From contig NZ_BAEO01000017.1 in NCBI RefSeq assembly GCF_000314995.1, positions 1 to 64,000 on the forward strand: a stretch of 64,000 nucleotides of DNA, written 5' to 3'. This DNA comes from Paraglaciecola arctica BSs20135. Lineage in GTDB: Bacteria > Pseudomonadota > Gammaproteobacteria > Enterobacterales > Alteromonadaceae. The notes under the pieces are model-generated. The model was given only the letters and a program-made list of their open reading frames with translations, was not told where the DNA came from and did no database searches. The position numbers and the translations under genes are program-made. Shown piece after piece: positions 1 through 64,000 of the stretch (within the stretch, counting starts at the first letter, position 1; each line of letters opens with the position of its first letter).

Positions 1-99
1 TAGTATACGGCTTAGCTCAGAGATTTGGATTGATCTTGAAAAAGTGATCAAAAGATGACTAATACCTATTGACCGACCGGAGGCTCATATGTGTTAGTG
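1..99 (-). other. Probable partial attC of an upstream integron cassette
   Basis: The bases at 93-99 (GTTAGTG, read CACTAAC on the minus strand) are the exact complement of the start of the neighbouring cassette (GTTAGTG, minus strand, ending at 336). A cassette's own R'' box should relate to its leading edge in this way. The other half of this attC would lie at or just beyond the window edge, so the fold cannot be confirmed. No ORF of useful size is present. The call leans on the well-supported attC at 330-405. Confidence 0.4.
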
Positions 100-335
100 C
101 CCACGGTACACGCAAGCACTTGATTAATTTGAATAACTACCACGCTACACCAAAACCTGTTTGAGTGGAATATTACATTGCCAATTGGAGTTGATGCTAA
201 AAGATGTGATGTACATGTGATGACCAACTCCCTGGTAATGGTGTGACTACTTTACCCACACTGACGAACTAATAATTAACAAGTTTGCGTACCCACTTGC
301 TAGTAACCACCTAATAAAACGGATAGGGCCACTAA
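100..335 (-). other. Integron cassette body without an ORF, strongly structured
   Basis: This stretch lies between two inferred cassette boundaries and has no credible reading frame on either strand. It contains nested imperfect inverted repeats. 106-129 pairs with about 270-292 (GTAC, GCAA and TTAATT blocks). 174-191 pairs with about 227-240 (CATTGCCA with TGGTAATG; GGAGTTG with CAACTCC). A short hairpin GTGTG/CACAC lies near 241-261. It may encode a small RNA, may be a decayed cassette, or may be structured only as DNA. No known RNA family was recognised. Confidence 0.45.
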
Positions 336-405
336 CACCCCAAGCAGGGGATTTTATGAGCGTTTTTCAGCGAGTAAAATTCCCGCTGACTTGGCTTGTT
401 ATGTT
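330..405 (-). other. Integron attC recombination site
   Basis: The segment folds as a canonical attC. TAACA (333-337) pairs with TGTTA (397-401) as the R boxes. A two-base unpaired spacer follows. CCAAG (340-344) pairs with CTTGG (390-394) as the L boxes. Then come CAG/CTG, GGG/CCC and ATTTTA/TAAAAT, with an 18-nt terminal loop. Three extrahelical bases (389, 385, 381) all fall on the same arm, as in real attC sites, and place R''-L'' on the minus strand. The array therefore reads leftward, away from the plus-strand integrase remnant, the normal integron layout. The only R-box mismatch is explained by the neighbouring cassette supplying the last bases. Confidence 0.85.
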
Positions 406-422
406 TTCTCGACTGAGTCATA

Positions 423-452
423 ATGTGTATAAATGTACCACTTCTTACACAT
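423..452 (+). promoter_or_regulatory. Inverted repeat, likely VapBC autoregulatory operator
   Basis: ATGTGTA at 423-429 and TACACAT at 446-452 form a perfect 7-bp inverted repeat ending 10 bases before the vapB start. VapB/VapC complexes commonly repress their own promoter by binding such palindromes, so an operator is likely. It also shows that this cassette carries its own promoter. Confidence 0.5.
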
Positions 453-461
453 AGGTGCAAC

Positions 462-656
462 ATGAGAACTAATATTGTAATTGATGATAAATTAATGGCG
501 GACGCACTAAGTGCATCTGGACTACAAACTAAAAAAGAAGCTGTTGAAGAAGGCCTTAAAGCCTTAATAAGACTAAGGAAACAAGCTAGTATTCGTAGCC
601 TCAGAGGAAAGCTTAATTGGGAAGGTGATCTTAACGATATGAGAGTCACTGAATGA
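462..656 (+). CDS. vapB: VapB-type antitoxin
   Basis: A 64-residue protein beginning MRTNIVIDD, the typical N-terminal strand of VapB/ribbon-helix-helix antitoxins, followed by helices with KKEAVEEGLKALIRLR. The C-terminal half would wrap the toxin. The start at 462 is preferred over an in-frame ATG at 423 because the operator palindrome occupies 423-452 and AGGTG lies just upstream of 462. The stop overlaps the toxin start by ATGA, so the pair is translationally coupled. It lies inside an integron cassette and is antisense to the normal cassette direction, so it must rely on its own promoter. Its likely role is neutralising the adjacent PIN nuclease and stabilising the array. Confidence 0.8.
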   Translation: MRTNIVIDDKLMADALSASGLQTKKEAVEEGLKALIRLRKQASIRSLRGKLNWEGDLNDMRVTE

Positions 657-1054
657 TATTGGTCGATACAAGCGTTTGGATTGATTACTTCAAAGGAGTA
701 GAAACCCAAGAATCTAATTTACTAGATATCGCTTTAATTAATGATGAGGTTGCGATTGGTGATCTAATTTTGTTAGAAATACTTCAAGGGTTTCGCTCTG
801 ACAAGGACTATGAAACGGCTAAAACGCACCTTCTGGCATTGCATCAATTCAGCATGCTTTCGCCAGATATAGCATTAAAAGCTGCAGAAAATTATCGTAT
901 TTTAAGGAAAAAAGGGATAACGATAAGGAAAACCGCTGACGTGATAATTGCTACATTTTGTATAAGTAATCGCATTCCCTTGCTATTTGCTGACAGAGAC
1001 TTCATTCCTTTTTCAAAACATCTAAAACTTCAACCGGTATCAACTCAAACATAA
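653..1054 (+). CDS. vapC: VapC-type PIN-domain ribonuclease toxin
   Basis: A 133-residue PIN-domain protein. The acidic residues that bind metal in this family are visible: D5 in MILVDTSVW, E42 in the LLEILQG helix, D96 in KTADVIIA, and D114/D116 in LFADRDF. VapC toxins are site-specific ribonucleases, often cutting initiator tRNA or 23S rRNA; the target here cannot be read from sequence. The gene overlaps vapB by four bases. Its TAA stop (1052-1054) sits exactly at the inferred cassette edge, so the cassette (336-1054) contains little beyond the two genes and the attC. The protein is full length with no sign of decay. Confidence 0.88.
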   Translation: MILVDTSVWIDYFKGVETQESNLLDIALINDEVAIGDLILLEILQGFRSDKDYETAKTHLLALHQFSMLSPDIALKAAENYRILRKKGITIRKTADVIIATFCISNRIPLLFADRDFIPFSKHLKLQPVSTQT

Positions 1055-1056
1055 CA
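1049..1056 (-). other. Cassette/attI junction core site
   Basis: On the minus strand this reads TGTTATGT, close to the GTTRRRY core. Its GTTATG is the exact complement of the CATAAC R'' box of the attC at 398-403. This is expected if cassette 336-1054 was inserted here, because a cassette's leading bases complete its own attC in the circular form. The rest of attI would lie between here and the integrase start, but I cannot delimit it. Confidence 0.6.
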
Positions 1057-1239
1057 ATTTATTCGACGACATAAAGGGATGTTTAAACACGACAATATGT
1101 CCAATATTATTCAGGGCATTTTTTTACTCGGCCTTTACGTCTCTCTTTTATAAACGTTTTCTTCCAATCTGGCAAAGGATACCTGCGGAAACACCCCAAA
1201 ATGTCAACGATTTGCTCTTATTGGACAAATTGGCAACAA

Positions 1240-1255
1240 CTGTCTATATATACAG
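1240..1255 (+). promoter_or_regulatory. LexA (SOS) box in the integrase promoter
   Basis: CTGTCTATATATACAG is an exact CTGT-N8-ACAG LexA site with the A/T-rich centre typical of strong boxes. It lies 25 bases before the intI start and overlaps likely promoter elements. Integron integrases are known to be SOS-controlled through such a site. Its survival in front of a truncated gene suggests that the truncation is fairly recent or that the site serves another transcript. Confidence 0.8.
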
Positions 1256-1280
1256 TTATATTTGTTACAGGGAAGTTATC

Positions 1281-1667
1281 ATGAACAAGTCACCCTTCTT
1301 GCAACATATCATCGAAACCATGCGTGAAAAACGTTACGCCAAACGAACAATTGAGGCGTACATCTATTGGATAAAATTCTATATTAACTTTCACAACAAA
1401 CAGCATCCTGCTCAGCTAAACGATAGTGATGTTGAAACGTTTTTAAATTTTCTGGTTATTAAAGGAAAAGTGGCTGCGCAGACACAAGCCGGTGCATTAA
1501 ACGCGCTGAGCTTTTTGTATAAGGTCATTATTGAAAAACCAATAACACTAAAATTGAATTTTGTTCGCAGCCAGCGCCAACAAAAGCTGCCCAACGCTTA
1601 TCTAGACATCCATTGTAACAAAACGATAAAACTTATTTTAAATCAATGCATTATGGAAAAAGCATAG
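1281..1667 (+). pseudogene. intI: Truncated integron integrase (IntI N-terminal domain only)
   Basis: The 128-residue product matches the N-terminal SAM-like DNA-binding domain of chromosomal integron integrases of the Vibrio/Alteromonadales type: a helix with YAKRTIEAYIYWI, FHNKQHP, EVETFL-like DVETFLNFL, KVAAQTQAGALNALSFLYK, then SQRQQKLP. Full IntI proteins are about 320 residues. The whole catalytic domain (Arg, His, Arg/His and Tyr residues) is absent, and after about residue 105 the sequence drifts to a stop. It is therefore almost certainly inactive. ATG 1281 is chosen because the region upstream holds the LexA box and promoter. The cassette array lies to the left, in the normal divergent layout. 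Confidence 0.85.
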
Positions 1668-1732
1668 TAAAAAATAGTGATGGGTTTACCCATACAAGAC
1701 AGTCATGGTAAAACTTTATACCAACTGCACAT

Positions 1733-2030
1733 GCCTTACGACGAAGTCGTGCTTTATGGCGAAGCCATGCTCTTGACTTACCCTCGACTCAAAGCTCGCC
1801 AATAATTGATTCCATTTTGTGGGTCAATCGCCATGGACAGGCGATTGAGCGGTGCGCCGTCTGGAACGGCTCAGCGCGACCTGAAAAATGGAATCAATTA
1901 TTGGATGAAGAGCTTTGCCCTCGAGCGGCATTTTTTGCTTACTTTTTGCTGCTGTTGGCAAAAAGTAAGTCGTACAGCAAGGATGCTGTGTGAAAAAAGC
2001 CAAGGATGGCAGTAAGCGTCAGCGCATGCT
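1733..2030 (+). repeat. GGA-loop multi-hairpin repeat, copy A
   Basis: Copy A of the family described in the findings. In order: GAA-loop hairpins (1738-1750, then ATGGC/GCCAT near 1756-1768); a conserved block ending CTCGACTCAAAGCTCGCC; a perfect 18-bp stem (1801-1818 with 1885-1902) enclosing two hairpins with loops ATGGACA (1833-1839) and CTGGA (1861-1865); a conserved 3' block with a 12-bp stem CTTACTTTTTGC / GCAAAAAGTAAG (1938-1969); then ACAGCA-AGGA-TGCTGT (1974-1989) and GCCA-AGGA-TGGC (1999-2010). Four loops carry GGA on this strand. It lies between the integrase fragment and the 3' end of leuA. A short frame across it (1806-2015) is not considered coding. Confidence 0.85.
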
Positions 2031-2050
2031 CTAAATTGCAGCTGGGCTAT

Positions 2051-3712
2051 CTAGCCCCCAACCTTTCGATTAACCCCACCCACCAAAGCCTTAACAGCAG
2101 CAATCATAATATTGCTATCTTTAGCCACCCCAAAACTCGCCGAGCACCCCGCTACTTTTAATTCTATATAACAAACGGCAGAAACACCTGAGCCACTGCC
2201 TATTGAATGTTCATGGTAATCCACCACTTCCACTGTTTGATTGGTCACCTTGCATAAAGCATTCGCAGCCGCATCTATGGGCCCATTGCCAATACCATTA
2301 ACAGTTTGCTTTTTGCCCTGATAATTAATTTGTATATCTATACTTTGTTGATCATCAGCTAAGGTAGATATCTGACTGCTGATAAACTCAATAGGTGCTG
2401 TTTGGTTGAAGTATTCCTGTTCAAACAATTCAACAATGGCATTAGCTTGGGACTCTTTACCGGTTTTATCATTCACATTTTGTACTGTGCGACTAAATTC
2501 AATTTGTAGTTTGCGTGGCAACTGTAACCCAGCGGCGCGATCCAATAAAAAGCTCACGCCACCTTTACCCGACTGGCTATTTACTCTGACAACTGCATCA
2601 TAACTGCGACCTAGATCGGCAGGATCAATAGGCAAATAAGGGACTTTCCAAAGGCTATCTTGTTGTTGAACGGCTAAGCCTTTTTTAATGGCATCTTGGT
2701 GTGAGCCAGAAAAGGCAGTAAACACCAATTCACCTGCATAAGGATGACGAGGATGCACCGGTAATTGATTATACTCTTCCACCAATTTACGAACTTGGTC
2801 AATATTCGAAAAATCTAACTCTGGATGTATGCCTTGGGTATACAAGTTCATGGCTAAGGTCACTAGATCCACATTACCGGTACGTTCTCCGTTTCCAAAC
2901 AAACATCCTTCGACTCGGTCAGCACCCGCCATAAGCGCTAGCTCAGCAGCAGCCACAGCGGTTCCTCTGTCATTGTGGGGATGCACACTTAATACTATAT
3001 GTTGGCGTTGCTTAAGGTGGGTATGCATCCATTCAATTTGATCGGCATAGGTATTAGGGGTATTCATTTCAACCGTAGCAGGTAGATTAATAATAATTTT
3101 ATTATCAGCACTCGGTTGCCAAATTTCGACCACAGCATCACACACCTCTTTAGCAAATCTTAGTTCAGTACTTGAAAACACTTCAGGAGAATATTGATAG
3201 GTCCAATTCACTTCTGGCGCGGTGGCCATTAATTCTTTTACCCATTGGGTGCCTTGAGTAGCAATTTTTTTGACACCGGCCTTATCGGTTTTATATACAA
3301 TTTCTCGAAACGTCGGCGCCAAAGGATTGTACATATGCAATATGGCTTGTTTCGCGCCTCTCAAACTCTCGACCGTCTTTTCAATTAAGTCAAAACGAGC
3401 TTGTACTAACACCTCAATTGTCACATCTTCTGGTATATGATTTTCTTCAATCAACAAACGTACAAAATTAAAATCTACTTCTGACGCTGACGGAAATCCC
3501 ACTTCAATCTGTTTAAAACCAATTGCTACTAGTGCTTTAAAAAACTTCAATTTTGTTGGTATAGACATTGGGTCGATGAGAGCTTGATTACCATCCCGTA
3601 AATCTGTGCTCATCCACATAGGTGGTTTACTAATAGTATTATTTGGCCACTGTCTATTTTTTAATTTAATGCTCTGAAAAGCCTGATATTTAGTATGTGG
3701 ATCAGCGATCAT
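2051..3712 (-). CDS. leuA: 2-isopropylmalate synthase, LeuA type 2
   Basis: A 553-residue enzyme that condenses acetyl-CoA with 2-oxoisovalerate, the first committed step of leucine synthesis. The N-terminal TIM-barrel begins with the catalytic block [11 protein letters not shown] near residues 35-45. The metal-binding HxH lies in [11 protein letters not shown] near residue 243. The C-terminal 110 residues form the LeuA dimer/regulatory domain expected for leucine feedback inhibition. The length and the KYQAF N-terminus fit the longer bacterial LeuA type rather than the E. coli type. It stands alone, without leuBCD, and is divergent from an Lrp-family regulator that may control it. No leucine-rich leader peptide was found in the 156-bp intergenic region. 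Confidence 0.93.
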
Positions 3713-3868
3713 TTTTGGGGTCCGAATATCGATAAATAAGTCTGTAAAAAGAATAACGAATTAACGTTCGAATAAGATTGCTAAAAATTGACTAAAAGCA
3801 GAATATAAACAATTATATTGCTGTAAAATCATATTTAATGGCATTTATTGCTTTAACGAGAGAAATGT

Positions 3869-4333
3869 ATGCAATTTGATAAATATGATCGTTTGATCCT
3901 AGACATTATTCAAAAGAAAGGACGAATATCTAATCAGGAGCTTGCCGAAGCGATAAATCTATCACCTTCTCCTTGCCTACGCAGAGTACGCCAATTAGAA
4001 GAGTCTGGAATGATTGCTGGTTATGTCGCTTTATTAGACGCCAGAAAACTCGGTTTAACCTTAGTGTCATTTATTCAAATAAGTATGGATAAACACACAC
4101 CCGAACGTTTTAATCATTTTGAAAAACAGATAGCAGCATTCCCAGAAGTATTAGAATGTCACTTAGTGACAGGACAGTCTGCAGACTATTTACTCAAGGT
4201 GATAATCAAAGATATGGACGATTTTCAGCGATTTTTATTAAATAAACTCACACCTATTGAAGGTGTGGCCGGAGTGCATTCTTCTTTTGTATTAAAATCT
4301 CCGGTGAATACTAGAGCCTTACCTATAAACTAG
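3869..4333 (+). CDS. Lrp/AsnC-family transcriptional regulator
   Basis: A 154-residue protein with an N-terminal winged helix-turn-helix (FDKYDRLILDIIQKKGRISNQ onward; recognition helix in LSPSPCLRRVRQLEESG, residues about 28-45) and a C-terminal RAM ligand-binding domain (about 65-145, with YLLKVIIKDMDDFQRF). Such proteins sense amino acids and form octamers. It is divergent from leuA, so local control of leucine synthesis is a reasonable inference, but it is not the canonical Lrp by sequence alone. The intergenic region contains CGAA/TTCG inverted bases near 3759-3772 that could serve as a site. Its 3' end overlaps the convergent lipoprotein gene by 11 bases. Confidence 0.88.
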   Translation: MQFDKYDRLILDIIQKKGRISNQELAEAINLSPSPCLRRVRQLEESGMIAGYVALLDARKLGLTLVSFIQISMDKHTPERFNHFEKQIAAFPEVLECHLVTGQSADYLLKVIIKDMDDFQRFLLNKLTPIEGVAGVHSSFVLKSPVNTRALPIN

Positions 4334-5189
4334 CTTTAATTGGAACCACATCGACACGATAATGATCCAACCAAACTTGACCTGTACCACTCATGATTTC
4401 AGTTCCTAGCTGGATATCAGCGATATATAGGTCAGAAGTAATAAATTTTTGTTCAATGGCATAAGCTAACATTTGTGCGGCATCAAATTTTATTTTCATA
4501 AGTGGCTGCTTAGTACGAAACGCCAAATAAACCCAATTATTGTCATTTTTCGCAGACATATCCTGCCAATTTTTATGCAACCACACTTCCCACTCAAAGC
4601 CATCGACTATTATCTCTGCTACTTTTTCACCAGCGGGATCGGCATAAAAATCGTCACTAGCATAAGTCCAAATCATAACTTCAGCTGCAATAGTGGATTT
4701 ATCAATTTCTATTGGAATAGTATCGGAACCCGTTAACCATAAGGTAGTCGCAAGGTTTAATTCGCCATCGCTCAAAATTTCCAAACTGTAATCAATATCT
4801 AATTTTTCTAATTGATTAACAGAAATAGGATAGCCGGGCTTAGCCAGATTGTGTTTTAACCAAGGACTATTACCTAAGGTGATTTGTGGCTGCGCATAAA
4901 CTTTATCGCCTTCTTTTGGCCATTGCCAATACCAACCATATTGGGTATTAGCATCTATTGTTCTCATGGCCAAACATTGAGTCCAGTCAAACTTTGCGGC
5001 TGAATGTGCATTCCAAATATTGTTTTGTAAATCACCCATTGGAGTATTATGACTGCCATAACCTTCACAAGTAAAAGCTAGAATAGCTTTGTTTTGTTGA
5101 ATCGCCGCTAGTTTTTGTTTTTCACTGATGCCATCAGTGCAGCCAACAAGCACTATGATAACTAGAAATATGTTTATACTTTTTAGCAT
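4323..5189 (-). CDS. GH12-like beta-glucanase/xyloglucanase family lipoprotein
   Basis: The start at 5189 gives a lipoprotein signal (MLKSINIFLVIIVLVGC, lipobox LVGC) with an AGGGA ribosome site 8 bases upstream; an earlier in-frame ATG lacks these. The mature part resembles glycoside hydrolase family 12 beta-jelly rolls: WNAHSAAKFDWTQCLA and YGWYWQWP early, a nucleophile-type E in AAEVMIWTY, the strand DGFEWEVWLH, and an acid/base-type E in IQLGTEIMSGTG near the end. The predicted role is cleavage of beta-glucans or xyloglucan at the cell surface, plausible for an alga-associated marine bacterium. The family call comes from motif memory and overall pattern. Substrate is unknown, and no other polysaccharide genes adjoin it. 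Confidence 0.65.
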   Translation of the reverse strand: MLKSINIFLVIIVLVGCTDGISEKQKLAAIQQNKAILAFTCEGYGSHNTPMGDLQNNIWNAHSAAKFDWTQCLAMRTIDANTQYGWYWQWPKEGDKVYAQPQITLGNSPWLKHNLAKPGYPISVNQLEKLDIDYSLEILSDGELNLATTLWLTGSDTIPIEIDKSTIAAEVMIWTYASDDFYADPAGEKVAEIIVDGFEWEVWLHKNWQDMSAKNDNNWVYLAFRTKQPLMKIKFDAAQMLAYAIEQKFITSDLYIADIQLGTEIMSGTGQVWLDHYRVDVVPIKASL

Positions 5190-5362
5190 GTTAGATCCCT
5201 TTACAAAAAAGTTTACTGAAGACCCAAATCTGTCTCCATCAGCATACATTATAAAAGTGGCCGGTGTATTATTTGAATATTACCCCCTGAACCCTATCGT
5301 TAATTCAATGGATAGGTGTGAGAGGATAAAATTAGAGAAGTGGATCGAAGAAGGATAAAAAA

Positions 5363-5845
5363 CTAAATTAAAAACAAACCTAAATGTAAAAGACACAAGG
5401 CAAACACCCCAGCCAATACATCATCAATCATAATGCCAAAACCACCATCCACATGTTTATCTAAGTAACTAATTGGCCAAGGTTTAAGAATATCAAAAAA
5501 CCGAAATAGCACAAAACCAACGAGCAATGTTTGCCAGCTCAAAGGTACGGCGAGCATAGTGATCAACATGCCTGCCACTTCATCCCATACAATAGAAGAG
5601 TCGTCATGCACGCCCATATCATCTGCGGTTTTCCCACAGATCCAGATCCCTACAATACTGACTAGTATAGTGACTACCAAATAAACAGAAAAACTAGCGT
5701 AATGAGATAACAGCACAACTAAAGGCAGTGCAGCCAAGGTACCAAATGTGCCTGGCATTTTTGCAGCTAAACCACTGCCAAACCCTAACGCCAAAAAATG
5801 CACCGGGTTGAGTAAGCTAACACGGCTGCGTACTTGCTTATCCAC
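5363..5845 (-). CDS. pgpA: Phosphatidylglycerophosphatase A
   Basis: A 160-residue inner-membrane enzyme that dephosphorylates phosphatidylglycerophosphate to phosphatidylglycerol. The family pattern is clear: PVHFLALGFGSGLAAKMPGTFGTLAALPL at the N-terminus (split here by hydrophobic helices), the acidic motif DDSSIVWDEVAGM in the middle, and DDVLAGVFA near the C-terminus. About four membrane segments. It is the last gene of the minus-strand nrdR-rib-nusB-thiL-pgpA run, 39 bases after thiL, the usual gammaproteobacterial order. Confidence 0.92.
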   Translation of the reverse strand: MDKQVRSRVSLLNPVHFLALGFGSGLAAKMPGTFGTLAALPLVVLLSHYASFSVYLVVTILVSIVGIWICGKTADDMGVHDDSSIVWDEVAGMLITMLAVPLSWQTLLVGFVLFRFFDILKPWPISYLDKHVDGGFGIMIDDVLAGVFALCLLHLGLFLI

Positions 5846-5884
5846 TGTATGAGCCTCTTTGGTTGTATTAATCCCAACAGGGAT

Positions 5885-6847
5885 TTAGAAGTGTTGGTAA
5901 CCTTTAGCACTATATTCGTATGGCTTATCGGCTTGGCGCAACTCTAATTTTCCTACAAAGCCGTTTAATTGGCCAATGTAAGTAGCATGAACATTAGCAC
6001 TGGCTAAGGTTGTTTCTAAATGGCCTTTTTGTTCTTCACTTACTGTGAATAATAACTCGTAATCATCACCCGCTCTTAAGGCATAATCAATCGCTTGACT
6101 ACTACTAACCGAGTCTTTTAAGGCTTGTGACAATGGCAACTTATCAACATGTATTGTTGCACCACACTTAGATGCATTAAGAATATGTTTTATATCAGAC
6201 ACTAGACCGTCGGAGATATCAATACAGGCATTAGCAATACGCCTAAGGCTGGTACCAACCAATAACCTTGGGGTAGGATAATTCAAACGACTTAGCAAAA
6301 AATCTTGATTAAGTTGATCCGTCACTATGCATTTTTTTTGTGCAATATCTAAACCTAAGCCTGCATCACCTAAGGTGCCAGTAACATAAACTGAATCACC
6401 CGGTTTAGCATTACTTCTGGTCAAAGCTTGCTCAAAAGGCACAAAACCTTGCGCCGTGATTGTTATAACTAAAGGCCCCTTAACTGTATCCCCGCCAATC
6501 AGTTGCACCGAGTAATATTCAGCGTGTTCTTGGAGACCATTAGAAAAATCCTCCAACCATTTTTCATCAACTTCAGGCAAACTCAAGGATAAACTTATCC
6601 ATGCAGGCTCGGCTCCCATAGCAGCTAAATCACTTAAGTTAACTGCAACGGCTTTTTGCGCTATAGCGTGGGGAGAGGTATCTGGCAAAAAATGCACACC
6701 ACTGATCAAAGTGTCAGTAGTAGTGACTAATGCTTGGCCTTTGGGGATATGGGAAACAGCACCATCATCACCTATGCCAATTACCACGTCTTTACGTTGA
6801 ATACTTTTTGCTTTGAAAAAGTGTTCAATAATATTAAATTCTTTCAT
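5885..6847 (-). CDS. thiL: Thiamine-monophosphate kinase
   Basis: A 320-residue enzyme that phosphorylates thiamine monophosphate to the active cofactor thiamine diphosphate. It belongs to the PurM/AIR-synthetase-like fold: the N-terminal GIGDDGAV motif (about residues 25-32), the TTDTLISGVHF block, the NLSDLAAMGAEP helix, the IGGDT loop, and the C-terminal ALRAGDDYELLFTV block. Length agrees with E. coli ThiL (325). It sits between nusB (91 bases upstream) and pgpA in the conserved cluster and is probably co-transcribed with them. Confidence 0.94.
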   Translation of the reverse strand: MKEFNIIEHFFKAKSIQRKDVVIGIGDDGAVSHIPKGQALVTTTDTLISGVHFLPDTSPHAIAQKAVAVNLSDLAAMGAEPAWISLSLSLPEVDEKWLEDFSNGLQEHAEYYSVQLIGGDTVKGPLVITITAQGFVPFEQALTRSNAKPGDSVYVTGTLGDAGLGLDIAQKKCIVTDQLNQDFLLSRLNYPTPRLLVGTSLRRIANACIDISDGLVSDIKHILNASKCGATIHVDKLPLSQALKDSVSSSQAIDYALRAGDDYELLFTVSEEQKGHLETTLASANVHATYIGQLNGFVGKLELRQADKPYEYSAKGYQHF

Positions 6848-6938
6848 ATTGACTTATTATAATCGCATCAGGTGAGAGAAAAGTTGCCCGCTACTATTTT
6901 CACGGTTAAGCCTATTTTCAAGAGCCTATTCAAAAAGG

Positions 6939-7361
6939 CTAGGACAACTCATCTTTACGCAGAGTTTTAATCGCTTTATCCAGCACACCATTAACAAATT
7001 TATGGCTTTCTTCAGCACCAAAAGCTTTCGCTAACTCAATGGCTTCATTGATAACAACCTTATAAGGAACGTCGATCCTGCCAACAAGTTCGTAAGTGGC
7101 TATTCTAAGGATGGCTTTTTCAACTGGATCTAGCTCCTCAGGCAGGCGCCCAAGGTAAGGTTTGATCTTTTTATCTAACTCAGCGCAGTCTTTTACTACT
7201 GCTCGCAATAACTCCAAAAAGTACTCAGTATCGACTTTCTGCATATTGTTACTAGTGACTATACTAAGCTCAATTTGCTCAACTGGGTTTTTGCTCATTT
7301 GCCAAGAATAAACCGCTTGTACTGCAAGTTCTCTGGCCAGACGGCGGGCTTTAGGTTTCAC
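6939..7361 (-). CDS. nusB: Transcription antitermination factor NusB
   Basis: A 140-residue all-helical RNA-binding protein that, with NusE (S10), NusA and NusG, supports antitermination on rRNA operons. Diagnostic stretches are [19 protein letters not shown] at the N-terminus, [16 protein letters not shown] in the middle and [25 protein letters not shown] at the C-terminus. Its start abuts the ribH stop with no gap, so translation is probably coupled. Length and position in the rib-thiL cluster are typical. Confidence 0.95.
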
Positions 7362-7838
7362 CTATTTAGCCTCTTCAATATTAGCTAACACATTGACCAT
7401 TTCTAGAGCACTAATTGCTGCTTCTGCGCCTTTATTACCGGCTTTAGTGCCAGAACGTTCGATAGCTTGTTCTATGCTGTCGGTAGTGATCACGCCAAAA
7501 GAAACAGGGATACCATATTCTAAAGATACCTGAGCTAGGCCTTTATTACATTCGCCAGCAACAAACTCGAAGTGCGGAGTGCCACCACGGATCACAGCGC
7601 CCAAAGCAATTATGGCATCATATTTATTTTGTTCAGCAAGTTTTTTAGCGGCAATTGGCAGCTCGTAAGCGCCAGGTACACGAACCAAAGTAATATCTTG
7701 CTCGTTCACTTCGCCATGTCTTTCAAGTGCATCTAGCGCACCGTCCACCAAACTTTCAACAACAAAACTGTTGAAACGAGAAACCACAAGGGCAAACTTT
7801 TTGCCTGTTGCGCGAATGTTACCTTCAATAATATTCAT
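7362..7838 (-). CDS. ribH: 6,7-dimethyl-8-ribityllumazine synthase
   Basis: A 158-residue lumazine synthase subunit. It joins 5-amino-6-ribitylamino-uracil with the butanone phosphate made by RibB, the penultimate riboflavin step, usually as an icosahedral 60-mer. Visible motifs: [15 protein letters not shown] near the N-terminus, the [10 protein letters not shown] substrate loop, [15 protein letters not shown] with the catalytic His, and GNKGAEAA near the C-terminus. It lies between ribBA and nusB in the cluster. No internal ambiguity about its start. Confidence 0.95.
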
Positions 7839-7911
7839 CTAAAAACCTTACTGGAAAAATCGGCGCGCAGTTTAGCACATCCATAATGGGAAATATTGTG
7901 AATTTTAAGTC

Positions 7912-9012
7912 TTATATTTCGACGTACTCAACCACTTCTAATCCATACCCAGACAAGGCATGGTACTTTTTGGGTTTGCTCAACAAACGCATTTTTTTCA
8001 CACCTAAGCTGGCGAGTATCTGACTACCAACACCAATAGTTCTAGATGAGCCTGTCCATGCTGCATTAGCTGGTTTTTCGCCCTTGTCTTCGGCTTCAAA
8101 TTGTTTGACTTGACTCAACAAGTCTTCAGCTTTACCTAGTAGTACTAAAACACCACCGTTATCAGCAATATATTTAATTGCCTCAGGTAACCCCATACTA
8201 CGAGAAATACCGCGCTGCGAGCCTAATAAATCGCTAAAACTGTTAAGCAAATGTACCCTAACTGAAGTCGGTGTTTCAGCAGTAATCTCACCTTTGCACA
8301 TTGCAAAATGTACTTGGTTATCAATCACATCTTTAAATGTCACTAAATCAAATTCACCATATTCAGTCGGCAGTTTACAGCTAGCGACTTGTTGAATAGT
8401 GGTTTCGTTCAAATTACGATACTCGATTAAATCAGCAATAGTGCCAATTTTCATATTATGTTTAGCTGCGAAAACTTCTAGCTCTGGGCGTCTGGCCATA
8501 CTGCCGTCTTCGTTAAGTATTTCAACAATGACCGATGCTGGTTCACAACCTGCTAATCGCGCTAAATCTATGCCCGCTTCAGTATGCCCAGCACGGTTTA
8601 ACACACCGCCTTCTTTACCTATTAACGGAAAAATATGTCCAGGTTGTACTATGTCTTTAGCCTTGGCACCTTTGGATACTGCAGCCAATACTGTTTTAGC
8701 TCTATCTGCGGCAGAAATCCCAGTAGTAACGCCTTCCGCAGCTTCAATCGACACAGTAAAATTAGTTGAAAACTGCGCGCTATTATCATCCACCATTAAA
8801 GGTAAATTAAGAGATTTGCAACGTTCGGCCGTCATAGGTAAACATACTAACCCTCGAGCATGAGTCACCATAAAATTGATGGCTTCTGGCGTAACATGTT
8901 CGGCAGCCATTATTATGTCGCCTTCGTTTTCCCGGTCTTCATCATCCATTAAGATAACCATTTTACCTTGGCGGATATCTTCTATTATCTCTTCACTGCT
9001 ATTTAATGACAT
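7912..9012 (-). CDS. ribBA: 3,4-dihydroxy-2-butanone-4-phosphate synthase with degenerate GTP cyclohydrolase II domain
   Basis: A 366-residue two-domain protein. Residues 1 to about 205 are a complete RibB enzyme: the acidic metal loop [10 protein letters not shown] and [16 protein letters not shown] are intact. The rest has the GTP cyclohydrolase II fold, but where active RibA carries the zinc cysteines (VRVHSECLTGD then CDCG) this protein reads [18 protein letters not shown], with no cysteine. The second domain is therefore probably not catalytic, and a separate ribA is expected elsewhere in the genome. Similar RibB fusions with a dead RibA domain are known in gammaproteobacteria. It sits between ribE and ribH. 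Confidence 0.92.
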
Positions 9013-9141
9013 AGTCTATTGTCTTCTTAATTTTGTGTTAAAAGCATTTACCTTTCATCCTTGAAACTGCACCTTTGTTGGCTGCATTCATTTGCCACCG
9101 CCGTGCAATTCCAATGATTTTGGGTATTAACGCCCTATACT

Positions 9142-9813
9142 TTACTTCAAATAACCGTTTTCTGCTAAAAACGCCATGCTAATATCTTTTTTATCTGTGT
9201 TAGTAGATGAATATGCGGCTTTGTCTCCCAACATTAAGCGTTCTAAATATCGGGCGATAACATCTACTTCTAAATTGACTTTAGTGCCCACTTTATACAG
9301 GCCAATTATGGTTTCCTGTAAGCTATGAGGGATAAGGGTCAGCAAAAATTTAGCGCCATCGACTTGGTTCACCGTTAGACTCACGCCATCCACAGTAATC
9401 GAGCCTTTTTCTGCTAAATATTTAGCCAACTCATCAGGGGCTTTCACCCAAATTTCGACGTAACGGCCAACAGGTGCAATAGATAACACTTCACCCACAC
9501 CGTCAACATGGCCACTGACAATATGCCCACCTAAGCGGCTATTCGCTTGCAAGGCCTTTTCAAGATTAACTTTGCTGCCCGACTGATAACTCGCAAAGCC
9601 GGTACGTTTAATGGTTTCGTGTGATACATCTGCACTAAACCCATGTTTCGACATAGCCACTACTGTTAAACACACGCCATTATTAGCAATACTATCACCC
9701 AAAGACACATCACTCATGTCAAGCTTGTCCGTTTTAATGGATAACCTTATATCGTCACCAGAAGGCACTAAACCTTCAATAAGACCCACATCTTCTATAA
9801 TTCCAGTAAACAT
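9142..9813 (-). CDS. ribE: Riboflavin synthase, alpha subunit
   Basis: A 223-residue enzyme that dismutates two lumazine molecules to riboflavin. It has the internal duplication of the family: the first lumazine-binding barrel begins MFTGIIEDVG and includes NNGVCLTVV, and the second includes GHIVSGHVDGVGEV and GSITVDGVSLTVN. The C-terminal tail is slightly longer than in E. coli (213). It lies 38 bases downstream of ribD in the same direction. The symbol follows the ribE(=ribC) convention for the alpha subunit. Confidence 0.94.
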   Translation of the reverse strand: MFTGIIEDVGLIEGLVPSGDDIRLSIKTDKLDMSDVSLGDSIANNGVCLTVVAMSKHGFSADVSHETIKRTGFASYQSGSKVNLEKALQANSRLGGHIVSGHVDGVGEVLSIAPVGRYVEIWVKAPDELAKYLAEKGSITVDGVSLTVNQVDGAKFLLTLIPHSLQETIIGLYKVGTKVNLEVDVIARYLERLMLGDKAAYSSTNTDKKDISMAFLAENGYLK

Positions 9814-9851
9814 AGTTTCTCAATAAATTTGTTTATGCTTAAGCTAACGCA

Positions 9852-10988
9852 TTAATGCTTAATAAGCGCAGTCATTTTGACATCGACCCCCACTTGCCTG
9901 ATATCGGTCCAAGTGAGGTTTATCACCTTATCCATCATTTCAATCGGCATGGTATCAAACAAGTTTTGTCCAGCGCCTCCTATTAATTTGGGCGCTTGAT
10001 ATAAAATCAATTCATCAATCAGATTATTTTGTAATAACGCGCCCGCAAGTTTGGCTCCTGCTTCAACCCAAATGTGATTTAATTGCATTTCACCTAACTT
10101 ACTCATCACTTTAATTAAGTCTAATTTATTGCCGTTAAAAGGCGCTTGCCATTGATTTACATGTTGTGAAAATTGCTGGACACTGGGTTGACCATTTATC
10201 AATAAAACATTACCGGCAAGATTGTTTTCGAAAGGCTGCAAACAAGTTAACGTCGATGGTAACTGGTTACGTCCATCTAACAATATCCGCAAGGGTTGCC
10301 GTAAGTCTTTTTGCGACAACACATCAGCAGCTAAGTTAAGTTCAGCATAGCGCACATTTAACATAGGATTATCCGCTATCACTGTACCAGAACCCGATAA
10401 AATAGCGCAGCATTTGGCGCGGTGCCTTTGCACATCTTGCCTTGCTAGTGGGCCAGTTATCCATTGACTTAAGCCATTTCCTAACGCCGTTTTACCATCC
10501 AAACTAGCAGCCAGTTTTACCGTAACCCAAGGTTTACCAGTACGCATACGTTTAATAAAACCACGGTTAAGTTGCTCGGCAGACGTTTGCAACAGTCCAT
10601 GCTCAGTTTTAATTCCGGCTTCTTGTAATTTTGCTAAACCATTTCCAGATACCTGTGGATTGGGATCGACCATAGCCGCCACTACTCTAGTGACACCTGC
10701 AGCAATTAAGGAATCGGCACATGGCGGAGTTCGACCATAATGACTACAAGGCTCTAACGTGACGTAGGCGGTAGCACCTTGGGCTTTATTACCCGCTTGT
10801 TGCAAAGCATGTACTTCTGCATGAGGTGTTCCGGCTTTTTTATGCCAACCTTCTCCCAAAATCACACCTTGGCTGCTACTGATCACACAACCCACATTAG
10901 GATTAGGTGTAGTGGTATATTCACCGCGTTTAGCTAACTGAATAGCACGGACCATCATTTGATGATCTATTTTAGAAAATTGAGTCAC
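9852..10988 (-). CDS. ribD: Bifunctional riboflavin deaminase/reductase RibD
   Basis: A 378-residue bifunctional enzyme catalysing the second and third riboflavin steps. The N-terminal deaminase (about residues 1-145) has the zinc site HAEVHAL plus PCSHYGRTPPC. The C-terminal reductase (about 150-378) has the NADPH-binding region KLAASLDGKTAL and VEAGAKLAGALLQ. It is followed closely by ribE and preceded by nrdR at 51 bases, the conserved gammaproteobacterial order. No FMN riboswitch pattern is visible upstream of any rib gene here. Confidence 0.94.
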   Translation of the reverse strand: MTQFSKIDHQMMVRAIQLAKRGEYTTTPNPNVGCVISSSQGVILGEGWHKKAGTPHAEVHALQQAGNKAQGATAYVTLEPCSHYGRTPPCADSLIAAGVTRVVAAMVDPNPQVSGNGLAKLQEAGIKTEHGLLQTSAEQLNRGFIKRMRTGKPWVTVKLAASLDGKTALGNGLSQWITGPLARQDVQRHRAKCCAILSGSGTVIADNPMLNVRYAELNLAADVLSQKDLRQPLRILLDGRNQLPSTLTCLQPFENNLAGNVLLINGQPSVQQFSQHVNQWQAPFNGNKLDLIKVMSKLGEMQLNHIWVEAGAKLAGALLQNNLIDELILYQAPKLIGGAGQNLFDTMPIEMMDKVINLTWTDIRQVGVDVKMTALIKH

Positions 10989-11039
10989 GAGTTACCAATA
11001 AAAAAAGGGGAGCACATAAAGACGATCATTAAAGCAAAC

Positions 11040-11489
11040 TTAGTCGCCTAGCCTTGCAATCTCTTCACCAAATTCACGAATATCTTCAAAGGAACGATAC
11101 ACAGAAGCAAAACGTACATAAGCGACTTTATCCAGTTCTTTCAAAGCATCCATAATCAAATTACCTAAAAATTCGCTGCTGACTTCACGTTCACCTGTGG
11201 CACGTAAAGAAGACTTAAGACGACTGATACACTCTTCGACTTGCTCAGTACTGACAGGACGTTTTTCTAGGGCGCGCTGCAAACCTGCACGCAATTTATC
11301 TTCGTTAAATGGTTCACGAGAACCATCTCGCTTGACTATTCTAGGCATCACCAATTCTGCCATCTCAAAGGTGGTGAAGCGTTCTTTACACACAGTGCAT
11401 TCTCTTCTGCGTCGTACTTGGCTACCATCAGCTACAAGTCGAGAATCAATGACTTTTGTTTCTTGTACAGAACAAAATGGACAAAACAT
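11040..11489 (-). CDS. nrdR: Transcriptional repressor NrdR
   Basis: A 149-residue repressor of ribonucleotide reductase operons that senses ATP/dATP. The N-terminal zinc ribbon uses C3, C6, C31 and C34 (MFCPFC and ECTVC). The ATP-cone follows from about residue 45 ([18 protein letters not shown]) to 140. Length matches E. coli (149). It heads the minus-strand riboflavin cluster, as in most gammaproteobacteria, and is probably transcribed from the 180-bp gap to the TonB receptor gene. Confidence 0.96.
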
Positions 11490-11596
11490 AAGGTTATCTG
11501 CTGATAAAAAAAGATTGCCTAAACTAGCAAAAAAAGCGTCAAAGGGACAGAAATCCTCATGTTTGCATGCAGTTATTTTAAATTAACTTTAATGTA

Positions 11597-11634
11597 AATA
11601 AAAAAACCGGAGATAATTAGCTTATCTCCGGTTT
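11597..11634 (-). terminator. Intrinsic terminator of the TonB receptor gene
   Basis: A perfect 13-bp stem AAACCGGAGATAA / TTATCTCCGGTTT (11604-11616 with 11622-11634) has a 5-nt loop and, on the minus strand, is followed by a run of seven T. It lies 37 bases past the receptor stop. Confidence 0.85.
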
Positions 11635-11670
11635 AGGATCTACTTAGTGAAAGACTAGTTCGTAGAATAC

Positions 11671-14600
11671 TTAAAACTTATAACGAATGCCTAACTGAAC
11701 TTTCCAAACAGAAGGTACTTTGGCGACATTCGGTTGAGGTTGAGTAAAGTTGCTGTAGACATATTGTCCTCCCTCTATTGCCACATCAACCACTGGGGCG
11801 TTAAACGGCTGGGTGTAACTTTCAGCACGTCCCCAATCGTCGTTCAGCATGTTGCCAATATTTTCCAAATCAAGAATTAATTCAAGGGCATGATCACCGG
11901 TAATTTGCACTTCTTGCATGAAGCGAACATCAAACCTATGGATCCAATTACTTTCACACCCATGGCGACGAGAAATCGAGCCAGCATTACCTGCTAAACA
12001 ATCTTCAGAGTTGATGTAAGAAAAGAATCCATCTTGATCAAAACCATCAGCAAAGCTCACGATAGGGTCACTTGCGCCAGTTGGAATATACAGTGACTGT
12101 GAACTAAAGGCATTCCAATCTGCAAAATCAGCACCGGGGAATCCACCAAAGGTTGCCAACGAAGATCGCATGGTATGACTATAGTGACGACCTGAACGGG
12201 CTGTATATGCAATTGAAATAGTGCTCAAGTTATCTGCCCAAATCTCATCACTCCAGCTTAGATTACTGGTAAAAGAATGGCGTACTTCGAATTCAGAGTT
12301 GTATTCAGTTTGCGACTGAAAATCTGAATTGGCTGGCATCGCATACCCTTCAAAAGCAATAAACGCATTGCCTGGATTGACTTCAGTCACATCTTGATAG
12401 GTATATCCCATATCAAAGTTAAAGGTACCGTTATCCGTGTAGAAATTCTTAGCTGCAGAAAAACTCCACACTTGTGCACTACCCTTGTCGGTATTTTCTA
12501 GCGACAAATCAAATGGACCTACTTCATTGTAAATAGGACGTCCATCTGGGGCTGTATCTACTTGTTGAAAATTGAGTTCACGGTAAATAGCCGCGTTTTT
12601 AACATCACTAATAATCGCATCCGCGGTTAATAACCAAGCATCACCTAAGATCCCAAGATCTTGATTCCGCTCAATGCCTAGGTTTACCTTCCATACACTG
12701 TTGATTTCAAAATCCGGTGCAATAGAGTTGGTATCACTGTTACCGCCACTAAATCCACCAGCATCAAGAAAATCTAATACTTCCTGAGGTGTACCGCGTC
12801 CATCAGAGCAACCACCAAAACAGCCAGCAAAGGTTTTACGCACACCATCATTACCGTAAGAGTTAGACAACCAAACATTTGGGCCACCGCCTCCAAACAA
12901 ACCCACTCCACCACGAATAACAGTGTCGTCGTCATAGGTATATGTAAAACCTGCACGAGGCTCTAACAATGTCAGCCCATCAAAGTTGCCTTGGTTACTA
13001 TAACCATGCCTATCCACAAAATTTTGGTTAAGGGCTGGTAGATCGTCGTTACTGTATTTTGTATAACGCAAACCGTAGGTTACCGTTAAGTCATCTGTGG
13101 CAGTCCACTCGTCTTGTAAATAAAAGGTATCAATATCATACTGAAATTCATCTACTGCACTTGCAGGATTGCCATCTAGCGCATTTTGATAAACGTGGAA
13201 ACCAAGGTTGTTTTCGAAATCTTCAATACTTGCAAATTCAGCAAAACCTAAAGAGCCAAACACAAACAAATTATAAATATCTAACTCTTCATGCTCCCAT
13301 CCAAAGGTCAGCTTGTGATCATCAGTCAGATAATAATCTGCTTTGATTTTTAGGCCTAGGCGATCGTTTTCCAATTCATTGGCATGACGGAATTGATCGG
13401 GACCAATAAACAACGAGCCGCCATTAGGCGTTCCAATTGAAAACTGAGAAAAGTTAGCCCCTAACAAAGGATCCTGTTCTGTAGTGACCTTTTTACTGGA
13501 TAATTTAAATTCAGTAGATAAATTTTCAGTCCAGTCAGAAAATACTTGTAACACTGTCGCTTGAAGGGTTTCTGCCTGATTATAACGGTTAGACTCAGCA
13601 GTTGCAGTGGGTGCACCAGGAAATGACTCAGCCCAAAAATCTCGAACTGTGTTACCAGAATTATCTTGGTAGGTTAAAGATGCACGGTGATCGTCATTAA
13701 TATACCAGTCTAATTTCAGTAATAGTTTTTCATCTTCTTCTTCCTTGGGCACATTGTAACCACCAATATCATAGCCCCATACATCGTTAGCTACTTGAGC
13801 GATACGATCAAAATCAGCCTGACTGACATCACGGCGCTCATTCGGATCATTTACCCCATCCAAATTGTCTAAGGAAAATTGATAAGGTGAAGTCGATTCA
13901 AATTTTTCATAAGAAGCAAAAAAGAATAACTTATCTTCAATAAACGCTCCGCCTAAAGAGAACCCATAAGTATCTTCTTTAAACTCGCCAATATTAAGTG
14001 ATTCACCTTCGCTTTTGTCACCTATAAAACTGTCGTCTGAACGAAAATAAAAGGCAGAACCGTGAAAGTCGTTAGTACCCGACTTAGTGACAATATTGAT
14101 ATTACCGCCCTGAAATCCACCATAAGTGACATCTATCGGCGCTATATTTACTGATATTTGTTCAATCGCATCTAACGAAATAGGCGAGCGGCGACCTGGG
14201 TAGCCATTTTTATTTAGACCAAAATCATCGTTTTGTTTGACCCCGTCAACGGTCAAGCTGTTACCACGGATATTACCTCCGGCAACAGATAAAGCAGGAC
14301 CACCATCAACTGTTGTGTCAACGGTAATCTTAGAGTCACGTTTTAGAAGGGATTTGATATCACGGCTAATGGCCGCAGTATTAGTAATATCTTGTTCGGT
14401 AAATTCAGAACTAGGACCTTTTTTAAAGGCCGCTTCCATAGTGACCTTACCTCTTATTTCAATCACTTCCAGTTGCGCACCATTGGCCGAAGCTTGGAGT
14501 TCTACACTGGATGTTCTTCCTAACTGTAAGAAAAGATCTGAAATTGTTTGCGCTTGATAACTTGAACCATCTTGAAGTTTCACTTCATAGGGTCCACCAA

Positions 14601-14844
14601 CTGTCATTCCGCCCGACTGAAATATACCGTTTTCAGAGGTAGTTAGGGTTTTACGACTGCCAGTAGGGCTGTGGATCACTTCTACAGTCACCCCTGATAG
14701 TGGGTTACCTTGGGTGTCTACTACTTGCCCTCGAATCGAAGATGAAGTCACCTGAGCAGATGCAAGACCACTAAAAGCAAGGGAACTTGCAACCAGTAAA
14801 GCTAGGCGCGTTTTTTTGCAAAATGGGAGTGTACGTTTAGTCAT
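11671..14844 (-). CDS. Oar-like TonB-dependent outer-membrane receptor
   Basis: A protein of about 1057 residues. ATG 14844 is preferred (GGAA seven bases upstream) over an in-frame ATG 12 bases earlier with no ribosome site. Order: signal peptide ending near SGLASAQ; a carboxypeptidase-like regulatory domain (about 30-110, SSIRGQVVDTQGNPLSGVTVEV); a plug domain (about 130-250, with GNIRGNSLTVDGVKQND); then a large beta-barrel ending in F as outer-membrane proteins do. The Oar/Cna-B-like group is abundant in Alteromonadales, and ligands (peptides, siderophores or glycans) are mostly unknown. It separates glyA from nrdR, which are often adjacent. Upstream lies a 36-bp palindrome. Confidence 0.9.
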   Translation of the reverse strand: MTKRTLPFCKKTRLALLVASSLAFSGLASAQVTSSSIRGQVVDTQGNPLSGVTVEVIHSPTGSRKTLTTSENGIFQSGGMTVGGPYEVKLQDGSSYQAQTISDLFLQLGRTSSVELQASANGAQLEVIEIRGKVTMEAAFKKGPSSEFTEQDITNTAAISRDIKSLLKRDSKITVDTTVDGGPALSVAGGNIRGNSLTVDGVKQNDDFGLNKNGYPGRRSPISLDAIEQISVNIAPIDVTYGGFQGGNINIVTKSGTNDFHGSAFYFRSDDSFIGDKSEGESLNIGEFKEDTYGFSLGGAFIEDKLFFFASYEKFESTSPYQFSLDNLDGVNDPNERRDVSQADFDRIAQVANDVWGYDIGGYNVPKEEEDEKLLLKLDWYINDDHRASLTYQDNSGNTVRDFWAESFPGAPTATAESNRYNQAETLQATVLQVFSDWTENLSTEFKLSSKKVTTEQDPLLGANFSQFSIGTPNGGSLFIGPDQFRHANELENDRLGLKIKADYYLTDDHKLTFGWEHEELDIYNLFVFGSLGFAEFASIEDFENNLGFHVYQNALDGNPASAVDEFQYDIDTFYLQDEWTATDDLTVTYGLRYTKYSNDDLPALNQNFVDRHGYSNQGNFDGLTLLEPRAGFTYTYDDDTVIRGGVGLFGGGGPNVWLSNSYGNDGVRKTFAGCFGGCSDGRGTPQEVLDFLDAGGFSGGNSDTNSIAPDFEINSVWKVNLGIERNQDLGILGDAWLLTADAIISDVKNAAIYRELNFQQVDTAPDGRPIYNEVGPFDLSLENTDKGSAQVWSFSAAKNFYTDNGTFNFDMGYTYQDVTEVNPGNAFIAFEGYAMPANSDFQSQTEYNSEFEVRHSFTSNLSWSDEIWADNLSTISIAYTARSGRHYSHTMRSSLATFGGFPGADFADWNAFSSQSLYIPTGASDPIVSFADGFDQDGFFSYINSEDCLAGNAGSISRRHGCESNWIHRFDVRFMQEVQITGDHALELILDLENIGNMLNDDWGRAESYTQPFNAPVVDVAIEGGQYVYSNFTQPQPNVAKVPSVWKVQLGIRYKF

Positions 14845-14990
14845 AATAGTTTCCATTGTGTGTCGTTATATTTGATTTATTTTTATTTTCTAAAACAGAA
14901 ATTTGGTCTACGCCAGTGATTTGTTGGCTTAAGTACTCTACAAGAATAGTAGCGTGTCTTATGTAAACTGTTAGATAAATTCTATATAAC

Positions 14991-15026
14991 CAATCTTTAG
15001 TTAAGCATTTGCTTAACTAAAGATTG
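14991..15026. repeat. 36-bp perfect palindrome between TonB receptor and glyA
   Basis: CAATCTTTAGTTAAGCA (14991-15007) is followed after two bases by its exact reverse complement (15010-15026), a 17-bp stem with no mismatch. It has no T-run on either side, so it is a poor intrinsic terminator. A second, weaker hairpin, CACTCA/TGAGTG, lies at 15065-15081. It could be a regulator site for the receptor, a transcript-stabilising hairpin after glyA, or a protein-binding repeat. Not recognised. Confidence 0.8.
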
Positions 15027-15098
15027 TGGAAACCTATATGCCTTTTAACATCGAGTGAAACCGTCACTCATGCAGTGAGTGTTAATTTATTAAATAGA

Positions 15099-16355
15099 CT
15101 AGGCGTAAACAGGAAATTGCTTACACAAAGCAACCACTTCACCTTTGACTCGTTTAATAACAGATTCGTCATTGATGTTATCTAATACATCACAAATCCA
15201 ATTGGCCACTTGTTTGGCTTGTTCTTCTTTAAAACCACGGCGAGTAATGGCTGGCGAGCCAATACGTAAACCACTAGTGACAAAAGGAGAACGAGGATCG
15301 TTAGGCACTGAATTTTTGTTTACGGTGATATTGGCATTGCCTAGGGCAGCATCAGCATCTTTACCTGTATATTCTTTACCAATTAGGTCCAATAAGAATA
15401 AATGATTTTCTGTGCCACCGGATACCACTTTATGGCCGCGCTCTTGGATGACAGCGACCATAGCTTTAGCATTTTTTACTACTTGCTGCTGGTATACCTT
15501 AAACTCAGGCTCTAAGGCTTCTTTGAAAGCAACCGCTTTAGCAGCAATCACATGACACAAAGGGCCACCTTGGTTGCCAGGGAAAACGGCACTATTAAGC
15601 TTTTTATAAATAGCTTCATCACCACATGCCGACAAAATTAAACCGCCACGAGGACCCGCTAAGGTTTTATGGGTAGTAGTAGTTACTACATGAGCATGAG
15701 GCAATGGACTAGGATAAACACCTGCCGCGATCAGACCCGCTACGTGAGCCATATCAACAACTAAGTAGGCGCCGACTTTATCAGCAATTTCACGAAACTT
15801 CTGCCAGTCGACTATGCCTGAATAAGCAGAGAATCCAGCGATGACCATTTTGGGCTTGTGCTCAAGAGCCAAGGCTTCAACTTGCGCCATATCAATTTCA
15901 CCCGTTTCAGGATGTAAACCGTACTGAACAGCGTTATAAATTTTACCTGAGAAGCTAACGTGTGAACCGTGAGTCAAATGACCACCATGAGCCAAGCTCA
16001 TACCTAAAACCGTATCGCCAGCATCCAGCAATGCCATAAATACTGCACTATTAGCTTGTGAACCAGCATGTGGCTGCACGTTGGCGTAATCGCAACCAAA
16101 TAGTTGTTTAGCACGTTCAATCGCTAAATCTTCAGCAATATCTACATATTCACAACCGCCGTAATAACGTTTGTGTGGGTAACCTTCCGCGTATTTATTG
16201 GTTAGTTGAGAGCCTTGAGCTTCTAAAACACGTGGGCTGCAATAGTTTTCAGAGGCAATCAACTCAATGTGATCCTCCTGACGTTGGTTTTCATTTTGAA
16301 TTGCTTGGTACAATTCCGGATCAAAATCAGCAATATTCATATCACGTGTTAGCAT
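15099..16355 (-). CDS. glyA: Serine hydroxymethyltransferase
   Basis: A 418-residue PLP enzyme interconverting serine and glycine while loading one-carbon units onto tetrahydrofolate. Diagnostic blocks are [20 protein letters not shown], the PLP lysine in [16 protein letters not shown] (about residue 229 from this start), and [17 protein letters not shown]. The start is ATG 16355 ([12 protein letters not shown]) with GAGGA just upstream; the preceding codon is GTG. Length matches E. coli GlyA (417). It is monocistronic here and followed by a long perfect palindrome. Confidence 0.96.
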
Positions 16356-16511
16356 CACTTTTCCTCAACTATGGGGTAATAAATATTAGGGTAAACACAC
16401 CCGAAATAAACAGCGCATAGTTTAGTTATTTTAAACAATTTGTATAGTGGTAATCCGGCATGAGAAACAACCAAAAGTTGTAACGGTTTTTACACACACT
16501 AATCTAAGGGA

Positions 16512-17507
16512 TTAAAGCGTTTCAATCTGCTGTGGAAATTGCACACCTATTTGCTTGCGAATATCATCCATCACCCTAAGCACACCTATGCTGTCGCGAT
16601 GTGACATCACTTCACTGCAGAGCAGTTTTTGTTCAATACAGCCCATGCTTTCTTCAATTTGATATTCAAATCCATTAACCGGGTGCGGAATATTAATACT
16701 TTGCACTAACTTGTTATCGCGAAAAATTTCGGCTTTATCAGTATCCCAAAAGCAGGCAGGCAAATCTATATAACCTTCTGCTCCCACTATCCGCATAGTA
16801 TTGCTTGATTGCGCTAACATCGAACAAGTGAATTGTGCAAAACGTCCTGATGGATAATGCATATTTGCCAATACATGCCCATCGTCCTGCTGATCCGTTA
16901 ATTGCCCCATGGCAGAAACAGTATCAGGGTGTTCTTGAAGAAAAAACTGACTGACAGTAATACTGTAAATACCTAAATCCAGAAGTGATCCACCAGCAAG
17001 TTCAGCCTTAACCATGCGACTTTTATCTCTATCTTGAAACGCAAAACCAATTTCTGACTGGATATATTGAATGTCACCAATTATGCCTTCGTTTAATAAC
17101 TGCCTAAGTTGCGACAAACACGGCAGAAAACGGCTCCACAAAGCCTCCTGCAACAGCAAGTTTTTACTTTGTGCTAACTCCGCTAATATTTGCATTTGTT
17201 CGGCATTTACTGTGCAAGGTTTCTCTACTAAAACGTGTTTACCGGCTTCCAAGCACATTTTTGCTTGTTGGTAGTGAAAGCTATGAGGGGTAGCAATATA
17301 AATAATGTCGATTTCAGGATCAGCTAACATTTGTTGGTAATCAGAATATGTTTTTTCAATGTGATAAGTCTTAGCAAAATCCGCTGCTCGCTCCTTTGAG
17401 CGACTAGCTACTGCCAAAATTTTACCCTTTGTAGACGACGCGATGGCTTTTGCAAATGTATTAGCAATGTTTCCTGGACCAATGACTCCCCAATTAAAGC
17501 TTTGCAT
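16512..17507 (-). CDS. Gfo/Idh/MocA-family NAD(P)-dependent oxidoreductase
   Basis: A 331-residue protein. The start at 17507 (MQSFNWGVIGPGNIA) has AAGGAAA upstream, and a longer frame lacks both. The N-terminal Rossmann fold has GVIGPGNIA; the family motif EKP occurs in HVLVEKPCTVNAEQM (about residue 95); the C-terminal alpha/beta domain binds substrate. Members oxidise or reduce sugars, inositols or dihydrodiols. The trans-1,2-dihydrobenzene-1,2-diol dehydrogenase-like branch is plausible, but the substrate cannot be assigned. It is transcribed alone, divergently from ettA. Confidence 0.85.
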   Translation of the reverse strand: MQSFNWGVIGPGNIANTFAKAIASSTKGKILAVASRSKERAADFAKTYHIEKTYSDYQQMLADPEIDIIYIATPHSFHYQQAKMCLEAGKHVLVEKPCTVNAEQMQILAELAQSKNLLLQEALWSRFLPCLSQLRQLLNEGIIGDIQYIQSEIGFAFQDRDKSRMVKAELAGGSLLDLGIYSITVSQFFLQEHPDTVSAMGQLTDQQDDGHVLANMHYPSGRFAQFTCSMLAQSSNTMRIVGAEGYIDLPACFWDTDKAEIFRDNKLVQSINIPHPVNGFEYQIEESMGCIEQKLLCSEVMSHRDSIGVLRVMDDIRKQIGVQFPQQIETL

Positions 17508-17664
17508 ATGTTTCCTTGTTGATAACTTTAAAGAATAAAATACTACGAAAGCTACGGCCAAATCACATTATTTTTCAGAATAATCTAACTAAAAAACACA
17601 ATACCTTTTACCCTACCCTTGCTCTGAATTACACTACTAACAAATTAACTTACATAAGACAGTT

Positions 17665-19332
17665 ATGGCTCAATACGTTTACAGCATGCTTCGTGTCGGT
17701 AAAGTAGTTCCACCCGGCAAACATATCTTAAAAAACATCTCCCTTAGCTTTTTCCCAGGTGCAAAAATTGGCGTTTTGGGTTTAAACGGTTCTGGTAAAT
17801 CGACCTTACTAAGAATAATGGCAGGCATAGATACCGAAATCGAAGGTGAAGCAATCCCCCAAACAGGATTAAAAATTGGCTATCTACCTCAAGAGCCACA
17901 ACTCGACGAAAGCAAAGACGTGCGTGGCAACATCGAAGAAGCAGTAGCAGATGTAGCCCATGCTCTTAAACGTATCGATGAAGTTTATGCAGCCTACGCA
18001 GAAGAAAACGCCGACTTTGACGCCTTAGCGAAAGAGCAAGGAGAATTAGAAGCCATCATCCAAAGTAAGGACGGTCACAACCTCGAAAATGCATTGGAGC
18101 GCGCAGCAGATGCCTTACGCCTGCCACCTTGGGATGCTGACGTAAGTAAACTCTCCGGTGGTGAACGCCGCCGCGTTGCACTGTGTAAATTACTGCTCGA
18201 AAAGCCCGAGATGTTATTACTCGACGAACCTACCAACCACTTGGATGCTGAATCAGTGGCTTGGTTAGAACGTTTCTTACATGACTATGAAGGCACAGTG
18301 GTGGCTATTACTCATGATAGATACTTCCTCGATAACGTAGCAGGCTGGATTTTAGAGCTTGACCGTGGCCAAGGTATTCCTTGGGAAGGTAATTACTCAT
18401 CTTGGTTAGAACAAAAAGATGCTCGACTACAGCAAGAAGAAAAAACCGAAAGCGCCAGACAAAAATCCATTAAAACCGAACTAGAATGGGTTCGTTCAAA
18501 TGCCAAAGGTCGTCAATCTAAAAGCAAAGCCCGTATGGCTAGGTTTGAAGAGCTTAACACCGGTGATTACCAAAAACGTAATGAAACCAATGAGTTATTT
18601 ATTCCACCCGGTGAACGTTTGGGTGATAAAGTGATTGAAGTGACTGGCCTAAAAAAATCCTATGGTGATCGCGTGTTAATTGACGATCTCACTTTCAAAA
18701 TACCCAAAGGCGCGATTGTTGGCATAGTCGGCCCTAACGGTGCGGGTAAATCCACCCTATTTAAAATGCTCAGTGGTGACGAAAAAGCCGATTCTGGTAA
18801 AATTGATGTGGGTGAATCAGTGCAACTAGCTAGCGTCGATCAATTCCGCGATCAGACCAACGGTGACAATACTGTGTATAAAGAAATATCTGATGATTCA
18901 GATATTATCCGCATTGGAAACTTTGAACTAAACAGCCGCGCATACTGTGGACGTTTTAACTTTAAAGGTTCGGATCAACAGAAGTTTATGAAAAACTTGT
19001 CTGGTGGTGAACGAAACCGGGTGCATTTAGCTAAATTGTTGAAAGCTGGCGGCAACGTATTGTTGTTGGATGAACCTACCAATGACTTGGATGTTGAAAC
19101 CTTACGCGCCCTTGAAAATGCCATTTTGGAATTCCCTGGATGCGCTATGGTTATTTCTCATGACAGGTGGTTCTTAGACAGGATCGCCACCCACATTATG
19201 GATTATCGTGACGAAGGTAAAATCAACTTCTACGAAGGTAACTACACCGAATATGCAGCTTGGTTAAAAGCGACCTATGGAACAGATGTAGTTGAACCCC
19301 ATAGATTAAAATACAAAAAAATTAGTAAATAA
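17665..19332 (+). CDS. ettA: Energy-dependent translational throttle protein EttA (ABC-F)
   Basis: A 555-residue soluble ABC-F ATPase that binds the ribosomal E site and gates entry to the elongation cycle according to ATP/ADP. There are two nucleotide-binding domains: Walker A GLNGSGKST (about residue 40) and GPNGAGKST (about 357), signatures LSGGERRRV and LSGGERNRV, and Walker B LLLDEPTNHLD and LLLDEPTNDLD. The charged arm inserted in the first domain and the P-site-tRNA linker between the domains are present. Length equals E. coli EttA (555). A terminator follows directly. Confidence 0.97.
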   Translation: MAQYVYSMLRVGKVVPPGKHILKNISLSFFPGAKIGVLGLNGSGKSTLLRIMAGIDTEIEGEAIPQTGLKIGYLPQEPQLDESKDVRGNIEEAVADVAHALKRIDEVYAAYAEENADFDALAKEQGELEAIIQSKDGHNLENALERAADALRLPPWDADVSKLSGGERRRVALCKLLLEKPEMLLLDEPTNHLDAESVAWLERFLHDYEGTVVAITHDRYFLDNVAGWILELDRGQGIPWEGNYSSWLEQKDARLQQEEKTESARQKSIKTELEWVRSNAKGRQSKSKARMARFEELNTGDYQKRNETNELFIPPGERLGDKVIEVTGLKKSYGDRVLIDDLTFKIPKGAIVGIVGPNGAGKSTLFKMLSGDEKADSGKIDVGESVQLASVDQFRDQTNGDNTVYKEISDDSDIIRIGNFELNSRAYCGRFNFKGSDQQKFMKNLSGGERNRVHLAKLLKAGGNVLLLDEPTNDLDVETLRALENAILEFPGCAMVISHDRWFLDRIATHIMDYRDEGKINFYEGNYTEYAAWLKATYGTDVVEPHRLKYKKISK

Positions 19333-19339
19333 CAAATCA

Positions 19340-19363
19340 AAGGGCGCATTCAGCGCCCTTTTC
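19340..19363. terminator. Intrinsic terminator after ettA
   Basis: AAGGGCGC (19340-19347) pairs with GCGCCCTT (19353-19360) around a 5-nt loop, with T residues after it on the plus strand. It lies between convergent genes and may serve both. Confidence 0.85.
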
Positions 19364-19375
19364 CTATTATACCAA

Positions 19376-20101
19376 TTAAAGAGATTGTTTTTTAATCGCT
19401 AACTTTAATTTTTCTAGAATGCTTGTTTCAATATTAATGTTAGCTGCTAAGTAGCCTGATATTTCGAGTTCAGGGATAGCAATGACGTATTTAGCCAAAG
19501 TTGTAGGTAATTTAAATTGCTCTAGCATACATTCGATTAATTCTGGTGATTCCACAATAAAGTCCACTTTTTTATTGAGTAACAATTGCCAAGAACAGCC
19601 AATATCTGAGCATATTATTAACTGCTTACCTTCTTCTAAGCCATGCTCAAGAGCCCAGTGATGAGCAATATCATTTCGCTGCACCGCAAGTACAAAGTTT
19701 GACAGCTCTTTTAGATCGGGTATATCAAGATCAGTTCTTTCACTTAATGAAACTAATCCAAATTTATAGTCGGCAACCGGTAATAACCAATGGAATAATT
19801 CATTACGTTCTGCAGATTTTGCAATGGAATAAATTAAGGTATTAGGTTCAGATATCGCTTTGTTGTATGCCCTTGCCCAAGGATACATACTAAATGTTGC
19901 TGTAAGATTGGATGCAGATAAAAGGTTTTTTACTATTTTAGTTGCCGAGCCTGATACTTCATTTTGTAATAACGTTTGGTATGGTGGAGACAATTCAGTC
20001 ACCACTTGTAGCGGTTTGTTGGCAGCAATACCTTTTACGGAAAGAAATAAAACAACTAAAAAGATAGTACGGGTACAGAGTGACGTTAAATTCTGAAGCA
20101 T
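19376..20101 (-). CDS. Periplasmic substrate-binding-like protein (SBP_bac_3 type)
   Basis: A 241-residue protein with a signal peptide (TIFLVVLFLSVKGIAA) followed by a bacterial extracellular solute-binding family 3 pattern: LQVVTELSPPYQTL, FSMYPWARAYNKA and a C-terminal KLKLAIKKQ. No ABC permease or ATPase gene adjoins it. Orphan proteins of this type are common in Alteromonadales and may be sensor-like or unlinked binding proteins; the ligand is unknown. It ends next to the ettA terminator. The 256-bp gap upstream is AT-rich and shows nothing specific. Confidence 0.7.
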   Translation of the reverse strand: MLQNLTSLCTRTIFLVVLFLSVKGIAANKPLQVVTELSPPYQTLLQNEVSGSATKIVKNLLSASNLTATFSMYPWARAYNKAISEPNTLIYSIAKSAERNELFHWLLPVADYKFGLVSLSERTDLDIPDLKELSNFVLAVQRNDIAHHWALEHGLEEGKQLIICSDIGCSWQLLLNKKVDFIVESPELIECMLEQFKLPTTLAKYVIAIPELEISGYLAANINIETSILEKLKLAIKKQSL

Positions 20102-20357
20102 CGATAATAAAAATTTATAATTTTTTAGTGGTAAATATCATAATGAATTACCCTAAATTTTACCAATATTACCTGTTTTATTCAAAACATCGGGGTGCTA
20201 AAACCTATCCCCATAATCGATGTAATAAGCATTCAAATATAGGTTAAAAAACAATGTGTTAGATGGTACTAATTGATGAACTAAGACAATCAGCAGCAAT
20301 TTTTAATCCCCCTATTTAAAGCAGCCTTAGCAGACATAAATATTAGAGCGTTTTACA

Positions 20358-20750
20358 CTAACTCATTGCTTTACTGACATTTAATGTGTCGATAAATTGT
20401 TGAAATTGGATTATTTTGCCATCTTCCAAGGTCCAAAGATGCACAGCCTGCGGATCCATATTTTTACCTGTTTGGTTATTTTTCCCTGCATATCGCCCAG
20501 TCGCAATGATATTTTTACCTGCGTCATACAAAGTATCCATATTGGCAGCAAATCCCTCCCACTCACTTATGCAACGAGCAAACACGCCTTCTAATACCGC
20601 TTGTGGCCCAACATATGGATTACCGTCAGCGTAGGGGAAATTCTCGGCTTCATTCCATACAATATTCTCATGCATTTCACTGAGAACACCGGAAACATCT
20701 CCTTTAGCAAAAGCATCGTATAAGTTTTTTATAATATCGAGATTAGTCAT
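20358..20750 (-). CDS. NTF2/SnoaL-like small protein
   Basis: A 130-residue cytosolic protein with the SnoaL/NTF2-like cone fold pattern: an N-terminal helix IIKNLYDAFAKGDVSGVL, then HENIVWNEAENFPY, GPQAVLEGVF, and the terminal strands AVHLWTLEDGKIIQFQQFID. Such proteins include ketosteroid isomerase-like enzymes and many of unknown function. No catalytic assignment is possible. It is transcribed alone, 62 bases from the radA stop, in the same direction as radA. Confidence 0.75.
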   Translation of the reverse strand: MTNLDIIKNLYDAFAKGDVSGVLSEMHENIVWNEAENFPYADGNPYVGPQAVLEGVFARCISEWEGFAANMDTLYDAGKNIIATGRYAGKNNQTGKNMDPQAVHLWTLEDGKIIQFQQFIDTLNVSKAMS

Positions 20751-20812
20751 ATCAAAACACTCCTTAGTTCTATAACAACAAGTTCACCTGACATTCAGGC
20801 CTAATAAAAACA

Positions 20813-22177
20813 TTAAATCGCTTCAAGTGCTTCTGACAATCGAGAAACACCAATAATTTCAATACCCGCGACTCGTTGTTTGGGTACATTAGCTTTTGGT
20901 ACTATGGCACGTTTAAAACCATGTTTAGCCGCTTCACTAATTCTTTCTGAGCCGTTAGGTACTGGTCTTATTTCGCCCGACAAGCCAACCTCGCCAAAAG
21001 CAATTAATTCTTTGTCTAAAACCTTATTTTGAAAACTTGACACTATGGCAAGCAACAAGGCCAAATCGGCGCTGGTTTCATTCACTTTAACTCCACCTAC
21101 CACGTTTGCAAACACGTCTTGGTCGTTCATTTGAACATTACCATGGCGATGTAAAACCGCCAGTAACATCGCCAAGCGGTTTTGATCTAACCCTACTGCA
21201 ACCCGTCTTGGATTGGCCATTTGAGAATAATCTACCAAAGCCTGAATTTCCACCAGCAATGGCCGTGTTCCTTCCCACACCACCATGACTATACTACCAG
21301 GGGATTGCTGTTCGTCACGACTAAGGAAAATAGCCGAGGGATTAGTAACTTCTTTTAGCCCTTTTTCGGTCATGGCAAAAACGCCGAGTTCATTCACTGC
21401 GCCAAAACGGTTTTTTTGACTTCTTAACGTCCGATAACGACTATCACTTTCACCTTCAAGCATCATTGAACAATCAATACAATGTTCCAATACTTTGGGG
21501 CCTGCCAAACTGCCATCTTTGGTTACATGGCCCACTAAAAACATCGCAATATGATGCTGTTTGGCAAATCGAGTCAAATAAGCGGCACTTTCGCGCACTT
21601 GGGAAACACTGCCAGGCGCAGACTGCACATCGGGTACTTGCATCACTTGAATAGAGTCAATCACCATAAGTTCTGGCTTGTGTTGTAAAGCGAGCTCACA
21701 AATCACTTCAATATTGGTTTCAGCCAGCAGATTGAGTTTATCATTGGCTAAACCCAGTCGCTGAGCACGCATGGCAACCTGTTGTAATGACTCTTCACCA
21801 GTGACATACAAAGCATTTCTGGTCGCGGCCATTTTACACATCACCTGCAACAACATGGTACTTTTACCCGCCCCCGGAGAACCACCTATTAAGATGGCCG
21901 AACCTGGCACTATGCCTCCACCCAAAACTCGATCAAGCTCTTTATAGCCAGACGCAAACCTAGGTAAGGCTTGTAAATCTATACTGGCTAAAGATTCTAC
22001 TTTGGCTTGAGTTTGGCCTGAATAGCCACCTGTATTTCGACCATTTGAACTGCTAGCTGAAGACACCACAAATTCAGTGATAGTGTTCCAAGTATTACAA
22101 TCGTTACATTGTCCTTGCCATCGAGGATATTCAGCTCCACAATCAGAGCATACATAAGCAGTTTTGCGTTTAGCCAT
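20813..22177 (-). CDS. radA: DNA repair protein RadA (Sms)
   Basis: A 454-residue RecA-like branch-migration ATPase of recombinational repair. The N-terminal zinc finger has C10, C13, C24 and C27; Walker A is GGSPGAGKST (about residue 98); the RadA-specific KNRFG motif is present; and the C-terminal Lon-protease-like domain lacks protease function. Length agrees with E. coli RadA (460). It is divergent from the PilZ gene, with a 175-bp shared promoter region. Confidence 0.95.
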   Translation of the reverse strand: MAKRKTAYVCSDCGAEYPRWQGQCNDCNTWNTITEFVVSSASSSNGRNTGGYSGQTQAKVESLASIDLQALPRFASGYKELDRVLGGGIVPGSAILIGGSPGAGKSTMLLQVMCKMAATRNALYVTGEESLQQVAMRAQRLGLANDKLNLLAETNIEVICELALQHKPELMVIDSIQVMQVPDVQSAPGSVSQVRESAAYLTRFAKQHHIAMFLVGHVTKDGSLAGPKVLEHCIDCSMMLEGESDSRYRTLRSQKNRFGAVNELGVFAMTEKGLKEVTNPSAIFLSRDEQQSPGSIVMVVWEGTRPLLVEIQALVDYSQMANPRRVAVGLDQNRLAMLLAVLHRHGNVQMNDQDVFANVVGGVKVNETSADLALLLAIVSSFQNKVLDKELIAFGEVGLSGEIRPVPNGSERISEAAKHGFKRAIVPKANVPKQRVAGIEIIGVSRLSEALEAI

Positions 22178-22352
22178 ATTAATACGAGTCTTTTATTGTT
22201 TTAAATGTTGATTTGATATTCACTAGGTAATTATCTATCGTAGTTTACGTCAGGGCAATATGTCCTATAAATCATAGTTTTAGCAACATTGCCGATAACT
22301 ATTATATTAAGCCCGAAGCCCATAATAATATTGATGAGTTTACCCTGAATTC

Positions 22353-24872
22353 ATGAGCCAAGATTTAGAAGAATACCACGACATCATTGAAGAACTTAAG
22401 CCTATGATCAATGAGCCTGAGTTTAATCAGGTATTGAATCAGGTTGCTGCAGCGATCCCAAAGCAAAAACGCTTTTTATTAAAAATGGAATTAATGCGCC
22501 TCGCTAGACCCTGTATCCGTTTAATAGATTTACGAGGCTTAGTTGATGGTAAATGCAAAATATATGAGCATCAAGGCAAAGAGCACTCATTAGATGAAGT
22601 AGCGATTGAAACCTTTGAGCGCCAAGTGCGTATTTTTGGCGAATACACTATAGGTGTTTATGAGGCGGTGACCAATACTGAAAACAACTTTCGGGTCAGG
22701 TACAAAAAAGAACAACTAGAAGCGAAAAATAACCGCAACAAAACTGTGGTGCTTAAACCAGCCACTGAAAACTTCCAAGCTCCTCTTATAAAGTTTGGTA
22801 GTTTTGCCCAGAGAAGCGAAGAAAGGATGAATTTTTCGGTCAATATAGAAATGTTTACCGAAATGAATAAAAGCATTCAAGCCACTACTATCGATGTATC
22901 AGTAAACGGCCTAAAAGTGAAAGCCAGCAAAGAACACTTATTCAAACCTGAAGAACGCCTTACGGTGCAATTTCGTGGTTTAGAAAAAGAGTATCTGCTC
23001 GATAAGCGCCAAGGTGTTGCTTATGTTATTAGCAGTGTTGAGCGTACCAAAGATGACCAAAGATTAAACCTTAAACGTCAATTTGATATTCCCTTCCCTT
23101 CTTTTGATAAGTTTTTTGAACGTTTTATTCACGGCAATAAACGTCGTTATAAAGTTAATTTAGATAATACAATCACCGCTATTCAAAACAAAACCTACGA
23201 ACAGTATTACATTCCTAATTTTGCTTCAGTCCCAGTATTTATCGAACAAGAAGACAATCAATACATTCCTAAATATGCCTTAGCTAATGACTGTAACAGG
23301 GAAGAAATTCAATATTGGGCGAATGAATTACAAGACTTAAAAATTGGTTATTTGTTAACTGAGGAACGCATTAAACATGGTATTTCCCTTGCTAAGGGCC
23401 AGCAGGAAATGTTCATTTACGTGTTTAATCATATTAAAAATGAAAAAGTCTATTTTTACTCAGCCACTCATGCAGAGTTAGATGCCAAACCTGACTTAAA
23501 ACATTTATTTTTAGGTTATGGATCTCGTAAGGCCAGTTGGCGAATTTACAAGTTACAGTTTACTCAAGTAGACCCAATACAAAGTTATCGCCCGCTATCT
23601 ATTGGTAGCTCGATTAATGACAAGGTTAGAAGACAAAACCAAAAACCTTCTCCTCGTTTAATGTCGCGGTTAAAGAAGATTAACCATGTTGCCTTGCTAA
23701 CCAATATAACTGACGATATCAGTACCGAACATTACCAAAAATATAAAATAAAGCGTGAGCAACTGGCACAACTCAAAGTATTTGGCCACCCACGAAATAA
23801 ACCACCTTCGTTAGTCACTGTATATCGTTTTAAATATTTTAATCAGCGCAGAGAAAGCCGTTTTTTACTACGAACAGCAGTGCAAGTCAGCATTGATAAT
23901 GTGATATTTGAAGGGCACACAGAAGATATTTCAACCCAAGGACTGAGGATAGAATTAGGTAAGTTCTTTCATCAAACCGACAAGGCTAAAATCACCTTAA
24001 GTTTTCCACAGTTGCAATCTGTTACTTCAAAGTACGAGTTGTCAGATTTACCTTATATTGTTAGACATGTATCTAAAGACAGGAACGTCATTCATTTACA
24101 AAACTTTGTCACCGAAGAAAGTAATACCGCAAGACGTTTTTTTGAAGCCTTAATTAAGTCAAACCGTTCAAAACTAAAAGCCTATCGTGATGAAGAAGAA
24201 GTGCCAGGCATTGGTGAAGCGTTGCGCAACATTTATGCCCATAATGTGATTAACGTTGCCTATTTTTTACGCAAAGACAATGTTGATTATATTCCCGATG
24301 CGGTGGCAACTTCATCAGACTCCAACAGGTTATTGCAACTATTACATTTTCAAGCTAAGCCTCGACAGTTCAACTTATACCCACTTTTTCGAAATGCCAA
24401 AGTACATCACGATTTTATCAACCGCACTTTGGCCACGATCAAACCTAATGATCGTCCTGAAATGCGTGAGTTATTTATTGCCTTTGATCCTAGCAAAGAG
24501 ATAATAGGCGACGCTATCAACAGTTACTTTGCTGAACAGTTTACTAAACCAGAACAACGCAGACAGTTTATTGCACAAGCCTTACAACAGGGGCAATTTA
24601 TTGCAGTAAAAGTGTTTATTGCTCGCACTGGCAGACCCGATTTTGAGACCATGCAATCAGAGCTTAACTACGTGAGTGTCTACGCTGTGCATAAAGCTAA
24701 ATTATTGGAAGAGCAACTTTGGAATGTCTCTGCAATGGGCGATATTATTGATGTGACTGACGAAGTATTAAGACGTTTTGAGTTTGCCGAAAGTGCGATA
24801 CTGCTGAACCATAAACCTGCTCCAACCCATAAAACAAAACAAGTCGGAATTGAGCAATTACTTAAAACCTAA
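22353..24872 (+). CDS. Large PilZ-domain protein, putative c-di-GMP effector
   Basis: An 839-residue cytosolic protein with at least two PilZ domains. The first, near residues 150-250, has the RxxxR motif RSEER and DVSVNG. The second, near 495-590, has RRESR followed by DISTQG. In PilZ domains the RxxxR and D/NxSxxG motifs grip c-di-GMP, so binding is likely. The remaining helical and mixed regions are not recognised. The same architecture next to radA and serB is familiar in Vibrionales and Alteromonadales, but the output process (motility, adhesion or surface polysaccharide) is not established by sequence. Confidence 0.85.
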   Translation: MSQDLEEYHDIIEELKPMINEPEFNQVLNQVAAAIPKQKRFLLKMELMRLARPCIRLIDLRGLVDGKCKIYEHQGKEHSLDEVAIETFERQVRIFGEYTIGVYEAVTNTENNFRVRYKKEQLEAKNNRNKTVVLKPATENFQAPLIKFGSFAQRSEERMNFSVNIEMFTEMNKSIQATTIDVSVNGLKVKASKEHLFKPEERLTVQFRGLEKEYLLDKRQGVAYVISSVERTKDDQRLNLKRQFDIPFPSFDKFFERFIHGNKRRYKVNLDNTITAIQNKTYEQYYIPNFASVPVFIEQEDNQYIPKYALANDCNREEIQYWANELQDLKIGYLLTEERIKHGISLAKGQQEMFIYVFNHIKNEKVYFYSATHAELDAKPDLKHLFLGYGSRKASWRIYKLQFTQVDPIQSYRPLSIGSSINDKVRRQNQKPSPRLMSRLKKINHVALLTNITDDISTEHYQKYKIKREQLAQLKVFGHPRNKPPSLVTVYRFKYFNQRRESRFLLRTAVQVSIDNVIFEGHTEDISTQGLRIELGKFFHQTDKAKITLSFPQLQSVTSKYELSDLPYIVRHVSKDRNVIHLQNFVTEESNTARRFFEALIKSNRSKLKAYRDEEEVPGIGEALRNIYAHNVINVAYFLRKDNVDYIPDAVATSSDSNRLLQLLHFQAKPRQFNLYPLFRNAKVHHDFINRTLATIKPNDRPEMRELFIAFDPSKEIIGDAINSYFAEQFTKPEQRRQFIAQALQQGQFIAVKVFIARTGRPDFETMQSELNYVSVYAVHKAKLLEEQLWNVSAMGDIIDVTDEVLRRFEFAESAILLNHKPAPTHKTKQVGIEQLLKT

Positions 24873-24939
24873 GGTGAATGCGGTGTTTTTTTACAAGCCT
24901 TATTTAGTTTAATCTCTATACACTAATACAGCAGGCCGG

Positions 24940-26004
24940 CTAAGCCGCCCCCGCTGCTAACACCCATAACAAGGTATCTAAACCACCGCGGCGAATGGCG
25001 ATATCCGCTTGTTGACGTACTATAGGTTTTGCATGTAATGCTACACCTAAAGCCGCTGCATTCATCATAACCAAGTCATTTGCACCATCACCCATAGCAA
25101 TAGTTTGACTAGGCAAAATAGACCATTGCTCGGCTAGTGTTTTAAGAGTTTGTGCTTTGACATTAGCATCAACAATACTGCCTTGTACTTCACCGGTTAG
25201 CTTGCCGTTTTCTATGGCTAAGTCATTCGCCACAGCAGCATCTAGGTTAAGCCTGTCTTGCAGATAATCGGCAAAATAACTAAAGCCACCAGAGGCTATC
25301 GCTACTTTCCAATTGTAAGATTTTAATATTTCTACCAAGTTCGCCACGCCGGGCATAAGAGGCAGAGCATCTCGTACTTGATGTAAAATCGATTCATCAG
25401 CATTCGCTAAACAAGCAACTCGGGTACGTAAGCTTTGTGCAAAGTCCAATTTACCTTGCATGGCGAGTCCAGTAACCGCTGAAACTTCTTCACCAACACC
25501 AGCGAGTTCAGCAATTTCATCAATACATTCAACCGCAATAACAGTGCTATCCATATCCATCAATAACAAGCCAGGCTGCGTTAATGATGGCGTTTTATCG
25601 ACTAAACATAACTCAACACTAAAACGATTTGCTACATCTTCTAAATGGCTATTTAGGTGCTCTTGAGTTTTCAATGCAACAAAAGCACAAATAGCAAAAC
25701 CACTGACACCGTCAACTTTAATCACTCGAAAAAAGGCGAACTCTAGATAATCAGCGAAGGCTTGTGTCACTTGAGTTAATTGCAACAAATGTAAGCCTTC
25801 GGTAAAAATAACTAACTTGTTAAGCTTTGATTGATCCATAAATGAGCTCGACTCTGAGGGAATTTGTTGTGCCCCCTTTAAGGCTTCAACACTACACAAA
25901 AGACCATCAGTCAAAGTGAAATCACTTAAGCCTTGTTGGCAAACCAAGTCGTTTAAATACAAATGAGACAACAAATTTTTATCAGTAGTTTTTATTTCAA
26001 ACAC
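24940..26004 (-). CDS. serB: Phosphoserine phosphatase
   Basis: A 354-residue HAD-superfamily phosphatase that hydrolyses O-phosphoserine in the final step of serine synthesis. HAD motif I is MDMDSTVIAVECIDEIA (about residue 152), motif II is in VAIASGGFSYF, and motif III/IV is AMGDGANDLVMM. The N-terminal 140 residues form the ACT-like extension usual for gammaproteobacterial SerB. It is convergent with the PilZ gene. It complements glyA in one-carbon and serine supply but is not linked to it in an operon. Confidence 0.93.
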   Translation of the reverse strand: MFEIKTTDKNLLSHLYLNDLVCQQGLSDFTLTDGLLCSVEALKGAQQIPSESSSFMDQSKLNKLVIFTEGLHLLQLTQVTQAFADYLEFAFFRVIKVDGVSGFAICAFVALKTQEHLNSHLEDVANRFSVELCLVDKTPSLTQPGLLLMDMDSTVIAVECIDEIAELAGVGEEVSAVTGLAMQGKLDFAQSLRTRVACLANADESILHQVRDALPLMPGVANLVEILKSYNWKVAIASGGFSYFADYLQDRLNLDAAVANDLAIENGKLTGEVQGSIVDANVKAQTLKTLAEQWSILPSQTIAMGDGANDLVMMNAAALGVALHAKPIVRQQADIAIRRGGLDTLLWVLAAGAA

Positions 26005-26190
26005 TATGGGCTAACCGTATCAATCAAAGTAAACCCATGTTATCCAATGACATAACAGAATGCTATTAGGCCGTGACTTAACTCTTATGCCAGTTTTAAT
26101 TAGGTTATAATATATCTATTGAATAAAGGCTTAGTTTCAGCAACCATAACAATCACTCAACCTTAGTTAGCTGCAACGAATCATTCGTTT

Positions 26191-26892
26191 ATGACCATCA
26201 ATATCCAGCCAATTGGCAAAATTAGCACACCTTACAAAGAAAAATTTGCCATACCACGTCAACCTGGCTTAGCCAAAAGCGCCCAAGGTAAGATTACTTT
26301 TTTGGCCGAGTTTAATGATCCTAACTATCTAAGAGGCATAGAACAATTTAGTCATCTATGGTTGTTGTTTCATTTTCACCAAACAGCAGACAAAGGCCAT
26401 TCCCCTTTAGTTCGCCCTCCCCGTTTAGGAGGCAACCAGAAGCTCGGAGTATTTGCCACCCGCAGTACTTTTAGGCCTAATAGTATCGGTATGTCTGTGG
26501 TTGAATTTGCTGCTGTGACTTTTAAAAACAAGCAACTTACCCTTACCGTTAAGGGCATAGATTTATTAGACGGCACACCTATTTTAGATATAAAACCTTA
26601 TGTACCCTACGCCGATAATATTATGAATGCATCAGGGGGTATGGCGCAGCATAGCCCAGAATTGATGGCCGTTACTTTTACCGAACAAGCCAGTGAGCAG
26701 ATGCAGAAGTTACAACAGAGTTACCCAGAAATAAGTAATCTTATTGAAGAAGTACTCAGTCAAGATCCTCGCCCTGCATATCACCAAAATTCCCATTCAG
26801 ATAAAACCTACGGCATGACCTTGTACGATCTCAACATTCAATGGCAAGTTATTAAGCAACAAAATGTGGTATTGGCTATCCAAAAAATTTGA
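26191..26892 (+). CDS. trmO: tRNA (t6A37) N6-methyltransferase TrmO
   Basis: A 233-residue SAM-dependent enzyme (old names TsaA, YaeB) that methylates N6 of threonylcarbamoyladenosine 37 in tRNA-Thr. The family motifs are present: IGKISTPYKEKFAIPRQPGL, LRGIEQFSHLWLLFHFH, RSTFRPNSIGMSVVEF and DLLDGTPILDIKPYVPY, followed by a C-terminal domain with DPRPAYH. Length matches E. coli (235). It is 89 bases before proS and may share its transcript. Confidence 0.93.
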   Translation: MTINIQPIGKISTPYKEKFAIPRQPGLAKSAQGKITFLAEFNDPNYLRGIEQFSHLWLLFHFHQTADKGHSPLVRPPRLGGNQKLGVFATRSTFRPNSIGMSVVEFAAVTFKNKQLTLTVKGIDLLDGTPILDIKPYVPYADNIMNASGGMAQHSPELMAVTFTEQASEQMQKLQQSYPEISNLIEEVLSQDPRPAYHQNSHSDKTYGMTLYDLNIQWQVIKQQNVVLAIQKI

Positions 26893-26981
26893 TTATGTAC
26901 CGTACACAATCATGGTATTCAGTATAATTACTGTTAGAATAAGCGCCGTTTTTTCCTTCAAACCCAGAGATTTTAACGCAC

Positions 26982-28697
26982 ATGCGCACTAGTCAATATT
27001 TGTTATCCACGCAAAAAGAAACCCCAGCCGACGCAGAAGTCATTAGCCACCAGTTAATGTTACGTGCTGGTATGGTCAGAAAGTTAGCTGCAGGTTTATA
27101 TACTTGGCTACCCACAGGTTTACGTGTGTTAAATAAAGTAGCCGCAATAGTGCGTGACGAAATGAACAAAGCAGGCTCAATAGAAATATTAATGCCTGTG
27201 GTGCAACCTGCTGATTTATGGCAAGAGTCTGGACGCTGGGACGAATACGGCCCAGAATTATTGCGTATAAAAGACCGCCAATCACGTGATTTTGTTTTGG
27301 GCCCAACTCATGAAGAAGTGATCACCTCTTTAGTTAAGAACGAAGTTAGCAGTTACAAACAACTGCCACTTAATCTATACCAAGTACAAACCAAATTTAG
27401 AGACGAAATTCGCCCAAGATTTGGCATTATGCGTAGTCGTGAATTTACGATGAAAGACGCTTATTCATTTCATCTCGATCAAAGCTGCTTAGAAACCACC
27501 TATCAAAACATGTTCCAAGCCTACTGCAACATTTTTGAACGTATTGGCTTAGATTACCGTCCTGTCATAGCCGACAACGGTTCAATTGGCGGCAGCGCTT
27601 CTCATGAATTTCATGTTTTAGCTGAATCAGGCGAAGATGACATAGCCTTTAGTAATGGCTCTAATTATGCGGCAAACATTGAAATGGCTAGTGCTTTGGC
27701 CCCCACTGGTGACTGCCCTACCGGCACCCAAAACTTGGAAAAAGTGGCCACGCCAGAACAAAAGACAATCGAAGATGTTTCAGCTTTCTTAAATGTGGCT
27801 GCTGAACAATCGGTTAAAACTCTGATAGTTTTGGGTGAACCAGACGAAAAAGGCAACCAAGGGTTAGTTGCATTAGTGTTACGTGGTGATCATCAACTAA
27901 ACGAAGTTAAAGCAGAAAAACTGGCTGGTGTATTTGCACCATTGACCATGGCAAGTGAACAACAAATACAAGACAGCTTAAATTGCAGCATAGGTTCATT
28001 AGGGCCAGTCGGTATGAGCATTCCTGTGATCGTTGATGCCAGTGCCGCTCACTTAGCTGATTTTGTTTGTGGTGCCAACGAAGAAGGTTTTCATTACACA
28101 GGTGTAAACTGGTCACGAGACACAGCCGAATTAGAAATATCGGATATTCGCAAGGTTATAGCGGGTGATTCATCGCCAGATGGCAAAGGCACCCTAGAGA
28201 TAAAACGTGGTATCGAAGTAGGTCATATATTCCAGCTAGGAGATAAATACTCTCAAGCAATGAGTTGTGGCGTATTGGACGAAAATGGCAAACACAAAAT
28301 ACTTAGCATGGGATGTTACGGTATAGGTGTATCACGCATAGTTGCTGCAGCCATTGAACAAAACCATGATAAATACGGCATCATCTGGCCAGACGCCATC
28401 GCCCCTTTTAAAGTCGCCCTTATTCCCATGAATATGCACAAATCACATCGCGTAAAAGAAGTCGCCGAATCTTTGTATACACAATTAATAGCTGCGGGTG
28501 TTGAAGTGTTATTTGATGACAGGAAAGAACGCCCAGGTGTAATGTTCAACGATATGGAATTAGTGGGGATCCCTCACACTATTGTTATCGGTGAACGTAA
28601 TCTTGATGAAAACAAGGTGGAATATAAGAGTCGCCGTAGTGGTGAAAAACAATTGCTTGAAATAGACCAATTAGCAGAGTTTGTTACTAACTTATAA
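26982..28697 (+). CDS. proS: Prolyl-tRNA synthetase
   Basis: A 571-residue class II synthetase charging tRNA-Pro. N-terminal motif 1/2 blocks ([49 protein letters not shown]) flank the YbaK-like editing insertion (about residues 225-400) that clears Ala-tRNA-Pro. Motif 3 is [14 protein letters not shown], and the anticodon-binding domain occupies the last 110 residues. Length is typical of the bacterial form (572 in E. coli). A strong terminator follows. Confidence 0.97.
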
Positions 28698-28712
28698 GTC
28701 ACTTGCAACCTT

Positions 28713-28740
28713 AAAAAAGCGCCTTTTAGGCGCTTTTTTA
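28713..28740. terminator. Intrinsic terminator after proS
   Basis: AAAAAAGCGCC (28713-28723) pairs perfectly with GGCGCTTTTTT (28729-28739) around TTTTA. The stem carries U/A runs on both strands. Confidence 0.92.
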
Positions 28741-28867
28741 TTATGTAAAACAAGTTCTTAGAAACTAACATACATACCTTTATTAATATGTTTATACTTA
28801 ATCTAGTTTAGCTTTAGTGGTAATGTTTAGACTCATGGATGCAAACAGCTTATTAATGAGATCATAA

Positions 28868-29707
28868 ATGCAAGTGACCTTCTTCGGTGTACGCGGCTCC
28901 TGCCCTGCTCCCGGCCCTGAGTTTATCAAATACGGCGGCAATACTGCTTGTGTACACGTTTGTTTAGACGACGGCACCGACATTATTTTAGACGCAGGAA
29001 CAGGCATTAAAAACCTCGGTCAAAAGCTGGTTAAACAAACTAACGATATCCATTTATTGCTCACCCACAATCATTGGGATCATATCCAAGGTTTTCCTTT
29101 TTTTGCGCCTATTTATCAACCTAAGCGTAATATCTTCATTACCCCAGGCCAGATTACCTTTGATGCAGACCATGCCATTTTAGAACAAATGAGTGGCAGT
29201 TATTTTCCAGTAGATTACAAAACTTTACCATCAAACATTCAGATTATTCCTCAGCCCAAGGAAGTCAATAATTGGAAAATAGGTACGGCCAAAATCAGTC
29301 GTTTGGCCATGAATCATCCTGGCAGCGGCAGTTCGTTTTGCATTGAGGCCGATGGTAAAAAAGTCGCCTACATCACAGACAATGAGTTATATCCTCCTTA
29401 CAAAAAAAATACCGATTTTTTAGACTGGGTTGAATTTAGCCGTGACGCTGACCTTATCATTCATGATTCACAGTATATGATTTCAGATATGCCCGCCAAA
29501 TCGGGCTGGGGCCATTCAGTCGCCGAAGAAGCAGTAAAATTAGCCATGGGCAGTCGAGCCAAACGTATGGCACTATATAGCCATGACCACATTCGCACCG
29601 ATGAGCAAATCGCCGAGATAGAAAATCAATGCCAAGAGATCATCGAAATTGGCGGCGCAGACTTAGAACTCTTTGCAGCAGCCGAAGGTTTGAGTTTTAA
29701 ATTATAG
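28868..29707 (+). CDS. MBL-fold metal-dependent hydrolase
   Basis: A 279-residue metallo-beta-lactamase-fold protein. The metal ligands are in LLLTHNHWDHIQGFP (HxHxDH, about residue 66), followed by His in AMNHPGSGSSFC, Asp in YITDNE and a C-terminal His in LYSHDHIRTDEQIA. The N-terminal MQVTFFGVRGSCPAPGP is typical of the phosphoribosyl cyclic-phosphodiesterase/RNase Z-like group. Substrate is unknown. It is 12 bases upstream of the patatin gene, so the two form an operon. Confidence 0.85.
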   Translation: MQVTFFGVRGSCPAPGPEFIKYGGNTACVHVCLDDGTDIILDAGTGIKNLGQKLVKQTNDIHLLLTHNHWDHIQGFPFFAPIYQPKRNIFITPGQITFDADHAILEQMSGSYFPVDYKTLPSNIQIIPQPKEVNNWKIGTAKISRLAMNHPGSGSSFCIEADGKKVAYITDNELYPPYKKNTDFLDWVEFSRDADLIIHDSQYMISDMPAKSGWGHSVAEEAVKLAMGSRAKRMALYSHDHIRTDEQIAEIENQCQEIIEIGGADLELFAAAEGLSFKL

Positions 29708-29719
29708 GGAATAGGATTT

Positions 29720-30850
29720 TTGTCAGAGCGTAATCAATATGCATTGTTATTGTCAGGCGGTGGAGCAAGAGCCGCATATCAACTTGGCGTACTTAAAGCC
29801 ATTGCCACTTTTTTACCCCGCAACCAAGGTATACCTTTCCCAATAGTCTGCGGTAATTCCGCCGGTGCAATCAACGCTACAGGTTTAGCCTGTTATGCTT
29901 CCTGCTACCACCTTGGCCTTAGAAAACTAGAGTGGGTATGGAAAAATTTTCATACCCGCCAAGTATATGACAGTGGCATTAGAGACGTATTTAAACATTT
30001 AGCCGGTAATTTTCTGAGTAGTTTCCAATCCGAGCAACATCAAAAGAACCCTTCTAGTTTGTTAAACAATCAACCTTTAAGAAGGTTGATCAGAAGTCGT
30101 TTAGACTTTCATCGTATCGACAGAAATATTTCAAGCGGCCATTTGCGCGCTATCACTGTCAATGCTTCAAGCTACACAAGCCATGATTCCATTAGTTTTT
30201 ACCAAGGGCAAAGCGACATTAAACCTTGGCAACGTGAACAAAGGCGCGGTATTCCTTGTACCTTAAACTCAGAACATTTGGTTGCCTCGTCGGCTATTCC
30301 TATGCTGTTTCCACCGGTAAAAATGCTCGGTGAGTTTCTTGGTGATGGCTCTGTACACCAGTTATCCCCCCTTAGCCCAGCGATTCATTTAGGTGCAGAA
30401 AAAGTACTGATCATTGGTGTTGAACAACCTGAGAAAACATCTCGGTTTATCGATATGAATCGATTCCCCAGTAGCATCGCCATCGCGGGGCACTTGCTCG
30501 ACACCATTTTTGCCGACACCCTAAAGTCAGACCTTGAACGTCTTACGCGAATAAATGAAACCATCGCCCACATGACTTACAAACAGCAGCAACAAACCCA
30601 GCTAAAAACCATCGACACTTTGGCTATCAACCCAACGATTAACTTTAATGAAATGGCAGCCAAACACTTTCACCGAATGCCATCTGGGATCAAGATATTG
30701 TTACGTTTGATGGGGTTACACGATAAAGCTGACTCAAGTTTATTGAGTTATTTATTGTTTGAAAAAGAGTTCTGCCGTGAGTTGATTGATTTAGGTATGA
30801 AGGATGGGTTAGCTAGGCAGGATGAGTTGCGAAGTTTTTTGTCTATATAG
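29720..30850 (+). CDS. Patatin-like phospholipase
   Basis: A 376-residue patatin-domain lipase. Oxyanion loop LSGGGARAAYQLGVL near residue 12; nucleophile elbow GNSAG (Ser about 47); catalytic Asp in FLGDGSVHQLSPL (about residue 211). The start codon is TTG at 29720, supported by AGGGA and AGGA upstream; no better ATG exists. It has no signal peptide, so an intracellular membrane-lipid hydrolase is inferred. It is probably co-transcribed with the MBL hydrolase. Immediately downstream begins a repeat-rich accessory islet. Confidence 0.87.
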   Translation: MSERNQYALLLSGGGARAAYQLGVLKAIATFLPRNQGIPFPIVCGNSAGAINATGLACYASCYHLGLRKLEWVWKNFHTRQVYDSGIRDVFKHLAGNFLSSFQSEQHQKNPSSLLNNQPLRRLIRSRLDFHRIDRNISSGHLRAITVNASSYTSHDSISFYQGQSDIKPWQREQRRGIPCTLNSEHLVASSAIPMLFPPVKMLGEFLGDGSVHQLSPLSPAIHLGAEKVLIIGVEQPEKTSRFIDMNRFPSSIAIAGHLLDTIFADTLKSDLERLTRINETIAHMTYKQQQQTQLKTIDTLAINPTINFNEMAAKHFHRMPSGIKILLRLMGLHDKADSSLLSYLLFEKEFCRELIDLGMKDGLARQDELRSFLSI

Positions 30851-30878
30851 CATAGGATTTTGCCTTTTAGAGCTTGTA

Positions 30879-30990
30879 GAGCACGCTTCGCGCCAGTTAC
30901 GCTTTTTATTAAGTGCGTCCATGCACTTAACCTTATAGGCCAGCTAAAGCTGTTCCATATTTATCCCGTAAATATGGTTAACAGTAAAAA
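30879..30990 (-). repeat. Short GGA-loop hairpin repeat, copy D1
   Basis: On the minus strand two hairpins carry GGA in the loop: a 6-bp stem (AAGTGC/GCACTT, 30911-30928) with loop ATGGAC, and a 9-bp stem (30955-30963 with 30969-30977) with loop CGGGA. A third hairpin, CAGC/GCTG near 30941-30952, has no GGA. The left part resembles copy D2 but lacks the two 3' hairpins, so this is a partial copy. It faces away from copy B. Confidence 0.75.
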
Positions 30991-31030
30991 AGAGTAACCA
31001 GAAAATGCTGCACGCTACTTAAGTTTTTAA

Positions 31031-31371
31031 CCGAATGAAACTTTAAATGCGGGGAAAGCAGTGGCGGAGCCACCTAAGTTGTTTTCGGCAGAGCCGATTT
31101 TTTTCATTTTCCTTTTGCTCTACCCTCGACTCAAGGCTCGCCAACTATTAGGTGAATTTAGTAGGGTAATTTGCAGGGATGCAAATTAAGTTAGTCGTTG
31201 CCGGGAGCAAGTACAAACGACCTGCTAAATTTGCCTAATAGTTGGATGAAGAGCATTGCCCTCGAGCGGCATTTTTTGCTTACTTTTTGCTGCTGTTGGC
31301 AAAAAGTAAGTCGTACAGCAAGGATGCTGTGTGAAAAAAGCCATGGATGGCAGTAAGCGTCAGCGCATGCT
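31031..31371 (+). repeat. GGA-loop multi-hairpin repeat, copy B
   Basis: Full copy. Five hairpins have GGA in the loop on the plus strand: GTGGC-GGA-GCCAC (31061-31073); an 8-bp stem with loop GGGA (31168-31187); TTGC-CGGGA-GCAA (31198-31210); ACAGCA-AGGA-TGCTGT (31315-31330); GCCA-TGGA-TGGC (31340-31351). The second and third sit inside a 23-bp stem (31143-31165 with 31221-31243) whose three non-Watson-Crick positions are all G-U pairs. The 3' 130 bases are almost identical to copy A, while the stem region is unrelated in sequence but the same in layout. Confidence 0.87.
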
Positions 31372-31381
31372 TTACCTCTTT

Positions 31382-31530
31382 ATAAAAAGCACGCTACGCG
31401 CCATCATCCATGATGGTTTTTGTCTCGAATCCTTTCGAGCCAGTTACTCTTTTTATTAAGTGCGTCCATGCACCTTACCTGTCAGGCCAGCTAAAGCTGT
31501 TCTATATTTATCCCGTAAATATGGTTAACC
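31382..31530 (-). repeat. Short GGA-loop hairpin repeat, copy D2
   Basis: On the minus strand four hairpins have GGA loops: ATATTTA/TAAATAT with loop CGGGA (31504-31522); GTGC/GCAC with loop ATGGAC (31460-31473); CTCGAA-AGGA-TTCGAG (31424-31439); CCATCA-TGGA-TGATGG (31401-31416). The sequence then ends GCGCGTAGCGTGCTTTTTA, resembling a weak terminator. It converges with copy B, whose 3' end is 10 bases away. Confidence 0.82.
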
Positions 31531-31532
31531 GC

Positions 31533-31557
31533 AATTAACAGGACAGCCATGTTAATT
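31533..31557 (+). repeat. Short palindromic repeat R1 (AATTAACA/TGTTAATT arms)
   Basis: AATTAACA (31533-31540) and TGTTAATT (31550-31557) are perfect 8-bp arms around GGACAGCCA. The same palindrome recurs at 32360, 32628 and, degenerate, 34727, 57812 (minus), 58474 (minus) and 58602. Its form recalls REP sequences used by RAYT transposases, but no such transposase is in the window. Confidence 0.75.
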
Positions 31558-31621
31558 TATATCCTTATCATTGGTTTAAATTCGTTCAATATAGATGGCA
31601 TACTAAGTCGGCAGAAGGACA

Positions 31622-32368
31622 ATGATGCTTATAACTAACTGCCAAAGTTCATTGCTACAAACAAGACAAGGACAATTATATATGGAACAAAAGACAACAA
31701 CGTTAGCATTTACTCCTTGGAATAGTATTAGATGCTTCTTGGCCATATATAGAGTTTTCAGCCTAATAATCACACTGTTTTTCGTTACATATGCTCAGAC
31801 AAGTTTAGCAAATTCGTCAAACGTGCATATGGCAAAAATAGATATACAAAGTTTGTCCAAAGCTCTCGAAATGTATCACAAAGAGTTTGGTCGGTATCCG
31901 TCAACAGAAGAAGGTTTGGCTGTTCTAACTCAAGATTTGATTGTTGATCCGTCATGCGAAATTAAGAAAACTGGTTTTATCACGAGACTGCCACATGACC
32001 CTTGGGAAAATGAATACCAATACCTTTCCCCGGGTTCAATCAATTCATCTGGATTTGACATTTGGTCATACGGAGCTGACGGGCAGGAAGGCGGAGATGG
32101 ACTTAACTCAGATTGCGGAAATTGGAAATCTGATGAATGCAACAAAATACAATCGAGAAGAAATACAGACTATACACCGCTATTTTTCATGTCCCTTTTC
32201 GGACTAGTTTTAGGATTACCAATATATTTGTACAAGTCTATCGCAAACTGGAAAGTGTCTGGTAATTTGAAAGCAAGCCTCAAAGGATTCCATTTAGGCA
32301 TACTTGTTTACTTAGTTTTGGCTCCAGTACTATTGGGAGTATTACTATTTTCTTTCATCAATTACTAG
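31622..32368 (+). CDS. Orphan GspG-like (type II pseudopilin C-domain) membrane protein
   Basis: A protein of up to 248 residues; in-frame ATGs at 31622, 31625 and 31682 are possible starts, and the first two follow AAGGAC. A hydrophobic segment at about residues 40-63 is followed by a domain matching the C-terminal part of the major type II secretion pseudopilin GspG: HKEFGRYPSTEEGLAVL, LPHDPWENEYQYLSPG, FDIWSYGADGQEGGDGLNSD. The prepilin leader (G-F-T-L-x-E) is absent. Two further hydrophobic helices follow (about 185-205 and 223-245), which GspG never has. No secretion genes adjoin. Its stop codon lies inside repeat R2. Function unknown. Confidence 0.7.
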   Translation: MMLITNCQSSLLQTRQGQLYMEQKTTTLAFTPWNSIRCFLAIYRVFSLIITLFFVTYAQTSLANSSNVHMAKIDIQSLSKALEMYHKEFGRYPSTEEGLAVLTQDLIVDPSCEIKKTGFITRLPHDPWENEYQYLSPGSINSSGFDIWSYGADGQEGGDGLNSDCGNWKSDECNKIQSRRNTDYTPLFFMSLFGLVLGLPIYLYKSIANWKVSGNLKASLKGFHLGILVYLVLAPVLLGVLLFSFINY

Positions 32369-32384
32369 GACAGGCGTGTTAATT
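32360..32384 (+). repeat. Short palindromic repeat R2
   Basis: AATTACTA (32360-32367) and TGTTAATT (32377-32384) flank GGACAGGCG. The left arm supplies the TAG stop (32366-32368) of the GspG-like gene. It is in the same orientation as R1 and R3, so the GspG-like gene and the following small gene each lie between direct copies. Confidence 0.75.
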
Positions 32385-32476
32385 CTCCGGCTGAAACAAA
32401 AAGTGACACAGTAAGTAAAAATACGACATGTTAGGTTATATTCCACGCTTTAAGCTGCGAATAGTTAAGGTCACAA

Positions 32477-32650
32477 ATGTCTGAAAAGAAAGTTAAGTTT
32501 GAATTCGAAAAATAGAATAAGAATAGTGTGCGATATAAAAAAGTACCTGAAGACGGGATGCCACCCGTAATCGGTAGAATATATATGCAAAAATGGTTTG
32601 CTGGAACCAGTCGAATCAACAAGACCGAATTAATAAGACAGCCATGTTAA
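32477..32650 (+). pseudogene. Small conserved-type gene interrupted by an in-frame amber codon
   Basis: ATG 32477 opens MSEKKVKFEFEK, then TAG (32513-32515), then the same frame continues with NKNSVRYKKVPEDGMPPVIG and RIYMQKWFAG up to TAA at 32650. From memory this resembles a family of very small bacterial proteins with the pattern 'KNTVRY ... PPVIGTLYVQKW'. Beyond that family resemblance I know no function. The simplest reading is a pseudogene with one nonsense mutation; readthrough or a shorter product cannot be excluded. The last codons run into repeat R3. An upstream AAGG lies at 32467-32470. Confidence 0.55.
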
Positions 32651-32652
32651 TT
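32628..32652 (+). repeat. Short palindromic repeat R3
   Basis: AATTAATA (32628-32635) and TGTTAATT (32645-32652) flank AGACAGCCA. About 40 bases downstream the sequence ACGCTCAA(A/T)TGG is shared with R4, showing that the repeat unit is longer than the palindrome. Confidence 0.7.
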
Positions 32653-32833
32653 TCATCGAAAATGCTCCCTACAACTTACGCTCAAATGGCATTTTTGCTT
32701 ATTTTACGGGCTGAAGAAAAACAACGTGATCTACAGTTTCTTAGGAAACATGATAAAAAACAGAAAAATAAATATTCGCTGGGTCTCGAATTTAAATACG
32801 GGGCAAGCCAACTGATTAAGGCGGTTATATTTT

Positions 32834-33103
32834 CTAGTTTTGGTTGTAGTGTCCACCTATTGCGAAAATATAGATGTATTCATCATCAAATTTGTAAATC
32901 AGTCTGTCTTTCTGAGAAATGCGCTTTGACCATAGGCCTGATAAGTTATGCTTTAGTGGTTCTGGCTTACCCAGCCCACTAGCAGGATCTGCGCGCATCA
33001 TTTCCTTTAATATTTTACACAGTGCCTTATGAAGCTTCTTATCTTTTTCTCTCATTAGCTCATAGGTGAGCCAAGAGCGGCCTTCAAAGACTAGTGATCT
33101 CAT
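32834..33103 (-). CDS. yoeB: YoeB/Txe-family mRNA interferase toxin
   Basis: An 89-residue toxin of the RelE fold. Highly diagnostic stretches: GKPEPLKHNLSGLWSKRI (catalytic Glu in KPEPL), the Arg in KDRLIYKF, and the C-terminal HY pair in GGHYNQN that takes part in cleavage. E. coli YoeB (84 residues) cuts mRNA at the ribosomal A site when freed from YefM. It overlaps yefM by 20 bases and is transcribed with it. Intact and probably functional. Confidence 0.92.
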   Translation of the reverse strand: MRSLVFEGRSWLTYELMREKDKKLHKALCKILKEMMRADPASGLGKPEPLKHNLSGLWSKRISQKDRLIYKFDDEYIYIFAIGGHYNQN

Positions 33104-33356
33104 CTAATTGCTCTTGGGTTGGTTTATAGCCTTTGCTGCTTCCATGGGTGCCTGTAGATTCGGCAATTTGTTGCATCAAGTTACTACTTTGCAATACATA
33201 CAATGTTTCTTGTTCTCTTTCCCAATCTTCGGCACTCATTACAATAAAGTCTTCACCAGCTCGTCTAGTGACTTTTATAGGTTCATGCTCATTAATAGTT
33301 TGTTCAACATATGTTTTTAAGTTATCCCTAAACTGGTTCACACTTATGCTATTCAT
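33084..33356 (-). CDS. yefM: YefM-family antitoxin
   Basis: A 90-residue Phd/YefM antitoxin. The N-terminal DNA-binding domain begins MNSISVNQFRDNLKTYVEQ and includes VTRRAGEDFIVMSAEDWE. The C-terminal 35 residues, expected to be disordered, would neutralise YoeB. It overlaps the toxin gene by 20 bases. An operator-like palindrome lies 17 bases upstream. The pair is between repeat R3 and ppiC and points back toward the repeat islet. Confidence 0.92.
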   Translation of the reverse strand: MNSISVNQFRDNLKTYVEQTINEHEPIKVTRRAGEDFIVMSAEDWEREQETLYVLQSSNLMQQIAESTGTHGSSKGYKPTQEQLDEITSL

Positions 33357-33372
33357 AATTAACTCGTTATTT

Positions 33373-33393
33373 ATGTACGGTAATGTCGTACAT
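33373..33393 (-). promoter_or_regulatory. YefM-type operator palindrome
   Basis: ATGTACG (33373-33379) and CGTACAT (33387-33393) are perfect 7-bp arms separated by 7 bases, just upstream of yefM. YefM operators in E. coli are built on TGTACA-core palindromes, so autoregulation by YefM-YoeB through this site is likely. Confidence 0.65.
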
Positions 33394-33615
33394 TGTAGTG
33401 TTAGAAATATAATAAAGCAATAAAGGAGGACAACAAGGATGCCCTGTTACCAAAGTAACTATATAAGCCAAACTTGCTTTACACACCTTTAAACTAGCTA
33501 TATTAAGGGCGTTTTCACCCTATTGAGAATATGGCTCTATTCACGTAAAATATTGATAACTTGATTATAATCACCATTTTATATTTTTATATCTTACTAA
33601 CAGGAAAAACACCCA

Positions 33616-33894
33616 ATGCCTAGAGCGAGTGCACGTCATATTTTGGTCGAGACTGAAGAGAAATGTTCAGAGTTGAAACAAGAAATTCTAAATGGTGCGA
33701 GTTTCGAGGAACTTGCCAAACAGTCTACATGTCCTTCTGGTGCTCAAGGCGGAGCTTTAGGTAATTTCAGTCAAGGACAGATGGTTCCTGAATTTGATCA
33801 AGTTGTTTTTAACGATGCATTAAATGTTGTGCATGGTCCGATAAAAACACAATTTGGTTATCATTTATTAGAAATTACCGAACGCTCAGAGTAA
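33616..33894 (+). CDS. ppiC: Peptidyl-prolyl cis-trans isomerase C (parvulin)
   Basis: A 92-residue single-domain cytosolic parvulin, the same size as E. coli PpiC (93). Diagnostic blocks: ASARHILVETEEKC at the N-terminus, FEELAKQSTCPSGAQGGALG, GQMVPEFDQVVF and the C-terminal QFGYHLLEI. It accelerates proline isomerisation in protein folding. Monocistronic, with a good terminator 22 bases after the stop. Confidence 0.95.
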   Translation: MPRASARHILVETEEKCSELKQEILNGASFEELAKQSTCPSGAQGGALGNFSQGQMVPEFDQVVFNDALNVVHGPIKTQFGYHLLEITERSE

Positions 33895-33916
33895 CTCTAG
33901 AGCCTTAACACTTAAT

Positions 33917-33948
33917 AATCAGAGTTAAAGTTAACTCTGATTATTTTT
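33917..33948 (+). terminator. Intrinsic terminator after ppiC
   Basis: A perfect 12-bp stem (33917-33928 with 33931-33942; arms AATCAGAGTTAA / TTAACTCTGATT) is followed by ATTTTT on the plus strand. Confidence 0.88.
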
Positions 33949-34108
33949 GCCTATCCTTCATCGCGAAAATTATTTTAGCCCCCTATCGATATACAACATA
34001 GCCACTTTAAAGGGCATATATCTTAATTTTATTAAAGAAATATTTTACAGTTCCACTAATTTGAAAAAGCTGGTATTGCGTTACATATTTTAAGAACATT
34101 GACCATAT

Positions 34109-34711
34109 ATGTTTCTCCATAGAAGTAAAAATCAGTCTTTTGGGAAATTATTTGGCCATCCAGCTTTTACCTTCATTAAATTTAATAGGCAGCTAATGCA
34201 ACGCTTCGAATATTGTAATGCCAATACCTGTGCAGAAGAGTTACTTGCTTTAGGGCAAATTAATATGAAAATGTGGTATCTATTTCATTGGTTAGTTGAG
34301 CACGACCAACTACGACATGGAACACAGGCTGAAATGATCAAGCTGTATGTTAATGAAGAGTTAGTTGCTTACAGTTTATTGGAAAATTATGAAGCTCGTA
34401 CTGACAAAACTAAGTTATATGAAGGAGAGTTATATCAAGACTTAGGTGTTGTGCACTTTGTTACTTTGCCTGAGTTTCGCAAAAAGGGCTATGCAAGCTT
34501 AGTTGCTGACGTGATGTATAAAGATGTTATTCAACCTTTATTAGCGCGTCACAGTAATGCTCATGTTTATGTGACGGCGACCGAAAAAGCGGTGCCTTTA
34601 ATGCAGCGCTCTGGGATTGATGCTTCGAACTTGGTGACTCAGTTCTATTCAGATCTAAGCTTTAAAGAAAAAGTCGCTGAAATGATAAATCCTAGCGAGT
34701 CTCGCATATAG
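34109..34711 (+). CDS. GNAT-type acyltransferase-like protein
   Basis: Up to 200 residues. The C-terminal half has the GNAT acetyl-CoA motif: LGVVHFVTLPEFRKKGYASLVADVMY, where a strand, V-x-P-x-(F)R-x-x-G-Y-A and the following helix bind the pyrophosphate. The N-terminal part is not recognisable. The annotated ATG has a poor ribosome site; ATG 34196 (MQRFEYCNANTC) after AGG is equally likely and gives 171 residues. Substrate unknown. Repeat R4 follows the stop. Confidence 0.6.
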   Translation: MFLHRSKNQSFGKLFGHPAFTFIKFNRQLMQRFEYCNANTCAEELLALGQINMKMWYLFHWLVEHDQLRHGTQAEMIKLYVNEELVAYSLLENYEARTDKTKLYEGELYQDLGVVHFVTLPEFRKKGYASLVADVMYKDVIQPLLARHSNAHVYVTATEKAVPLMQRSGIDASNLVTQFYSDLSFKEKVAEMINPSESRI

Positions 34712-34726
34712 TGGATCTAATCGAAC

Positions 34727-34751
34727 AATTAACAGGACTGCCAATTTAACT
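34727..34751 (+). repeat. Short palindromic repeat R4 (degenerate)
   Basis: AATTAACA (34727-34734), then GGACTGCCA, then a decayed right arm ATTTAACT. The shared ACGCTCAA(T)TGG lies about 25 bases downstream, as with R3. With R3 it brackets yoeB-yefM, ppiC and the GNAT gene. Confidence 0.55.
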
Positions 34752-34809
34752 CGCCTCTTGTTGATTACGCTCAATTGGATACTTTATTTTTTGGGGTGTT
34801 TTATTAGGC

Positions 34810-35751
34810 TTAAAATTGCTTGGGAACCATATTGAACATCTCAGGTTTGGTATATTCTAGAGGTATTAAGTGTTGGTTAGCGTATTTTAGTAAAGCCAGT
34901 TCTACCGTTTTCAGCGATGAAGATTTAATTAAAGAGCAATGCCAGTAAAGAGGTACTTTTATTATAACTTTTGGACTGAGTTCAATTAACTCTCCGGTTT
35001 CAAGCTGCTTTTTTATTAACATTTCCGGTAACATGCCCCAAGCCAGACCTCTTTGAATTAACGACATATATGCATCAACTGACGGAACTCTGTGTTTAGG
35101 AAAGTCACCACTCCCGATGTTAAATTCCGTCGACAAATAGTCATTTTGTAATTGGTCTAAAGGGTCAAAATCAACTACTGGGGTTTGTTTGATAGATATG
35201 GCATTAACGCCTTCAGAGAAAAAACGTTGGAAAAATTCTTGGTTGGCCACTGCTCTATACCCCATGGCCCCGAGAGGAAGAGTACGGCAACCTTGCATTG
35301 ATTTTCCAATGGCACTAATGCAACCTAGTACTTCACCTTTACGTAAAAAATGATGTGTCAGGTTTTGATCACATACCCGCAAGTCCAATAACAACTTATT
35401 TTGTTCAAGTACACTTTGCAAAGCATCAAAAAACCAAGCGGTTAGGCTGTCTGCATTTAAGGCAATCGCCAGTGAAGTAAAACCACTTTCCTCTTTTTCG
35501 CCAATGGCATCCAACAATTCGCACTCTAGCAATAGTTGCTGTTTATAAAAACTCAGCAATCGTTCTCCAGCAATGGTGAGTCCTAAGGGCTGCCCCCTTA
35601 CAATCAATAACTTCCCTAAGTAATCTTCAAGTAATTTAACCCTCTGTGAAATAGCAGATTGGGTAATATGTAATATACAAGCCGCACGTTCAAAACTATG
35701 GCAATCCGCTACCGTCGCAAAGGCTTTTAATTGGGCACTGTTTAAGTTCAT
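34810..35751 (-). CDS. argP: LysR-family regulator ArgP
   Basis: A 313-residue LysR-type regulator. The N-terminal winged HTH (NSAQLKAFATVADCHSFERAA, then HITQSAISQRVKLLEDYLG, residues about 4-50) and the substrate domain fit ArgP/IciA, which senses arginine and lysine and activates the exporter gene argO. The divergent neighbour is exactly an ArgO-type exporter, strengthening the call. It is slightly longer than E. coli ArgP (297) at the C-terminus. The 92-bp shared intergenic region should hold the ArgP site. Confidence 0.88.
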   Translation of the reverse strand: MNLNSAQLKAFATVADCHSFERAACILHITQSAISQRVKLLEDYLGKLLIVRGQPLGLTIAGERLLSFYKQQLLLECELLDAIGEKEESGFTSLAIALNADSLTAWFFDALQSVLEQNKLLLDLRVCDQNLTHHFLRKGEVLGCISAIGKSMQGCRTLPLGAMGYRAVANQEFFQRFFSEGVNAISIKQTPVVDFDPLDQLQNDYLSTEFNIGSGDFPKHRVPSVDAYMSLIQRGLAWGMLPEMLIKKQLETGELIELSPKVIIKVPLYWHCSLIKSSSLKTVELALLKYANQHLIPLEYTKPEMFNMVPKQF

Positions 35752-35843
35752 TAGATATTCTTATGCTATATAAATTACTTTAAATTAACTAATGTAACAA
35801 AGATCGCTATGCTGCACATCCTTTTCAGTAAATAGATAATGAT

Positions 35844-36473
35844 ATGCAAGATAGCAGCACACAATTCAGCGTTCTTCTTCAGGGATTTTTAACCGGGGCG
35901 GTTTTAATTATTGCGATTGGTTCTCAAAATGCCTTTCTGTTGCAGCAAGGACTATTACGCCGTTTTCACTGGCAGATTGCGACTCTTTGTAGTGTGCTAG
36001 ATACACTGTTGATTTGTGCTGGTGTATTTGGACTTGGCATGTTGGTGAAACAATACCCACAAAGTTTGAAACTCATCAGTGTGTTTGGTGTGGTGTTTTT
36101 ACTGATCTATGGATACAAAGCGCTCAGATCGGCGATGAATAGTACGACTCTCAGCGCAGGTTCGCGGGGCTCGACCTCTTTGAAAGCAGCAGTACTAACA
36201 ACGCTTGCCTTAAGTCTGCTTAACCCTCATGTTTATTTGGATACGGTATTACTGATAGGCAGTGTTGGTAGTCAATTTGAATCTTCGCTACGCCCCTGGT
36301 TTGCCGTTGGCGCGGTATCCGCTTCCTTTTTGTGGTTTTACTCTTTAGCTCACGCAGCTCGTTGGCTCGCTCCTTTTTTTAAGAAACCTATTGCTTGGAG
36401 AATTTTAGATTTATCTGTTTGTTTAATAATGTGGGGGTTGGCGTTAAATTTAATGCTACGTTTTTTAGCTTAA
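35844..36473 (+). CDS. argO: LysE/ArgO-family amino-acid exporter
   Basis: A 209-residue inner-membrane exporter of basic amino acids with about six membrane helices. The signature GFLTGAVLIIAIGSQNAFLLQQGL at the start (split by helix 1) and LNPHVYLDTVLLIGSVG in helix 4 are ArgO/LysE hallmarks. It is divergent from argP, the expected regulator. A hairpin GCCAGT/ACTGGC directly follows the stop but lacks a U-run. Confidence 0.9.
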   Translation: MQDSSTQFSVLLQGFLTGAVLIIAIGSQNAFLLQQGLLRRFHWQIATLCSVLDTLLICAGVFGLGMLVKQYPQSLKLISVFGVVFLLIYGYKALRSAMNSTTLSAGSRGSTSLKAAVLTTLALSLLNPHVYLDTVLLIGSVGSQFESSLRPWFAVGAVSASFLWFYSLAHAARWLAPFFKKPIAWRILDLSVCLIMWGLALNLMLRFLA

Positions 36474-36799
36474 CGCCAGTAAAACTGGCAATCAGCAAAA
36501 CTCAGGGCAACATAATTTGAAGTTTAAAATAACTAAGCTGAATTCAGGATGACAACTGCTACTTTTATTGCGCTTACCAAGACAAACTTGAGTAGCAATA
36601 GTTATCCATTGGGAACATTCAATAGGGAGATTAGACGGCCTTACCTAATATGTTTCCCCCGAACTCGATAATATATTCAACTATCGACTTTTGTTGGCCT
36701 CACACCCAAAACTGTATCTGATGTGATTGAAAGGCACCTTTAAATCGAAATGCCCAATTGATAAAAGTGCCCAATGCGTAAGCATCTATTTGTAAAAGA
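36474..36799. other. Intergenic region without a recognisable gene
   Basis: 326 bases between argO and the YehS-like gene. Apart from the GCCAGT-AAA-ACTGGC hairpin at about 36475-36489 just after argO, I see no ORF with a ribosome site, no strong promoter and no member of the two repeat families. Confidence 0.6.
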
Positions 36800-37279
36800 T
36801 CAAGCCTCTTGGGCGTCGACCTCCCCACGTATCTTAATCTGCAATCCTTTCAAAAAGTTACGCATAATTTGATCGTTACAAGCACGATATTGACGATTTT
36901 CTGGTTTTCTAAAAAAGGCACTTAATTCGTGTTTACTGATTTTAAAGCCACTTAAATCCATTGCTTCCAACACGGCTTCAGCTTGCATATTTAGCGCTAT
37001 TTTTAACTTCATAAAAATAATATTGTTGGTGAGTTTGCGCTCAACTGGCGCTTCAACGCCTTCGCGTTTACCACGATTCAAGTTAATCAAACCGTTCAAA
37101 AACAGTGAAAACTGCAAATCGGTAAGTTCGACAAAAGCAGGATCATCGTCTTTGCGTAACCAAGTGTGCAGTTGTGCAACAGTGGCGGGGTAATCAGCTT
37201 GGGCAAAAATTTCAATCATTTTTGCGTCGTTGAAATCGAAGATATAACGCACACGGCGCATGACATCGTTGTTGATCAT
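36800..37279 (-). CDS. DUF1456 family protein (YehS-like)
   Basis: A 159-residue protein with the duplicated DUF1456 repeat. The first copy starts NNDVMRRVRYIFDFNDAKMIEIF and the second TNNIIFMKLKIALNMQAEAVLEAMDLSG; each ends in a segment like LSAFFRKPENRQYRACNDQIMRNFLKGL. E. coli YehS (156 residues) has the same layout. No biochemical role is established to my knowledge. It is monocistronic on the minus strand. Confidence 0.88.
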   Translation of the reverse strand: MINNDVMRRVRYIFDFNDAKMIEIFAQADYPATVAQLHTWLRKDDDPAFVELTDLQFSLFLNGLINLNRGKREGVEAPVERKLTNNIIFMKLKIALNMQAEAVLEAMDLSGFKISKHELSAFFRKPENRQYRACNDQIMRNFLKGLQIKIRGEVDAQEA

Positions 37280-37468
37280 AATATTCCTAAAAACGAGGTT
37301 GGTTTATCCAACCTTAAACATATTGTTAGTTTAAAGCTTTTTATGGCTAATGCGTTACTTTATTAAAAGATAAATATCCATGGGCATTCCATCTTCTGCT
37401 ACTTCTGGATAAAAAGTCGTACCTTTAATAAAACAGCGATAACTTTTAAGGCTTTCATCGCTTTGTAG

Positions 37469-37506
37469 TAAACATTACAGAATGCTCAAGCCTTCTGTAA
37501 TGTTTA
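37469..37506 (-). terminator. Hairpin at the 3' end of the small Cys/His protein gene
   Basis: A perfect 14-bp stem (37469-37482 with 37493-37506) has a 10-nt loop. It includes the stop codon of the upstream minus-strand ORF (37504-37506). There is no clear T-run after it, so termination is uncertain. Confidence 0.45.
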
Positions 37507-37722
37507 AAAACAAAAACTACGTTGTTGCTTTTGCGATTTAACTCGTTTGGCTTGCTGCTCTTTAGCAAAAGCTCTGAGTTTATCCATACGACTAAGAATA
37601 TTGTCAGCATCTTCAGACATTTGAGCCTGACTACATAAATCCATACTGGCATAATGTTCAGCGCACAAGCTACTGTGGTTAACTTTATGTGCTCCACAAA
37701 TTGTATTTAAATGATTATTCAT
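37504..37722 (-). CDS. Small Cys/His-rich hypothetical protein
   Basis: A 72-residue protein starting MNNHLNTICGAHKV. ATG 37722 is chosen because a strong GGAGG lies six bases upstream, which argues that the gene is real. C9, H12, H16, C20 and H23 are spaced like a small metal-binding site (C-x2-H, H-x3-C-x2-H); a further Cys is at about 30 and one near the C-terminus. The rest is a basic helix (LRAFAKEQQAKRVKSQKQQR). No family was recognised. A zinc-binding, nucleic-acid-associated role is speculation. Confidence 0.5.
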   Translation of the reverse strand: MNNHLNTICGAHKVNHSSLCAEHYASMDLCSQAQMSEDADNILSRMDKLRAFAKEQQAKRVKSQKQQRSFCF

Positions 37723-37902
37723 GTTGCCTCCAACAAACAACTGTTTATTTGTACAGTATAATATTGTTCACTAATTGTGCAACTGTTTTTTAAATTGGTG
37801 TTTATAGTCATACTTGCTGCAAAAATGTAGTAATGCATGTCATCAGAGTGAGATATGCTACTAGCGAATTTATGATTGTTTATCGGTGGGTTTGGGGTGG
37901 TA

Positions 37903-38697
37903 ATGGCTAAAACAAATGATTGGTGGGGTGATGTGTCGCTGGCGCTAAACGAAGTTAAAGTTTGGAGTTTAGGTGAGCGCAAGATAGCCATTCAAAGATT
38001 AGATAAAGAGTGGGTCATTTGGAATAAAGAGTTAGATTCAGAAAGCTCCTCGCAAATTAATGTTAGCTCGCTAAAAACCGCTAATGCATTCAGCGATGTG
38101 CCCTACTCTCGTCATTTAGTCAATCAAACAACAGATACCATTAATATTTCCCCCACGCTAGCTGATAGACCTATAGTGGCTAGGCCTGCAACTTCATTAA
38201 ACATACTGCCTGGAGAGGACGTTGAACTCTACATTAGCTCCCCTTTATGGTTTTTGATGAAATTAAAACTAAAAGCTTCGCCAATAGTCGACATACCATT
38301 TTTGCGTCCTTCTGATTCTTGGTTTGGTCCTTCAACTATGGAAGGAGAGTTATGTTATGCAAAATACACTGATGCTAGAGTTAATTTGGCGCAAATTGAA
38401 AAACGTGGCCATAGGGCCATTACCCCAGTCCTAATTAAAAATCAGCATACTGAAACCTTGACCATTGAACGTATAAATCTACCCGCTCCATTCTTGACCT
38501 TATATGCAGATGAACAACAAGATTTTTGGACTCAAGAGGTCGAAATTACTTATCACAGTGACAGTGATAAAGCTGGTCTAAGGCTAAAACGTAAGCCTCC
38601 TAATAAAGGAATGGGCAATATGACTGTAATATCTAACGCAAGACAGATATCTGATAACCATCATTTCGTAAAATCAATCAAAAGCTTGTTAGGCTAA
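37903..38697 (+). CDS. DUF432-like protein, MscS-associated
   Basis: A 264-residue soluble protein from ATG 37903 (MAKTNDWWGDVSLALNEVKVWSLG), with GGGGTGG upstream. The mostly beta pattern, the SPLWFLMKLKL strand, and the segment PFLRPSDSWFGPSTMEGELCYA agree with what I remember of DUF432, a family commonly encoded beside MscS channels. The next gene, 28 bases downstream, is indeed an MscS channel. Function unknown; a channel-regulatory or stress role is suggested only by context. Confidence 0.6.
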   Translation: MAKTNDWWGDVSLALNEVKVWSLGERKIAIQRLDKEWVIWNKELDSESSSQINVSSLKTANAFSDVPYSRHLVNQTTDTINISPTLADRPIVARPATSLNILPGEDVELYISSPLWFLMKLKLKASPIVDIPFLRPSDSWFGPSTMEGELCYAKYTDARVNLAQIEKRGHRAITPVLIKNQHTETLTIERINLPAPFLTLYADEQQDFWTQEVEITYHSDSDKAGLRLKRKPPNKGMGNMTVISNARQISDNHHFVKSIKSLLG

Positions 38698-38724
38698 TAC
38701 CTGTTAACAAGTGTGGAGTCCGTA

Positions 38725-39612
38725 ATGGAAGAAACTACGTCAACTATTAGCCTAATGGAACAGCTACATATATTTGATATAAGCAAAGCCCTATTAATTT
38801 TAATTGTGGGCTATTTTGTCGCTAAGATAGCCAGTAATGCGGTTTCTCGCTTCGACTTTGCCAATCTTGGTCCTCACGGTAAAGTGCAATTAAGAAGAGC
38901 CGTTTTTTATGGCATCTTTATACTCATGCTATTTTCCTCGTTAAGAGAATTAGGCTTCGATTTAAGTGTAGTACTAGGCGCAGCGGGGATATTAAGTGTG
39001 GCCATAGGTTTCGCCTCACAAACTTCGGCATCAAATTTAATCAGTGGCATATTTTTGATGATGGAAAGGCCCTTCTCAATCACCGACGTGATACGTGTAG
39101 GTGATACAACAGGGGAAGTGATATCCATTGATTTATTGTCAGTAAAACTTAGAACTTTTGATAATTTATTTGTACGTATTCCGAACGAGTCGATGATAAA
39201 AACCCAAGTAACCACACTCACCAAATTTCCCATTAGGCGCGCAGACTTACAAATTGGCATTGCCTACAAAGAAGACATTGAAAAAGTGCAACAGGTATTA
39301 ACTGCGGTAGCCACAAAAAACATTTTGTGCCTAGATGAGCCTAAACCACTATTTATTCTGCTGGGTTTTGGTTCCTCATCAGTTAACATTCAATTTTCAG
39401 TATGGGCTAAACGAGAGAACTTCCTAGCGTTAAAAAATACTATGTATCAACAAATTAAAAAGACCTTTGATGAGTTGGGTATTGAAATTCCATTCCCTCA
39501 TCTTAGTATCTATTCAGGGGAAGCTACAAAACCTATGCCCGTTACCGTAAATGCCACTCAGCCCATTTCGACTAAAAACGTAAATGACAAGCCTTCAAGT
39601 GAACAACTATGA
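38725..39612 (+). CDS. Small-conductance mechanosensitive channel (MscS family)
   Basis: A 295-residue inner-membrane channel. ATG 38725 is chosen over an in-frame GTG 12 bases earlier, with GGAG 6 bases upstream. Two N-terminal hydrophobic helices lead to the pore helix AAGILSVAIGFASQTSASNLISGIFLMMERPF, here split across residues about 88-120. The beta domain (ITDVIRVGDTTGEVISIDLLSVKLRTFDN) and C-terminal domain follow. It releases solutes on hypo-osmotic shock. Its stop overlaps the next gene by ATGA, so the DUF432-MscS-QEGLA trio is one operon. Confidence 0.9.
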   Translation: MEETTSTISLMEQLHIFDISKALLILIVGYFVAKIASNAVSRFDFANLGPHGKVQLRRAVFYGIFILMLFSSLRELGFDLSVVLGAAGILSVAIGFASQTSASNLISGIFLMMERPFSITDVIRVGDTTGEVISIDLLSVKLRTFDNLFVRIPNESMIKTQVTTLTKFPIRRADLQIGIAYKEDIEKVQQVLTAVATKNILCLDEPKPLFILLGFGSSSVNIQFSVWAKRENFLALKNTMYQQIKKTFDELGIEIPFPHLSIYSGEATKPMPVTVNATQPISTKNVNDKPSSEQL

Positions 39613-40880
39613 CAATAGAAGCAGAAAAACGGCGAATTCAAGATGTTAGTTCACTTTTGTATACTGCCAGTCAATCCATTCGAATACTCACTCATGTTGA
39701 GTGGCATCGAGATGTTAAGCGACAATTTTTTGCAGACAAATGCAAAGAACTACCCAAAGTCACTTATCCAGATTTTGATCCTGCCAGCACTTTATCTGCT
39801 GTCCGTGACGCCAGAGCATTAATAGGAAATTCTGATGTAGATAAGTGGTTAGAAAGTATTGCCGTTAAACTTGAATACAGTGCATTAATGATGGCATCAA
39901 CGGGTAGCAATAAATTCTATGAATTTTCGGAAAAGTTATATGGCAAACCAACTAACCCCTTTGTTGATGGCAAATCAACTCCCCTTGGATTGGCCGAAAG
40001 TTTTGACAAACAAATTAGCAGTTATGCAAGCTACGACATAGGTGCTCCGGCACCTGTGTGTTACCTCGCCTCTGGCATTGCCGAACAAATGAGGGAAGCA
40101 GTTATAAAAATGTTTGGTGACGAGGCACCACAAGTTGAAATTGTTGACGAACTTTCTGCCAACGCCTTAGCTAGCCCTAAACTTATCAGGATCAGAAAAA
40201 CGGCATGTTTTACTGACTTAGACGCGCAACAATTAATTAATCATGAAGCACACATCCATGTAGCAACCTCTATTAATGGTTTGAATCAACCTCACCTTAA
40301 AATATTGGCCGCTGGGCATCCTGGCACCACAAAAACCCAAGAGGGTTTAGCGGTATTTTCTGAATATATTACCAACTCAATTGACTTAGATCGGCTACGC
40401 AGACTTGCCGATCGTATTATTGCGATACAAATGGCGATTGAAGGGGCTGATTTTTTACAAGTTTATCATTACTTTCTTGAGCGTATTGGCAGCGAATCTC
40501 AAGCCTACGAAAATAGCCGCAGAGTATTTAGAGGCGGCGTTTTGACAGGTGGCGCGCCTTTTACCAAAGATGGGGTCTACTTAGAAGGACTGATCCGGGT
40601 ACACAATTTTTTAAAAGCCATAGCAGCCAATGGCAGAGCTGATTGCCTAAAACTATTGTTCTGTGGCAAGTTGGACATTGAAGATATGCCAGTGATCTAC
40701 AAACTTGAAAAAATGGGGTTGTGTAAAGCACCTAAATATTTGCCGCCTTGGGTCAAAGATGCCCGTTATCTATTGGCCTATTTAACCTGTTCGGGGTTTC
40801 TCAACAAAATGGATGTAGGCCAAATATATGCGCACTATGACAACTTACTACACAGCATTCCCAAAGCGAGTGCGGAATAA
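39609..40880 (+). CDS. QEGLA-motif putative metallopeptidase (DUF1704/MATCAP-like)
   Basis: A 423-residue protein of the family named for 'flavohemoglobin expression-modulating QEGLA motif'. The putative metal site is HEAHIH (HExxxH) in INHEAHIHVATSING (about residues 211-225), followed by GHPGTTKTQEGLAVFSEY. The same HExxxH arrangement is found in the eukaryotic MATCAP tyrosine carboxypeptidases, so peptidase activity on a C-terminal tail is a reasonable inference. It starts within the stop of mscS (ATGA). A RimK ligase gene lies nearby, making a build/trim pair for poly-glutamate tails thinkable but unproven. Confidence 0.82.
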   Translation: MTIEAEKRRIQDVSSLLYTASQSIRILTHVEWHRDVKRQFFADKCKELPKVTYPDFDPASTLSAVRDARALIGNSDVDKWLESIAVKLEYSALMMASTGSNKFYEFSEKLYGKPTNPFVDGKSTPLGLAESFDKQISSYASYDIGAPAPVCYLASGIAEQMREAVIKMFGDEAPQVEIVDELSANALASPKLIRIRKTACFTDLDAQQLINHEAHIHVATSINGLNQPHLKILAAGHPGTTKTQEGLAVFSEYITNSIDLDRLRRLADRIIAIQMAIEGADFLQVYHYFLERIGSESQAYENSRRVFRGGVLTGGAPFTKDGVYLEGLIRVHNFLKAIAANGRADCLKLLFCGKLDIEDMPVIYKLEKMGLCKAPKYLPPWVKDARYLLAYLTCSGFLNKMDVGQIYAHYDNLLHSIPKASAE

Positions 40881-41005
40881 ATACGAATAAACCTGAGGTT
40901 GGGAACAGTGCTAATATTATTGCGACTATCCGATTTAAAAAACTAGGCAATATCAGCTCAATCATCCACTATTAAGCAATTATTTGTAAAAAGAGTTCAC
41001 ATCAC

Positions 41006-42316
41006 ATGGTTCCAAAATCAGTGTCGACAGTGATAGACGAGTTTACTAAAACTGCGCAGTTCGCTATCAGTGACAGCAACACTTATATTCAACTGCTGGT
41101 TATTTTAGTTATCTATGTATTGTCTTTTGCCGCTGCTTATAAGATAAGGCACAGTGTAGGCATTACCCACAATGCCCCCTTGGAAAGCGCCCATCCAGTA
41201 CGCAAACTAGCGTTTAGAATTGGCGGGATATTATTTCCGTTATTAGCCATTATTCTGCTGCAGATATCGACCAAAGCAGGTGAGAATCTAGCGTTCACAC
41301 CTTGGCTAATCGAAACAGCGTTAGCCATTGCCGTATTATTGTTTTTTAACTCTTTAATCCGCGCCTTTGTTCAGCATAAATTTGCTGCATCTTTGTTTAG
41401 ATGGATAGGTTTACCGATTTTATTGCTGCACTTATTAAACTTGTTAACAACGGTCATTAACGCCCTCGAAGAAATATCATTGGATGTAGGCAACGTCAGT
41501 ATCTCTGCCTATGGCGTGACCCGAGTACTGATATTTGGCAGTTTCTTATTTTGGTTGGGCCGTGCCTCAAATAACTTCGGCAAAGCGGTGATCAGAAAAC
41601 AAGAGTCTCTAGACGTGCCAACCAAGGAAGTCTTCAGCAAACTATTTGAAGTAGGACTTTTTTGTATTGTTATGCTGCTATTGCTAAATGTTATGGGTGT
41701 CAATCTGACCACACTTGCAGTATTTGGTGGCGCTGTAGGTGTTGGACTAGGGTTAGGCTTGCAGTCTATCGCTTCAAACTTTATATCGGGGATTATTATA
41801 CTGCTAGACCGTTCTCTGACTGTAGGTGATTTTGTAGAGTTGGACGACGGACAAAAAGGTTTTGTCCGTGAATTTAGAATGCGTTATGCGGTATTAGAAA
41901 CTTACGACGGCAAAGATATTTTAGTGCCCAATGAAAAATTCATCTCATCTTTGATGGTTAACTGGACTCACAAAGATCCAAAACAACGATACCGAGTTGA
42001 TTTTTCAGTACCTTATGCCACAGATGTGCGCGCCATGGTTGAGTTTATTAAAGTGGCGGTAGCTGAACATGAGCAAGTTATAAGCGGCTTAGATGTACCA
42101 TTTGAAGAACGCCCTGATTGTGAAATAGACAGTTTTGGTGACTCAGGCATCAATATGTTTGTGGAATTTTGGATGATTGGTATTGATGATGGTAAAAACA
42201 GAGTTGGTGGTGATCTGATGCTGACTATTCTAGAAACGCTAAGAGAAAATGGTATCGAAATCCCCTTTCCTCAACGTGAAGTTAAGATTATCAATCCAGA
42301 GCAGTCTAAACTGTAA
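41006..42316 (+). CDS. MscS/KefA-type mechanosensitive channel
   Basis: A 436-residue inner-membrane protein with about four or five hydrophobic helices before the MscS core. The pore-lining helix is LAVFGGAVGVGLGLGLQSIA followed by SNFISGIIILLDRSLTVGDFVEL. The beta domain contains DGKDILVPNEKFISS, and the C-terminal domain ends ENGIEIPFPQREV. It is larger than the MscS 1.4 kb upstream and is not simply a duplicate. A 125-bp gap precedes it, so it may have its own promoter. A strong terminator follows. Confidence 0.9.
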   Translation: MVPKSVSTVIDEFTKTAQFAISDSNTYIQLLVILVIYVLSFAAAYKIRHSVGITHNAPLESAHPVRKLAFRIGGILFPLLAIILLQISTKAGENLAFTPWLIETALAIAVLLFFNSLIRAFVQHKFAASLFRWIGLPILLLHLLNLLTTVINALEEISLDVGNVSISAYGVTRVLIFGSFLFWLGRASNNFGKAVIRKQESLDVPTKEVFSKLFEVGLFCIVMLLLLNVMGVNLTTLAVFGGAVGVGLGLGLQSIASNFISGIIILLDRSLTVGDFVELDDGQKGFVREFRMRYAVLETYDGKDILVPNEKFISSLMVNWTHKDPKQRYRVDFSVPYATDVRAMVEFIKVAVAEHEQVISGLDVPFEERPDCEIDSFGDSGINMFVEFWMIGIDDGKNRVGGDLMLTILETLRENGIEIPFPQREVKIINPEQSKL

Positions 42317-42322
42317 ATAATA

Positions 42323-42358
42323 AAAAGGCCAAGCTTGCTGAATCAAGCTTGGCCTTTT
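42323..42358. terminator. Bidirectional terminator between the second mscS gene and rimK
   Basis: A perfect 15-bp stem AAAAGGCCAAGCTTG / CAAGCTTGGCCTTTT (42323-42337 with 42344-42358) has A/T-runs on both sides and lies between convergent genes. Confidence 0.9.
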
Positions 42359-42389
42359 AGTTTGTACAGCTAATCGAATTCGTAGACTG

Positions 42390-43295
42390 TTAACCTTTAC
42401 CCTGAGTTCTGGTGCGGTGTGGTTTGGCATTCTTTTCAATAAATTGAAAAACCAAATCAGCCACATCTTTTTCGGTAGCGGTTTCTATACCTTCTAGGCC
42501 AGGTGACGAATTCACCTCCATTACCACTGGCCCACGCTCGGCGCGTAACAAATCGACACCACAAACGTTCAACCCCATAATATTGGCGGCTGCCACTGCT
42601 GTTGCTCTCTCATCTTTAGTTAATTTAACTAATATAGCAGAACCACCACGATGTAAATTTGAACGAAACTCACCCTCGGCTCCTTGTCGTTTCATCGCGG
42701 CAACTACTCTGTCACCAACAACAAAACAACGAATATCCGCGCCACCCGCTTCTTTAATAAATTCTTGGATCAAAATGTCTGCGTTTAAGCCCATAAAGGC
42801 CTCAACTATGGCCTCTGCGGTTTTTGTGGTTTCGGCAAGTACAACACCTATACCTTGAGTACCCTCAAGCAATTTAATAACACAGGGAGCACCACCGACA
42901 TTTTTTATTAAGTCTTTAATATTGTCAGGTCGATTGGCAAAACCGGTTCTAGGCAAACCAATGCCTTTTCGCGATAACAACTGCATAGAACGAAGCTTGT
43001 CGCGAGAGCGGCTGATCGCCACCGACTCATTCACGCAAAAACTTCCAGTCATTTCAAATTGCCTAACAACTGCCGTGCCATAAAACGATATTGAGGCACC
43101 TATACGGGGAATAATAGCGTCATATTGCGGTAACTCAGTACCTTTATAACGCACAACGGGTCTGCTGCTGGTGATGTCCATATAACAATGCAAAGTGTCG
43201 ATTATATCTACTTCATGGCCCCTAGCGAGGCCAGCTTCCTTCAACCTTCGAGTAGAATACAAATTTTTATTACGTGACAAAATCCCAATTTTCAT
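42390..43295 (-). CDS. rimK: Ribosomal protein S6--L-glutamate ligase RimK
   Basis: A 301-residue ATP-grasp enzyme that adds glutamates to the C-terminus of ribosomal protein S6, and also makes poly-alpha-glutamate in E. coli. Close agreement with E. coli RimK (300 residues) throughout: [47 protein letters not shown], the ATP-binding [17 protein letters not shown], and the metal/ATP site [24 protein letters not shown]. It is convergent with the mscS gene and close to the QEGLA peptidase. Confidence 0.95.
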
Positions 43296-43530
43296 ACTTT
43301 TCCCACAGGGTTGATTGATAAAAAAGGGATCCTACCTATAAATAAACTTCAAATCGACTTATTAAGCAATGAACGAATGAAAATTAAAATATGATTGCTT
43401 GCATGAGAAATGACTAATTTGTGATAATCTCTGGCCCGCTCTAGACTACAGAGCAGTTGTAACACGTTAGTTTGGAATACTTGCCCCAACATCAAGTGCC
43501 TATAATTGATAATTAACCTTTAGATTAGAT

Positions 43531-44589
43531 GTGACCCTTATGACCTATGATATTTTAATTTGGATTGCCATCGCACTTTGCGTTACACAATCAGCAATTT
43601 TTTCTGGATTGAACTTAGCCTTTTTTAGTCTGAGTAGATTGCAGCTTGAAGTAGAAGCCAAGCAAGGACGCAGTAGTGCAAAAACCATACTATCTATGCG
43701 TGAAGACTCTAACTTCTTGTTATCGACTATCTTGTGGGGCAACGTATCAATAAACGTATTGCTAACCTTGCTATCTGATTCGGTATTGGCTGGCATGTAT
43801 TCATTTATGTTTTCTACCATAGTGATCACCTTTTTAGGAGAGATTTTCCCCCAAGCCTACTTCTCTCGAAATGCATTAACAGTGGCATCCAAACTCACGC
43901 CTATTATTAGGTTTTATCAAATATTACTTTTCCCTGTAGCCAAACCCACAGCTTTGATTTTAGACGGTTGGTTAGGCAGAGAAGGCATTACCTATTTCCG
44001 TGAAAAAGAGTTAACCGCCATTATCAACGCTCATATGGAATCCGATGATACTGACATGGAGCACGTTCAAGGCATGGGGGCACTCAATTTCCTACAAATG
44101 GATAAAATAACAGTTAGCCAAGAGGGTGAGAGTTTAGATCCTAACAGCGTCCTAAAATTACCCTGCAAACTCGACTTACCAATATTACCTGAAGTGGGTA
44201 CGCCAGAATTTTTAACCTTTACCCACGATGTTAATCGTTCTGGGCATAAATGGGTATTGCTGACAGATGAAGAAGACGCGCCACTGTTGATGTTGGACGC
44301 CGACGGATTTATCCGCTCTACTATTACTGAAGATGCGAATAAAGACCCCTATACCTATTGCCATCGTCCTTTGATAATAGAAAACGAAAATTGTTCTCTA
44401 GGTGAAGCCATGAAAAACCTAAAGTTGGCCCATGACTTAGAGCCAAATTCAGATGAAGTGTTGCATGCAGACGTTATTTTAGTCTGGAGTGAGACCCAAA
44501 AACGCGTCATTACCGGCGCCGATATCTTAGGAAGATTACTAAAAGGTATTGGTAGCAACGAAGTTAACAAATTAACCCAACAGGGCTAA
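43531..44589 (+). CDS. CNNM/DUF21-domain membrane protein
   Basis: A 352-residue protein with a DUF21/CNNM transmembrane domain (residues about 1-150): FSGLNLAFFSLSRLQLEVEAKQG (split by the membrane edge) and FLGEIFPQAYFSRNA are family hallmarks. The C-terminal part occupies the place of CBS/CorC domains but is a weak match to CBS. Related proteins (CorB/CorC, YfjD) are linked to magnesium efflux. Transport function here is inference. Its 3' end overlaps the convergent carboxyltransferase gene by 18 bases. Confidence 0.82.
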   Translation: MTLMTYDILIWIAIALCVTQSAIFSGLNLAFFSLSRLQLEVEAKQGRSSAKTILSMREDSNFLLSTILWGNVSINVLLTLLSDSVLAGMYSFMFSTIVITFLGEIFPQAYFSRNALTVASKLTPIIRFYQILLFPVAKPTALILDGWLGREGITYFREKELTAIINAHMESDDTDMEHVQGMGALNFLQMDKITVSQEGESLDPNSVLKLPCKLDLPILPEVGTPEFLTFTHDVNRSGHKWVLLTDEEDAPLLMLDADGFIRSTITEDANKDPYTYCHRPLIIENENCSLGEAMKNLKLAHDLEPNSDEVLHADVILVWSETQKRVITGADILGRLLKGIGSNEVNKLTQQG

Positions 44590-46368
44590 TATTAACGTTT
44601 TTCGTGTATCTGCAGGATCGATCACAGCATCAATTTCCAGTACACTGGCCACTTCTTGAGCTTGGCCTTTTTGATATTGTTCTGCTAACAATTTGTCATA
44701 AAGTGCGGTTCTTGCCGTGGGATCCTGCACTTCTGCCAGTTCTTTTTTAAAACCCAGTTTAACCGCACCTTCTAGACCCATGGCGCCAAATTCTCCTGTA
44801 GGCCAAGCGATAGTGTAACTCGGTTGACTAGTATTTCCGCCCAACAAAGCTTGCGCGCCTAAGCCATAACACTTTCTTAAAACCACTGCGACTAATGGCA
44901 CAGTAAGTTGGCTACCCGCAACAAATAATTGAGAAAGCCTACGCACTGCTCCTTTGTCTTCATGCTCTGGCCCCACCATAAATCCAGGGGTGTCACAGAG
45001 CACCACCAAAGGAATAGAAAACTGTTGGCAAAGATGCATAAATTGACTGGCCTTTTCACCTGCATCGACATCAATGGCACCACCTAACACTTTGCAATTA
45101 CTGGCGATCACTCCCACTGGCTGCCCTTGCAAATGTATAAAACCAGTAATAATAGCTGCGCCAAATTGGGCTTTGATTTCAGTAAAAGAATCGCTGTCTG
45201 CAACAACATTAATTATGTCTTTAACGTCATACACAAAACGTCTATCTTCGGGTAAAACATGATTTAGTGTTTTTTGGTCTGCAAATGAACACTCATGCCC
45301 ATCTTTCAATGGCCCTTGAAAATACAACAGACATTTCTTTGCCATTTCCGCTGCTTGTTTTTCATTTTTCACCAAGATATCAATTACACCATTTTTGGCC
45401 TGTTTAGCGCTGGGGCCAATATCAGTGGGTTTAACCACCCCCAACCCACCGCCTTCAATCATAGCGGGACCAGCCATACCTATCCACGAAGCTTGGGTAG
45501 CAATAGTGATGTCTGCAGCGCCAAATAACGCGGCGTTACCGGCAAAACAATACCCATTTGCAACAGAAATGCGCGGCACCTTTCCTTGTAAACTCGCCCA
45601 AGTGGCAAAAGATTGGCACTGCAGGCCTGAATTCACAGTAGTGATGTCTGTATCACCTGGACGACCGCCGCCGCCTTCAGTAAACATAATTACCGGATAT
45701 TTTTTTTCTGCCGCTACTGCCAACATGCGATCTAATTTTAAATGATGAAAATATCCCTGAGTGCCCGCTAAGACACTGTAATCATTGATCACTATGGCCG
45801 CCTGAGAATTTTCTTCCGCGACTAAACTTTGATTAACTCGCCCTACTCCAGTGATAACACCGTCAGCGGCAGTAGCCGATTTCAAATCATCATAGTCGCG
45901 GCGTAACCGCTGTGCAGCTACCGCCATTTGTCCATATTCCACAAAACCGTCGATAGGACATAGGTTTTGTAAATTTTCTCTGGCAGTTAAATAACCTTTT
46001 TGATGGCGCTTTTGTTGTTGCTCAATTCTTTGTTCATCAAGTGTCAGTGCTGCTCTGCTTCGCAGCTCGTCTAATAATCTTTGATTTGTACTGTTAGTGT
46101 TTAACACTTTTTCGGTTTGAGTATGACTAGCCCCATCTCCATGTATATCCACCAAGGGCATACCCACAGAACATTCATCTCCAACTTGGACAAAAACTTC
46201 GCTTACTTTCCCCGAGGCTTCTGCACACAGAGTAGTTTGCATTTTCATGGCTTCGATTATTACCATTGGCTGATCCAAGTTTACTCGCTCATTTTGGTTG
46301 ACTAAAACAGCTACAACAGATCCTACATTGGGCGCATATGATGTATGAATTGGGGGCATAAAAGACAC
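44572..46368 (-). CDS. Biotin-carrier/carboxyltransferase fusion (acyl-CoA carboxylase type)
   Basis: A 598-residue protein. Residues about 8-75 are a biotinyl domain with the attachment site IEAMKMQ (Lys about 42). After a linker, residues about 115-598 are an acyl-CoA carboxyltransferase of the PccB/AccD5 type, with FTEGGGGRPGDTD, GYCFAGNAALFG, GPAMIEGGGLGV and CDTPGFMVGPEHE. It would move CO2 from biotin to an acyl-CoA. Its biotin carboxylase partner is missing: none is adjacent or in the window, although larger relatives carry it N-terminally. Either the partner is elsewhere or the enzyme borrows AccC. Confidence 0.85.
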   Translation of the reverse strand: MSFMPPIHTSYAPNVGSVVAVLVNQNERVNLDQPMVIIEAMKMQTTLCAEASGKVSEVFVQVGDECSVGMPLVDIHGDGASHTQTEKVLNTNSTNQRLLDELRSRAALTLDEQRIEQQQKRHQKGYLTARENLQNLCPIDGFVEYGQMAVAAQRLRRDYDDLKSATAADGVITGVGRVNQSLVAEENSQAAIVINDYSVLAGTQGYFHHLKLDRMLAVAAEKKYPVIMFTEGGGGRPGDTDITTVNSGLQCQSFATWASLQGKVPRISVANGYCFAGNAALFGAADITIATQASWIGMAGPAMIEGGGLGVVKPTDIGPSAKQAKNGVIDILVKNEKQAAEMAKKCLLYFQGPLKDGHECSFADQKTLNHVLPEDRRFVYDVKDIINVVADSDSFTEIKAQFGAAIITGFIHLQGQPVGVIASNCKVLGGAIDVDAGEKASQFMHLCQQFSIPLVVLCDTPGFMVGPEHEDKGAVRRLSQLFVAGSQLTVPLVAVVLRKCYGLGAQALLGGNTSQPSYTIAWPTGEFGAMGLEGAVKLGFKKELAEVQDPTARTALYDKLLAEQYQKGQAQEVASVLEIDAVIDPADTRKTLILALLG

Positions 46369-46506
46369 CTTAAAATTATCAAATTATCTCATACTACCAT
46401 CGACTGGCAAGTTTCGCTCCGCCCAAAATAATGTGAGTTAGAAACTAAAGCTCACAAGACAGGTTAAAAAATATCCCTTGACAGCTTACAAAAATATTAT
46501 AACAAT

Positions 46507-46524
46507 CATAATGATAGTGATAAT
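46507..46524 (+). promoter_or_regulatory. Possible Fur-box-like hexamers
   Basis: Three consecutive hexamers CATAAT, GATAGT and GATAAT match the GATAAT unit of the Fur recognition array at 5, 5 and 6 of 6 positions. They lie 98 bases before the EAL-protein gene and downstream of a TTGACA at 46477. AT-rich sequence makes chance matches common. Confidence 0.3.
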
Positions 46525-46621
46525 AATAGCTACATTACTCTTGAGTTAATACCTCACAATAATTTGGTGTGTTATTCGATGAAACACTTTTATCGGGTAT
46601 TTGAGTAAAAAGGCAGGCTGT

Positions 46622-48904
46622 ATGTTAGAAAATTTTAAAAACGCCTTTCTAAACTATCTAATGCTTTCAGATGATGAGGGCACATATGGAGGTATAGAAA
46701 GCTGGCGTATTAGTGCGCTACGAATAATGATCATTAGTTGTTATTCACTTTACTCAGTCTTAGCTATTCATTGTGTTATTAAAACACTTGAGGTTGGATA
46801 CTATATCACTCTCCCCGTCATATCATGCTTTTACCTAGTCGGCAGTTTACAGCTTTGGTTGTCAAAATCGCACTATTACCTCAGTGCTTATAGCTTATTA
46901 TTAAGTATTGTATTCGCGGCGGTGTGTATCAATTTAATGGTACAAATACCAACATTAGCGATGTTAGGGCCAGTATTCATTTTTTCTTTGCCCTTAATGG
47001 CATTTGTGCTGCTAGGTTTAAAAGTCGGGATTATTTGCATAATATTCAACATTCTACCTTTCATTACTTTATTAAATGGCTTCCAACTCAATCAATACAT
47101 GGATGAACACGCCTATTCAGAATACGCAAACGCCTATATATTCAGCCTCATCTTTTTATTTTTTAATGTTTGTATTCCTTTAGCAGTGGCTCGCGCTAAT
47201 GTCGCGAACACTCGTTTAAACAAACGTATCACTGAGCAAAATGTCAATTTACAATTACAAAATGATTTTTATAAAACCTTATTTGTTGAGACTGAAATAG
47301 CCAAATTAGTGGTGTGTTCCGATGGGCTAGTTTCTGAGATGAATACAGCTGCCGAGCAATTATTACACTGCAATTTTAAATTACGAACTCAAGCCATACC
47401 TATTTCAGAATTATTTATCGACATGCCAGCCCAAGAAGGAACAAACACTGTAAATTTGACTGTTGCAGGCAGGATGAAAATGTTTAAAATCAGCCGTAGT
47501 GCATTACTCAAAAATAGTTATTATTTTCTTACTATTCAAGATATTACAGCTAAAACCATGTTGCATAAAACCTTGGCAGCACAAAGTCTACTATATCGGA
47601 AACAAAACTTAGACGAAGCGACTCGTTTGCCGAATCGAACTTGGATAGAAGGTCATTTAAAAAGTCGACTAAGTCATTCAGATATAGAATTATGTATTGT
47701 GGCAATCCGTATTAAAAACGCTGAATTTGTCGCCCAAAAGCATGGTTTTCAGACTATGCCGCTAATGATCCGCAATTTAGCCGATCAGTGGTTATCAGAA
47801 ACAAAAGTGCCTTGCCAGTTTGCATCTGTAGAGCCAAACAACTTAACTATTGTTAGTGAATTATCTGACAAAGATGCACAAAGTTTGCTTAAGTCTTTTA
47901 TCGAACAGTTACCTAAAAACGTAATCATTCAAGGAAAAAAAATCCCATTAGATATTCAGTTTGGTATCTCACTTACTGATGGTATAGATGATCCTGAAAA
48001 ACTGGTTAACAAAGCACTATATGCTGCCAATTCTAGTAATCTTGATATTAACTTCTACGATGATTCTAGTCTGGAACGTTTTATTGAACATCAGGAAATT
48101 AATATTCTCTTGAGTGAAGCCATTGTCAACGATGAATTACACATAATGTATCAACCCAAAGTAGAAGGTGATGGGAAATTAATCGGCTTAGAAGCACTAT
48201 TACGATGGAATTCTCCGGTTATTGGTGTGGTATCCCCTGCTGTTTTTATTCCTATTGCAGAAAAGTCAGGGTTAGTAACAAGCCTTACCCGTTGGCTGAT
48301 TAGCAACGTTTGCAAACAAATAAACGAATGGCAACAGGCAAGTGTCGAATTAGTGCCGGTGGCAATCAATATATCTGGTGCAGATCTTGACCAAGATAAT
48401 TTCCATGAACAGCTAATCAAACCTCTAATTGAATACAAAATTAGGCCCCAATTAATAGAACTTGAATTAACAGAATCAGCTAGAAGCATTTCTCATGAGA
48501 AAGCACTTTCAACCATAAATCACTTAGTTAATTGGGGATTTGACATCACAATAGACGACTTTGGAATTGGTTACTCTGGTATATCAAAACTCATTTCCTA
48601 CCCAGTTAAAAAGGTTAAAATTGACCGCCAGTTTATTAAAAACATCGATAAAGATAAGAGAAAAGCACAAGTGATTGAAGCTATCATTGCTATGTGCAGA
48701 GTGTTTAATATTCAAATATTGGCAGAGGGGACTGAAAGTTTTGCCGAGGTAGACACCTTAATCAAATTGGGTTGTCATAATTTTCAAGGTTACGTATTTG
48801 CCAAACCAATGAAAGCAGAAATGGTTAGCCAATTATTATTGATTCAAAATGTGCTGGATTTTAATAAATGTAATCTTGTTGGAATAGTCAGTAAAAACCA
48901 TTAA
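46622..48904 (+). CDS. Membrane EAL-domain c-di-GMP phosphodiesterase with degenerate GGDEF
   Basis: A 760-residue protein. ATG 46622 (MLENFKNAF) follows AGGCAGG; a TTG 21 bases earlier is possible. Six or so N-terminal membrane helices (to about residue 200) precede a PAS-like region and a GGDEF-type domain (about 325-480) whose signature is lost (SVEPNNLTIV at its place), so it should not make c-di-GMP. The EAL domain (about 490-745) is intact: LEALLRWNS, N in AINISG, ELTE, IDDFGIGYS, KIDRQF, AEGTE and FQGY. It is therefore predicted to degrade c-di-GMP. The 3' end overlaps the convergent antiporter gene by 4 bases. Confidence 0.87.
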   Translation: MLENFKNAFLNYLMLSDDEGTYGGIESWRISALRIMIISCYSLYSVLAIHCVIKTLEVGYYITLPVISCFYLVGSLQLWLSKSHYYLSAYSLLLSIVFAAVCINLMVQIPTLAMLGPVFIFSLPLMAFVLLGLKVGIICIIFNILPFITLLNGFQLNQYMDEHAYSEYANAYIFSLIFLFFNVCIPLAVARANVANTRLNKRITEQNVNLQLQNDFYKTLFVETEIAKLVVCSDGLVSEMNTAAEQLLHCNFKLRTQAIPISELFIDMPAQEGTNTVNLTVAGRMKMFKISRSALLKNSYYFLTIQDITAKTMLHKTLAAQSLLYRKQNLDEATRLPNRTWIEGHLKSRLSHSDIELCIVAIRIKNAEFVAQKHGFQTMPLMIRNLADQWLSETKVPCQFASVEPNNLTIVSELSDKDAQSLLKSFIEQLPKNVIIQGKKIPLDIQFGISLTDGIDDPEKLVNKALYAANSSNLDINFYDDSSLERFIEHQEINILLSEAIVNDELHIMYQPKVEGDGKLIGLEALLRWNSPVIGVVSPAVFIPIAEKSGLVTSLTRWLISNVCKQINEWQQASVELVPVAINISGADLDQDNFHEQLIKPLIEYKIRPQLIELELTESARSISHEKALSTINHLVNWGFDITIDDFGIGYSGISKLISYPVKKVKIDRQFIKNIDKDKRKAQVIEAIIAMCRVFNIQILAEGTESFAEVDTLIKLGCHNFQGYVFAKPMKAEMVSQLLLIQNVLDFNKCNLVGIVSKNH

Positions 48905-50874
48905 TCGCCTTCCAGTAAGAATCGCTCAGCTCGCTCTACTTTGTGTGGTTTAGCTGCGATCACAATCACATCACCTACTACTAAAACCATGTTTTCGTCA
49001 GGCTCTGCTAGTTCAAGGTTATCTCTTCTTAATCCTTTAACATTAACCTTCCATTGTTGCAGGTTCAGTTGCAGTAAAGATTTACCCACAGCATAGGCAT
49101 CTTCTGTCAAAATAACCGCATGCATAAATTTCAACTTGTCTTGTTCGACGTAATCAAGCTCAGTGGTTTCACCGGGGAAAAAACCGTGCATATTGGCATA
49201 ATGCCCCTTACGCTCTTTGCGCACTCGTTTGAGTATTCGAGACATAGGCACACCAGATAATTGTAATACCTGTGTCACTAACATCAGACTACCCTCAAGA
49301 ATTTCCGGCACCACCTGTGATGCCCCTGCTGCTAGCAATTCTTCCATGCGATAGTCTTTTCTGGTTCTGACCACGACTGGCAAGTCGGGATATAGACTTT
49401 TAATTAAATGAATAACACTTATGGCTTTTTCATGTTGATCAAAGGTAATCAGCACCAATTTAGCTCGTTCAATACCCACAGTGCGCAATATATCTTTTTG
49501 TTTTACATCGCCAAAATACACAGGTTCGCCTGCATTTTGACTCTCTTGCACACGAATAGGATCAGCATCAACCACCATGTAGGGAATAGCTTCAATCTTT
49601 AATAAGCGACTAACCGATTGACCCACACGACCAAAACCAAAAATCAGAACGTGATCAGTCAGTTGATGGTCTTGCACTGAAATCTGTTCTAATCCTTTTA
49701 CATTAGGCGTCACTTCAGGACTGATGGCTTTGGCAATTTGGGGACTTTTATCGACCAACCAAGGTGTAATGGCCATACTCATCACCCCAATAGTCAATAA
49801 CAACGAACCTTGCTCTGAGTTTAAAATAGCGTGATCCACAGCCAGTGCTGCTAACACAAACCCAAACTCGCCCATTTGACAAAGTTTAAGCCCGGCAGCC
49901 CATGCATCTTGTTTACCTAATTTAAAGATCTCAGCAGAGATCCGGATCAGCACGACTTTGAGCAAAACAATAACCACCAAACCCAATAACGCCCAATGTA
50001 TCTGGTCTGGTAAATTATGCGGTACTAGGCGCATACCTATTGTAATAAAAAATAGCCCCATCAGAATATCCCTAAAGGGCCTAATATCAGCTTCTAATTG
50101 ATATTTATACTTACTCTCTCCCAACATCATTCCAGCTAAAAATGCACCTAACGCCATGGATAAACCAAAAGAAAAAGCCAAACCAGCGGCCATTAAAGCC
50201 ACCAATATAGTCGTCAAGACAAAGAGTTCATCGGTTCTAGTACTAGCCACTTCTCTAAATACTTTAGGTAGTATCCATTTACCGACAGAAAGCAAAATAC
50301 CCACCACTAATAAACCTTTTAGAAAGGCCAGTAAAATAGCAATGCCTAAACTTTGTTCAGAATCAGCAGCCAACAAAGGCACCAATATAAGCAAAGGCAC
50401 AACAGCCAGATCTTGAAGTAATAAAATGCTCACCGCAATTTGCGCGCGAGTGGTATTCAATATCCCCAAATCACTGGTTTGTTTAATCACTATGGCGGTT
50501 GACGACAATGCTATAATACTGCCTATTACCAAGGAGGCTTTACCATCAAAACCCAATAACAAGGCAATGCCCATAAACACTAATGTGGTCAATACCATCT
50601 GGGCTAACCCCACGCCAAATACCAAATGACGCATGGCTAACATTTTGGGGAGTGAAAACTCCAGTCCCAATGAAAACAACAAAAAAACGATCCCCAATTC
50701 CGCAAAGTTTTGCATATCTTCGGGGTGTTCAAATAATGCGAGCAGATCAGGACCCGCCAAAATGCCACAAAATAGGTAGGCCAGAATAGGCGGTAAATTA
50801 ATACGTTTAAATAACCAAACAGTTATCACCGCTACAGCCATTAAAATAACAATATTGCCTAGATTTCCGTGCAT
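48901..50874 (-). CDS. CPA2-family cation:proton antiporter with RCK domains (KefB/KefC-like)
   Basis: A 657-residue protein. Residues 1 to about 380 form the roughly 12-helix Na/K:H exchanger domain (LFCGILAGPDLLALF, ALSSTAIVIKQTSD, LGAFLAGMMLGES). A TrkA-N/RCK domain (about 405-520; FGFGRVGQSVSRLL and the acidic end of strand 2 in VVDADP) and a TrkA-C domain (to 657) follow. Relatives are glutathione-gated or nucleotide-gated potassium efflux systems. No KefF/KefG partner adjoins, so YbaL-like or plain KefB-like roles remain open. Confidence 0.9.
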   Translation of the reverse strand: MHGNLGNIVILMAVAVITVWLFKRINLPPILAYLFCGILAGPDLLALFEHPEDMQNFAELGIVFLLFSLGLEFSLPKMLAMRHLVFGVGLAQMVLTTLVFMGIALLLGFDGKASLVIGSIIALSSTAIVIKQTSDLGILNTTRAQIAVSILLLQDLAVVPLLILVPLLAADSEQSLGIAILLAFLKGLLVVGILLSVGKWILPKVFREVASTRTDELFVLTTILVALMAAGLAFSFGLSMALGAFLAGMMLGESKYKYQLEADIRPFRDILMGLFFITIGMRLVPHNLPDQIHWALLGLVVIVLLKVVLIRISAEIFKLGKQDAWAAGLKLCQMGEFGFVLAALAVDHAILNSEQGSLLLTIGVMSMAITPWLVDKSPQIAKAISPEVTPNVKGLEQISVQDHQLTDHVLIFGFGRVGQSVSRLLKIEAIPYMVVDADPIRVQESQNAGEPVYFGDVKQKDILRTVGIERAKLVLITFDQHEKAISVIHLIKSLYPDLPVVVRTRKDYRMEELLAAGASQVVPEILEGSLMLVTQVLQLSGVPMSRILKRVRKERKGHYANMHGFFPGETTELDYVEQDKLKFMHAVILTEDAYAVGKSLLQLNLQQWKVNVKGLRRDNLELAEPDENMVLVVGDVIVIAAKPHKVERAERFLLEGD

Positions 50875-50982
50875 ATTCAGTTATTACCTTTGATTGCCAT
50901 CCGCTAGGCACAATATTTGCTTATCCTAATCAAGACTCATTTTTTGTATAGTAATTCGCCATTTATTTGGCAGGAGAAACCG

Positions 50983-51885
50983 TTGGAACAACTTACCCAG
51001 TTATACGACGCAAACGTCGCTGATCCTTACTTCAGTATTGAAGAATCTAACCATGATCAGAATCAAGGGTTAACCCAAAGTCAGCTTAATAAATTCATCC
51101 AAAAATTGCTTACAACTATAGACTTATCCAAGCTGACTGAATTATATTTTCAGCAGTTAGAAAACACCCTACCGCTGTCTGAACTAAAAATCCAGTTCGA
51201 AGATAACCGAGTTACATTTGGTAAAAGAGCAAAAAATTCACATTCAAAAACCTTAAATTGTATACAAATGGGTAATACAGTTGCCCAAATGAATTATTCA
51301 TTTACGCAACCCTTGTCGTTAAGGGATTGGCAAATCGTACAACAAATGCATATTAATTTTTGTAGTCCCTTTAAGAACGCCTTAGAACACCACAAAATTA
51401 AGCAATTTGCCATGAAGGACTATTTAACGTCTTTAGGCAATAGAGCCAGTTACAACGAAACTATGATCCGCTTAGCGAATCAATCACAAAGGCGTCATCA
51501 ACCCTTTGGTTTGCTGGTGTTGGATATGGATAATTTTAAACAAGTTAATGATATCCATGGGCATCAAGTAGGCGATAAAGTATTGATGGCTTGTGCAGAT
51601 ACTATTTTGCATAGTCTTAGAGAGTCAGATTTTGCGTTTAGATTTGGTGGTGATGAATTCTGCTGCTTGTTACCTGATGCAGACAACCAGACCAACAACT
51701 TGATTGCAGAACGTATCCGCAGTGCCATCGAATCACATCCGTTGCTACAACAACATAAGATATCTTGCAGTATTGGTAGTGCGACTTATCAAGAGCATGA
51801 TTCACAAATAGGTATTTTTTCGCGAGCAGACGAAGCACTATATACGGCCAAACAAGCGGGAAAAAACTGTACAAGAGCTGCTTAG
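50983..51885 (+). CDS. Diguanylate cyclase (GGDEF, with inhibitory site)
   Basis: A 300-residue cytosolic protein from a TTG codon at 50983, chosen because AGGAG lies 8 bases upstream; an in-frame ATG at 50917 has no ribosome site. The N-terminal 140 residues are an unassigned sensor region. The GGDEF domain (about 145-300) is complete: DYLTSLGNRASYNE, LDMDNFKQVND, RFGGDEF and the C-terminal DEALYTAKQAGKN. RESD five residues before GGDEF is a canonical RxxD inhibitory site. It should synthesise c-di-GMP with product feedback. A terminator follows. Confidence 0.9.
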   Translation: MEQLTQLYDANVADPYFSIEESNHDQNQGLTQSQLNKFIQKLLTTIDLSKLTELYFQQLENTLPLSELKIQFEDNRVTFGKRAKNSHSKTLNCIQMGNTVAQMNYSFTQPLSLRDWQIVQQMHINFCSPFKNALEHHKIKQFAMKDYLTSLGNRASYNETMIRLANQSQRRHQPFGLLVLDMDNFKQVNDIHGHQVGDKVLMACADTILHSLRESDFAFRFGGDEFCCLLPDADNQTNNLIAERIRSAIESHPLLQQHKISCSIGSATYQEHDSQIGIFSRADEALYTAKQAGKNCTRAA

Positions 51886-51958
51886 GAAGATAATTGCAGG
51901 CGATGCTTAAAACGGCAATGCTTTGCCGACCAATCAGACTTAATCCCTAGAAACTAAA

Positions 51959-51985
51959 AAACCATGCTCGACAGCATGGCTTTTC
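51959..51985 (+). terminator. Intrinsic terminator after the GGDEF gene
   Basis: CCATGCT and AGCATGG (51962-51979) pair around CGAC, preceded by an A-run and followed by CTTTT. It serves the convergent pair on either side. A second hairpin CGGCAA/TTGCCG lies at about 51913-51928. Confidence 0.78.
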
Positions 51986-52013
51986 GCACACAATTAATTA
52001 ATTTGGACTCGGG

Positions 52014-53207
52014 TTATCTAAACAACACTTTCTCTTGATTAAACCAATACACACAAAATGCAAACAACGCACCTGCAATAATCACCGTTGAACCAAAGAT
52101 CGCGAATAATTGATAGTAGTCCATAGTGCCTTTCACCAATTCTTTCATGGCCAGTGAAACGTTAGTTATCGGCACCCAAGCCCAACCACCTTTTAATTCT
52201 ACCCCGGGTAATAGAGCCAACATAATAGGTACGATAACCAAAATAGTCATAGGGCCCATATAACTTTGTGCCTCTTTAAAACTTTTGGCATAGATAGAAA
52301 TGCTCAGCAATACCGCTGCAAAGATTGCCACCACAGGCACCAACATTAGAAAGATAAGTAGGAAATCAAGCATCGCTATCTGAGCCATAAAATCAGCCAC
52401 AAATTTGATTGCCATACCTTGACTTAAAACTAGGCCCCAAATCACCATACTGGCTACGGTAATCATCGCGGTCATAGTGCCAGCAAAAGCAATAGTTAAA
52501 AATTTACCCATTACAATTTTGTTTCGGTCGATGGGCGAGATCAATAAAGTCTCAAGTGTGCCGCGCTCTTTTTCCCCTGCGCCAATATCGGTAGCCGGAG
52601 CCATTGCGCCTGTTAAACAAATGATAAACAACAAATAAGGCAACATCCCTCCTATTTTTTCGCCCCAGTTTTCTCGATCATCTGCGGTATTCACTTTCTC
52701 CAAGACTATAGGTTCTATCAGAGCATTTTGTTGTGCTTCATCTAATCCCAAACTCGAAAAAGCGCTTTGTTGAAACAACTCTGACTGACTTTTAACTATT
52801 TCATTTACCCGTCTGTAGACGAGGTTTAGCCCAGCATCGTTGAAATGCAGCTTAACGTTAGCCTGGCCATTTTTTAGTACCTCGCTAGAATAATTTTCAG
52901 GTATCTGCAGCACAAAATCGACAGTATCATTACGAATTACCGAGGTGTAATCGGCATTTTCTGCAATTTCGATAAGGTTAAACTTATCTGGTTGTTGCAG
53001 CTCTTTAACAATATCAGGTGCATATTGACCACCTACCAAAGCATAATTGAGTACTTGGGTTTCAGCTTTATCAATGGCTTGTTTACTCACAAAACCCACA
53101 ATGCCAAAAATCAACGGGAAAATTAATAACGGCAGTGCAATCATAAAAAATAATGTTTTACGGTCGCGAAGTAATTCTTTGATCTCTTTTTTAAATACTA
53201 ACCACAT
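52014..53207 (-). CDS. ABC transporter permease, NatB-like
   Basis: A 397-residue ABC-2 type permease. An N-terminal helix (KTLFFMIALPLLIFPLIFG) is followed by a large external domain (about residues 45-170), then five or six C-terminal helices. GAGEKERGTLETLLISP is the conserved cytosolic coupling motif of NatB/YhaP-like exporters. It pairs with the ATPase gene 12 bases upstream, and the two resemble NatAB sodium exporters, though many such pairs export other compounds. The substrate cannot be fixed from sequence. Confidence 0.85.
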   Translation of the reverse strand: MWLVFKKEIKELLRDRKTLFFMIALPLLIFPLIFGIVGFVSKQAIDKAETQVLNYALVGGQYAPDIVKELQQPDKFNLIEIAENADYTSVIRNDTVDFVLQIPENYSSEVLKNGQANVKLHFNDAGLNLVYRRVNEIVKSQSELFQQSAFSSLGLDEAQQNALIEPIVLEKVNTADDRENWGEKIGGMLPYLLFIICLTGAMAPATDIGAGEKERGTLETLLISPIDRNKIVMGKFLTIAFAGTMTAMITVASMVIWGLVLSQGMAIKFVADFMAQIAMLDFLLIFLMLVPVVAIFAAVLLSISIYAKSFKEAQSYMGPMTILVIVPIMLALLPGVELKGGWAWVPITNVSLAMKELVKGTMDYYQLFAIFGSTVIIAGALFAFCVYWFNQEKVLFR

Positions 53208-53219
53208 AGTTTAGTCTCC

Positions 53220-54005
53220 TTATTCGCTAGTCGTTGATTGAATGGCAGCCATAAAAGACTGGTGCAAAGAGCCTTCAGCGAGGGCTTTAAAGCTGGCGAT
53301 ATCACCATCAAACATAGTACAGCCTTGATCGATAACGGTTACTTTGTCACATAACTCTTCTACTTCATCCAAATGATGTGTCGAGAAAATGACGGGGGTA
53401 CCCTGCTCTTTCAAGCCGCGAATAAATTCCAATACCGTTTGCGTGGCCATAATATCAAGACCCGTTGTGGGCTCATCCAAAATAACCAATTCAGGTGAAT
53501 GCACCACAGCACGAGCGATTGCTGTTTTTTGTTTCATACCTGTAGAAAAATTTTCCGATCGTCGGTCTAAAAAGTTATGCATATCCAACAGGTCAGCCAA
53601 CTCTTTTATGCGACTGGCGATAGACTCTTCACTCATGCCATGCAACTGACCAAAATAATGAATATTTTCACGCCCCGTTAGACGACCATATAAACCAGTG
53701 GAGCCTGATAAAAATCCTATCTTTTTGCGGGCGATGACAGGATTAGTTAACACGTTGTCACCGTCAATTTCTACGCTACCACCATCAGGTTTGAGTGCAG
53801 TGGATAACATGCGTAAAGTAGTGGTTTTACCCGCACCATTAGGACCAAGTAACCCTAATACCTGACCTTTTTGACAGGTAAAAGACACATCTTGTACTGA
53901 ATGAAAAAAGCGCCCTTTTAATCTCGGATCTTTTTTCTCTTGCTCACTGAGCTTTTTAGGATTTTCCACAGCGAATTTTTTCGCCAGTTGTTTTATTTCT
54001 ATCAT
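53220..54005 (-). CDS. ABC transporter ATP-binding protein, NatA-like
   Basis: A 261-residue ATPase of the ABC-2 exporter class: Walker A GPNGAGKTT (about residue 55), Q-loop region GFLSGSTGLYGRLT, signature FSTGMKQKTAIAR, Walker B LVILDEPTTGLD and the switch His in FSTHHLDEVE. The GFLSGSTGLYGRLT segment is characteristic of NatA. It forms an operon with the permease downstream and likely drives export of sodium or a small toxic compound. Confidence 0.88.
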   Translation of the reverse strand: MIEIKQLAKKFAVENPKKLSEQEKKDPRLKGRFFHSVQDVSFTCQKGQVLGLLGPNGAGKTTTLRMLSTALKPDGGSVEIDGDNVLTNPVIARKKIGFLSGSTGLYGRLTGRENIHYFGQLHGMSEESIASRIKELADLLDMHNFLDRRSENFSTGMKQKTAIARAVVHSPELVILDEPTTGLDIMATQTVLEFIRGLKEQGTPVIFSTHHLDEVEELCDKVTVIDQGCTMFDGDIASFKALAEGSLHQSFMAAIQSTTSE

Positions 54006-54169
54006 TCCGTTTTCCTAGTTAGTGACAACCTTATGGGTATAGTCTCTGAATTTTGTGATTTATTACATGCGCCAGAGAAAAAAAATATGTAACAATATCC
54101 AATTCGCTCAGACTAGCGTAATAACAAGTCAAAATGGTCGTACACAAAAGAATTATTAAGGAGAGTTAA

Positions 54170-54877
54170 ATGCAACAAGTCAGTAATCCATTTCAGGCTA
54201 TGAAAGATATTATTACTAAGCCAAATCAAGTATTTGCCACAATCAATGAGGTCCACAATTGGTCATGGATCCCATTTTTATTTATCGCAACCTTTGGCGC
54301 TATTCCTATTTACTTGTATTTCAATTTTGTAGACTTTGCTTGGTACAACGAATTGATGGTGCAATCTGTCGCTGGAGAACTTAGTCCTGGTGAACAAAGT
54401 GCGGTACGCAATGCTATGGCAGATCAAGCTCAATCTTTATGGGCTGGGGTATTTGGCTCAGTTTTTGTCGTTATCATTAGTAACGCCATTTTGGCGCTTT
54501 ACTTTAACTTTGCCACTAAGGCTGACGAGGAATGTGTACAAAGTTATACAGACTGGTATGGCTTCGCTTGGTGGATCAGCTTACCCACTATTGTATGTAG
54601 CTTAATTAGTATAGTAGTAGTGTTATTAGCACAGGATAATCAGTTATCTCCTGTTAGTTTGTCACCCACCTCACTGGCGTTTATCTTTTCAATAGATATG
54701 GCATCGCCATGGGCATCGTTAACCCAAAGCATACGTTTAGAATCAATCTGGGTGATGTATTTAACATCAGTTGGTTTGAGTCAGTGGACCCATTTTTCGG
54801 CAAAAAGAAATTATATTATTGCTATTGCCCCCTATCTACTTATTTGGGTGATTTGGGCTCTATCAATCGTTTTTTAA
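54170..54877 (+). CDS. YIP1-family inner-membrane protein
   Basis: A 235-residue membrane protein of the bacterial YIP1 type: the N-terminal NPFQAMKDIITKPNQVFATINE is the hallmark soluble helix, followed by about five membrane helices with a charged loop (FATKADEECVQSYTDWYGFAWWI). Function in bacteria is unknown; the name comes from distant eukaryotic Golgi proteins. AGGAG lies just upstream of the start. Its 3' end overlaps the convergent DUF3025 gene by 15 bases. Confidence 0.82.
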   Translation: MQQVSNPFQAMKDIITKPNQVFATINEVHNWSWIPFLFIATFGAIPIYLYFNFVDFAWYNELMVQSVAGELSPGEQSAVRNAMADQAQSLWAGVFGSVFVVIISNAILALYFNFATKADEECVQSYTDWYGFAWWISLPTIVCSLISIVVVLLAQDNQLSPVSLSPTSLAFIFSIDMASPWASLTQSIRLESIWVMYLTSVGLSQWTHFSAKRNYIIAIAPYLLIWVIWALSIVF

Positions 54878-55678
54878 GGGCGCTGCGGGTCTAAAATAAT
54901 CAGTATTGGCGTAAAATGCTGGATTGATGTTGGCATCCCAGACGTCTGGGATGCCTAACAAAGGAATAGGATAAAGGGGTTTCTTATTAGCGAAAATATT
55001 GTTTTGCTTGATATGTATCACCAATAATTCATCAATCAGCTTTAATTGCTCTGTATAGCTTATGCTTGAAAATTGATCGTCTACTTCTAACGCCAGCCAT
55101 TTTCCAGTCAGACCAATAAATGGCTGCAGTAGCATTTCTAAATTGGCGTGTCCAAACATAAAACTATTTAACTGTTTTCCCCAAATTGATCTATTTTCTA
55201 TAAAAACAGCTTGCCACTTATGCATAGTTAAATCTTTAATCTGTTGCTCAGCAACTGAACCTCTTTGATACGTCAAGATCACGCCACACTCATCAAAGTG
55301 AGTTAAGTTGTTTCTTCTTAAAGTTCGAGGTGATAATCCATGTTGCTCAATATCTTCCACATGCTGCTGATTTAACAATCGTTTTGTTTGCGGAAATTGT
55401 AACCAAATCAAACCGTTAAATAAGTCATGCCAGCTGTTTGGCCGGGTCGGGATAATATGCTGTTGGTGGATTATTTGTTCATAATAATACTCAGATCCAT
55501 TGATTTGACTTTGGCAAACAAAATTTGGAATATGCAAATTCCCACTCAATGTTTTTAAATCATTGAGCCCTTGCGCATTGGGCCAATCAGTAAAACCAGA
55601 CAGACCAAAATGTGTTGCAAGCTGCTGCATGGGCAACATAGGTAGTTGCTGAATAAAGTCGTAGTTCCAAGCTGTCAC
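54863..55678 (-). CDS. DUF3025 family protein
   Basis: A 271-residue soluble protein recognised by the DUF3025 pattern: YYEQIIHQQHIIPTRPNSWHD followed by LFNGLIWLQFPQTKRLLN, and later LTHFDECGVIL and FGHANLEMLLQPFIGLTGK. The conserved WHDLFN block and acidic DECG suggest an enzyme, but no activity is known to me. Monocistronic, convergent with the YIP1 gene by a short overlap and divergent from the peptidase gene. Confidence 0.8.
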   Translation of the reverse strand: MTAWNYDFIQQLPMLPMQQLATHFGLSGFTDWPNAQGLNDLKTLSGNLHIPNFVCQSQINGSEYYYEQIIHQQHIIPTRPNSWHDLFNGLIWLQFPQTKRLLNQQHVEDIEQHGLSPRTLRRNNLTHFDECGVILTYQRGSVAEQQIKDLTMHKWQAVFIENRSIWGKQLNSFMFGHANLEMLLQPFIGLTGKWLALEVDDQFSSISYTEQLKLIDELLVIHIKQNNIFANKKPLYPIPLLGIPDVWDANINPAFYANTDYFRPAAPLKND

Positions 55679-55755
55679 AATTGCCCTTGAGATTGATATA
55701 ATGTAAAAATAGAGGGGTTATAATAGTTAACCAACACAACTACAAGAGCAACCAC

Positions 55756-57402
55756 ATGAAAACTTGCCATAAACTACTCACATTGTGCCTGCCAATTGCA
55801 TTGGTATTATCGGCCTGCCAAAACAAACAGGTCGAATCGGTGCCAACAGTTGTAGATAACTTCATCGATGTTTATCAAAGCATTAACACCAATGATTTAA
55901 AAACACATATCAAAATTTTAGCTTCTGATGAATTTGAGGGTCGCTTACCCACCACAGTTGGCGAACAAAAAACCTTAGATTATTTGCTTAACGAATTCAA
56001 ACAGTTGGGCTACCAACCCGGCAATGGTGACAGCTACTTACAGCCCGTTGAACTGATTGAAATGACAGCCAATCCCAATATGACCATGACAATAGGCAAA
56101 AATAATTTTGTTTATAAAGAAAGCATGATGGCCTCTACTAGTAGAGAACAAGCTAAGGTCGAACTAAAAAATTCAGAGTTGGTGTTTGTCGGTTATGGTG
56201 TTAACGCACCAGAGTACGATTGGAATGACTACCAAGGCTTAGATGTAAAAGGCAAAACAGTAGTAATTTTAGTTAACGATCCTGGTTTTGAAAACCCACA
56301 AGGTGGCAAATTTGAGGGTAAAGCCATGACCTACTATGGTCGCTGGACCTATAAATACGAAGAAGCCAGTCGTCAAGGTGCCCAAGCAGCAATTATTGTA
56401 CATGAAACCAAACCCGCCTCTTACGGCTGGTCTGTGGTAGCTAACAGTTGGAGTGGCCCGCAGTACGGTCTTGTGAGTAAAAATGCGAACGCTGACAGAG
56501 TAGCAGTAGAAGGCTGGTTAACCACAGAAGCTGCGCAAAAGGTATTTACTGATGCCGGACTCAACTTTGCCGAAGAAAAAGCCAAAGCCATAGCGGCTCC
56601 ATACAGCAAAAAATTGGGTTTGGACGTATCGGTAACGGTTAACAATAGCTTTAAAAAATCAATCAGCAATAACGTTATCGCTACTTTACCTGGCACTGAA
56701 AAACCCGACGAACATATAATTTTTACCGCACATTGGGATCATTTAGGCAAAGATGAAAGCAAAGAAGGCGATCAAATTTATAACGGTGCCCATGATAACG
56801 CCACAGGCACAGCGGCCGCCCTTGTTATGGCCAAAGCTTATTCTGAGTTAAATATCAAACCTAAGCGCTCAACCACCTTTTTAATTGTCACAGCTGAAGA
56901 ACAAGGCTTGTTAGGCTCGAAGTATTATTCAGAACATCCCATTATCCCTTTAGATAAAACTGTCGCCAATATCAATATGGATGCCATGAATATATTGGGC
57001 AAAACCAAAGATGTCGCAGTTGTTGGCATGGGTAAGTCTGAATTAGAAAACTATCTTGAAAAAGCTGCCAAACGTCAAGGGCGTTATTTAGTACAAGAAA
57101 GTCGTCCAGAAGCCGGGGGCTATTATCGTTCTGACCATTTCAGTTTTGCTAAACAAGGTGTGCCGGCGCTTTATGCTGAAGGAGGTGACGTGCCTATAGA
57201 TGAAGCGACAGCTAAATACCGTAAACGAACCAACGTTATAGTAAGAGGTTGTTATCACCAAGTCTGTGATCAATTCCGCGAAAATTGGGATTTGTCCGGT
57301 ATTCAGCAAGATGTACAACTATTATTTGAAGTCGGATATGACTTGGTTACATCTGATGACTGGCCTAAGTGGAAAGCGACGAGTGAGTTTCAGCGGAAGT
57401 AG
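55756..57402 (+). CDS. M28-family zinc aminopeptidase lipoprotein
   Basis: A 548-residue exported peptidase. The signal ends in the lipobox VLSAC (Cys about 21), so it is membrane-anchored. An inserted PA-like domain (about 120-270; YGVNAPEYDWNDYQGLDVKGK, then IIVHETKPASYGWSVV) precedes the catalytic core: FTAHWDHLG supplies the first zinc His, GAHDNATGTAA the bridging Asp, TAEEQGLLGSKY the catalytic Glu pair, and SDHFSF a late His. It probably trims peptides taken up from the environment. An accessory islet starts directly after its stop. Confidence 0.92.
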   Translation: MKTCHKLLTLCLPIALVLSACQNKQVESVPTVVDNFIDVYQSINTNDLKTHIKILASDEFEGRLPTTVGEQKTLDYLLNEFKQLGYQPGNGDSYLQPVELIEMTANPNMTMTIGKNNFVYKESMMASTSREQAKVELKNSELVFVGYGVNAPEYDWNDYQGLDVKGKTVVILVNDPGFENPQGGKFEGKAMTYYGRWTYKYEEASRQGAQAAIIVHETKPASYGWSVVANSWSGPQYGLVSKNANADRVAVEGWLTTEAAQKVFTDAGLNFAEEKAKAIAAPYSKKLGLDVSVTVNNSFKKSISNNVIATLPGTEKPDEHIIFTAHWDHLGKDESKEGDQIYNGAHDNATGTAAALVMAKAYSELNIKPKRSTTFLIVTAEEQGLLGSKYYSEHPIIPLDKTVANINMDAMNILGKTKDVAVVGMGKSELENYLEKAAKRQGRYLVQESRPEAGGYYRSDHFSFAKQGVPALYAEGGDVPIDEATAKYRKRTNVIVRGCYHQVCDQFRENWDLSGIQQDVQLLFEVGYDLVTSDDWPKWKATSEFQRK

Positions 57403-57464
57403 GATCAGGGTTCAGGCTTACGCTTTATTGCTAGCGTAAGCCTCTTATAATACGGCAAACAAAA

Positions 57465-57790
57465 GCACGCTACGCGCCATCGTCCTTGATGGTTTTTGTC
57501 TCGGATCCCTTCGAGCCAGTCACTTTTTCTTCTACAGCTAAGAATAAAGTAACCAAAAAGAAGCCGCTCGCTACTATGTTCTTCACCCAATTACCTAGCA
57601 AATTTAGCAGGTCGTTTGTACACGTACCTGACGTGGACAAACTCAATTTACGTCCTGTAAATTGCCTTACAAAATTCACCAGCTAATCGGCGAACATACA
57701 TGGGAGGGTAAATCAAAAGATTAGAGCATCGGCTACGCCGCATACCACTTTGGTGGCTCCGCCATTTCTTTTAGCCTTTAAACCGCATGA
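57465..57790 (-). repeat. GGA-loop multi-hairpin repeat, copy D3 (full, minus strand)
   Basis: Read on the minus strand it has the same order as copies A and B. TGGC-GGA-GCCA (57754-57764); a GTA-loop hairpin; a TACCCTC block; a left arm (57664-57688); a 7-bp stem with loop AGGAC (57645-57663); a second internal hairpin; the right arm (57589-57611); a conserved-type 3' block; a CTCG/CGAG hairpin with loop containing AGGGA (57500-57515); CCATC-AAGGAC-GATGG (57477-57492); and GCGCGTAGCGTGCTTTTG. Sequence identity to A/B is low in the stems, but the layout and loop GGA are kept. Confidence 0.82.
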
Positions 57791-57811
57791 AATGACTTAA
57801 TATTGCGCCAA

Positions 57812-57836
57812 CACTATAATGGCTATCCTGTTTATT
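57812..57836 (-). repeat. Short palindromic repeat R5 (minus strand)
   Basis: On the minus strand AATAAACA, GGATAGCCA, TTATAGTG: a diverged member of the R1 family. With R6 in the same orientation it brackets the toxin-antitoxin pair. Confidence 0.5.
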
Positions 57837-57916
57837 ATGTAGGTTTCATTGCCTTGTTATGTTTCGAAGACTACAATAAGACCTATCTAAAGACCTGTTA
57901 AACGCACGAGAAACAT

Positions 57917-58165
57917 ATGACTACAAGAATATTAACTGAAGCAGCAGTAAGTATTAGTGAATTAAAAGCTAACCCAATGAAGGTTGCTATGAGTGCGGGC
58001 GGAGAAGCAATTGCTGTTTTAAATAGAAACGAACCTGCGTTTTATTGCATACCAGCAGATACTTATGAATTTATGATGGATCACATGGAAGATCTTGAAT
58101 TATTGAGCATTGCTGAGGCTAGAAGGAATGAAGAAAGTATAAAGGTAAATTTAAGTGACCTATGA
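57917..58165 (+). CDS. Phd/YefM-superfamily antitoxin (RelB-like)
   Basis: An 82-residue antitoxin: an N-terminal DNA-binding fold (AVSISELKANPMKVAMSAGG, EAIAVLNRNEPAFYCIPADTYE) followed by a helix and a C-terminal tail (AEARRNEESIKVNLSDL) suited to clamping a RelE toxin. It overlaps the toxin gene by 11 bases. GAGA precedes the ATG. It lies in a repeat-rich islet between direct copies of the R palindrome, a hint that the pair was acquired. Confidence 0.85.
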   Translation: MTTRILTEAAVSISELKANPMKVAMSAGGEAIAVLNRNEPAFYCIPADTYEFMMDHMEDLELLSIAEARRNEESIKVNLSDL

Positions 58166-58442
58166 GCTTGAGTTTAAGAAAACGGCACTCAAAGAGTGGA
58201 AAAAACTGGGCTCGACAATACGAGAACAATTTAAGAAAAAATTAGCTGAGATAATAGAAAATCCTCATATTCAAAGTGCAAAGATGTCCGGTGCTAATGA
58301 GCTATATAAGATCAAATTAAGACAAGTGGGCTATCGCTTAGTATATGAAGTCAATGACTCTATTATTACAGTCACTGTGATTTCAGTTGGAAAACGTAAC
58401 AAAGGAAAAGTCTACGAAGCGGCAATGACGCGCACAAACTAA
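58155..58442 (+). CDS. relE: RelE-family mRNA interferase toxin
   Basis: A 95-residue RelE-fold toxin: TYELEFKKTALKEWKKLGS, then IRQ-like IREQFKKKLAEIIENPH, KMSGANELYKIKLRQVGYRLVYEV and the C-terminal VISVGKRNKGKVYEAA. The Arg/Lys-rich strand KIKLRQVGYRLVY carries the catalytic basic residues of RelE. It is expected to cut ribosome-bound mRNA when the antitoxin is degraded. Translation is coupled to the antitoxin. Intact. Confidence 0.88.
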   Translation: MTYELEFKKTALKEWKKLGSTIREQFKKKLAEIIENPHIQSAKMSGANELYKIKLRQVGYRLVYEVNDSIITVTVISVGKRNKGKVYEAAMTRTN

Positions 58443-58448
58443 AGAAGC

Positions 58449-58500
58449 CGACTCAATGCTCGCCAACTATCCAAACTAACGTGACTGTCCAGCAGAGTTA
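58449..58500. repeat. Fragment of the GGA-loop repeat joined to palindrome R6
   Basis: 58451-58470 repeats the ACTCAA(T)GCTCGCCAACTAT block found in copy B at 31130-31149, then breaks off where palindrome R6 (58474-58500, minus strand; right part reads GGACAGTCACGTTAGTT) begins. It looks like an interrupted copy. The following 50 bases contain no gene. Confidence 0.55.
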
Positions 58501-58554
58501 TGTACACCGTTTAATAGCCTATCCCTGTTATTTTTCCCAATAATAAGCCATTTT

Positions 58555-59052
58555 CAGCTGAAACTTTAAAGGCGGAAAAGGCAGTGGGGCAAAACTAACA
58601 GAACTAACAGGACAGGCACGATAACTATTTATTAAAACGTTTAGTCGGCAAAGCCGATGCTTTTCTTATGCTCTACCCTCGCATCTATGTTCGCCAATTA
58701 TTTTTGATATTTCGTAGGGTGAAACTGGATTCCTTAGAAGCACAGCTTCGCCCAGTTGAACAGCTCGACAAGCGACCGCCATGGACGGCGGAAGGTAGAA
58801 CAATGCAGGAGCAATTGTCGAGAAGTCGAGATTGGGTGCTGATCATCAAGGATGTGTGATTGACTAATTCGAAGTGGTTCCACGAGTTTGGGAAGTTGGT
58901 ACTGAAATATCATAAATAATCGGATGAAGAGCATTGCCCTCGAGCGGCATTTTTTGCTTACTTTTTGCTGCGGTTGGCAAAAAGTAAGTCGTACAGCAAG
59001 GTTGCTGTGTGAAAAAAGCCACGGAGGGCGGTAAGCGCCAGCGCATGCTTTA
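58555..59052 (+). repeat. GGA-loop multi-hairpin repeat, copy C (enlarged)
   Basis: A longer copy. GAAACTTTAAA and a TCGGC/GCCGA hairpin with AAA loop lead into the conserved TACCCTCG block, then the arms (58696-58717 with about 58900-58920). Inside are extra branches: AACTGG/CCAGTT (58723-58756), CTCGAC/GTCGAG, CCGCC/GGCGG with loop ATGGAC (58776-58791), and TGC-AGGA-GCA (58804-58813). The 3' block is nearly identical to A and B, but its first hairpin has AGGT in the loop (58994-59009) and its second has ACGGA (59021-59025). Palindrome R7 is embedded at 58602-58630. Confidence 0.78.
58602..58630 (+). repeat. Short palindromic repeat R7, nested in copy C
   Basis: AACTAACA, then GGACAGGCACG, then ATAACTATT: a diverged R1-type palindrome lying between two segments of copy C that are close together in copy B. 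This suggests later insertion. Confidence 0.5.
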
Positions 59053-59308
59053 GGATTAAAAGTAATCCCTCCACACACATAAAATCAAATGTTAACAACT
59101 ATCGACTAAACCTCCTAAAACAACCATTGTTCTTAGTAATTCCTTTCTAATGTAAGAAAATCACAGTTTATCCTTGCTTTTTTCGCTCAGACTGGCAAAT
59201 TCAAGTGCGCGATTGAACCAACAAAAATAGCAGAAGAAGTCGCGATATCAGGCTTGGCGCAATATAATAGTCAAGCCCCTATAACCAGCAATTAAGAGAA
59301 ATATTTTT

Positions 59309-60976
59309 ATGTGTGGTATTTTCGGTATTCTGGGCATCAAAAGTGATGTGACAGAACTTAGAACGCAAGCGTTAGAGCTTTCCAAATTACTCCGCCATCG
59401 CGGTCCTGACTGGTCAGGTATTTGGAATAATGATAATGCTATTTTATGTCATGAACGTTTGGCAATAGTCGACGTTGACACAGGCGCTCAACCGCTAATA
59501 AGCCGCGATAATAATCAAGTGTTAGCCGTGAATGGCGAAATTTATAACCACAAAGTGTTAGAAGCAGCACTTGAAACACCTTACGATTTTAGAACTAAGT
59601 CTGACTGCGAAATCATTCTGCCTTTGTACCAACAAAAAGGCGTTGAGTTTATCGACGAATTAGAAGGCATGTTTGCCTTTATTCTTTACGATGCAGCGCA
59701 AGACTCCTATTTAATAGCTCGCGACCATATGGGTATTATCCCTTTGTATACCGGTTATGATGAGCACGGCAATTTATACGTTGCCTCAGAAATGAAAGCT
59801 TTGGCTCCCGTATGTAAGACCATTCAAGAATTTCCTCCTGGCCACTACATGTGGAGTAAAACAGGTGAATTAACCAATTATTATAAACGTGATTGGATGG
59901 ACTATGAGAATGTCAAAAACAACGAAACCAATCTTGAAGATTTAAAAGTAGCATTCGAGAAAGCCGTTAAGTCACACTTAATGTCTGACGTACCTTATGG
60001 GGTATTATTGTCAGGCGGTTTAGATTCATCTTTAGTGTCAGCTATTGCGGCTAAATATGTAGCTAAACGTGTTGAAGATAACGACCAAACAGAAGCTTGG
60101 TGGCCTCGTTTACACTCTTTTGCAGTAGGTTTAGAAGGAGCCCCAGATCTGATTGCGGCACAAAAAGTCGCTAAGATGATTGGCACAGTTCATCACGAAG
60201 TGCACTTTACAGTGCAAGAAGGCATCGATGCCTTACGCGACGTGATTTATCATATAGAAACCTATGACACCACCACTATTCGCGCCTCTACTCCCATGTA
60301 CTTGCTGAGTCGTAAAATCAAGGCTATGGGAATAAAAATGGTCTTATCTGGTGAAGGTGCTGATGAAATATTTGGTGGCTACTTATATTTCCATAAAGCG
60401 CCAAATGCTAAAGAATTTCATGAAGAAACCCTGCGTAAACTTAACCGTTTGCACATGTTCGATTGTGCCCGTGCCAATAAGTCTACTTCTGCTTGGGGTG
60501 TTGAAGGTCGCGTGCCTTTCTTAGATAAAGAGTTTATGGACGTGGCCATGCGCTTAAACCCACAAGACAAGATGTGTCTTGATGGAAAAATGGAAAAATG
60601 GGTATTACGCAAAGCATTCGATAATAACGAATATTTACCTTCTGAAATTTTATGGCGTCAAAAAGAACAATTCAGTGACGGTGTGGGTTATTCGTGGATT
60701 GATTCACTTAAAGAATTTATCGAAACCCAAGTCACAGATGCACAAATGGCTTCAGCGGAATTTCGTTTTCCAGTGAACACTCCTGATACAAAAGAAGGCT
60801 ACTTCTATCGCACCATTTTTGAAGGGTACTTCCCACAGGAAAGCGCAGCTAAATGTGTACCTAGCGGAAAATCTATCGCTTGTAGTACGGTAGAAGCCTT
60901 AGAATGGGATGCTAGCTTTAAAGCTAATGCGGATCCATCGGGTCGTGCAATGAGCACTGTTCACGGTAAGGGCTAA
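59309..60976 (+). CDS. asnB: Glutamine-hydrolysing asparagine synthase B
   Basis: A 555-residue enzyme making asparagine from aspartate, ATP and glutamine. MCGIFGI places the nucleophile Cys2 at the mature N-terminus of the glutaminase domain (about 1-190; LRHRGPDWSG, NGEIYNH). The synthetase domain has the PP-loop LLSGGLDSSLVSA (about residue 232) and LSGEGADEIFGGY (about 348). Length and sequence are close to E. coli AsnB (554). It has its own upstream region of about 250 bp with no other gene and is followed by a terminator. Confidence 0.96.
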   Translation: MCGIFGILGIKSDVTELRTQALELSKLLRHRGPDWSGIWNNDNAILCHERLAIVDVDTGAQPLISRDNNQVLAVNGEIYNHKVLEAALETPYDFRTKSDCEIILPLYQQKGVEFIDELEGMFAFILYDAAQDSYLIARDHMGIIPLYTGYDEHGNLYVASEMKALAPVCKTIQEFPPGHYMWSKTGELTNYYKRDWMDYENVKNNETNLEDLKVAFEKAVKSHLMSDVPYGVLLSGGLDSSLVSAIAAKYVAKRVEDNDQTEAWWPRLHSFAVGLEGAPDLIAAQKVAKMIGTVHHEVHFTVQEGIDALRDVIYHIETYDTTTIRASTPMYLLSRKIKAMGIKMVLSGEGADEIFGGYLYFHKAPNAKEFHEETLRKLNRLHMFDCARANKSTSAWGVEGRVPFLDKEFMDVAMRLNPQDKMCLDGKMEKWVLRKAFDNNEYLPSEILWRQKEQFSDGVGYSWIDSLKEFIETQVTDAQMASAEFRFPVNTPDTKEGYFYRTIFEGYFPQESAAKCVPSGKSIACSTVEALEWDASFKANADPSGRAMSTVHGKG

Positions 60977-61016
60977 GATTTAGCTAATGTGAACTAGATA
61001 CACATACTAAGAAGCT

Positions 61017-61048
61017 AAAAACCAGAGTACATCACTCTGGTTTTTTTT
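61017..61048. terminator. Terminator after asnB, overlapping the next gene's 3' end
   Basis: An 11-bp stem AAAACCAGAGT / ACTCTGGTTTT has a 5-nt loop and is followed by a T-run on the plus strand. Its right half encodes the last codons and stop of the convergent minus-strand gene. Confidence 0.87.
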
Positions 61049-61913
61049 CTGGTTCAGGAATATTAAGCTTGCCGTCAAACCATAATTCCTTTCTGTCCAA
61101 GGGTGTTTTTTCGGGTAAAAAAGTATTCTTTAACAAATAAAAGGTTCTATCTTCAATCTGCGCTTTTTCAATGTTAGCTTTGTATTTCTCCAAAAATAAC
61201 GCTTCAAACTTGCCATTTTCAATCGCTTTCTCAAGCCCTCTTTCAATCAGACTCGCTAGGGGCACACTTTTCTTATTTACAAAAAAGTAAATAGCGGCGG
61301 GATAACGTATCCCAAGCGTGGGTTGGACCTCTATTGGAATTTGTGTTTCGCTTTTGGCCAACTCGTCCCATATTTCTATGATTGAACGAGGAAAAAAATC
61401 CCCTTGTGCTTTGCCAAGCATCCTCATTAGCCCACTTTGGGTACGTTCGGTGATCACATCAAAACCATTAAATTGCAATATTTTGGTATCTGGCCAATCC
61501 CGCCCCTGCAATGGAGCGAGTTTGACCAAATGATCAAGCTGCTGGATATATTTAAAACGTCCAGCCATGTCTTGTCGAATTAACAATAAACGCCATCCAA
61601 TTAGTCCCTTAAATATGGGAATGCGAATAGGTAATAAGTCTTTTTCACGCTGAGGATTGGTCATACCCCAAACAATATTTATTTCTCTATTGTCTTGCAG
61701 CCTACTCAATGCCTTGCCTTTGGACAAAATATTGACTGAGGGTGTTAGTTGATAATTTACCCCTGTTTGATCCAAAGCCAAGGCTAATAACTCTATAGGG
61801 TACTCTTCAATTGTTGAAGCGGATTCAAGGGCTCGAGGAAACGTTATTTGCCAAGATGCACTCTGGGCATTAAGGCTACAAAATAGGAAAAACCCAACCA
61901 AGGCTTTGATCAT
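61032..61913 (-). CDS. Periplasmic solute-binding-like protein
   Basis: A 293-residue protein with a signal peptide (MIKALVGFFLFCSLNAQSA) and a diverged family-3 solute-binding pattern: ITFPRALESASTIEEYPIELLALAL at the start (split by the binding cleft), DREINIVWGMT-like segment, and RGLEKAIENGKFEALFLEKY near the end. No transporter genes adjoin. The start overlaps the stop of the upstream small gene by 4 bases, so the two are co-translated. Ligand and role unknown; similar orphans are frequent in Alteromonadales. Confidence 0.65.
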   Translation of the reverse strand: MIKALVGFFLFCSLNAQSASWQITFPRALESASTIEEYPIELLALALDQTGVNYQLTPSVNILSKGKALSRLQDNREINIVWGMTNPQREKDLLPIRIPIFKGLIGWRLLLIRQDMAGRFKYIQQLDHLVKLAPLQGRDWPDTKILQFNGFDVITERTQSGLMRMLGKAQGDFFPRSIIEIWDELAKSETQIPIEVQPTLGIRYPAAIYFFVNKKSVPLASLIERGLEKAIENGKFEALFLEKYKANIEKAQIEDRTFYLLKNTFLPEKTPLDRKELWFDGKLNIPEPEKKPE

Positions 61914-62332
61914 AAATACTCAATACGTTTAAAAATGTCAGCAAGTTTATGCTCATCGTCATCAATTACCGCCACAATTATCTTAAGTTGTTTATCGGGC
62001 ATTTTTTGTAAGGTATATGAGGTCGCACAGCCAAAACATAATTGTTGTTTTGCGTCATAAAATTGCCAACGCATTTTTGAAAAAAACAAAGTATCTGATA
62101 GACGCATAGTTTGCTGTAATTTTGACTCAAAGGTTTTAATGCCTGCTTGGCTAAACTTGGTCATCATGTGACTAATGGCTTGTTCTAACTCTATTTCGTT
62201 AGCCATGACCTTTTTAATATTATCATTCATAATAATAGTTGGTGGTAAACAATAGCTGGCTATTTTTTTCGGATCAAAAGTATTTAATGCTTTGGCATAA
62301 AGATCTAAAAAGTTTTCTGAATCAATGGGCAT
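61910..62332 (-). CDS. NTF2/SnoaL-like small protein
   Basis: A 140-residue cytosolic protein with a pattern like NTF2-type cones: LDLYAKALNTFDPKKIASYCLPPTI (initial helices, split here), a central region IKTFESKLQQTMRLSDTLFF, then strands MRWQFYDAKQQLCFGCATSYTL and KIIVAVIDDDEH. No catalytic residues can be named. It is the first gene of a two-gene unit with the periplasmic protein and lies 44 bases from queE in the same direction, so it could be read through from queE. Confidence 0.55.
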   Translation of the reverse strand: MPIDSENFLDLYAKALNTFDPKKIASYCLPPTIIMNDNIKKVMANEIELEQAISHMMTKFSQAGIKTFESKLQQTMRLSDTLFFSKMRWQFYDAKQQLCFGCATSYTLQKMPDKQLKIIVAVIDDDEHKLADIFKRIEYL

Positions 62333-62376
62333 AAATGACCAGTTCCTTAATTACACATATTCTGTTCATAAGACCG

Positions 62377-63051
62377 TTACTCGATCCCAATAAATTTATG
62401 CGTTTGTAATGACAAACGCCAATTACGCGCTATACAAGTTTTAATTGCAAGGTCGGTCGCTCGTTTTTGTTGGCTAATGGGCTGTAAATAAATGTTGGGC
62501 AGCGCTTGGTCACCCAATAAGGTTAACACTTGGTCTAACTCTTCAATATGTTTTTCCATGGCTATTGGGTGTTTAATTTCATTTGCTCGGCGCATTGCGC
62601 TACTTAATACAGGCCTGCCCCCAGGCATATTCACTTTGGGTGAAACTGTAACCCAAGTATCAGGATGGGCAATGATTTCATAAGTGCCACTGGTTTCAAT
62701 TTGTACCGAATAACCTTTTGTTATTAAGCTACTAGTGATCTCAGTCAAATCATACAAACAAGGCTCACCACCGGTGATCACAATATGTTTAGCGACATAA
62801 CCATGAAGTTTAAAAAGTTCTAATAGTTGAGCGGTGGAGTGTTCAAACCAGCTATCAGACTCTGCGGTTTCCGCCATCACCGCATCACTAGTGGTTTTTA
62901 ATTCAGGCGACACCACCCAAGTGTGTTTAGTGTCACACCATGGACAGCCAACTGGGCAACCTTGCAAGCGTACAAAAATGGATGGCAACCCTGTATAACT
63001 GCCCTCTCCTTGCAAAGACTCAAACACTTCATTAATTTTATACGAATTCAA
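62377..63051 (-). CDS. queE: 7-carboxy-7-deazaguanine synthase QueE
   Basis: A 224-residue radical-SAM enzyme converting 6-carboxy-tetrahydropterin to 7-carboxy-7-deazaguanine on the route to queuosine. The N-terminus has FESLQGEGSYTGLPSIFVR, and the Fe-S cluster cysteines are in LQGCPVGCPWCDTKHTW (C32, C36, C39). SAM-binding IVITGGEPCLYD follows. Length matches E. coli QueE (223). It is divergent from queC across 99 bases, an arrangement that suits joint control; no preQ1 riboswitch pattern was recognised. Confidence 0.94.
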   Translation of the reverse strand: MNSYKINEVFESLQGEGSYTGLPSIFVRLQGCPVGCPWCDTKHTWVVSPELKTTSDAVMAETAESDSWFEHSTAQLLELFKLHGYVAKHIVITGGEPCLYDLTEITSSLITKGYSVQIETSGTYEIIAHPDTWVTVSPKVNMPGGRPVLSSAMRRANEIKHPIAMEKHIEELDQVLTLLGDQALPNIYLQPISQQKRATDLAIKTCIARNWRLSLQTHKFIGIE

Positions 63052-63150
63052 TCACTTTCCTTTTTGTTTAACGCATTCCTGTTGTGGGAATTTAGCGTCA
63101 AATCACTTAAAATCACTACATAATGAATTGATTATAAAGAAGCAAAGCTC

Positions 63151-63810
63151 ATGTCACAAAAGGTAGTGGTAATTTTTTCCGGAGGAATGGACTCATTTAC
63201 AGTCCTAAACCTAGCAGTTAAGCAGGGCTTAGAGGTATTTTCCTTATCTTTCGATTATGGACAAAGACACAAAAAAGAACTGGATTATGCAGATCGTGCC
63301 TGCAAAACGTTAAATGTACACCACAAAATTGTCGATATATCAGCCATCAACCAATTAATTGGCGGCTCATCACTGACATCTGATATTGACGTAGCCGAAG
63401 GCCATTACGAAGAACAAAGCATGAAAAGCACAGTTGTGCCCAACCGCAATATGATTCTGCTATCTATGGCTGTAGGTTATGCTGTTTCAATCGAGGCCAA
63501 CCAAGTCTACTACGGCGCGCACTCAGGCGATCACGCCATCTACCCTGACTGTCGCCCTGAATTTGTCCATAAAATGAATGACGTATGCGCTATCGCCAAC
63601 TACGAAGCCGTCGAAATTGTTACGCCTTATCTAGAAGTCAGTAAAACTGCCATTTTAACCGCAGGCTTAGCAATGGGCTTGGATTACAACCAAACCTGGA
63701 CTTGTTACAACGGCCGCGAAAAAGCCTGTGGCAAATGTGGAGCTTGTCAGGAGCGATTAGAAGCCTTTTCTGAAAATGGTGTGAGTGACCCATTGGATTA
63801 TGAGGGATAA
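63151..63810 (+). CDS. queC: 7-cyano-7-deazaguanine synthase QueC
   Basis: A 219-residue ATP-dependent enzyme that turns 7-carboxy-7-deazaguanine and ammonia into preQ0. The PP-loop is [13 protein letters not shown] (about residues 7-19); [16 protein letters not shown] and [19 protein letters not shown] are family blocks; the zinc cysteines are in [20 protein letters not shown]. The usual serine/threonine variation at the PP-loop (GGMDS) is normal for QueC. Divergent from queE. A terminator follows within 30 bases. Confidence 0.95.
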
Positions 63811-63836
63811 CTTCGAGCTTTAAGAACATAAAGTTG

Positions 63837-63858
63837 AAACCGGTGAAAGCCGGTTTTA
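63837..63858 (+). terminator. Probable terminator after queC
   Basis: AAACCGG (63837-63843) pairs with CCGGTTT (63850-63856), with a short T-run at the end. Moderate strength. Confidence 0.65.
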
Positions 63859-63973
63859 TATCAGTTGTACCAAAGATTAAAGTCAAAAGCATAAGCAACA
63901 CACACTGTCATTTTATAAGGCAAAAAAAGCCGAATAAACAAATGATTAGAACCCTCATGTTATTTTAATCCTT

Positions 63974-64000
63974 CATCTGCGAAGCAGATGTTCTTGATCT
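63974..64000 (+). repeat. Possible 5' end of another GGA-loop repeat, cut by the window edge
   Basis: CATCTGC-GAA-GCAGATG (63974-63990) followed by TTCTTGATCT resembles the 5' hairpin of copy A (ATGGC-GAA-GCCAT followed by GCTCTTGACTT at 1756-1779). The rest would be beyond the window. Confidence 0.4.

Follow-up and report, generated by a model that had tools for sequence, protein, structure and literature searches.

The window analysed here, a 64,000-nt stretch of the Paraglaciecola arctica BSs20135 genome, contains copies of a dispersed multi-hairpin repeat with GGA in many of its hairpin loops. A sequence-only reading had described four full and two short copies, and all six were recovered with slightly shifted ends. 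The copies are the following (R1 is the model of the 3' module described below).

1730..2036, plus strand: element A, whose core stem and hairpin A differ in sequence with full pairing; R1 match at 1925-2028
30861..30995, minus strand: short element 1, resembling the 3' module with the loop of the long stem swapped for extra GGA hairpins
31031..31380, plus strand: element B, the copy of the original finding, with 5' hairpins, a TwoAYGGAY-like core and a 3' module
31373..31545, minus strand: short element 2, of the same type as short element 1 and 88% identical to it over 108 nt
57465..57795, minus strand: element C; R1 match at 57462-57567
58561..59060, plus strand: element D, with a longer core domain; R1 match at 58944-59047
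63994..64000: start of a seventh copy (contig 56:63994-64229), of which 7 bases lie within the window and the rest beyond its end

Immediately upstream of element A, a short ORF (1212-1667) encodes the N-terminal domain of a tyrosine recombinase (Phage_int_SAM_4). Between elements C and D there is a ParE-like toxin gene (58155-58442), in an interval that is unaligned in P. arctica A3R16 (L032), the strain with the closest named asnB (97%). In the genome of the strain itself (5.96 Mb, 72 contigs), BLAST with the sequence 31031-31371 gave 55 whole or partial matches.

Folding of 23 copies from this genome, together with alignments of 33 3' modules and 50 cores, yielded a single plan. The 5' part is made up of small hairpins whose loops have three bases. 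A 25-bp stem enclosing hairpins A and B forms the core, and in the 3' module the long T/A stem is followed by hairpin C, then by an A-run, and then by hairpin D. In element B these parts are located as follows.

31061..31073, plus strand: 5' hairpin GTGGC-GGA-GCCAC with a three-base loop
31141..31165, plus strand: 5' arm of the 25-bp core long stem (helix 1, 96.6% of cells paired)
31167..31188, plus strand: hairpin A, TAATTTGCA-GGGA-TGCAAATTA, read as a loop A-N-GGA-X on a C-G pair
31191..31217, plus strand: hairpin B with a CGGGA loop
31221..31245, plus strand: 3' arm of the core long stem
31266..31369, plus strand: 3' module with the long T/A stem and hairpins C and D, scoring 119.5 bits with model R1, of which it is itself one of the founding sequences
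31279..31310, plus strand: long stem H5, CTTACTTTTTGC/GCAAAAAGTAAG
31312..31333, plus strand: hairpin C, CAGCA-AGGA-TGCTG
31340..31351, plus strand: hairpin D, GCCA-TGGA-TGGC, which on the opposite strand is followed by T6 and is terminator-like

The sequence of the stems diverged strongly among copies, often as entire alternative arms with pairing retained (CAATTTACA/TGTAAATTG versus CAATCGCC/GGCGATTG), and the arms of the core long stem in particular varied from copy to copy with complementarity kept. GGA loops were not universal among the hairpins of the element. Most of the 5' hairpins had loops of three bases (e.g., GAA, AGA, GGA, or GTA), and the loop of the long 3' stem was of the GCTG(T/C)(A/T)G type; the 5' hairpin at 31061..31073 had GGA, GAA, GTA, or AGA in its loop, depending on the copy. 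The 5' hairpins at the 5' ends of elements frequently read GCGNAGC, e.g., at 31061-31073 and 31085-31097, a motif that is unusually stable in DNA. In some copies GC-rich mini-hairpins (GCGGACGCCGCGC and variants) were located in or next to GGA loops, as if inserted into the loop (L158, L162, L164, L167, L172, and L173 in relatives and contig 11:236416 in the own genome).

The sequence-only reading had counted about 20 hairpins with GGA loops, always on the strand of the element. In the six window elements we counted 52 hairpins (perfect stems of at least 4 bp, loops of 3 to 8 nt), of which, read in the orientation of the element, 22 had a GGA loop, none had a TCC loop, and 30 had neither. Each window copy had 2 to 5 GGA hairpins. 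With stems of at least 6 bp, GGA was present in 10 of 14 element hairpins, and the 123 hairpins in the rest of the window included no GGA and one TCC loop. The same reading had suggested counting loop GGA against shuffled sequences. Among 126 hairpins (stem of at least 5 bp) in 23 full copies from the own genome, 62 had GGA and 2 had TCC loops, compared to means of 2.5 and 1.1 in dinucleotide shuffles of these copies. As a further control, 678 hairpins (stem of at least 7 bp) from 78 loci of other genera were inspected, in which GGA was not among the eight commonest loop triplets. The shuffles and the two controls exclude chance as the source of the GGA loops. Across 73 copies, CANGGANG, a motif published before (PMC4353343), occurred 108 times on the plus strand and 3 times on the minus strand. 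Mimicry of ribosome-binding sites was considered as a reason for such loops and rejected, as AGGAG/GGAGG occurred just 24 times on the plus and 10 times on the minus strand of the 73 copies, compared to 446 and 60 occurrences of GGA.

Covariation, which had been proposed as a check on the hairpins, was analyzed in the core and in the 3' module separately, by shuffle-based counts. The core alignment A2 comprised 50 of the 73 copies; the 23 omitted copies had unmatched anchor words or an unusual length. The module alignment A1 comprised 33 of 65 pieces; the omitted ones were 25 that had been cut at 118 nt, the majority out of register, and a further 7. RNAalifold put the long stem wrongly in A1 because of gaps, and the structure was therefore set by hand. 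Over the three covarying helices of the core, 93.6% of the cells were paired, and 495 cells were double changes, compared to 145 (standard deviation 12) in shuffles, with a covariation value of 0.572 versus 0.167. In the module, 90.8% of the cells were paired, with 143 double-change cells versus 43 (standard deviation 6) and a covariation value of 0.479 versus 0.190. None of 500 shuffles matched the observed double-change or covariation values of either part; relatedness of the copies inflates this test, but the effect is nonetheless large. When partners were slid along the alignment, covariation was 0.065 to 0.105, a comparison in which the actual structure has an advantage over the slid versions because it was drawn from these very sequences. 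The number of further pair types was no higher than in the shuffles (core, 79 versus 78.2, 234/500 shuffles; module, 40 versus 37.6, 90/500 shuffles). By double changes and covariation value, the stems of both parts covary strongly.

The mispairs were counted by type. Read on the GGA strand, G·T cells outnumbered A·C cells in the core (137 versus 33) and in the module (45 versus 11). A single recurrent G·T pair accounts for 44 of these cells; of the 33 A·C cells, 24 fall on one loop-closing and one internal-loop position. Counted per column pair, the ratio was 20 to 9 in the core and 11 to 5 in the module, and a separate ungapped count over distinct hairpins and arms gave 28 G·T versus 1 A·C. 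This excess favors an RNA read from the GGA strand, and it is very likely that a structured RNA is encoded on this strand. These data also bear on the idea that the copies are non-functional remnants of a once-active repeat, with a structure held by template switching from arm to arm (quasi-palindrome correction). The occurrence of stems as discrete sequence alleles with near-perfect pairing is in agreement with this idea, but template switching predicts neither a fixed A-N-G-G-A loop nor an excess of G·T over A·C on one strand, and GGA loops recur in several other genera, so that we regard it as very improbable.

The optimal RsmE/CsrA site is an ANGGAX hexaloop placed straight on a stem whose closing pair is C-G, and its N and X may be any base (PMC4005645). 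Hairpins A and D agree with this description fully, and hairpins B and C in part. In the 50 cores, hairpin A reads C-A-N-G-G-A (C in 50, A in 49, N free, G in 49, G in 50, A in 50); its closing C-G pair is present in 49 of 50, and the next two pairs below take three types each. Hairpin D of the 33 modules reads A-N-G-G-A (A 31, N free, G 33, G 30, A 32), with a closing C-G pair in 28. Conservation is weaker in hairpin C (A 29, G 32, G 28, and A 27 of 33), whose closing pair is A-U in 23 and C-G in 8 modules. In hairpin B, GGA is kept in 50, 49, and 49 of the 50 cores, with a loop of the CGGGA/CTGGA type that fits the consensus more poorly. By their match to the published consensus, the loops of hairpins A and D are predicted high-affinity CsrA/RsmE sites. 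The host CsrA is identical to the solved chain 1y00_A at 52 of 58 aligned residues, including Arg44. We take 1y00_A to be CsrA of E. coli. CsrA is a likely partner of the repeat RNA, and the repeat is probably a CsrA-binding RNA.

The own genome also contains a separate CsrB-like locus (contig 33:26987-27319), which matched RF00018 with 28.9 bits, below the cut-off of 71. The stretch around it (L141:1120-1860, 741 nt) has 50 GGA versus 3 TCC and tandem internal repeats. No Rfam family, CsrB/Rsm models included, matched in the window, and in the own genome RF00018 matched the CsrB-like locus only. This locus is reminiscent of the three-sRNA Aln1a-c region of Alteromonas. The repeat shares with CsrB/CsrC, RsmX/Y/Z, and Aln1a-c the presence of many GGA sites per RNA and of A(N)GGA loops, but those RNAs are the products of one to few dedicated, strongly expressed genes (PMC5864184). 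A conserved promoter was not seen by eye in the 90 nt upstream of the core.

The reading that we prefer is that this high-copy, dispersed, modular repeat gives rise to structured RNA from its GGA strand and that the transcribed copies bind CsrA and jointly titrate it alongside the CsrB-like RNA; we assign it a probability of about 0.6. In this mechanism, the GGA strand of each dispersed copy would encode a structured RNA with a core, in which a long stem closes two GGA-loop hairpins, and a following 3' module with a long T/A stem, to which two more GGA-loop hairpins are added in the genus. If the GGA strand is transcribed, each copy could bind at least one CsrA dimer, and in sum the numerous copies might titrate CsrA beside the dedicated CsrB-like RNA.

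A different explanation of the same anatomy starts from the DNA. REP elements are associated with RAYT transposase, and the repeat could be a mobile palindrome of the REP/MITE kind whose hairpins, when single-stranded, serve as transposase substrates, with the GGA loops as recognition marks of the enzyme and CsrA irrelevant. The dispersed intergenic copies, the mosaic modules and nested hairpins, and the insertion-like mini-hairpins within GGA loops of some relatives would suit such an element. REP/BIME-type repeats (PMC3733652) are likewise intergenic dispersed palindromes, but REPs have 20 to 40 bp and belong for the most part to two tagged super-families, GTAG and CGTC; the repeat has about 300 nt and several hairpins, and its loop motif is strand specific. 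Shared ends or a target duplication were not established, the excess of G·T over A·C favors a function of the GGA strand, in the form of RNA, and loop and closing pair fit the CsrA site base by base. We therefore consider a purely DNA-level element unlikely.

For the RNA reading, a relationship to a known family is relevant. TwoAYGGAY RNA (Rfam RF01731) is listed in a 2010 report as probably an RNA and probably not cis-regulatory (PMC2864571). Its Rfam type is Cis-reg, and it is placed with PrrB/RsmZ in clan CL00106, whose meaning we take from these members, the ones met. CsrA binding of TwoAYGGAY was predicted in 2014 from motif matches (PMC4333381), and the mechanism suggested by the sequence-only reading had thus already been proposed for the family. 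Like TwoAYGGAY, the core has a long stem around two adjacent hairpins with GGA loops. At the positions of AYGGAY, hairpin A had A in 49, Y in 29, G in 49, G in 50, A in 50, and Y in 45 of 50 cores; hairpin B differs from TwoAYGGAY in that its loop is CGGGA or CTGGA, mostly C-G-GGA and not AYGGAY.

The gathering cut-off of TwoAYGGAY is 43 bits, and the copies of the own genome are below it. Two of 11 full copies (in 8 stretches) scored 41.4 and 40.7 bits, and the other nine were not listed at E values up to 5. No match was obtained in the window at the gathering cut-off, in 30850-31560 (element B) at E values up to 5, or in the own genome at E values up to 0.01; that element B shares the TwoAYGGAY-like core follows from its alignment with the copies of 41.4 and 40.7 bits. 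Among 60 relatives including the own genome, 22 had a TwoAYGGAY match at E values up to 0.01, and 14 were above the cut-off (9 congeners and 5 others); one locus of another genus (g47) reached 49.8 bits. In the four congeners listed by both the TwoAYGGAY and the module searches (G007, G008, G009, and G019), the 3' module followed 12 of 14 TwoAYGGAY matches on the same strand within 10 nt, and for the remaining two it was 92 and 154 nt away. By sequence and structure, we classify the core as a putative divergent relative of TwoAYGGAY, from which the repeat as a whole differs by its 3' module with two further hairpins and by its many dispersed copies per genome. The sequence-only reading knew of no description of such a repeat, which is corrected for the core by PMC4333381. 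In the mostly open-access literature searched, we found the family described neither as dispersed in many copies nor together with the 3' module. Within the scope of these searches, both the high-copy dispersal and the conserved 3' module behind TwoAYGGAY matches are new. Bacillaceae-1 RNA was set apart by its description; in PMC4333381 it is assigned to Bacillales and Lactobacillales, unlike the repeat. Rfam sRNA-Xcc1 was considered as well and gave no match in the scanned window, the locus of the relatives, or the stretches of the own genome.

The sequence-only reading had allowed for mRNA tails as an alternative to separate RNAs. Neighboring genes were called as mechanical ORFs of at least 80 amino acids in non-independent copies, with flanks of about 400 nt in the relatives. 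An upstream gene was callable at 47 of the 73 copies (no call at 26) and had the same direction in 24 and the opposite direction in 23 cases; a downstream gene was callable at 55 copies (no call at 18) and was convergent in 37 and in the same direction in 18 cases. By these orientations, most copies would not be read on the GGA strand as the end of an upstream mRNA, and this version was rejected, since upstream genes face either way and downstream genes mostly converge. The CsrA proposal is supported by loops that fit the CsrA/RsmE consensus, covarying stems, a favored GGA strand, and a host CsrA close to 1y00_A.

The many convergent downstream genes are also what would be expected of terminator or insulator repeats, which end neighboring transcription on both sides and are selected for their hairpins and T-runs. 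A hairpin followed by T4 or more was found on the opposite strand of 52 of the 73 copies and on the GGA strand of 28, and hairpin D with the A-run is terminator-like when read on the opposite strand. Behind leuA of one congener (G015), the element is reduced to its 3' end (L205:3171-3245), at the place and in the orientation of element A. Termination does not account for loops that read A-N-G-G-A almost without exception, for the bias of GGA toward one strand, or for the inner hairpins and the covariation of the long core stem, and as the principal role of the repeat we consider it distinctly unlikely. A secondary role as terminator for the adjacent convergent gene is plausible.

We infer mobility of the repeat only from its dispersal, its nested modules, and differences in copy number. 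The interval between M28 and asnB did not provide a clean empty site: nothing in P. arctica A3R16 aligns there with elements C and D, but the intervening DNA differs too. ORFs between element parts occur in the own genome, e.g., at L121:12756-13919, and no obvious ORF-bearing autonomous version was present in the ORF lists of 20 own-genome stretches. For T2SSG, no close relative was found in congeners (best identity, 44%).

The element was detected by BLAST in 21 of 21 congeners and in none of 38 genomes outside the genus. The 3'-module model reached further and, with the own genome counted, matched in 18 of 118 genomes and 9 of 52 genera of the family, in 28 of 274 genomes and 26 of 222 genera of the Gammaproteobacteria, and, across the phylum, in 19 of 398 genomes (18 from the Gammaproteobacteria and one, with a weak match, from outside); module copy numbers per genome from these searches are to be read as "at least." The 300 nt upstream of a match lie outside the model. 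In this region, 27 class-level loci (35 matches) had 37 GGA versus 7 TCC loops, compared to 3 versus 8 downstream; GGA exceeded TCC upstream in 14 loci, was less frequent in 2, and was equal in 11. At the phylum level, 20 of the 23 new loci (L300-L322) were used, with L277 in addition. The 20 further loci counted had 27 GGA versus 6 TCC loops upstream and 1 versus 4 downstream, with more GGA in 9 and equal numbers in 11. Approximately half of the module loci thus had upstream GGA loops, and there was no GGA excess in 13 of 27 class-level and 11 of 20 phylum-level loci. The plan of a GGA core with a long stem appears, on these counts, to recur in many genera, not in all. Within the module itself, 6 of 70 class-level hairpins had GGA, 3 had TCC, and 61 had neither, so that loop GGA in hairpins C and D is characteristic chiefly of the genus and some relatives. 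At the family level it was found at loci of three other genera (g47, g14, and g75) and was not seen in two loci of a further one (g60).

Of 40 module-positive genomes, 36 had CsrA, as did 14 of the 16 module-negative ones; as CsrA is near-universal, its co-occurrence with the module is little informative. Three of the four module-positive genomes without a CsrA match were 73 to 86% complete, and one was complete (G381). The locus of G381 had no GGA loop upstream of the module. In family f132, the module matched without an upstream GGA loop at five loci (L277, L302, L305, L317, and L319 in G381, G608, and G618).

CsrA governs carbon use, motility, and biofilm formation in Gammaproteobacteria, and in the usual view it is restrained by one to few dedicated RNAs. 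As a tentative extension, for which we see less than even chances, transposon-like RNA repeats throughout the class could act as a distributed CsrA sponge, with dozens of copies in the own genome and several hairpins near the best known CsrA site. Free CsrA would then be set by transcription and copy number of the repeat as well as by CsrB, and the repeat may have spread because CsrA binding protects its RNA or benefits the host. If this is true, control would have a second layer that depends on the copy number of the scattered near-ideal CsrA sites, TwoAYGGAY, an orphan Rfam family, would gain a testable function and a genomic context, and the repeat would be an example of one whose loops are selected to bind a host regulator. 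A search of the plasmid collection gave no match to the element. In the phage collection, a single match of 49 nt with 94% identity was found in an unannotated faecal phage record (MT836014.1:6291-6339).
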